NCBI GenBank assembly: GCA_024275565.1
Contig: JAJRYY010000082.1
Coordinates: forward strand, 1-34,616
DNA: 34,616 bases
DNA from: Planctomycetota bacterium
Lineage (GTDB): Bacteria > Planctomycetota > Phycisphaerae > UBA1845
Direction of reading: 5' to 3'
Part shown: piece by piece, positions 1 to 34,616 of the stretch
How positions within the stretch are numbered: position 1 is the stretch's first letter
Layout: each line of letters begins with the position of its first letter
Notes under the pieces: generated by a model
The model's database searches: none
The model's input: the letters and a program-made list of their open reading frames with translations, nothing else
Told to the model about the DNA's origin: nothing
Position numbers and translations under genes: made by a program

Positions 1-88
1 CACCCTCAGATTCCGTTCCAAGTCCTTTGTTTTCGTCCTTGCGATTCGCTCCGATTCGTACGAAACTTTTCATGACACGGCTCCTTGT

Positions 89-1417
89 TTGATGGATTTC
101 TCAAAAACCACCGTCATTCATGGAGCCGTTCGTCTAAAATTTCAACTAAAATTAGCACACCCCCACGGCACCTTCGCAGACGAAGTTATCTATGACGCAG
201 GAGATGGTGCTCGGACAGTCGCCATCGGTGACCTAGACGCTGACGGGCACCTCGATCTCGCAGTGGCAAACGCAGGCAGCTTCTTTTTTGCTCTTCATGA
301 TCTCCCTAGCACAGTCACCATACTGATGAATAACAACGATGGCACATTTAGTGGTGATGTGCTATACGACGCGGGGCTTAATCCACGGTCGGTAGCGATC
401 GGAGATCTGGATTGCGACGGAGATCTCGACTTGGCTGTAGCAAACAACTTCAGTGAAAACGTCTCTGTCCTGCTGAACCATGGTGACGGCACGTTCACCG
501 ACGATGTACTCTATGACGCTGGGAATGGACCTCAGTCGGTGATCATTGCTGACTTGAACCATGACGGCGACAACGACCTCGTGGTGGCAAACAGTGGCAT
601 TTTCGGCGAAGTTGGCAACGTCTCGGTGCTGCTCAACAACGGCGACGGAACCTTCGCTGACTATATGACTTACGGCGCGGGCGATGCTCCGGTTTCCGTG
701 GCAGTGGACGATCTGGACGGCGACGGGGATCACGACCTCGTCGTGGCCAACTTGGGCAGCGACAACGTCTCAGTACTACTCAACCTTGGCGATGGGACTT
801 TTGCGAACAATGTGTTCTATAACGCGGGTGATGGACCTCGATCGGTGGCCATCGGTGATCTGGACGGCGATGGTGACCTAGACCTCGCCGTGGCGAACAA
901 CGGAAGTGACAATGTCTCAGTGTTTCTGAATGATGGCGACGGGACATTCGCAGACGATATTATCTACGACACTGGAGAGAATCCTCGGTCACTGGCGATC
1001 GACGACTTGGACGGAGACGGTGATCTCGACCTTGTGGTGGTTGGTGGAGGTATCAGTGGCAACCACATTTCGGTGCGGTTAAACCTTGGCGATGGTTCGT
1101 TTGCAGATCATGTGCTATACAACGCGGGAGGAGGCTCTCAGTCGGTGGTGATCGGCGACCTGGATGGCGACGGGGATCACGACCTCGCGGTATCAAACGC
1201 AGGCCCCATCGGGAGCATATCTGTATTGTTGAACTATGGCGACGGCACCTTCGCTGACAATGTACGCTACGGAACTGGAATTGGCCCCTCGTCAGCGTCC
1301 ATCGGAGACCTCGACGGCGACGGAGACCTCGACCTCGTCGTATCAAACAGTAATATCGACTTTGATGACTTGATGGACGGTAATGTCTCGGTCCTGCTGA
1401 ACGGATGCATTCCGTAA
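89..1417 (+). CDS. FG-GAP/VCBS repeat protein (8 tandem ~50-aa repeats), possibly 5'-truncated
   Basis: Repeated GDGTFADxVxYDAGxGPRSVAIGDLDGDGDLDLAVAN..NVSVLLN units; N-terminus begins inside a repeat and has no signal peptide. Confidence 0.8.
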   Translation: MMDFSKTTVIHGAVRLKFQLKLAHPHGTFADEVIYDAGDGARTVAIGDLDADGHLDLAVANAGSFFFALHDLPSTVTILMNNNDGTFSGDVLYDAGLNPRSVAIGDLDCDGDLDLAVANNFSENVSVLLNHGDGTFTDDVLYDAGNGPQSVIIADLNHDGDNDLVVANSGIFGEVGNVSVLLNNGDGTFADYMTYGAGDAPVSVAVDDLDGDGDHDLVVANLGSDNVSVLLNLGDGTFANNVFYNAGDGPRSVAIGDLDGDGDLDLAVANNGSDNVSVFLNDGDGTFADDIIYDTGENPRSLAIDDLDGDGDLDLVVVGGGISGNHISVRLNLGDGSFADHVLYNAGGGSQSVVIGDLDGDGDHDLAVSNAGPIGSISVLLNYGDGTFADNVRYGTGIGPSSASIGDLDGDGDLDLVVSNSNIDFDDLMDGNVSVLLNGCIP

Positions 1418-1493
1418 TCCTACGTCGCAACCTGTCCGTCTGTTGCTGTGGTGCGTGACACTGGCGCTCGCAGAACCGCTCGACCGTCGATTT

Positions 1494-2282
1494 TCAATTG
1501 CTCGATCGCTGGAAGAACACGCGACCCGTCGTCTGAGCCTGTGGGTTGTCCGGGGCAACGCGTGGCTTATCCTTGACAATTAAATCAAGAATACACGCAC
1601 GCGTCTGCTTCCGAAGCTGCTTCATCGCGATGAATTTCGGGTCCAGATGCCGATAATCCGTCGGCACGCGACCTGGCGGTGGCGGCGGATAATCCTGTTC
1701 GATCTCCGGAAGCATGACATGCGAATCGGCATGAACACTCCCCAGAACCTTCGATTCCTTCGCGTCATAAACGATGGCAGATGCCTCCGCGTGGTGTTTG
1801 GACGTCTGATTGACCGAATACATCACGCAAATCCGCGCCCCACCGTCGCGGGCGTGGTCGATCAGCGAATCAGGAAAACCCGCCCGGATCGCGATACCGG
1901 GGTACGAAACAGGAAAAACTTCCGACACAACCCATGTGTCGTCAAACAATTCCATCCAGCCTATCATTTCCGTTGAATCTGGAGATAATAAAGCTAAAGC
2001 TGAATTCTCCTCCGCAATCACAGGCCAGGGCTTGCCGATCCGAGCGACTGCGATCGAGCACGGAAACATCCCATCCGTCGCCCCGGTTCCGACCATCACA
2101 TACGCATTTTTGACCGAGGTCGCCTTCGCCTCCAAAAACTGGGGCCAATCCCCCAAGGTCGGCCCATGATCCAGAACCACGGGCTTCGGCTTCTCCGGAT
2201 AGCAACCTGCCAACAACCCGCTCATCACGGTCAGCCAGCCGTAAAACGCATACCCCAGACATGAGTTAAACTGTCGCTTCAT
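1494..2282 (-). CDS. hypothetical lipoprotein
   Basis: Likely start MKRQFNSCLGYAFYGWLTVMSGLLAGC with a lipobox (LLAGC); the longer ORF starts at 2417. Confidence 0.65.
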   Translation of the reverse strand: MKRQFNSCLGYAFYGWLTVMSGLLAGCYPEKPKPVVLDHGPTLGDWPQFLEAKATSVKNAYVMVGTGATDGMFPCSIAVARIGKPWPVIAEENSALALLSPDSTEMIGWMELFDDTWVVSEVFPVSYPGIAIRAGFPDSLIDHARDGGARICVMYSVNQTSKHHAEASAIVYDAKESKVLGSVHADSHVMLPEIEQDYPPPPPGRVPTDYRHLDPKFIAMKQLRKQTRACILDLIVKDKPRVAPDNPQAQTTGRVFFQRSSN

Positions 2283-2492
2283 ATCACGTTGTCTCATAGG
2301 TCGATCCCTGTGCTGGTCACGATGGGTTATCGGATTCTCCGTGACGCAACTTTCCCAATGCCCGAAAACATCCTCGATTTGGTCCAATAGCCAATAGATC
2401 GTCTTTTGGGCAGCCACGACCGATGCTACAATCGCTGGTTCGTGAATAGGATCACGGTAGACTCAGGAAGACACGAGGGGATCGATATCCAC

Positions 2493-5468
2493 ATGTCCGA
2501 TAAAACGAGAAGCAAAGCCTCCACCGCCCCAGGGCGATCCACTGACGGTAAACCCGCCACGCGTAGGAAGAAAGCGTACGTCCCAGCCGTGGGTCCTCAG
2601 CTCACGCAGTTGCTGGCTGGGGTATTTGCCCTATTCGCACTGCTGAGCGTCAACTCTGTATATCTGCTCAGCGTCCGGCTGCTCGAATGGTCGTCCGGCA
2701 TGGTGTATCAGAACTGGTTCTACCTGATCATGTTCCTGGTGCATCTTGTGCTTGGGTTCATCATCATAGTTCCGGTGATTGTGTTCGGCGTCATTCATAT
2801 CATGAACACCCATGACCGAAAGAATCGTCGGGCGGTTCAGGTTGGATATGCTCTTTTTGTGGCTGCCATCATTTTGCTCGTCAGCGGGGTCGTACTCACC
2901 CGGATCGACGGTGTGATCGTCATCAACGACGAAACGATCCGCTCGATTGCGTACTGGTCGCACGTCATCACGCCGGTCGTCTGCATCTGGTTGTACATCA
3001 TCCACCGGCTGGCGGGCAGGCGCATCAGGTGGCGGGTCGGTCTTACATGGAGTGCTGTGACGGCTGCCATCGCGGTTCCGATGATTCTTTTGCAGTCGCA
3101 GGATCCACGGAGTTGGAATGTGGCTGGTAATACGAAGGGGGATGAGTATTTCTTCCCCTCACTTTCGCGTACCGTCACAGGCGATTTTATCTCCGCACAG
3201 GTTCTGGACAACAATGAGTACTGCCGCGAGTGTCACGAAGACGTTCACGAATCCTGGTTGTACAGTGCCCATAAAAACGCCTCATTCAACAACCCAGCCT
3301 ACCTGTTCAGCGTGCGTGGTTCGCGGGCAGCACTTTTTGGTCGCGATGGTACCACCAGTGGCGCACGGTTTTGTGCTGGCTGTCACGACCCTGTCATACT
3401 GCTCAGTGGCGAATTCGATGATCCCCGTTTCGACGACCCCGAATACGACCTTTCCAAAGACAGGATGGCCAACTCCGGGGTGACCTGCACCGTCTGTCAC
3501 GCCATCACGCATGTCAATTCACCGCGTGGGAATGGTGATTACACCATCGAAGAGCCAACCCAGTATCCGTTCACCTTCAGCGAGAACCCCATTCTGAAAT
3601 GGGTCAACCGCCAGCTCGTTAAAGCAAAGCCAGATTTCCACAACATGACCTTCCTCAAGCCCCTCCACGAGTCGGCTGAGTTTTGCGGTGCGTGTCACAA
3701 AGTTCATTTACCGCCCGAGCTGAATGCATACAAATGGCTTCGCGGTCAGAATCTTTACGACTCTTTTCTGCTCAGTGGCGTCTCCGGACACGGCGTTTCG
3801 AGCTTCTACTACCCTGATGAGGCGGAGACCGGCTGCAACAAATGTCACATGCCACTTATCGAGTCGGAGGACTTCGCAGCCGCTGATTTTGACGACTCAG
3901 GACTGCTCACTGTCCACGACCACATGTTCCCGTCAGCCAACACCGGTCTTGCGCAACTGCTCGACATGCCTGAATCGGTCATCCAGTCGCACATCGATTT
4001 CAATGAAGGTGTGATGCGTGTGGACATCTTCGGAGTCCGTGAGGAAGGGGCGATCGACGGCAAGCTCACCGCGCCCATCCGCCCCAGCATTCCGACGCTT
4101 ACGCCCGGTAACGAATACCTCATCGAAACCGTCATCCGGACGCTTAAAATGGGACACCTCTTCACGGAGGGAACGGCAGACTCGAACGAGGTGTGGATGG
4201 ATGTGACCGTGACGAGTGGTGGTCGCCTGATTGGCCGAAGCGGCGGGCGCGATCCCGACGACAACGCCGTCGACCCCTGGGCGCACCGCGTCAACGCATT
4301 TGTCATTGATCGAAAAGGGAACCGCATCAACCGTCGCAACGGCGAGGACATTTTCATCGCACTGTACAACCACCAGATTCCGCCAGGAGCTGCCGACGTC
4401 ATCCAGTATCGCCTGAGAATCCCCGACGATGTGACGGACAGCATCACAGTCGATGTGAAGCTCCAATATCGGAAGTTCGACACGGAATACATGCGCTTCA
4501 TCACCGGAGAAAGCGTCTATTTTAACGACCTGCCCATCATGACGCTCGCACACGATTCCGTCACGTTCCCCGTCGATGGAATGGTCCGCACGTCAGACGC
4601 TCCTGACACAGGCAACACCATCGCAGCCGCATCGGGCGCGGACGATTTCCCCGTTTGGCAGCGGTGGAACGATTACGGTATCGGGCTGTTGCGTAAGGGT
4701 GTACGCGGTCAACTCCGCCAGGCTGAATATGCCTTCAAGCAGGTCGAAAAACTGGGTCAGCCCGACGGTCCTATCAACCTCGCCCGTGTCTATCTGAAGG
4801 AAGGTCGCGTCGCGGTTGAGGCTCCTGAAGCACTTCGCAAAGCGCAGCGTTTCGATCCACCCGCACTTCAGTGGTCGCTCCTCTGGTTCACGGGACTCGT
4901 CAACAAGCAGAATGGTCAACTCGACGATGCCATCAGAAATTTTGAACAGATCCTCGAAGGTGGATTCGAGCAGGCGAAGGGGCGCGGGTTTGATTTCACA
5001 ATAGACTACCGTCTCCTCAACGAACTGGGCCAAACGCTCCACGAACGCGCCAAGCAGGAACGAGGCGACAAACGCCGCACCAGCAGGGTGGCGATCCTAA
5101 ACAAAGCCCGCGAAGCCTTCGAGAAAACGCTCGTGATCGACCCTGAAAACGCTGTCGCCCACTACAGCCTCAAGCAGGTTTACCACGACCTTGGCGACAT
5201 CGAAAAATCTCAATACCACGGAAACCAGCACGCGTATTTCAAACCCGATGACAACGCTCGCGACCTGGCCATCGCAAACGCCCGCATCAAATACCCCGCA
5301 GCGAACCATGCAGCCGAGGAAATCACGATCTACGATCTCCAGCGAGCTGAAAACTACGAACTACTCGCAAACGCGAATGACATCGGCACAAACAACACCA
5401 ACATGCAAAACACCAACATGCAAAACACCAACATGCAAAACACCAACGTGAAAGACAACGTGAAATGA
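2493..5468 (+). CDS. membrane-anchored multiheme (5x CXXCH) cytochrome c with C-terminal TPR-like repeats
   Basis: CRECH, CAGCH, CTVCH, CGACH, CNKCH; about four N-terminal hydrophobic segments with His residues; TPR-like C-terminus; start MSDKTRSK preceded by a GAGGGG-like stretch. Confidence 0.85.
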   Translation: MSDKTRSKASTAPGRSTDGKPATRRKKAYVPAVGPQLTQLLAGVFALFALLSVNSVYLLSVRLLEWSSGMVYQNWFYLIMFLVHLVLGFIIIVPVIVFGVIHIMNTHDRKNRRAVQVGYALFVAAIILLVSGVVLTRIDGVIVINDETIRSIAYWSHVITPVVCIWLYIIHRLAGRRIRWRVGLTWSAVTAAIAVPMILLQSQDPRSWNVAGNTKGDEYFFPSLSRTVTGDFISAQVLDNNEYCRECHEDVHESWLYSAHKNASFNNPAYLFSVRGSRAALFGRDGTTSGARFCAGCHDPVILLSGEFDDPRFDDPEYDLSKDRMANSGVTCTVCHAITHVNSPRGNGDYTIEEPTQYPFTFSENPILKWVNRQLVKAKPDFHNMTFLKPLHESAEFCGACHKVHLPPELNAYKWLRGQNLYDSFLLSGVSGHGVSSFYYPDEAETGCNKCHMPLIESEDFAAADFDDSGLLTVHDHMFPSANTGLAQLLDMPESVIQSHIDFNEGVMRVDIFGVREEGAIDGKLTAPIRPSIPTLTPGNEYLIETVIRTLKMGHLFTEGTADSNEVWMDVTVTSGGRLIGRSGGRDPDDNAVDPWAHRVNAFVIDRKGNRINRRNGEDIFIALYNHQIPPGAADVIQYRLRIPDDVTDSITVDVKLQYRKFDTEYMRFITGESVYFNDLPIMTLAHDSVTFPVDGMVRTSDAPDTGNTIAAASGADDFPVWQRWNDYGIGLLRKGVRGQLRQAEYAFKQVEKLGQPDGPINLARVYLKEGRVAVEAPEALRKAQRFDPPALQWSLLWFTGLVNKQNGQLDDAIRNFEQILEGGFEQAKGRGFDFTIDYRLLNELGQTLHERAKQERGDKRRTSRVAILNKAREAFEKTLVIDPENAVAHYSLKQVYHDLGDIEKSQYHGNQHAYFKPDDNARDLAIANARIKYPAANHAAEEITIYDLQRAENYELLANANDIGTNNTNMQNTNMQNTNMQNTNVKDNVK
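5394..5453 (+). repeat. 15-bp tandem repeat (AACACCAACATGCAA, about 4 copies, last degenerate)
   Basis: Direct reading; encodes NTNMQ repeats at the cytochrome C-terminus. Confidence 0.95.
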
Positions 5469-7384
5469 GCGATGCCAGAAATGACCCAAGCGATCAGAAA
5501 CAACTTCAAAGTCAGCTTCCGAATCAGCTTCCGGAGCAGGAGCTTGTCCCCGAAGACGATGCCGTCATCGGCAAGGCGATGCGCATCTCGCTGGCAGCCA
5601 TCATGCTCATCACAGCCATCATCGTCCTGATCGTCTGCCTCTCCCGCGACGCGGTCGTCGAGGAGGTCATCATCAAAAAGGACGCCGGCGCCATCGAATC
5701 GCTCGACCAGCACGTCGAGACCGTCCCCAGCGTCACTTTCACCGACATCACGAAGCAAGCCGGAATCACATTCGTCCACAACAACGGTGCAGAGGGCGAC
5801 AAACTTCTCCCGGAGAGCATGGGCAGTGGCGTTGCCTTCTTCGACTACGACTCAGACGGCGATCAGGACATTCTATTCGTCGATGGCAGTAACTGGCCTG
5901 AATCGGAAAAGTCGCAGTCAGCCAGCGCGATGACGCTTTATCAAAACGATGGAACCGGGAAACTCACCGACGTGACGGAAGCAGCCAACCTCACACAGAT
6001 ATTTTACGGAAGCGGCGTCGCAGCAGCCGACATCGACAACGACGGCGACCCAGACCTCTTCATCACCGCGCTCGGAAAGAACCACCTCTACCGAAACGAT
6101 TCTGGAATCTTCACCGACATCACGGAGGAATCCGGCGTCACCGGTGGTGCATCCGACTGGAGCACCGGAGCGACCTTCTTCGATTTCGACAACGACGCCG
6201 ACCTCGACATCTTCGTCTGCAACTACGTCCAGTGGTCCCGCGACACCGACTTTGAACTCAACTTCACACTCAACGGAAAGGACCGGGCCTACGGACCCCC
6301 CACCCATTACAAAGGCGTCCACCCGCAACTTCTCCGCAACAACGCCGACGGAACCTTCACCGACATGTCTGAATCAGCGGGAATCCAGATCGCCAACAAA
6401 GCAACCAATGTCCCCGTCGCAAAGTCCCTCGGCGTCATTCCGATCGATTTCGACAGCGATGACTGGATGGACCTCGTAGTCGCAAACGATACCGTCCGAA
6501 ACTTCCTCTTCCACAACAAAGGCGACGGAACGTTCGAGGAAATCGGAGAGATCGCCGGCGTCGCATACGACAGCACAGGGCGATCGACGGGGGCGATGGG
6601 CATCGACGCAGCCCACTATCGAAACGACGCAACCCTCGCAATCGGCATCGGAAACTTCGCCAACGAAATGACCTCATTCTACGTCACCCAGTCCGACCCC
6701 ACCTTCTTCGCCGACGAGTCCATCGTCGAAGGCATCGGCTCGCCAAGTCGCCTCTTCCTCAGCTTCGGATTCTTCTTTTTCGATTATGACCTCGACGGCA
6801 GACTCGACATTCTCCAGGTCAACGGACACCTCGAGGAAGAGATCAACCAGATTCAGCCAAGTCAACACTACCTGCAGACACCGCAGTTGTTCTGGAACGC
6901 CGGACCCGACGCGCGATCATGCTATGTAGCGGTTCCACCCTCGGAAACGGGGCAACTGCAAAAACCGATCGCCGGACGCGGATCAGCATACGCCGATATC
7001 GATGGCGATGGCGATCTGGATGTGGTGCTGACGCAGACGGGAAGACCCGCCATCCTGCTCCGCAACGATCAGTCGCTCGGTCACGACTGGATACGCATCA
7101 AACTTATCGGAACGCAGTGCAACCGCGACGCCATCGGAACACGCGTGGAAGTGTCAGATGGCGGGATGACCCAGTTACAAAGTGTCACTCCCATGAAAAG
7201 CTACCTCTCCCAATCCGAACTCCCCTTAACCTTCGGCCTGCCAAAACCTGATGACAGCCGAACGGGTGCTACCGAAAACGCACGCACCATCGACACACTC
7301 AAAATCCACTGGCCCGACGGCACCACCGAAACCCATCAGAACCTCGCCCACAATCAACTGCACACCTTCACCCAGACACAGTAA
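5465..7384 (+). CDS. CRTAC1-family protein: FG-GAP repeats plus ASPIC/UnbV domain, N-terminal TM anchor
   Basis: FFDYDSDGDQDILFVDG, FFDFDNDADLDIFVCNY, DIDGDGDLDVVLTQ; C-terminal IRIKLIGTQCNRDAIGTRVEV...LKIHWPDGTTETHQNL typical of ASPIC/UnbV; ATGA overlap with the upstream gene. Confidence 0.9.
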   Translation: MSDARNDPSDQKQLQSQLPNQLPEQELVPEDDAVIGKAMRISLAAIMLITAIIVLIVCLSRDAVVEEVIIKKDAGAIESLDQHVETVPSVTFTDITKQAGITFVHNNGAEGDKLLPESMGSGVAFFDYDSDGDQDILFVDGSNWPESEKSQSASAMTLYQNDGTGKLTDVTEAANLTQIFYGSGVAAADIDNDGDPDLFITALGKNHLYRNDSGIFTDITEESGVTGGASDWSTGATFFDFDNDADLDIFVCNYVQWSRDTDFELNFTLNGKDRAYGPPTHYKGVHPQLLRNNADGTFTDMSESAGIQIANKATNVPVAKSLGVIPIDFDSDDWMDLVVANDTVRNFLFHNKGDGTFEEIGEIAGVAYDSTGRSTGAMGIDAAHYRNDATLAIGIGNFANEMTSFYVTQSDPTFFADESIVEGIGSPSRLFLSFGFFFFDYDLDGRLDILQVNGHLEEEINQIQPSQHYLQTPQLFWNAGPDARSCYVAVPPSETGQLQKPIAGRGSAYADIDGDGDLDVVLTQTGRPAILLRNDQSLGHDWIRIKLIGTQCNRDAIGTRVEVSDGGMTQLQSVTPMKSYLSQSELPLTFGLPKPDDSRTGATENARTIDTLKIHWPDGTTETHQNLAHNQLHTFTQTQ

Positions 7385-7423
7385 TCGTTCACCCAGACAC
7401 AGTGCCGTTCACCAAGACACAGT
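7367..7423 (+). repeat. ~20-21-bp tandem repeat (TTCACCCAGACACAGT core, 3 copies) spanning the stop codon
   Basis: Direct reading. Confidence 0.9.
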
Positions 7424-7467
7424 ATCCGGGCGAGGCTGCCAGCTGGGAGGACATGGCTTCTTCTCGA

Positions 7468-9294
7468 TCAATCCGAACGATCAGATTCCTCCTCTTTCCT
7501 CACCTCTCCGTCTTCCTCTTTCCTCACTCCGCCGTCCTTCTCTTTACTCACCCCGCCGATGGACACATACGTACTCTTCGTGCTGGAACGCGTATCCACA
7601 ATGTCCGCCTGATCCTCAGCACCCTCCAGAAACCGCACCCGCGCCCGACTCGCACGGGCAACCACCTGCTCCTTCAACCACGCCACACTCAACGCATGAT
7701 GATTCGTACACACCAGCAGCGTCCCCTCACCATCCAACAGCGACACCGCCCCCGAAATCAACCGTCCCATATCCTTTTCAACCTGAAACACCGTCTTCCC
7801 CGAACGCGCAAACGTCGGCGGATCAAGTATCACCACGTCAAATTTCAACCCCTGACGCTTCGCACGGGCATAAAAATCAAACACATCCGAGCAATAAAAC
7901 TTATGCCCTTCCATCGATAGACCATTCGCCTCAAAATTCCGCTTCCCCCACGCAAGCGATTTCTTCGACACATCAACACTCGCCACAAACGAAGCACCAC
8001 CAGCCGCAGCCGCCACCGAAAACCCGCAGGTATGAGAAAACGTATTCAACACCCGTTTACCCTTCGAAATCCCCCGAATCCACGCCCGGTTCGCACGCTG
8101 ATCCACAAACAACCCAACCATCCCACCATCGTAAGGCCGAATCAGGTACGACAGACCATTCTCAACGACCTTAAGCTCCTCTTCCGCAACCTTACCCCAT
8201 ACCGGCTTCGGATCCGTCATCTGCTTCACTATCGCAGCATCCGCCCGACCACGATCCTTCGCAGAATGCTTCCAATAGACAGATTCCACCCCAATCTCCC
8301 TGCAAAACCACTGCCCAACACGCTGAACGCGCTCCACGCCACCCTCAAATTTCCCCTGATCCGTCTGAACCACCACCACAGGCCCATACCGGTCCGCCAC
8401 AAGACCCGGAATCCCATCGCGACGACCATCCACAAGCCGATACACCTCAGACCCGGCATCACCAACCACCGTCAAACGCGCCGACAACGCACAATCCAGC
8501 GCATGATCCAGAACGTCTTTCTCCTTCGCCACCGTCCCAAACGCCTGCGGGGTCTTCACCCACACACGCACAGCCTCCCGCGTCACAGGATGGTCAAACA
8601 CCACTTCCTCAAGATGCAACCACATCCGACCACGCGTCTCACCCTGACGCCTCGGATCATTGTCCGCATCCCCCACCACCGGAAGACGCGCAGCAAGCAT
8701 CGTCGACCTGGCTGTCCGACCCGTCGGGTCTCCACACACCACCCGCACCAGAGTACGCCGGGGTTCCTCACGAATCGCCTCAAGCACCGGCGAACCACCA
8801 CGCCACAACTCCTTACTCACCCCGGCAATGTTGCCAGACTTACCAGATTTCGATGTTTTCGCAGATTTCCCCAACCGCCCCAGCTCACCCTTCGACACAA
8901 TCCCAGATTCCCCGCGACTGCTCTGCTTACCGGTCCCAACACGCTCACCCGCTACCATCCGACCACCAGTCTTCTCAGCACGATGCGCCTTATAAACCCC
9001 ACGGCAGACCGCAAGGAACGTACACCGAAGCCTCGATTTCGACCGTAGAGACTGAAACATTTTCAGTGCCATTGTACTTTTCGCAAACCCGACGAACCCC
9101 GAGGCAGCACGCGGCAAACTGGCCAATCGCCGCAGCGACACACCCTTCTCAAGATGAATCAGCTGATCCAGACCCCCCGCCCGCCGCTGATCAGACGCCA
9201 GCGTTGACAAACCCGAGGGCTTGGAAACGAACATATAATGCTCGTCCTCATAAAGGACCCGTACACGACCACTAACAATTTCTTCTGCGTTCAT
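7468..9294 (-). CDS. fusion of a degenerate RluA-type pseudouridine synthase-like domain and an RlmI-like class I SAM-dependent rRNA methyltransferase
   Basis: N-term VLYEDEHYMFVSKPSGLST...LPRAASGFVGFAKS...RCTFLAVCRG resembles RluA; C-term YRLVDGRRDGIPGLVADRYG...RVLNTFSHTCGFSVAAAAGGA...VVILDPPTFARSGK resembles RlmI. Confidence 0.85.
   Translation of the reverse strand: MNAEEIVSGRVRVLYEDEHYMFVSKPSGLSTLASDQRRAGGLDQLIHLEKGVSLRRLASLPRAASGFVGFAKSTMALKMFQSLRSKSRLRCTFLAVCRGVYKAHRAEKTGGRMVAGERVGTGKQSSRGESGIVSKGELGRLGKSAKTSKSGKSGNIAGVSKELWRGGSPVLEAIREEPRRTLVRVVCGDPTGRTARSTMLAARLPVVGDADNDPRRQGETRGRMWLHLEEVVFDHPVTREAVRVWVKTPQAFGTVAKEKDVLDHALDCALSARLTVVGDAGSEVYRLVDGRRDGIPGLVADRYGPVVVVQTDQGKFEGGVERVQRVGQWFCREIGVESVYWKHSAKDRGRADAAIVKQMTDPKPVWGKVAEEELKVVENGLSYLIRPYDGGMVGLFVDQRANRAWIRGISKGKRVLNTFSHTCGFSVAAAAGGASFVASVDVSKKSLAWGKRNFEANGLSMEGHKFYCSDVFDFYARAKRQGLKFDVVILDPPTFARSGKTVFQVEKDMGRLISGAVSLLDGEGTLLVCTNHHALSVAWLKEQVVARASRARVRFLEGAEDQADIVDTRSSTKSTYVSIGGVSKEKDGGVRKEEDGEVRKEEESDRSD
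7489..7560 (-). repeat. 24-bp in-frame tandem repeat (about 3 copies) at the methyltransferase C-terminus
   Basis: Encodes GGVSKEKD-GGVRKEED-GEVRKEEE. Confidence 0.85.
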
Positions 9295-9551
9295 GGGCGA
9301 GATGGTGGTCCCTCACAGCCGATCCGTCAACGTCAAGCCTTATCGGTCCTTGAAATCGAACTGATTATTGGATGCCCGATCCACAAATCCCACAACCACC
9401 GCATAATTCTGCATGACGAAGAGGGGGTAACGTGCGTACAATCAGAGTGGGCGTAATCAGCCGATGTGAGCGCAATCAGCCGATGAATGCTCCATGACGC
9501 CGACAAGATACACCCGGAACCATGACGCCAACCACGAAAGGGCAGTCATCC

Positions 9552-10679
9552 ATGGACTTTGAGGCAATCCGCAGCGAAATGCCAATCACGCGGAACTACA
9601 ACTTCCAGAACCACGCAGGCATCGCGCCGATCTGCAAACGCGCCGCATCAGCCATGCGCCAATACCTCGCCCACGCCGAGGAAAACGCATACATCGACGG
9701 CGGATTCTACGCTCACGCCGAAAAAGTGCGACAACAGGCTGCACAGCTCATCAACGCAAACGCCGACGAGGTCACGTTCATCAAAAACACCTCCGAAGGA
9801 CTCTCCATGGTCGCCAATGGCCTCGCATGGAACAATGGCGATAACATCGTCACCACAAACGTCGAATTCCCCGCAAACCTCTACCCATGGCAAAATCTGG
9901 AAAGCAGAGGCGTCAAAGTCCGCACCGTCTTGGAGGAAGCTGGGAGAATCCCCATCGAAAGCATCATGGAATCCATCGACGGACGCACACGGATCGTCAG
10001 CATCTCCTCCGTCCAGTTCGCAAGCGGATACCGCACAGACCTCGCAACCCTCGGAGAATACTGCGTCAGTCGAGGCGTATTCCTCTGCGTAGACGCCATC
10101 CAGTCACTCGGAGCCATGCCAATCGACGTCAAGGGCATGCACATCGACTTCCTCGCAGCCGACGCCCACAAATGGCTTCTCGGTCCCGAGGGCATTGGAA
10201 TCTTCTACGTCAGCAAGGAAATCCAGGGACACCTCAAACCCAGCTGCGTCGGGTGGATGTCCGTCAAGGACCACAACAACTTCGACCACTACAATTTCGA
10301 GTACAACGATTCCATCAGACGTTTCGACAGTGGATCCTACAATTTAGCTGGCATATACGCACTCGGCGGATCGCTCGAACTGATCCTCGAAATCGGCGTG
10401 GACAAAATCTGCCAGCGCATCCTGATGCTGACGGATCGCCTCGTGGATGGCATCCGCGACAAGGGCTACCGCATCTTCAGCTCGCGCATCCGTGCAGAGT
10501 CCAGTGGAATCGTCGCGTTCAGTTCCGACGTCCACGACCACGACCAGCTCCAGCGACACCTCCAGTCCGAGCATCGACTCGTATTGGCGGTCCGCAAAGG
10601 CAAACTCCGAGCAAGCCCCCACTTCTACACAACAGAAAAAGAAATCGACCAGTTGATAACCCTACTCCCCCGCCATTAG
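9552..10679 (+). CDS. aminotransferase class V (cysteine desulfurase/isopenicillin-N epimerase-like)
   Basis: NFQNHAGIAP, TFIKNTSEGLSMVANGL, FLCVDAIQSLGAMPIDV, FLAADAHKWLLGPEGIGIFYV (PLP Lys); alternative start 9522. Confidence 0.9.
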   Translation: MDFEAIRSEMPITRNYNFQNHAGIAPICKRAASAMRQYLAHAEENAYIDGGFYAHAEKVRQQAAQLINANADEVTFIKNTSEGLSMVANGLAWNNGDNIVTTNVEFPANLYPWQNLESRGVKVRTVLEEAGRIPIESIMESIDGRTRIVSISSVQFASGYRTDLATLGEYCVSRGVFLCVDAIQSLGAMPIDVKGMHIDFLAADAHKWLLGPEGIGIFYVSKEIQGHLKPSCVGWMSVKDHNNFDHYNFEYNDSIRRFDSGSYNLAGIYALGGSLELILEIGVDKICQRILMLTDRLVDGIRDKGYRIFSSRIRAESSGIVAFSSDVHDHDQLQRHLQSEHRLVLAVRKGKLRASPHFYTTEKEIDQLITLLPRH

Positions 10680-10695
10680 AATTCAGCGATGTAGG

Positions 10696-10735
10696 GCAGG
10701 TCGTTCTTTCGTCTCAAGACGAAAGGTTGACCTGC
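10696..10735. repeat. imperfect palindromic hairpin element
   Basis: GCAGGTCGTTCTTTCGTCT / AGACGAAAGGTTGACCTGC, ~19-bp arms with a few mismatches. Confidence 0.75.
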
Positions 10736-10753
10736 CTTCACCATCTGCAGGGT

Positions 10754-10853
10754 GCCCCACCGTGTGACTGGATGCCCCACCGCGCGACTGAGTGCCCCAC
10801 CGCGTGACTGGATGCCCCACCGTGCGACTGAGTGCCCCACCGTGTGACTGGGT
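10754..10853. repeat. 20-bp tandem repeat, 5 copies (GCCCCACCGYGYGACTGRRT)
   Basis: Direct reading; adjoins palindromic element at 10854. Confidence 0.95.
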
Positions 10854-10885
10854 GGCCCACCTCTTCAGAGGTGGGGGACTCGACG
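10852..10885. repeat. REP-like palindromic element GTGGCCCACCTCTTCAGAGGTGGGGGA
   Basis: Reverse-complement copy present near 17374-17400. Confidence 0.8.
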
Positions 10886-11035
10886 AATGATCGGGGCAGC
10901 GAGGTTAAGGGGACAGAGGCAAAGGAAGGACATAGAACTTTTTTGCAGATGTCTATTGTGGACTTATGAGGAAATATCTCAATGTATACGGTCGTAATTC
11001 AGTTTCCCATATTGAAAAAGACAGGTGATGAGGCG

Positions 11036-11950
11036 ATGTCGGATGCCATCAATGGCTTAATCGTCGCACTCCAACGCAATGGGCAGATCCTTAGCGACAG
11101 TGGCGATACACTGGGGTCAATCTTGGAAAATATCTGGGACATTCCAAGCTATTTCTTCCTGCTGATGGCATTTTCAGTTCTATGCCTGATCCTTGAACGC
11201 ATCTGGCCATGGAGACAGCACCAAAAGTTGCTACGTCGGCAGTTCCCGCAGGATCTCGTCTGGCTGGTCTTCAACGGACACTTCGCTGGCATTTTGGTGG
11301 CCCATGTCGCAACTTTTTTATTCGCCTGGGCCACACCTTACATTGACACCGTACGCTCACTGAACATCCTGAGCACGCTACCAATTTGGCTACAATTTAT
11401 CTGCTTTTTTCTATTAAAAGATTTTCTTGAATGGATTATCCATATCCTGCTGCATCGCATTCCCTGGTTGTGGGAATTCCACAAACTCCATCATTCCATT
11501 GAACATCTGGATTGGGTTGGAAACTTCCGATTCCATTGGATGGAAATTGTGATCTATCAAGGCCTAACATACTTCCCCCTCGTGGCCTTGGGAATCGACA
11601 GCACGGTCATTCTATCTATCGCGGTCGTTGCCACATTGATCGGGCTGCTCAATCACAGCAATATCAACTTCTCCTGGGGGTTCCTGCGATATGTTCTCAA
11701 CTCGCCGCGAATGCATGTTTGGCACCATGGCCTCGACAGAATCGAAAATCGACCATGGGGAGTCAACTTCGCCATCAGCCTGAGTATTTGGGATTGGATA
11801 TTCGGAACAGCCTACTGGCCCAGCTTGAAGGAGTCTCCAACGCAGCAACCCAGTCATCTTGGATTCCGTGGAATGAAGCGCTTTCCACAAAGTTTTCTGG
11901 GTCGGTTTTTCTACCCTATCACCAGGTGTTTGAAACAGGGACGTAGCTAG
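11036..11950 (+). CDS. sterol desaturase/fatty acid hydroxylase family protein
   Basis: His boxes HILLH, HKLHH and HVWHH with multiple hydrophobic segments; start MSDAINGL with upstream GAGG; alternative start 10982. Confidence 0.88.
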   Translation: MSDAINGLIVALQRNGQILSDSGDTLGSILENIWDIPSYFFLLMAFSVLCLILERIWPWRQHQKLLRRQFPQDLVWLVFNGHFAGILVAHVATFLFAWATPYIDTVRSLNILSTLPIWLQFICFFLLKDFLEWIIHILLHRIPWLWEFHKLHHSIEHLDWVGNFRFHWMEIVIYQGLTYFPLVALGIDSTVILSIAVVATLIGLLNHSNINFSWGFLRYVLNSPRMHVWHHGLDRIENRPWGVNFAISLSIWDWIFGTAYWPSLKESPTQQPSHLGFRGMKRFPQSFLGRFFYPITRCLKQGRS

Positions 11951-12086
11951 TTTACATACCTTGTGTTCGACTGCAACAGACCAATGCGAACATCGATGGC
12001 AGGCACATCGCCAACTCGTCAGCCACCGCCCGCAACGACGGAGATAGCATCATTGAACGCCGGCCATAGCGTCATTTGACACCGTT

Positions 12087-12140
12087 ACCCATGTGGCCCA
12101 GCCGCCCTCTACCCATGTGGCCCAGCCGCCCTCGGCTGGG
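12087..12140. repeat. 24-bp tandem repeat ending in palindrome CCCAGCCGCCCTCGGCTGGG
   Basis: ACCCATGTGGCCCAGCCGCCCTCT twice; related inverted copies near 21325-21420. Confidence 0.8.
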
Positions 12141-12641
12141 GTCGTCTATTGGCCTCAGGCGACGTCGTTTTTAGCGTCCGACGAAAAAAACAAAAAAAGT
12201 TTCACTTCAAAAAACGCCCTCACAACAGCGCCAACGCGTATCGACTCCCCAAAAACTAACCAAATCCCACCGCCACCCGAAAAAAAGTAGATCACCCTGC
12301 GTGTTATATAGGTAGAGCAGGAGGAATGCTCAATGTCATAACTCAAGGTCATAAAGAGGGAGATCAACATCATGCAGAACGCGACCACGAAATGCACAGA
12401 CCAGCGGAGCATCACCAGTCAAGACCGACAGCGAAGCACAGCCCACCAATACAAACGACTGCAATGCTGCAAACGACTCCAATACAAACGACTGATCCCC
12501 ATCTTCCTGATCTGTGGGTGCGGAGGAACCTACGCCTGCGGATCAGCACACGACTACAGCAGCGGAAACACCTGCAGTATTGGCAACTCGAATCCCGACG
12601 ACGCACACAACCTTCGAGGATCAGCACCCAGGCTGCAAGCC

Positions 12642-13535
12642 CTAATCCGTCGCCAGGCAGGCTTCGGCGTTGGAGACAACTTCTTCCAGGCTTTCGACAA
12701 TTCCCGGGAACTGCGCACGCGTCAGACCAACCTGATCAAGCAGCTCATCGGTGATCTCTTCGTGAGCAGCCGTCAGATGAAAACCAATCTTTTGCTCGCA
12801 GCAGAGGATGTCAGCCAGGTGGATGATATCACCAAACGTCCGCAGCTCGGGGGCAATATTCTCAGGATGATGGTGCATCCCAATCACAGCCCGCAGATTC
12901 TTCGGAAATTTCCATTTCGTCGTAATCGCCATCCCGAACTCTTCATGCGTAGCGCCAAGTATCTCCTCTTCCAGCGTGATAAAATCACCACACCCCGTCA
13001 TACAACGCTCAACAATCTGAGTCAGTTGATCCGGAAACGCCTGCCGCTCAACCAGAATACCGAGATCGTGGATCAAACCAGCCAGGAAAACCTCTTCACC
13101 CGCACCAGCATAACCGCACTCCTTCGCGAGCAACCGACCGGCAGCACCCACAGCCACACTATGCTTCCAGATGTCCTTCGCCGTAAATCCTGCTCCAACC
13201 TGCTGCCCCTTGAACATCCGCGAAATCGACGCAGCGATCGCGATGTTTTTCACCGCACTGAGACCAAGCAGAACGATCGCACGATCAACGCTGGCGATCT
13301 GACCCGGCAAACCGTAGAACGCCGAGTTGACCACCTTGAGAACCCGGGCGGAAAGCGACGGATCCGTCTTGATGAGTTCGTGCATATCTCGTGCTGTGCT
13401 GGATGGGTCCTCCACCAGCTCGATGATTTTCGCCGTCACCTCCGGCAATGTCGCGATATCCCCAGCCTTCTTGAGCGCTTCATCGATAATCGGCTTATTA
13501 GGCGCTGCCAGGTCTGGTGTCCCTAAACTCCCCAT
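12642..13535 (-). CDS. HDOD domain-containing protein
   Basis: IATLPEVTAKIIELVEDPSSTARDMHELIKTDPSLSARVLKVVNSAFYGLPGQIASVDRAIVLLGLSAVKNIAIA; FLAGLIHDLGIL. Confidence 0.92.
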   Translation of the reverse strand: MGSLGTPDLAAPNKPIIDEALKKAGDIATLPEVTAKIIELVEDPSSTARDMHELIKTDPSLSARVLKVVNSAFYGLPGQIASVDRAIVLLGLSAVKNIAIAASISRMFKGQQVGAGFTAKDIWKHSVAVGAAGRLLAKECGYAGAGEEVFLAGLIHDLGILVERQAFPDQLTQIVERCMTGCGDFITLEEEILGATHEEFGMAITTKWKFPKNLRAVIGMHHHPENIAPELRTFGDIIHLADILCCEQKIGFHLTAAHEEITDELLDQVGLTRAQFPGIVESLEEVVSNAEACLATD

Positions 13536-13685
13536 CGCTCAAGACTCCGGTAGTTGATATCTTCCCATATCGACTGATTGCACCAGCCGCCGGGTTCTTC
13601 ATCGTAAAAGTTGAGGCATGTGTTGAGAGCAGATTCCAATTCATGCCGAAAGCTGTTGCTGCCCGATAAGGTACAACCACTAGGG

Positions 13686-14915
13686 TCAATACCTGATCCT
13701 CTTGGTACGAACTATTCGTCCCAGCGACGTCTGAGCCAGAATTTCGGCAATTCTTGCGCCCGCTCCGCCGGAACCGTAAACTGAGCGTCGTGAGCGCCTC
13801 ATCCTGCCCGGACCCGCCGCCAGCGCCGTCCCGATCGCCTCACAAATGTCACGATACGATTCGCCAGAATCAATCACAAATCGCCCGTTGCGAAGTCGGC
13901 CCGCCTGGCGCGATCCCACGTTGACCACCGGCGTGCCCAGCACTGCGGCTTCGATGATCCCGCTGGATGAATTTCCGATAAGAAGGCGCGAGTCGCTCAA
14001 GGTCCGTAGATATGCTCCCCGCTCCAGGGACGTTACGACGCGCACATTTTGCGCCCCATGCGACCTGTTCCCTGCTTGCTGTGACCTGTCTCTTGCTTGC
14101 TCTATGGCTTCGAGGACGCCGGAATGACCTCGGTCTGCGTTTGGGCCTATCACGATCCTGTCGAGTCCGTGGTGGTCGAGGGCGCGCAGGATCGCCCCCA
14201 TTGCTTGACGCTCGCGGGTCGCAGATCGCCCGGAGGCGTGGTAGAGGACGGTGGCTTGTTCGCGTTTTTTCGCTACGCCCCTGGAGCAGTGGCCATTGGA
14301 TTCTGGGTCGATCGATTCGGCGGCGATTTTGTAGGCTTCGTCCAAGCCTGGGGCGCCTACGATGTGGACGCTGTGGTGATGTTCGCCCATGCGGACGATC
14401 CGGCGGGCCGCGTCTCTGGTGGCTGCGAGATGAATGTGTGCGAGTTTTGTGATGCTGTGTCGCAACGCGTCGTCCATATCGCCGGGTGCGACGTCACCTC
14501 CGTGGATGTGTGCTACGATTTTGCCCATGGTGGTTCCCGCGAGCGCTCCTGCCATTGCTTCGATACGGTCTCCGAGCACCAGTACGACGTCCGCGTTGTC
14601 TGATTCGAGAAATCGTGCCATTCCGCGCACGCCGCGAGCCAGGCCCTCAGCCTGGTCCTGTGGCGAATCCAGTCCTCGTTGCATGGGTATTCGAGCGTGA
14701 ATCCTCCAGCCATCCTGCTCGATGTGGCGTACTGTGCGTCCGAATTTTCGGAGCAGGTGCAGGCCTGTTGCGACGAGGAGCAATTCCAGCTTTGGATGGT
14801 TTTCGATGGCTGCGATCGTTGTTCGGAGCAGGCCGTACTCTGCGCGCGTGCCTGTTATCACGCAGACGCGTGTCTTTCTTCGGTTGCCTGATTTTGTATG
14901 ATTGTGTCTGGTCAT
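13686..14915 (-). CDS. neuC: UDP-N-acetylglucosamine 2-epimerase (hydrolysing), NeuC-like
   Basis: RVCVITGTRAEYGLLRTTIAAIE, VLVLGDRIEAMAGALAGTTMGKIVAHIHGGDV, LLIGNSSSGIIEAAVLGTPVVNVGSRQAGR. Confidence 0.88.
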   Translation of the reverse strand: MTRHNHTKSGNRRKTRVCVITGTRAEYGLLRTTIAAIENHPKLELLLVATGLHLLRKFGRTVRHIEQDGWRIHARIPMQRGLDSPQDQAEGLARGVRGMARFLESDNADVVLVLGDRIEAMAGALAGTTMGKIVAHIHGGDVAPGDMDDALRHSITKLAHIHLAATRDAARRIVRMGEHHHSVHIVGAPGLDEAYKIAAESIDPESNGHCSRGVAKKREQATVLYHASGRSATRERQAMGAILRALDHHGLDRIVIGPNADRGHSGVLEAIEQARDRSQQAGNRSHGAQNVRVVTSLERGAYLRTLSDSRLLIGNSSSGIIEAAVLGTPVVNVGSRQAGRLRNGRFVIDSGESYRDICEAIGTALAAGPGRMRRSRRSVYGSGGAGARIAEILAQTSLGRIVRTKRIRY

Positions 14916-14937
14916 GTCTGAGCCTCGATCCGGCGAT

Positions 14938-14982
14938 GCCGTGTCGTTCGGGGCCGTGTCGTTCGGGGCCGTGTCGGTTGGG
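14938..14982. repeat. 15-bp tandem repeat (~3 copies) between neuAB and neuC
   Basis: GCCGTGTCGTTCGGG units, last degenerate. Confidence 0.9.
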
Positions 14983-15051
14983 ACGTGTCCGACTTAGACG
15001 GATGTGGTCCGCACACCTGGTAATGCAAGGGTGTGTCCATCTGAATATTCC

Positions 15052-16983
15052 TCATGCGAGCATGTTCGATTCGAGTGGGGTGTCTGCCTGAATTGCTCTG
15101 GCTGCCGTCCGCCCCATTACGAACTGGAAGCGGTCGGGTGCCAGTCCCATGCCAGCTCGTTTGAGCGTCAGCATCTCGCGTGTGATCCGTTCGCCCGTTG
15201 CGATGTTTCGCACTGCGACGATGGACTTTCGAGCGACCTTGCGTATTTCAGATTCTCCTGCCGAGCATCCGAGCGATCCCGCCCCCATCGACCGCTTTGC
15301 CGCCCGGGCGATGCGGATGTATTCGGCCAGTGCATCCGGCGTGAGTGACATGGCGTGGTCTGGACCTGATGCGGATGGGTCGAGGGTGAAATGCTTTTCC
15401 AGGATGCACGCACCTGCTGCTACCGCCAGCGCTCCTGTCAGGGTTTCCAGGGTGTGGTCGCTGAAGCCTGCTGGTACGTCGAATTGCCTGGAGAGCGTTG
15501 CGATCGCACCCAGATTGGCTTCGTCCAGAGGGGTTGGATAGCGACTTACACAGTGCAGGAGGTATGTGCGATTGCGCGCGTTGTGCTGGTCTGCAAGCGT
15601 TATGGCGGCGGCGATTTCTTCCACCTCGGCTGCTCCGGTGCTCAGGATGACCGGAATGTTCATCGCAAAAACGTGATCGAGTAGATCGTGGTCCACGATG
15701 TCCGGCGAGGCGATTTTGACGCACGCGGGGGACAGCCTCTTCAATCGTGGGACATCGGACGTGGTGAAGGGCGTGGCGAGGAATAGAATGTTCCGCTGGC
15801 GACATCGTCTGGTGAGGCGATCGAATTCTGCGTCGTTCAGCTCCAGGGATGCCAGCATGTGTTGCTGGTCTGTGTGGCCGGTCAGCCTCACCTGATAGTC
15901 GGCTGTCGGTGCGCTGCCCGTCACCAGTGTGGTTGCGCGGAACATCTGGAATTTGATGGCGGATGCGCCTGCGTCTGCGGCAGCGTCTATCATCGCTAGT
16001 GCCACGTTTATGTCACCCTGATGATTCACTCCGGCTTCTGCGATCGTGAAAATGTCCTGCTCCGCACTTTCCAGCGGGTAGATCCCCATGGCTGGGATGG
16101 TCCTCGTATCGGGCGTCACGGTCATGTGTCGTGCGGTAGTGCCTTGCTGCGATGCGTGGACCATGTTCTGGTCTTCGTCCTTGTCTTCGTCCCGGGCATG
16201 GCGTCTGGGGTGGGGAAGACGTTCGGGATTGGGAAGACGTTCGGGGTTGGGAAGACGTCCGCCCTCCGGGTGGTGCTTCCTGGTGTTACACTTGAGTATC
16301 GCTTCTGCCAATGCGAGATCGGCTGCGTCGTCGATGTCCACGGCGTCGTTCGCCCGCTGGACAATCGCCCGCCTGTCTGCACCGAAAAACGCGTGTGCAT
16401 CCTCGGGGTGTTCTGTCGCAGCGAGCAAGGATGATCGCGTTACAACGACGACTGCTCCGTCGTGATAGTAGAGGGGGGTCAGGTCCTGCCGTCGGTGGAT
16501 GGTGTTGGGGCGGAACTGCACCATGCGATCGCCTTCCAACCGATGGAGCCAGTCGGGATGCTGCTTGGAGACTGGTGCGACTGTTCTGACGGAATCCGCA
16601 CCGGTATCGATGAGGTGTCGTACTGCGTGGTCAATGGCTTGTGGTGTTCGCACCGGGATGTTGCCATAGAGCAGGACCACCACATCCACCTGCCGCCCGA
16701 TATCGCGTTCCACGGTCGCGACGGCATGTCGCATGGTTTCATCGACAGGTGCGGTATCGGTTGCCAGTTCTGGTGGTCTGTGGATGGTGGCGACGTTTCG
16801 GGCTTTTGCCAGGTCGGCGGTTTGTGTGCAATCTGTGCTCAGGACGACGTGATCGATTTCCCGACTTGCCAGGGCGTGGTCGAGTGTGTATTCGATGAGG
16901 GGTCTGCCCAGGAGTGGGCGGACGCATTTTCTCGGTAGTCCTTTGCTTCCCTTTCGGGCTATGATGGTTGCGAGAATGTACAT
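15052..16983 (-). CDS. fused acylneuraminate cytidylyltransferase (NeuA-like) and N-acetylneuraminate synthase (NeuB-like, with SAF domain)
   Basis: N-term MYILATIIARKGSKGLPRKCVRPLLGRPLIEYTLDHALAS; C-term FTIAEAGVNHQGDINVALAMIDAAADAGASAIKFQMF...LSTGAAEVEEI...HTLETLTGALAVAAGACILEKHFTLD...SAF tail; NeuB part begins about 16089. Confidence 0.88.
   Translation of the reverse strand: MYILATIIARKGSKGLPRKCVRPLLGRPLIEYTLDHALASREIDHVVLSTDCTQTADLAKARNVATIHRPPELATDTAPVDETMRHAVATVERDIGRQVDVVVLLYGNIPVRTPQAIDHAVRHLIDTGADSVRTVAPVSKQHPDWLHRLEGDRMVQFRPNTIHRRQDLTPLYYHDGAVVVVTRSSLLAATEHPEDAHAFFGADRRAIVQRANDAVDIDDAADLALAEAILKCNTRKHHPEGGRLPNPERLPNPERLPHPRRHARDEDKDEDQNMVHASQQGTTARHMTVTPDTRTIPAMGIYPLESAEQDIFTIAEAGVNHQGDINVALAMIDAAADAGASAIKFQMFRATTLVTGSAPTADYQVRLTGHTDQQHMLASLELNDAEFDRLTRRCRQRNILFLATPFTTSDVPRLKRLSPACVKIASPDIVDHDLLDHVFAMNIPVILSTGAAEVEEIAAAITLADQHNARNRTYLLHCVSRYPTPLDEANLGAIATLSRQFDVPAGFSDHTLETLTGALAVAAGACILEKHFTLDPSASGPDHAMSLTPDALAEYIRIARAAKRSMGAGSLGCSAGESEIRKVARKSIVAVRNIATGERITREMLTLKRAGMGLAPDRFQFVMGRTAARAIQADTPLESNMLA
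16208..16261. repeat. 18-bp in-frame tandem repeat in the NeuA-NeuB linker
   Basis: GGGAAGACGTTCGGGRTT units; encodes the NPERLP repeats. Confidence 0.9.
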
Positions 16984-17236
16984 GGTTGCTGTTATTATCG
17001 GCGAGTGTTGAGGTTATCCTTGACCGCGAGCATGTGGAAAGCGGTGGAATCGGCGTCGCCCGGAGCTTGGCTTTGCTGGGATATGCTGGTTACAATCCTG
17101 TTCTGGTGAGTGAACGCACATCAAGGCGTAACAGTGGTGTGCTGTACAATACCGAGCATTGTCGTTGTTTGAATGTTCCTCGTCGTCACTGTAGCGTTCG
17201 AGGTTTCTGTCGGGTCTGCTTTGAGTTTGGGAGACA

Positions 17237-17259
17237 CACTGGCGGACAAGCCGCCAGTG
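17237..17259. repeat. perfect palindromic hairpin CACTGGCGG-ACAAG-CCGCCAGTG
   Basis: Direct reading; followed by CCGCCAGTGGTAC partial copies. Confidence 0.85.
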
Positions 17260-17373
17260 GCACCCGGCCGCCAGTGGTACTCGGTGACCAGTGGTACGCG
17301 ACGATGGGGGATGGGATGGTGGATCGAGCTGTGTGGATTGCGGTTTTTGCTTGGATGAGCGTTGATCGTCGGC

Positions 17374-17446
17374 TCCCCCACCTCTGAAGAGGTGGGCCAC
17401 ACAGCTTGGAGGAAGAGGTGGGGCACCCAGTTTGGAGGAAGTCGGA
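17374..17446. repeat. REP-like palindrome (inverse copy of 10852-10885) plus ~26-bp tandem repeat
   Basis: CCCACCTCTGAAGAGGTGGG then AGAGGTGGGCCACACAGCTTGGAGGA / AGAGGTGGGGCACCCAGTTTGGAGGA. Confidence 0.85.
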
Positions 17447-17536
17447 GAAAATTCCCGAGTTCGCAGCGGAGCCAACAGTGCGTCATGATGCCCCAACAGG
17501 GTGAATCACACCCATAGATGATGAGGAGAGGATTTC

Positions 17537-17887
17537 ATGTCAGCCGTGATCGACTGGTATTACCACCGCAAGGGGTGAAATTCGTGCAAGAAAACGCAGG
17601 GGTTCCTTGCGACGCACGAGGTTCTGGTTAGAGAGCAGGTGGATTCTGGGAAGTTGAAATATGGTGGGGATGAGGCATTGAAGCTTGCGCGTGCTGCGTC
17701 TCGGATTGTGGTTTCCCGGGGTGAGAAGGTCGTGCGGTTTGATATGGCAGGTGCCCCGCCCGCAGACGACGATATTTTACAACATATGCTTGGTCCGACG
17801 GGGAATTTGCGTGCGCCTACGATTGTGCGGGGTAAAACGCTGCTGGTTGGCTTCAATGCGGGGGTGTATGGGGAGGAATTTGCCTGA
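17537..17887 (+). CDS. ArsC/glutaredoxin-like family selenoprotein candidate (in-frame UGA at 17576-17578 read as Sec; U-N-S-C motif)
   Basis: Translation MSAVIDWYYHRKG[U]NSCKKTQGFLATHEVLVREQVDSGKLKYGGDEALKLARAASRIVVSRGEKVVRFDMAGAPPADDDILQHMLGPTGNLRAPTIVRGKTLLVGFNAGVYGEEFA*; strong RBS AGGAGAGG 5 nt upstream of the ATG; frame stays open through the TGA; plausible bSECIS hairpin. Confidence 0.85.
17583..17618 (+). promoter_or_regulatory. candidate bacterial SECIS hairpin
   Basis: Lower stem CGTGC/GCACG (17583-17587/17614-17618); upper stem CGCAGGG/CCTTGCG (17595-17601/17605-17611, one G-U) with a GUU apical loop about 23 nt after the UGA; folded by eye only. Confidence 0.5.
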
Positions 17888-18044
17888 CGCGGGGTCAAAA
17901 TATGTTGCAATTGGGGCTGAAACTGGTTGCAATAATGTGGTGAGTGGTCCGTTTTGCTGAGTGTTGTCTGAATCTCGCGCGGTAGATTCGCGCTTGGCGT
18001 GGAAGACCCGGAGTATGTGGATGTGTCGGATGAAAGGTCACATC

Positions 18045-18623
18045 ATGCGTCGCACGACAGCATTTACGCTGATTGAACTGCTGGTGGTGGTTTCTGTGAT
18101 CGGTCTTCTGACCGCGATCCTCGTTCCCTCGTTTGGTTCTGCGCGGCGGCAGGCGAAGCGTGTGGCGTGTGGTGCTCATCTCAAACAGGTTGGGATTGCG
18201 ATGGCGGGATATCTCAGCGACAGCAACGACCGCCTCCCGCGTGCCTCCTCGGTTCCGTCGATTGGTCCTGGTCCTCTTGGTGAGGCGGTGTACATCGCCG
18301 ATGTGCTTGGGCCTTATGTGGACAGTCAGGATGAGGTGTTTCACTGTCCGGCGGATCTGCCGGGTCGTTTTCAGCGTGAGGCGCCTAACGCGGGGCGAAG
18401 CTGGTTTCAATCGGAGCGGTCCAGTTATCAGTATCGCGTGCAGCTTGCGGGTCGGACGATGACCGAGGTTGCCAATCTGTTTGAGCGGATGGGTCGGACG
18501 TATTCTGAAAACACGATCTATGTCATGCGGGATTTTAATAATTTTCATGGCAAGGATGGCGATACGCGTAAGCGGAATTATTTGTACATTGATGGCCACG
18601 TCTCGGACTTTGAGAATTTCTAA
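18045..18623 (+). CDS. type II secretion/type IV pilin-like prepilin (N-methylation motif)
   Basis: MRRTTAFTLIELLVVVSVIGLLTAILVPSFGSARRQAK; C-term NYLYIDGHVSDFENF. Confidence 0.88.
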   Translation: MRRTTAFTLIELLVVVSVIGLLTAILVPSFGSARRQAKRVACGAHLKQVGIAMAGYLSDSNDRLPRASSVPSIGPGPLGEAVYIADVLGPYVDSQDEVFHCPADLPGRFQREAPNAGRSWFQSERSSYQYRVQLAGRTMTEVANLFERMGRTYSENTIYVMRDFNNFHGKDGDTRKRNYLYIDGHVSDFENF

Positions 18624-18637
18624 GGAGTGTCGTTATT

Positions 18638-19279
18638 ATGTCACTTTCAATGATCCACGCATGGACGCGTCTGTTTTCCTTCCCGTTTCTGTTTGCAGTC
18701 ATCGGTCTGGTTCCGATGTTTGGTGGTGCTGGTTGTTCGTCTGAGGAGGCTGACGCGACCACGGTATCTTCTGTGGATCGTATCGAATCTGCGCGTGCGA
18801 AACTTCAGAAGGAGGGGCTTGGTGAGGAAGAGCGTCGTGCTGCCCGTCGTGAGATGGGTCAGGCATTTCGTGCTGCGCTGGATGATAATGTTCGAGAATA
18901 TTTTGCTGCTGGTGAGGAGGACAGGGTTGCGATCCTTGACCGTCAGATTGATGCGTTTACGGAGCGGATGAAGGCGTGGGAAGCTCGTCGTGCTGAGCGT
19001 GAGGCGCGGCGTGCGAAGGAGGCGAAGGAGGGTGGTGCGAAGGAGGGGGATGAGGGCGTGCGTGAGGGGCGGCGTGGTAGTTTCGCGAATTCGACGCGTG
19101 AGGAGCGTAAGGACCGTGCAGAGTCTCGGGATCCGGATCAGTCGGCGCGGCGGATGGCGTATTTTTCAGCGGTTAGAAAGCGTGCTCAGGAACGTGGTAT
19201 TGAGATGCCGTCGGGGCGTCGTGGTGGGAGCAGCGGTGGTAATCGGGGTGGTGGTCGTGGCCGGCCTGGTCGCGGTTGA
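18638..19279 (+). CDS. lipoprotein with charged helical region and Gly/Arg-rich C-terminus
   Basis: Signal peptide with lipobox (FGGAGC); starts 14 bp after the prepilin gene, with GGAG-type RBS; C-term RRGGSSGGNRGGGRGRPGRG. Confidence 0.7.
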   Translation: MSLSMIHAWTRLFSFPFLFAVIGLVPMFGGAGCSSEEADATTVSSVDRIESARAKLQKEGLGEEERRAARREMGQAFRAALDDNVREYFAAGEEDRVAILDRQIDAFTERMKAWEARRAEREARRAKEAKEGGAKEGDEGVREGRRGSFANSTREERKDRAESRDPDQSARRMAYFSAVRKRAQERGIEMPSGRRGGSSGGNRGGGRGRPGRG

Positions 19280-19435
19280 TGGGAAGTTGTTGCCGGTTCG
19301 CTTCGGTCCATGGGGCGGTGTTGCCATGGGGGCGGTGATCTGTGGAGGCGGTGAGCCGTGGGGGCGGTGACTCATGGGGATGGTGATTTATGGGGGGATG
19401 GCGGGGGTCGGTTGGGACTGGTGTTTTGCGTCGAT

Positions 19436-19492
19436 ATGGGCTGATTGCTGCACGATGGGCTGATTGCTGCACGATGGGCTGATTGCTGCACG
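19436..19492. repeat. 19-bp tandem repeat, 3 copies (ATGGGCTGATTGCTGCACG)
   Basis: Direct reading, upstream of the DUF1579-like gene. Confidence 0.95.
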
Positions 19493-19595
19493 TCAGGCGT
19501 ACTTGTCAGGTGGTTGTTGGGGTGATATACTGTGTGCAGGTTCGGTGTTCGTCATATTGCTTGGTAGGCATAAAACTGAGGAAAGGGTTAAACCA

Positions 19596-20270
19596 ATGGC
19601 ACTGCGTAAACTGACACTGCATAAGGTATTGTTTGGTCTTGGGTATGTTTGCGGGATGATGGTTCTGAATACGCAAGCGATCGCACAGCATGGAGACCAC
19701 GATGGTCACGATCACGGTGGGGATGGTCATAATCATGCCCATGGTGAGGGTGGCGGGGGCGAAGGCATGATGGACCCTGCGATGATGGAAGCCTGGGGAA
19801 AATTCATGACGCCGGGCGCGCCGCATGAGGGGTTGAAGTATTTTGTGGGGGAATGGAACTGGACGAGCAAGATGTGGATGGCGCCAGGTGCTCCGCCGAT
19901 GGAGGGGACGGGGACCTCCAGCAGCAAAATGATCTTCGGAGGCCGGTATCTCCAGGATGAAGTTCATGGGATTGGCGGGATGCCGTTTGAGGGCAGGGGT
20001 GTTACCGGGTACGACAATGCCAAGAAGAAATACTGTGCGGTCTGGTTTGATACCCTGGGGACAGGTTTCATGATGAGCGAGGGGACGGTCGATGCATCCG
20101 GGAAGCAGTACAGCTATCGCGGATCCTATGTTGACCCGATGGGCAAAAAGAAGATGGTGCGGTCCGTGTATAAAATCATCAATGACGACAAATACACCCT
20201 TGAAATGTATGACCAAGATAAGGATGGTAAGGAGTTTCGGAATTTTGAGCTGATCATCACCCGGAAGTAG
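19596..20270 (+). CDS. DUF1579-like secreted protein with His/Asp-rich N-terminal region
   Basis: MALRKLTLHKVLFGLGYVCGMMVLNTQAIAQ signal peptide, GDHDGHDHGGDGHNHAHGEG, then GEWNWTSKMWMAPGAPPMEGTGTSSSKMIFGGRYLQDEVHG; RBS GAGGAAAGG. Confidence 0.8.
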   Translation: MALRKLTLHKVLFGLGYVCGMMVLNTQAIAQHGDHDGHDHGGDGHNHAHGEGGGGEGMMDPAMMEAWGKFMTPGAPHEGLKYFVGEWNWTSKMWMAPGAPPMEGTGTSSSKMIFGGRYLQDEVHGIGGMPFEGRGVTGYDNAKKKYCAVWFDTLGTGFMMSEGTVDASGKQYSYRGSYVDPMGKKKMVRSVYKIINDDKYTLEMYDQDKDGKEFRNFELIITRK

Positions 20271-20286
20271 TCAGATTCCAGTCGTT

Positions 20287-21303
20287 ATGACAGATACCAT
20301 TATTGAGACACGCAATTCCGGTCGGGTTCCTCAGGAACCGGGCCGGTTTTGCATTGCTGCTGTTCTGATGAGCGTTGTGTTGCTGCTCCATGTCGCGACA
20401 GGTTGTGCGGCGATGCGGACATCCGGAATCGTGCGGACATCCGACATTGGTGGTGAGCGGCGTATGGACGTCCGCAGGCAGTTGCGTGAGCGCACCAGCC
20501 TGCGGTTCTCGCAGGCGGATTTCCTCAAACCGAAGAACGCTGGCGCGTCCGATCGGTTGAATGAGCTTGCACCGCTGATCGTTCAGGAGAGACCTGTGAT
20601 CGTTCAGGAGAGGCCAGGCGATCGAGGCGGGTGTATTGATCGAATTGGCAGTGTTGTGATCGATGAGGAGGGGCGTTATACAGTTGCCCCCTCACCGCCG
20701 ACGGTGTATTCGGATCAGACGTGGACGGAGATTGGCGGTGTGCTCCATGAGCAGGTGGTTTACGTCTGGTTTTACGCCGGTGATGGACCTTCTCTGGACG
20801 CCGCAATCCTGGCCCAGGGTATCCGGATGACCATGGGACGGGACGGGTATCCGTGCATCTGGGAGGTTCTGAGTGTGGGCGCTGGCGATCAGGTGCGACC
20901 GATCTATGTGTCACAATCGCTGGAGGACGCGGCAGAAGCGTATTTTAGGGCGCTGGCTGACGGTGGTGCGAACCATTGCGACACCTCACGGGCTGTCGCT
21001 GGAGATACGTGCATCGTACGCATCCTTTCGGATGGTCCGGTTCCCATGGGTCCGTTTGCCTATGTGCAGAGCTGCTCGCGGGCTATATCGACGTTGTTGT
21101 GTCGCTGTATGCCGTCGCAGGTGGATGCATTCACGACCACGGGGTATTACGAGCTTCGACCTGTGTCGGAATTGCGCCCTTTGGACGCCCGCTGGTTTGA
21201 ACAGCTTGGGTATCGGGAAAACCAGCGTGAGATCCTCCAGATTCTGGAGGGGCGGGTCGGGGCGGATCTATCGAAGTCGCTTCGTCTGCCGCCGGGGTTC
21301 TGA
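20287..21303 (+). CDS. hypothetical lipoprotein
   Basis: Long ORF with N-terminal hydrophobic segment and lipobox-like VATGC; good coding character. Confidence 0.6.
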   Translation: MTDTIIETRNSGRVPQEPGRFCIAAVLMSVVLLLHVATGCAAMRTSGIVRTSDIGGERRMDVRRQLRERTSLRFSQADFLKPKNAGASDRLNELAPLIVQERPVIVQERPGDRGGCIDRIGSVVIDEEGRYTVAPSPPTVYSDQTWTEIGGVLHEQVVYVWFYAGDGPSLDAAILAQGIRMTMGRDGYPCIWEVLSVGAGDQVRPIYVSQSLEDAAEAYFRALADGGANHCDTSRAVAGDTCIVRILSDGPVPMGPFAYVQSCSRAISTLLCRCMPSQVDAFTTTGYYELRPVSELRPLDARWFEQLGYRENQREILQILEGRVGADLSKSLRLPPGF

Positions 21304-21324
21304 CCTGGTGCTCGCGCGAACCCA

Positions 21325-21420
21325 GCCGGGAGCGGCTGGGCTACATGGACGAGGCGATCCCACAGCCGGTAGAGGTTGTGGTGCATGCAACGGCCACAGC
21401 CGGGGGCGGCTGTGTTACAT
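21325..21420. repeat. two REP-like palindromes (CCCAGCCGGGAGCGGCTGGG; CACAGCCGGGGGCGGCTGTG)
   Basis: Direct reading; first is the inverse of the 12111-12140 element. Confidence 0.85.
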
Positions 21421-21447
21421 TTCATGCATGGCCCGGCTGCGTTGCGC

Positions 21448-22221
21448 TTATGGCTGGTCTGAAAAGTCGATCTGGAACTGGGCGTAATCCATGATATCGA
21501 CGTCTCGATCGACATCGTAGTCGAAAAAGCGACACTCGAAGGGGAATTCGCCCGTGACGAGGGTACACGCGTAGAAATCACCGTAATCGAGGAGGTCGAT
21601 TGCTCCGTCTTCGTTGGAGTCGCCAGCCGGATATGGCTCGGTCGTGACGCGGATGCGTGCGGTGGGAAGCCTCCCCTTGATGTCCAATCCTGGAATATCG
21701 CCTGAGAGGATCGCAGTCTGCGAGAAATTTCCGCGCGTTGCTGCTACTTCAATGTCCGTGCCAAGCGTCAGAGAGCCCGTCGTGTACCGCATTGTGACGA
21801 CCAGCAGCCCCTCGGGTGTTGCCTCCGCAAACCCGCCGAAGAACTGTGCAAATGAACTGTAAATGAAGTCACCGTCGTCAAGATCGTTGTTGAGTCCATC
21901 CAGAGCAGAATCGTTTGGGAAACCTGTTGTGAACCAGTCGTAGGGACTGTTGTCAATAAACTGGATGAATTCCATGAAGTCGACATCCCAGACGAGAATG
22001 ACGTCGGTCGCCGATATCGACTCGGTGCTTTTTCCATCTTCAGAGACGGCATATAAGCCAAAATCGATCGTCTCACCCGGTTGGGCCAGCACGACCGAGG
22101 GTCGCCACTCGTAGAACACGTTCGTTTCAACAAGTCCGCCACCCGCGATCGCCTGTCCGCAGGAGACCGCCATCGAAATACCAATGCCTGCCGAAATCCA
22201 GCCTCGATGCAATCCGTTCAT
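21448..22221 (-). CDS. secreted protein with cohesin-like domain and C-terminal dockerin-like/EF-hand repeat
   Basis: Signal peptide MNGLHRGWISAGIGISMAVSCGQAIAGG; GDSNEDGAIDLLDYGDFYACTL...FDYDVDRDVDIMDYAQFQIDF; paralogous to 24090-24743. Confidence 0.75.
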   Translation of the reverse strand: MNGLHRGWISAGIGISMAVSCGQAIAGGGLVETNVFYEWRPSVVLAQPGETIDFGLYAVSEDGKSTESISATDVILVWDVDFMEFIQFIDNSPYDWFTTGFPNDSALDGLNNDLDDGDFIYSSFAQFFGGFAEATPEGLLVVTMRYTTGSLTLGTDIEVAATRGNFSQTAILSGDIPGLDIKGRLPTARIRVTTEPYPAGDSNEDGAIDLLDYGDFYACTLVTGEFPFECRFFDYDVDRDVDIMDYAQFQIDFSDQP

Positions 22222-23251
22222 CTTCACTTCTCCTCTCACGCGCCGGGGAATCCTGCCTATGCGAAGGCGCGTCCCCGTTTACTCGAAACCGTCCCCCATG
22301 CGGGCCTGGTTTGCGGATACAGACATCCTGTGTCTGTCTACAAATCCTGCCTGGACAGGGTCTGTCTACTTGCGTCTGCCTAAATGCGTCCGTCTAATTG
22401 CGTCTGCTATATGGGTCTGGTCTGTGTTGCTGGTTTCCCTTCCTCACCCGAACCCCATACCTCCGATACCCTTTCGGGACCGGATCAGCGAGCGTTCTGC
22501 CAGTCGTTCGCCCGCTCGGCAGCCATCTGCACCATACTACGGTACGCACAGCCACTTGGTTAAGTATACTTCCGGTCCCTACCGAATAGCAACCCGTGAT
22601 CTGATTATCCCCTTCAGATACCGGTTATTGGCCTGTGCGGGAATTATAGGCCTCAACATGCCCCATGCCTGCCCCGAACCCCCATGTCTGCCCCGGAACC
22701 ACGGTTTTTATGGTGTTTTTCACGGGTAATACAGCCTGTCCGCATTTCACAGGCGTGATTTACCAATTATTGGCGGCTGTGAAAATTCTTGCATGAGCTG
22801 CCGAACGTGTGTGCATTTGCGAGCAATACCGTGGTTTCTGCTCAAATAAAGCCGTTTTTGCCTAGCGGAAGCATGTTTCGTGTTCTGATAATATCACAAT
22901 ATTGCAATTTGGTTCCTTCACAGGCAGCGATGACGGACAACATTTTCTTGTTCGCCCGCATCTGAAACTGGTCGCCCATGGCATGGCTGTGGGATCTGTC
23001 AATTCTTAACTTCTTTCTGTGCATGAACTTAGCGACATTTATTGCGAAATTTTCGTATATATTTGATTTTCGGCGCGTGGATTGCAGCCCAATTGGCGAG
23101 AGCAAGCAAACCCGGTCAGACCATGAGAGGCCAACCGGGGCGTGGACCGTGTCGAATCTCATCTTTCCGGATGGGTGGACAGGGTTGGTTCATGTCTCAG
23201 GCGGTAGGTGTGATGTCGGGAAGTTTCGTACCTTTGGAAGGGAGAGAGTAG

Positions 23252-23905
23252 ATGTACAGGACATTACTGGCGCTCGCGGTCTGCGCGTTGTTTGGCGCGG
23301 CTGCCCAAGCCGAAACTGTTGCAGCCTTTGACGATCCTTCCGTGGACTCGTCGACCCCCCTGTTTTTCTTTGATGGCGGTACGAACATCCTGACGGGTGG
23401 ATGGGATGCTGCCGGTCTCACGCTCCAGACGATAGCCGGTGACTTTGCTGACGCCTCGTTCGTTCTGGAACCTGTCAATGTTGATGGGAGTGGTGAGGTT
23501 CAGGCTGGCAAGATCAACTTTTTCGACTCCTCTGATAATCCTATCTTCGAGATCAATTTCGATTCAGCACAGTTGACTCAGACACAATTCGGTGCGACCG
23601 AGTTTCTGGCGACGAATGAAGTCATCTTCACCGGGAACATACTTCCCGCACCTGTTGAGGCTGAGAGCTTTTCGTTCGCGTTCGCCAACCAGCAGCCGTT
23701 TGGCGACTCTGGTTTCTCGGTGACCGCCGCCTTCACTGCATCTGCCACGATCATTCCGGAACCTGCGACGTTTGGCCTGCTCTGTTTTTGTGCTGTCTGT
23801 GCTGCACGAAGCAGTCGTCACGATGCGTTCAGGCGTCGCGACGGTGTTCAACAAGGCGGTGTTCGACATTCTGTCGAGCCACATCAGTGGGATGACACCA
23901 TTTAA
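23252..23905 (+). CDS. PEP-CTERM-like secreted protein (family A, copy 1)
   Basis: Signal peptide MYRTLLALAVCALFGAAAQA; IIPEPATFGLLCFCAVCAARSSR near the C-terminus; paralog at 24898-25476. Confidence 0.75.
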   Translation: MYRTLLALAVCALFGAAAQAETVAAFDDPSVDSSTPLFFFDGGTNILTGGWDAAGLTLQTIAGDFADASFVLEPVNVDGSGEVQAGKINFFDSSDNPIFEINFDSAQLTQTQFGATEFLATNEVIFTGNILPAPVEAESFSFAFANQQPFGDSGFSVTAAFTASATIIPEPATFGLLCFCAVCAARSSRHDAFRRRDGVQQGGVRHSVEPHQWDDTI

Positions 23906-24089
23906 GACTGGTATTTTCAGGATTCGACTGGGGAGCCGGCACCACGAGATTTGAGGTGTCGCCGGTGGGGTTCTTTGTAGAAACGCTTTGGTCAAGGTTC
24001 CCGGTGTACGTTCACCGAACCGAGGATTGAGAGGTCCGAGACCACAAGAGAGAGCAAGCAACACAGTATCATTAGGGAGACTGAAAGCG

Positions 24090-24743
24090 ATGTTTAGCAG
24101 AAAAAACACTTTGGTAGCTTTGACAATCGTCGGGACACTCATGGGCATTGGTGGTCAGGTGTTTGCCGGTGAGGATCCTATCCTGGTTGATCTTGCGTTG
24201 ACTCCGGATTCCACGACGATTGCTGTAGGCGATACGGTTCAGCTTGATGTGTTTGCCACACCGCAACTGGGATTATCCACCACGACGTCCGGGCTGGACA
24301 TCATCATGAACTGGGAGAATTCCTTTCTCAGTCTCACAGAAGCGATTCCCAACCCTCTGGTTGACTGGGTTGCGACTGGATTTCCCAATGACGCTGCTCT
24401 GGACGGTTTGAACAATGACCAGACTGACGGTGAGGTTGTGTACCAGTTGCTTGCTCCTTTTGTGACGGGTGCCAGCATCCCCTCTGAAGGCTTGCTGGTC
24501 GCATCGTTTGTGTTTGAAGCCATCCAGGCGACACCTGCTGGCGACGCTACAGATGTGTCTATGCCGCTGGCTGCTGGTCAGTTTACAATGACAACCGTGA
24601 CTGACGGTACCATTCCAGGTCTCAATATCCTCGGCGACACATTTGGTTCGAGCATTACGATCGTCCCCGAGCCAGGCACCGTTGCTCTGATGATGGTGGG
24701 AGCATTTGGGTTTGTTCGTCGTCGCGTTCAGAATCGCCGGTAG
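24090..24743 (+). CDS. PEP-CTERM protein with cohesin-like ectodomain (family B)
   Basis: Signal peptide MFSRKNTLVALTIVGTLMGIGGQVFAG; VPEPGTVALMMVGAFGFVRRRVQNRR at the C-terminus. Confidence 0.85.
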   Translation: MFSRKNTLVALTIVGTLMGIGGQVFAGEDPILVDLALTPDSTTIAVGDTVQLDVFATPQLGLSTTTSGLDIIMNWENSFLSLTEAIPNPLVDWVATGFPNDAALDGLNNDQTDGEVVYQLLAPFVTGASIPSEGLLVASFVFEAIQATPAGDATDVSMPLAAGQFTMTTVTDGTIPGLNILGDTFGSSITIVPEPGTVALMMVGAFGFVRRRVQNRR

Positions 24744-24897
24744 TTTTATCGGATCATCAACGTTTCGTGATATGTGGAAAAGTTTAAGAATGGTACCGAT
24801 AACGACCGACCCAATGATCGCAGCCCGAATGAGACGCCTACAATCGAAAGAGCACGTCGCAGCGAGCAGCAAGAGGGATCGGCGTGGAGAGAATACG

Positions 24898-25476
24898 ATG
24901 AGAGCATTTAGTACACTGGTTATACTGGCATTAATGGCGACTTCGGCAGCAGCCGAGACATTGACGATCGCCACTTTCGCAGACCCCGCAGAGGACGCAA
25001 GCACCCCTTTGTTCACGTTTGACGGTGTGAGCAATATCATCGAAGGCGGGTGGGATGTCCCCGGACTGACCCTTGAGACGGTCAGTGGGACCTTTGAGAA
25101 CGTCACATTCAGGATGGACCCGCTGCTGGTGGATGGATTCGGCGAGGTGCAGGCGGGCGACATTGTGTTCCGCGATTCTGACAACAACGAGATCTTCACC
25201 GTGGGCTTCGATTCTGCACAGATCAATGTGCTGGGACTCGGTGCGACGGAGTTCCTTGCGACGAACGAGGTCACCTTCTCCGGTTCGATTCTGCCGTTAC
25301 CGGTTCAGATGGAGAGCTTTTCGTTCGGGTTCTCGAATCAGACCCAACTTCCGGGCGCTCCGGGGTTCACCGCCACCGCATCGTTCACTGCCTCTGGCGA
25401 ACTGGTGCCCGAGCCTGCAACACTTGCTCTGACTTTGCTGGGTGGTTGCTGTGTTTTGAGAAGGAAGCGTAGATAG
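24898..25476 (+). CDS. PEP-CTERM protein (family A, copy 2)
   Basis: Signal peptide MRAFSTLVILALMATSAAA; VPEPATLALTLLGGCCVLRRKRR at the C-terminus. Confidence 0.85.
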   Translation: MRAFSTLVILALMATSAAAETLTIATFADPAEDASTPLFTFDGVSNIIEGGWDVPGLTLETVSGTFENVTFRMDPLLVDGFGEVQAGDIVFRDSDNNEIFTVGFDSAQINVLGLGATEFLATNEVTFSGSILPLPVQMESFSFGFSNQTQLPGAPGFTATASFTASGELVPEPATLALTLLGGCCVLRRKRR

Positions 25477-25565
25477 CGGCTCTCTCTGCTTGAGGCGGTG
25501 GCGACCCGTGGGACGCGGCGTGCTCCGAATCAAACAGTGGAAGCCAACACGCCTCGAATACGCAT

Positions 25566-25617
25566 AGCTCGCAATGCCGAAGGATTCGATCATCCTCGGT
25601 GTTGCGAGCTTTTTTTA
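25566..25617 (+). terminator. intrinsic terminator
   Basis: AGCTCGCAA...TTGCGAGCT stem with extended inner pairing, followed by TTTTTT. Confidence 0.85.
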
Positions 25618-26216
25618 TGGAATGTGGTCAGATTCAGCTGCACTTCAATCGTCGAGGGTAGTGCGTAATCGCCGGGGTTGTGCGTAATCGTCGGGATTGT
25701 GCGTGGTTGCATCCATGGAAAATCTGGAAAGTTCCGGTAAAAAGTGGGCTGTTGCTCAAGTCGTGGGGAATATACCTGTTTATTGGGTTGCTTGCTGATG
25801 GCAGTTTCGACATAATTCACCTTGAAAGATTGCAGTACCAGTTTCTACAATCGGGGTCTTATCTACTCACCGGGGTCTGGGGCGCTCTGGTTGTGTATCG
25901 ATGTCCGGATTCGCACGTTGTGCTCGCGATACTCGCAGGCCGGGTACTCGAAGGCCGGTGCGCGGGTTTGCATTGTAGTGATTCTGGGGGCGATTGTCCG
26001 AGAGCGAGAGTCCAGGGTAGGAAGAAGCAGCCGTGGGGTCGTTCATGCTGCTTTTGTTGTGTATGGGTCGGGCGTGGTGGTCGTCCTGGTAGTGGATGCC
26101 TGTCGTCGAACACTGTGTGCCGCAAACGATCTGCTGCTGTTGCTGTGCGCGTTGGCAGGTCAAGTGCAAGTCGCGAACGAACTGGCGAGCAATCTCTCGC
26201 CATTGGAGAAAATGAA

Positions 26217-29213
26217 ATGATCGGGGTACGCCACGGAAGGATGCTAGTCGTTGCCACATTTGGGTTGAGTGCCGTTTTCTTCACCGCGGAAGCACAGCCA
26301 CCAGACACACTCCCACCAGAGACACTGCCGCCAGTCGCACTGACTGATTCTGCGTCGGCTGATGCTGACTCTGGGTCGGCTGATACTGATTCTGCGTCGG
26401 CTGATGTTGTCACGAATCCTGCCGCCACACCGTACGAGGTTCTTTCCCGCCCTGACTATCAGCCGATGGTCCGTGCCAAGCTTGGCCTGCTTCAGTCCAG
26501 CATCCAGCGTCTGACGGTTCCTGAGGGGCGTCCTGTCCGGTTCTCTGCGACGATTGAACTCGATGGTCAGCCGGTCACCCTGTCTCTGGAGAAGCAGTCC
26601 ATCAGGGCATCGGATTTCAAACTCATGGTTCAGCGTGCTGATGATGGCAGTCTGGTTGAGGAAGAACCACCGCCGGTCAGTACGTATCGTGGGATGGTCG
26701 ATGCTTACCCGGACGCTTATGTGCGGGCCTCGCTGATCGACGGGAAGCTTCACGCCATCATTCATGCGAGCGATGAAACATTCGGTGTTCAACCGGTTTC
26801 GGATGCTGAGATTGAATCACACAAGAACGATCACGTTGTCTATCGGATGTCCGATTCAGAGGATGTCGAAGGCAACTTTTGTGGTACCAGTGAGAAGTAT
26901 CGCCTTCTTGCCGAGAGTTACTGGAATCCAGGTGCCAATCCCACCTCGGCGGGTACGGGGCTTTCCATCGCTGAGCTTGGTACGGATGCCGATTTTGAAT
27001 TTTACCAGAAAAACGGCAACAGTGTTTCCAACACCGTGCTTGACATTGAGCGGGTTATCAACGGATTCGTGCTGAACTCGTCCACCAGTGTTGCGGCTGC
27101 TTATGAAGACAATGCTTCGATCAACATCACGTTTGAGTTGACAACCATGATCGTTCGCACGGTGGCTGCGGACCCTTATTCCACGACGGATTCCAGTGGT
27201 ATGCTTTGCGAATTGAGAGCGACCTGGGACAGTTTGCCGGAGTCAGACATTCGCAGAGATGCTGCTCATCTTTTCACTGGCAAGGTGATCGCGGGTCCTC
27301 CTATCGGCGTGGCGTATCTTTTCGGTATGTGCAATACGAGCAATGGTATTGATCCAGATTGCCCGACGCAGCTTGGAAGATTTCAGTATGGCGTTTCGGA
27401 ATCGCGGTATTCTGGTTCTAACACGACCCGGCGGGTTGCGCTTACTGCGCATGAGCTTGCGCATAATTTTGGCGCCAGTCATTGTACGGGAAGCGGGTGT
27501 CATATCATGTGTGACACCATCAACGGATGTGGCGGTCTTCCTCCGATAATTTTTGGTACTGCTGCGAGTGGTCAAATCTCCAGTTTCATCAGTGGTGAGT
27601 CATGTTTCGCGAATCTCTCCGCACCTCAGACCCTTCCTTTTTCAGACAATTTTGAATCGGGAATTTCCTCCAGTCGATGGAGTTATGTCGATGGTGTCGG
27701 GACGACGACAGCGGCTGTCAGCGAGCCAAGCCCTGTTCGTACGCTCAACCTTGACGCCACTGGCAATGATGCCTACGAGAACAATGAAATCCGTAGCAAT
27801 TTCATACAGCTTGGCGGTGAAACGTCTGTTTTGTTGACCTACTACACGCAGCATCGCTTCGTTGAGAACGGGGAATCTCTCTTTGTGGAATACTGGGGTT
27901 CCAACCGTGCGTGGAATGTGTTGAACGAGGTGATTTCTGACGGTACGACCCAGTCCCTTTTCGACATGCACCAGCACTCGCTTCCCGCCAATGCTCGACA
28001 TGATGAGTTTCGCCTCCGGTTCCGTGCGAATGTGAACCAGACGGACGATGACTGGTATATCGACGACGTGTCCATCAGTACATCTGTGACCATTGTGGAC
28101 CAGCCGCAGAGCGTGACCGTGTGTGAAAATGAGATGGTGACACTTTCTGTCACTGCGTCTGGTGCTGCTCCGATCAGCTATCAGTGGCGTGTGGGGGGTG
28201 TCGATATCGGAGGTGCCACGAGTTCATCTCTGACCTTTAACGCAGTCACACTCTCTGACGCTGGAGATTATACCTGTTTCGTCTCCAATGCGGTCAGCAA
28301 TGTATTGAGTGACATTGCCACGCTTACCGTCACTTCCACTGCCTCCTGCGATACGGGTTTGTTTTGCGACCCAGGCGAGTGTTCCTTCGGCGTTTGTGTG
28401 CCGGGTACGGACCCCTGCCCTGGGCAGCAGTGCGTCGAAGCGTCTCAAACGTGCATTGACCCGGCAGTTGTCACCTGTCAACTGTCCAGCAGCAGCGCTG
28501 CTCCTGGATCCACGGTGGATGTCGAGCTCTTTGTGAGTGACGCGATCAACCTTCGTGGTTATCAGACGACGCTTGGCATTTCCGGTCCTGCGAATGACGT
28601 TTCTGTCGATTGCCTCGGGGGGGGGATTGTCATCGACGAGGCGCGTTCGGACTGGGTGTTTTTAAACGTTGGAGACGCATTCTCAAAGACGAACTGTGGA
28701 AATCTTGCTGCCTTATCGGTACTTGGAAGTGTTGGTGGTTTTGTCAGCACGGATATTACGGGTGCACCGGGTTACCTCGTGACGTATCCCCTGACGATCG
28801 ATGCCGGTGCCGTCATCAACGACGTTTACACGCTGACGATTGAGCCATTCCCATCTACAGTTTTTACGCAACCGCCTGCGGCAGAGCTTCTGTTCACGAT
28901 TGGTCCTCCTTGCACGCTGACCATACAGAACTGCGTTGTGTTCCCCTATGGTGATGTTGATCTTGACTTCGACGTCGATATTTTTGATGTCACCTGTGTA
29001 TTTGACGAGTTCAGCTCCGGTTCGTCATCCTGCTTATTTGCGAATGTGGACATTGCGGGATTCCTTGGTGCCTGTTCTTCGAATGGTACCATCGATGTAT
29101 TTGATGTTACGGCCGTGATAGACGCCTTCGAGAGCGTGCCTGGCTGTGCAGATCCGTGCGTGACGCCATCGCCAACGCCTCCTGGAACGTCACAAGCTGT
29201 ACGGTATAAATAA
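26217..29213 (+). CDS. secreted metzincin (reprolysin/ADAM-like) zinc metalloprotease with Ig-like, cohesin-like and dockerin-like modules
   Basis: HELAHNFGASH (HExxHxxGxxH); Ig-like VDQPQSVTVCENEMVTLSVTASGAAPISYQWRVGG...DAGDYTCFVSN; C-term GDVDLDFDVDIFDVTCVFDEF...GTIDVFDVTAVIDAF; start at 26217 with RBS GGAGAA (the ORF track extends to 25680). Confidence 0.85.
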   Translation: MIGVRHGRMLVVATFGLSAVFFTAEAQPPDTLPPETLPPVALTDSASADADSGSADTDSASADVVTNPAATPYEVLSRPDYQPMVRAKLGLLQSSIQRLTVPEGRPVRFSATIELDGQPVTLSLEKQSIRASDFKLMVQRADDGSLVEEEPPPVSTYRGMVDAYPDAYVRASLIDGKLHAIIHASDETFGVQPVSDAEIESHKNDHVVYRMSDSEDVEGNFCGTSEKYRLLAESYWNPGANPTSAGTGLSIAELGTDADFEFYQKNGNSVSNTVLDIERVINGFVLNSSTSVAAAYEDNASINITFELTTMIVRTVAADPYSTTDSSGMLCELRATWDSLPESDIRRDAAHLFTGKVIAGPPIGVAYLFGMCNTSNGIDPDCPTQLGRFQYGVSESRYSGSNTTRRVALTAHELAHNFGASHCTGSGCHIMCDTINGCGGLPPIIFGTAASGQISSFISGESCFANLSAPQTLPFSDNFESGISSSRWSYVDGVGTTTAAVSEPSPVRTLNLDATGNDAYENNEIRSNFIQLGGETSVLLTYYTQHRFVENGESLFVEYWGSNRAWNVLNEVISDGTTQSLFDMHQHSLPANARHDEFRLRFRANVNQTDDDWYIDDVSISTSVTIVDQPQSVTVCENEMVTLSVTASGAAPISYQWRVGGVDIGGATSSSLTFNAVTLSDAGDYTCFVSNAVSNVLSDIATLTVTSTASCDTGLFCDPGECSFGVCVPGTDPCPGQQCVEASQTCIDPAVVTCQLSSSSAAPGSTVDVELFVSDAINLRGYQTTLGISGPANDVSVDCLGGGIVIDEARSDWVFLNVGDAFSKTNCGNLAALSVLGSVGGFVSTDITGAPGYLVTYPLTIDAGAVINDVYTLTIEPFPSTVFTQPPAAELLFTIGPPCTLTIQNCVVFPYGDVDLDFDVDIFDVTCVFDEFSSGSSSCLFANVDIAGFLGACSSNGTIDVFDVTAVIDAFESVPGCADPCVTPSPTPPGTSQAVRYK
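26347..26409 (+). repeat. 21-bp in-frame tandem repeat (3 copies, SASADAD-type)
   Basis: Direct reading after the protease signal peptide. Confidence 0.9.
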
Positions 29214-29506
29214 AATTTGAAGGCGTGTTGATCGATGACGACATGGCGTATTTGACATGCCGTATTTGACATAGCGTTTTTGATGTAGCGTTTTCGGTCG
29301 TTGTGCAGCATCGGAAGAGGAGTGTGTTGATAGTATAAAGTCACATTTTCGGATGCTACAACCCAGCGGGACTTACCTTGAAGTTCACGCACCTCGCGTC
29401 GGACACGCGAGGTGTGCAGCGAGATACCATTGTTCGCCATTTTTGGGTCCAGGATAGGGAGCTGAAACCACTCAATCCTCATGGCCCCGACAGGAAAGGA
29501 TTCGAC

Positions 29507-31393
29507 ATGAACGCCTCGATTCGTTGTTGCACTTTTGTTGTGGCCATTCTTACGTTACCCCTCTTGGGACAAACCGTGTCATTGGAACCGCGCGGTGGTG
29601 TTGGAAACGAGATCACGGTGGGACCTGGTGCTACTGTGACGATCGACTTCTTCGTCGAGAACCTTGCGCCCGAATTGTTCCGAAGTTACCAGATGACGCT
29701 CGAGAGTACCTATACAAGCGCAAAATCCGGAACGGTCGATCACGATGGACTTGCCCCGATCGTCGACGACCAACGCTCTGACTTTGTCTTTTCCGGGGTG
29801 GGTGCCGTGAATGCGGGATCAGTGTCGCCGGTGAGTTTTCTGGCTGCAGTGATCGACCTGAATGATGCTGTGCTCGTGACAGATAAAAAGTATCTTGGTG
29901 AGGTCACTTTTGTTGTCTCCAACGACGCGTCTGGTGATTTCTTTATCACACTCGTCGGCGTTGGACTTACCAGCGTGCTGGCGACACCGGGGCAACCTCC
30001 AGAGCCCATCGCGTTCACACCCATCGCAGCAACGATTAATGTCATTTGTCTGGGTAATGAAGATTGCGACGATGGTCTGTTCTGCAATGGAGCTGAAACC
30101 TGCGTTGGTGGACTTTGTATTGCAGGATCAGACCCTTGCACGACACCTAGCCTGGACCTCTGCGATGAAGACAACGACCTCTGCGTCGAATGTCTCACGA
30201 ACGCTGACTGCGACGATGGAGTGATCTGCAACGGGGTGGAAGAATGTATCACAGGTGCCTGCCAGGCAGGACCAGACGCCGCACCTGGTACTGCGTGCGG
30301 CGACCCCTCCAGTTCGCTCTGCGATGGTCCGGATCAGTGCGATGGCAATGGTGTGTGTGGGAATAATACCCTCGCAGACGGGACCCCTTGCGATGACAAC
30401 ATGTTCTGCACGACAGGTGAGCTCTGCACGGGTGGTGTCTGCGGTGGTGGTGGACCAACTGACTGCAACGATTTCGTCCCCTGCACCACCGATTCATGCA
30501 ACGAGGACACTGACCAGTGCGACAACCCACTCGACGCCGGGTTCTGTTTTATCGACAATATCTGTTACCCCGTTGGAAAATTGAGTCCCGACAACGAATG
30601 CGAAACCTGTAATTCCGCGATGAATCCGAACGACTGGACCATGCTGGACGATGGTTCACCCTGTGACAGTGACGGTAACGACTGCACCGAAAATGTCTGC
30701 ACCACAGGCATTTGCACGCACCCGGATCAGCCCCAGGGCACGCCCTGCGACGATGGTGTCGCCTGTACGGGAACCGGTGCTCCGGGAGTTGGTGTTGATG
30801 AATGTGACGCGTTCGGAACGTGTGCAGGTGTACTCGACCCCAACTGCGCCGATGACTGTGTCAATGCCATCGTTGCGTTTGAAGGTGCGAACTTCAGTAA
30901 CAATACTGGTTTCGGACCTGACGATGAGGAAGCCAGCTGCCAACCCAACTCCAACAATGATGCCTGGTTCCGATATTCTCCGCAAGGGTGCATCGGAGAC
31001 ACAGGTTTCACCAACGGCATTTTCCGGTTTAATACAGAAGGCAGTTCGTTCACCCCTTCCAATGACACCGTCATAAGCATCTATGATGCCTGCGGTGGCG
31101 GTAACGAACTTGACTGCGATGACGACAGCGGAACCGGTCTCCTCTCATCGCTCCTGTTCAACGTGACCTCCGGAACCACGTACTTCATCCGTGTGGCTGG
31201 TTTCCTCAACAATACCGGTCCTATCCAGCTGAACATTACGCGTGAAAACACCTGTTTCATTGACGGCATGTGCTATGCTGACGGCACTGTCAATCCGGCC
31301 AATTCCTGTCAGATTTGCACCGCTGCACTCAGCAATATCGACTGGACGTCGCGTCCCAAGGGTCTCGCATGTGGCAGCTCGAGCTTTGATTAA
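29507..31393 (+). CDS. secreted Cys-rich repeat protein with N-terminal cohesin-like and PPC-like domains; 5' part of a gene interrupted by in-frame TAA
   Basis: Signal peptide MNASIRCCTFVVAILTLPLLGQ; RBS AGGAAAGGA; CDDGLFCNGAETCVGGLC-type repeats; ends at TAA inside a repeat and the same frame stays open downstream. Confidence 0.75.
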   Translation: MNASIRCCTFVVAILTLPLLGQTVSLEPRGGVGNEITVGPGATVTIDFFVENLAPELFRSYQMTLESTYTSAKSGTVDHDGLAPIVDDQRSDFVFSGVGAVNAGSVSPVSFLAAVIDLNDAVLVTDKKYLGEVTFVVSNDASGDFFITLVGVGLTSVLATPGQPPEPIAFTPIAATINVICLGNEDCDDGLFCNGAETCVGGLCIAGSDPCTTPSLDLCDEDNDLCVECLTNADCDDGVICNGVEECITGACQAGPDAAPGTACGDPSSSLCDGPDQCDGNGVCGNNTLADGTPCDDNMFCTTGELCTGGVCGGGGPTDCNDFVPCTTDSCNEDTDQCDNPLDAGFCFIDNICYPVGKLSPDNECETCNSAMNPNDWTMLDDGSPCDSDGNDCTENVCTTGICTHPDQPQGTPCDDGVACTGTGAPGVGVDECDAFGTCAGVLDPNCADDCVNAIVAFEGANFSNNTGFGPDDEEASCQPNSNNDAWFRYSPQGCIGDTGFTNGIFRFNTEGSSFTPSNDTVISIYDACGGGNELDCDDDSGTGLLSSLLFNVTSGTTYFIRVAGFLNNTGPIQLNITRENTCFIDGMCYADGTVNPANSCQICTAALSNIDWTSRPKGLACGSSSFD

Positions 31394-33109
31394 TGCGACA
31401 GTGCTGATGCGTGTGATGGGCTTGGGACCTGCGAACCGAACAACAAGCCCGATGGAACGCCCTGCTCCGACGATGGAAACGACTGCTCCATCGATGAGTG
31501 CCAATCCGGTGTCTGTGCCCACCCGGCAGAACCCACCGGAACATTCTGCGGATCAGCAGACGACACCGAATGCGACAATCCTGACACATGCGACGGTGCG
31601 GGCCTCTGCCTCGACAACTTCGAGAGCAATGGGTTTGCCTGTGGTGATCCAACGGTCCTCGATTGCGATATTGCAGATACCTGCGATGGTGCGGGAGCGT
31701 GCCTCATCAACCTTGTGTCCGACGGAACGCCCTGTACGGACGATCTGAACGATTGCACGGATGATTTTTGCGATGTTGGCGTGTGTATTCATCCCGACTT
31801 GCCCGCCGGAACTGCGTGCGGTTCTTCGGCTGACACTCAGTGCGACAACCCCGATACCTGCGACGGACTCGGGTTATGTCTCGATAATTTCGAGATGGAC
31901 GGTTTGATCTGTGACGATGCCGACATCTGCACCGATCCGGACACCTGTCTGTCTGGCGTATGCAGTGGTCCGTTTGGAGCGGATCCGCCCCTGCTTGCAG
32001 GCGTTGGCTCTCGGGCGTTCTCTGTCACACCAGTGCCGCCGGGATCTGGCACCATACAGGCCATTCGTATCACATCGCCAGATCACCCCTGTCTGCTGAA
32101 ATATGTCGATGGTATGGGGAATCTGATCGACACCCCTGTCTTTATGACTCCGGACGACTGGGGTACTGTCATCGTCACTGGTGCAGAAATCGTGCCCAGT
32201 TCGACTTATGGCGTACAGGCAGAGTGTGCTACGGACATTGGCGATGTGGCGTTTGTTTCTACATACTCGTGGGGTGACACTGATGGCAATTCGCTGGTGA
32301 ACATCTTCGATATCACCTGTGCCCTGGATGTGTTCCAGAATCAGCTTGGTTTCTGCCCGTTTGCGGCTGCCGATATCGTACCATGCACCCCGGATGGCGT
32401 TGTCAATGTCTTTGACGTCGTCATGGCTTTCGACGCTTTCCAGAACGGAAGCTTCCCATGTGTGGGCCCATGCCTCGGCGGTGGATGTTGCATCGGTACA
32501 GACTGCCAGATAGTCGATGACCTTGGTATGTGCGATGGTTTGAGCGGCATTTATCAGGGTGACGGTATCAACTGTTTCCCAAATGCCTGTACGCCAGCAC
32601 CTACCAGCCCTCAGGGCATCGCGGCCTCCCGATATCCGGAGACACAAATCAGTCTTGTGGCTGACACTTCGCTGGTCTCTGCAGGTGATCTGCTCGAGGT
32701 TCATCTCTACGCAGATGGCATTCAGAACGTCCGTGGTTATCAGTTGTCGTTGTCATCCCGCAGGAACCAGGGTTGGCATGTGGTTCAAGAGGAAATCAGG
32801 ACCGATAAAAGCGATTTCCTGTTCGCTGGTCAGGAAGTTCTGAGTGCTGCGAACCAGGACCACACTATCCTTGCAGCGACGCTCGACTCAGCCATAACCA
32901 CAACGGACACACGTTACCTGGCGACGTTCACGATTCAGATCGACCGTGATGATCTGGACGAGTTCACGATTTCGCTCAACCCCAAAACCACACATTTTGT
33001 AGATCCGAAGGGGAATGGGATCGCCGTCCAACTGACCGGCAATACCCTTACAACCGTTGCAGACCTCAAAGCCGGAACGAGAATACAGCAGCAAAGCCTG
33101 CAACGCTAA
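31394..33109 (+). pseudogene. 3' part of the interrupted Cys-rich gene (Cys-rich repeats, dockerin-like, cohesin-like); the ORF track starts only at 31715
   Basis: In frame with 29507-31393; the 107 codons from 31394 to 31714 are open and encode continuous repeats (CDSADACDGLGTCEPNNKPDGTPC...); then GDTDGNSLVNIFDITCALDVF...GVVNVFDVVMAFDAF. Confidence 0.65.
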
Positions 33110-33135
33110 GAACCCGTTCCTCCGATAACACCCTT

Positions 33136-33180
33136 GAGGCGGCGATCGATCTTTCACTGATCGACGCCGCCTCTTCTTTT
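33136..33180 (+). terminator. intrinsic terminator
   Basis: GAGGCGGCG/CGCCGCCTC stem with inner GATCGA pairing, followed by TTCTTTT. Confidence 0.85.
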
Positions 33181-33504
33181 ACGCCCAAATGTGACATCGT
33201 CCCAGTATTCACCCTTGAATCCGGAAGTCAGATTCGATAATCTCAAGTGAACATGTAGAGGGGATTCTCACAATCAATGGAGGCTTGCACACTCCACCCC
33301 CTCTATCTCGGTCTGTACAAATTGGATAAGGGGCGGGCGTACCATACATCTGTGTGGTTCCCCCGCGACGTTTTCGAGCGCATGGCGCCCGTCTGACACT
33401 GTCGCTGTACATGGCCTGCGGCTTTGTATGGGGCACCCTCGCGGGCAATAACACGGGTCGGAAATTTTCGACGAGCAGCAGTACTGATAAGAAGAGGTGG
33501 AAGC

Positions 33505-34616
33505 ATGAGCAGCAACTCCCGACGCACAAACACTTTCGCACATTCCACGTTCCTCGCGAGCTTGATAGCGTTCACAGTCACGGTCATCACACCGGCGTAT
33601 TCTGGTGTGCCCATCGTGATCGATTTTGAAACCGAAGACGACCTGGTAACGCCACTCCTCAATGGACAGAGTATCAACCCGCCTGGATGTCCGGGGTTTG
33701 GAAACATATTCAACGTCACGAACACCGGTCTGAACCTCGGTCCTGCCATTTTCGATTCATCTTCCACCGGCCCTAATCAGGCAGGCCCGGATTTCGATCT
33801 GCTTGTGGACAGTGGAAACATCCTCATGCTTCAGGACACTGAATCCTCATCCAACAGCAACTGCATCTTCAACCTGCCAAACGACGCAGGAGAAGGCGGA
33901 TCCCTCCTGTTCGATTTCTCGCCAGCCCCTTACCCGGTGCGCATCATTTCCATCGATGTGATCGATCGCGATGACAATGGACCGCTCCTGATTGTCATGA
34001 CCGACTCTGCCGGCTCGACACGCGACGTTATGATCCCTGCGAATTTCACCGGCGAGATCAATCTGGGCCAGATCGGTATCGGCACCGTTGATCTCTCCTC
34101 TGGGTTACCAACAGAATCCCCCGAGGTCCCCGGCGTCTTCACGACGGTCACCGATACACCCGCCGCTGGCCAAACTGCATTTGACGTCAACGACGTACTC
34201 GACATGGACATCATCTTTATCGGATCCGGAGCGATCGACAACCTGATCCTCGAGCCCGGCGGCGAATGCACGGTCGACGGAGACTGCGATGACACACTCT
34301 TCTGCAATGGCGTCGAAACGTGCGTCAACACCACATGCGTCCCTGGCAGTGATCCATGCACCAACCCGCTTCTGCCCTTCTGCCAGGAAGATACTGACAC
34401 CTGCGTGGAATGCCTGATGGACTCCGACTGCAGCGATGGCGACTTCTGCAACGGTACTGAAACATGCCTCAACTTCGTCTGTCAGCCCGGAACCGACCCA
34501 TGCGACGACGGCATCACATGCACCGATGATACTTGCGACGAAATCGGCGACACCTGTACGAACACGCCGAACGACGCAAACTGCGACAATGGCCTGTTCT
34601 GCGATGGCGTAGAGAC
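33505..34616 (+). CDS. secreted Cys-rich repeat protein, 3' end beyond window (absent from the ORF track)
   Basis: ATG with [57 protein letters not shown]...; then [31 protein letters not shown] repeats; frame open to the window end. Confidence 0.85.

What the first reader, a model, noticed from the sequence alone, without database searches (positions are those of the whole stretch)
17537..17887. Hidden selenoprotein gene: ArsC/glutaredoxin-like protein with an in-frame UGA at a U-x-x-C redox site
The ORF track gives only an 82-aa fragment from 17639. From the ATG at 17537, behind the strong RBS AGGAGAGG, the same frame runs through one TGA (codon 14) to the stop at 17887. It reads MSAVIDWYYHRKG-U-NSCKKTQGFL...RAPTIVRGKTLLVGFN. 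The TGA sits exactly where thioredoxin-fold proteins of this type carry the first Cys of CxxC. NCBI-style naming of an 'ArsC family (seleno)protein' group is consistent with this. Sec insertion is inferred. It implies a selenium-decoding system elsewhere in the genome.
Basis: partly seen in the sequence, partly recalled or inferred. Interest (0 to 1): 0.85.

Follow-up and report, generated by a model that had tools for sequence, protein, structure and literature searches.

The report
Known selenocysteine thioredoxin-fold protein, missed gene
A small redox protein whose gene was cut in two by a 'stop' codon is really read through that codon as selenocysteine, as in dozens of relatives; the protein family is already catalogued, so this is a solid but ordinary missed-gene correction.

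Summary
The selenocysteine reading is strongly supported. The product is a clear member of NCBIfam NF041106 'ArsC family (seleno)protein' (129.7 bits, cut-off 85). In 94 homologues the site is TGA in 83, Cys in 10, Asp in 1; the Cys three residues on is invariant. Across the phylum the TGA form goes with selA (66 of 70 genomes); the Cys-only form mostly lacks it (8 of 10). A 7-bp hairpin with a GUU loop, 23 nt after the UGA, is kept in same-order relatives by strong codon bias and meets published bacterial SECIS rules. The genome has adjacent selB and selA, and a selD with its own in-frame UGA and similar hairpin. The one gap: selC was not found in this draft assembly. The family is already in the literature (UxxC 'arsenate reductase 2', 2008; listed as NF041106 in 2026). 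Most likely a UxxC selenol/thiol oxidoreductase; arsenate reduction is untested.

The parts
17524..17531 (+). Ribosome-binding site AGGAGAGG, 5 nt before the ATG
   Evidence: sequence; purine-rich Shine-Dalgarno-like stretches stand at the same place in many homologues
17537..17887 (+). Selenoprotein gene, 116 aa, ArsC_rel_Se_1 family (NF041106), stop TGA 17885-17887
17576..17578 (+). In-frame UGA, codon 14, read as selenocysteine (U of U-x-x-C); the resolving Cys17 is TGC at 17585-17587
   Evidence: 83 of 94 homologues have TGA here, 10 Cys, 1 Asp; Cys at +3 in 94 of 94
17595..17611 (+). Putative bacterial SECIS apical hairpin: CGCAGGG (17595-17601), loop GUU (17602-17604), CCUUGCG (17605-17611); 23 nt between the UGA and the loop
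   Evidence: meets the published bSECIS constraints
17789..17824 (+). LGPTGNLRAPTI segment (residues 85-96) with the conserved Pro94, the likely cis-Pro of the thioredoxin fold
   Evidence: invariant G86, P87, G89, L91, P94 in 60 homologues; aligned with LRRP of Spx

Best explanation
The locus is a stand-alone selenoprotein gene. SelB with Sec-tRNA(Sec) reads UGA 14 as selenocysteine, guided by a hairpin whose loop lies 23 nt downstream. The product is a single-domain, 116-aa thioredoxin-fold protein of the ArsC/Spx/YffB superfamily with a U14-x-x-C17 active site at the start of helix 1. The most likely chemistry is that of a thiol/selenol-disulfide oxidoreductase: the Sec selenolate attacks a substrate disulfide or oxidised sulfur species, and Cys17 resolves the mixed selenenyl-sulfide. 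Shown by computation: the frame, the family, the Sec/Cys exchange tied to the Sec machinery, the hairpin, the fold prediction. Inferred: actual Sec insertion, the chemistry and the substrate.
For: NF041106 at 129.7 bits against a cut-off of 85; all 60 aligned homologues hit it. The codon is TGA in 83, TGC/TGT in 10 and GAC in 1 of 94, and the resolving Cys is invariant. TGA form: 66 genomes with selA, 4 without; Cys-only form: 2 with, 8 without; Fisher p = 7e-7, with the caveat that six of the Cys forms come from one family. Codons upstream of the UGA are protein-coding: W and R invariant, Y, Y, H nearly so, while third positions vary. Hairpin: 22 of 24 same-order sequences keep 7/7 pairs and two keep 6/7; two carry a G-C to A-U compensatory change; Leu is CTT in 24/24 against 12% elsewhere, and Gly is GGG in 22/22 against 23%. 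selB and selA are adjacent on C91. selD reads SCAGUAGK with a UGA and a GUU-loop hairpin. AlphaFold2 pLDDT 95; nearest solved folds Spx, YffB and ArsC-related; U14 sits just before helix 15-26.
Against: selC was not found in the assembly by Rfam model, BLAST with a relative's tRNA(Sec), or a family-specific covariance model. Four TGA-form genomes lack a selA match and two Cys-form genomes have one. The exact 7-bp stem is lineage-specific: in other families the same columns mostly do not pair. There is no protein-level evidence.
Confidence: 0.95

Rival explanations
1. Pseudogene or sequencing error: TGA is a nonsense mutation or a miscalled TGC/TGT.
For: Draft assembly in 236 contigs; Cys codons occur at this site in some relatives.
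Against: Eighty-three homologues have TGA at the same codon; the rest of the frame is intact and conserved; a hairpin is kept after it.
Confidence: 0.01
2. Genome-wide reassignment of UGA to an amino acid (as in tables 4 or 25).
For: UGA lies inside this gene and inside selD.
Against: UGA is the terminator of this same gene (17885-17887) and of many relatives; the homologous residue is Cys, not Trp or Gly; selA and selB have no internal UGA in the matched stretch.
Confidence: 0.005
3. The real gene is the 82-aa ORF from GTG 17639, starting after the UGA.
For: It is the only ORF of this frame that a plain listing gives.
Against: It would lack strand 1, helix 1 and the whole U/CxxC site, which with GPxGxLRAP are the most conserved parts. 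The strong RBS is at 17524-17531, and the codons before the UGA are under protein-level constraint.
Confidence: 0.01
4. The selenoprotein is a true arsenate reductase (glutaredoxin-type ArsC) rather than a general thiol-disulfide oxidoreductase.
For: Family label; ArsC-related structures among the matches.
Against: Below the Pfam ArsC cut-off (20.2 against 24). It has a two-residue UxxC site, whereas classical ArsC of this fold uses one Cys plus a set of Arg residues (general knowledge). No conserved gene neighbour was found at all, arsenic-related or other.
Confidence: 0.15

Closest known systems
ArsC_rel_Se_1, 'ArsC family (seleno)protein', NCBIfam NF041106 (listed as 'Arsenate reductase-like protein, UxxC' in PMC13188914; probably 'Arsenate reductase 2', UxxC, cd03032, in PMC2398784)
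   Same: Full-length match over all 107 positions, UxxC motif, UGA at the Sec site
   Different: Nothing of substance; this is one more member, in a draft genome
Spx/MgsR family (TIGR01617) and Spx structures 6gho, 1z3e
   Same: Best fold matches and among the best profile matches; CxxC in the same place; (L)R-x-P loop
   Different: 21.5 bits against a cut-off of 75; Sec replaces the first Cys; identity about 21%
Glutaredoxin-type arsenate reductase ArsC (PF03960) and YffB (1rw1)
   Same: Same fold class, cis-Pro loop
   Different: Below the Pfam cut-off; UxxC instead of a single catalytic Cys
UXX-star glutaredoxin-like selenoproteins (NF041212, NF047338)
   Same: Thioredoxin fold, Sec in first position
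   Different: Weak partial matches only, far below cut-off

Membership tests
NF041106 ArsC_rel_Se_1 | Whole-protein score above the curated cut-off (85 bits) | tested here: met
   129.7 bits, residues 5-111 on profile 1-107/107
NF041106 ArsC_rel_Se_1 | U/C-x-x-C at the N-terminus of helix 1 | tested here: met
   U14, C17; helix 15-26 in the model
Bacterial selenoprotein gene | In-frame UGA with Sec/Cys exchange among homologues | tested here: met
   83 TGA, 10 Cys, 1 Asp of 94
[quoted passage not shown]
   loop GUU, 7 bp, 23 nt, -9.6 kcal/mol in a 39-nt context; constraints from PMC13188914
Bacterial selenoprotein gene | Genome encodes SelA, SelB, SelD | tested here: met
   selB C91:32990 on, selA C91:35061-36428, selD C180:3121-4056
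Bacterial selenoprotein gene | Genome encodes tRNA(Sec) | tested here: inconclusive
   None in this 95%-complete assembly; canonical, highly conserved selC in most same-family genomes
Bacterial selenoprotein gene | Sec shown in the protein | not testable with these tools
   needs 75Se labelling or mass spectrometry
Spx/MgsR transcription regulator (TIGR01617) | Score above the curated cut-off (75 bits) | tested here: not met
   21.5 bits
ArsC (Pfam PF03960) | Score above the gathering cut-off (24 bits) | tested here: not met
   20.2 bits
Arsenate reductase | Arsenate reduction | not testable with these tools
   needs an enzyme assay

The most novel reading that the evidence does not exclude
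A selenium-dependent Spx-like regulator: the protein's nearest solved relatives are Spx, so it could be a redox switch on RNA polymerase that uses Sec instead of Cys. A second possibility is that this species decodes Sec with a divergent tRNA that none of the models recognise.
Probability: 0.04. Interest if true: 0.6.

Novelty: new member of a known kind. Interest (0 to 1): 0.2.

Why it matters
It corrects a gene that ordinary callers truncate, and gives a well-supported example of a SECIS-type hairpin within one order, with codon-level evidence. The substrate of the whole family is still unknown, so the family remains an open biochemical question. It does not change any general picture.

Tried and rejected
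The best hits are ordinary tRNAs, mainly Ser and Leu. Gene neighbours of selC are not broadly conserved among relatives, so no expected site could be located. A SelB tree shows that the selC-less genomes are scattered, and G014, which has a canonical selC, lies inside the group that holds G000, G020 and G029; this favours assembly gaps. No conserved gene neighbour of the ArsC-Se gene was found. My first extraction script read some minus-strand loci in antisense; it was redone correctly. One terminator-like hit at 17605-17621 is at chance level.

Full report
Observation. The sequence is as described. ATG 17537 follows AGGAGAGG; TGA is codon 14 (17576-17578); the frame runs on to TGA 17885-17887, giving 116 residues; the plain ORF list has only the 82-aa GTG ORF at 17639. 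The gene is present once in the genome that holds the window.

Family. With the TGA read through, the protein matches NCBIfam NF041106 'ArsC family (seleno)protein' end to end (129.7 bits, cut-off 85). Pfam ArsC (20.2, cut-off 24) and Spx/MgsR (21.5, cut-off 75) are below their cut-offs. All 60 homologues in my alignment hit NF041106. The 2008 ocean survey of Zhang and Gladyshev (PMC2398784) already lists 'Arsenate reductase 2', cd03032, UxxC. The 2022 review PMC9312934 lists an arsenate reductase-like UxxC protein with that survey as its source, and the 2026 review PMC13188914 lists it under NF041106 itself.

Codon 14 across relatives. Of 60 genomes of the same family and order (this one included), 26 carry the gene above cut-off, every one with exactly one in-frame TGA. 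Among 94 homologues read in full from the order and the phylum, the site is TGA in 83, TGC in 9, TGT in 1 and GAC in 1; the Cys at +3 is present in all 94. In 80 loci from titled GTDB genomes, partly overlapping that set, 73 have TGA, 4 have Cys and 3 did not fit my motif search. They come mainly from Planctomycetota, with some labelled Acidobacteria, Eisenbacteria and Tectomicrobia.

Link to the selenium machinery. In a phylum sample of 392 genomes, 70 carry the TGA form and 66 of them have selA. Ten carry only a Cys form and 2 of those have selA (Fisher p = 7e-7). Genomes are related, six of the Cys forms lying in one family, so the p-value overstates independence. The pattern nevertheless repeats within families f39, f55 and f61.

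Coding upstream of the UGA. In the relatives W at -7 and R at -3 are invariant, and Y, Y, H at -6 to -4 nearly so, while their third codon positions vary. This argues against a start after the UGA.

SECIS. From 17595 to 17611 the mRNA folds as CGCAGGG-GUU-CCUUGCG, 7 bp, with 23 nt between UGA and loop. This meets the published bacterial constraints (loop 3-9, stem 4-16, 16-37 nt, G in the first two loop positions, MFE at most -7.5; PMC13188914). Among 24 same-order sequences 22 keep all 7 pairs and 2 keep 6; two show G-C to A-U compensation. Leu is CTT in 24 of 24, although only 12% of Leu codons elsewhere in these genes are CTT; Gly is GGG in 22 of 22 against 23%. A random synonymous recoding of the window sequence keeps 7 pairs in 2.2% of trials. 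In other families the same columns pair less (mean 3.1 of 7); some, such as CCCAGG-AGUU-CCUGGG, show a shifted hairpin at the same place. In the Cys/Asp forms the mean is 2.1 of 7. So the hairpin evidence is strong for this order and only suggestive beyond it.

Machinery in this genome. selB (C91:32990 on) and selA (C91:35061-36428) are adjacent. selD (C180:3121-4056) reads SCAGUAGK with its own UGA and a 7-bp GUU-loop hairpin, so at least two genes appear to use the system. selC was not found. Most same-family genomes have a highly conserved tRNA-SeC(tca). Five same-family genomes with selB, this one included, lack a recognisable selC and do not form a clade by themselves. An assembly gap is the simplest reading, but it is not proven.

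Structure and mechanism. AlphaFold2 gives a confident thioredoxin-fold model (pLDDT 95.4, pTM 0.87). Foldseek's best solved matches are Spx, then YffB and ArsC-related proteins, with TM about 0.5; the profile search agrees. U14 precedes helix 15-26, and the conserved GPxGxLRAP segment aligns with the LRRP cis-Pro loop of Spx. I conclude that a Sec-based thiol-disulfide oxidoreductase is most likely (about 0.7 among functions), arsenate reductase less so (0.15), and an Spx-like regulator or something else makes up the remainder. These function odds are judgement, not measurement.

Verdict. The finding is real and the Sec reading is well supported, but the family and its Sec site are known. Interest is low.

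Noticed in passing
G000:C76:45786-45934 (L238:786-934, minus strand): Two adjacent tRNA-like sequences; one is called by ARAGORN as tRNA-'Stop' with anticodon TTA, a long variable arm and G instead of U at position 33. It may be a degenerate or element-borne tRNA, or a misplaced anticodon.
   Followed up: partly
window 15052-16983 (-) and 13686-14915 (-): One ORF fuses a CMP-sugar cytidylyltransferase (NeuA-like) to a NeuB synthase with SAF domain, next to a UDP-GlcNAc 2-epimerase: a compact sialic/legionaminic-type nonulosonic acid cluster.
   Followed up: partly
L117 (G104:C12:140623-140940): A paralogue with Asp (GAC) in place of Sec, in a genome that also has the TGA form; the resolving Cys is kept.
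   Followed up: partly
L044/L045 (G016:C633): A copy with an extra in-frame TAG near the UGA and a frame break; probably decayed or an assembly error.
   Followed up: no
G000, G017, G020, G029, G031: Five same-family genomes, two of them 97% complete, have selB but no recognisable selC. By rough count from their completeness figures about two such cases would be expected, so chance gaps are plausible but not certain.
   Followed up: partly
L073 (G027:C13): In one relative selC lies about 3.4 kb from the ArsC-type selenoprotein gene.
   Followed up: no
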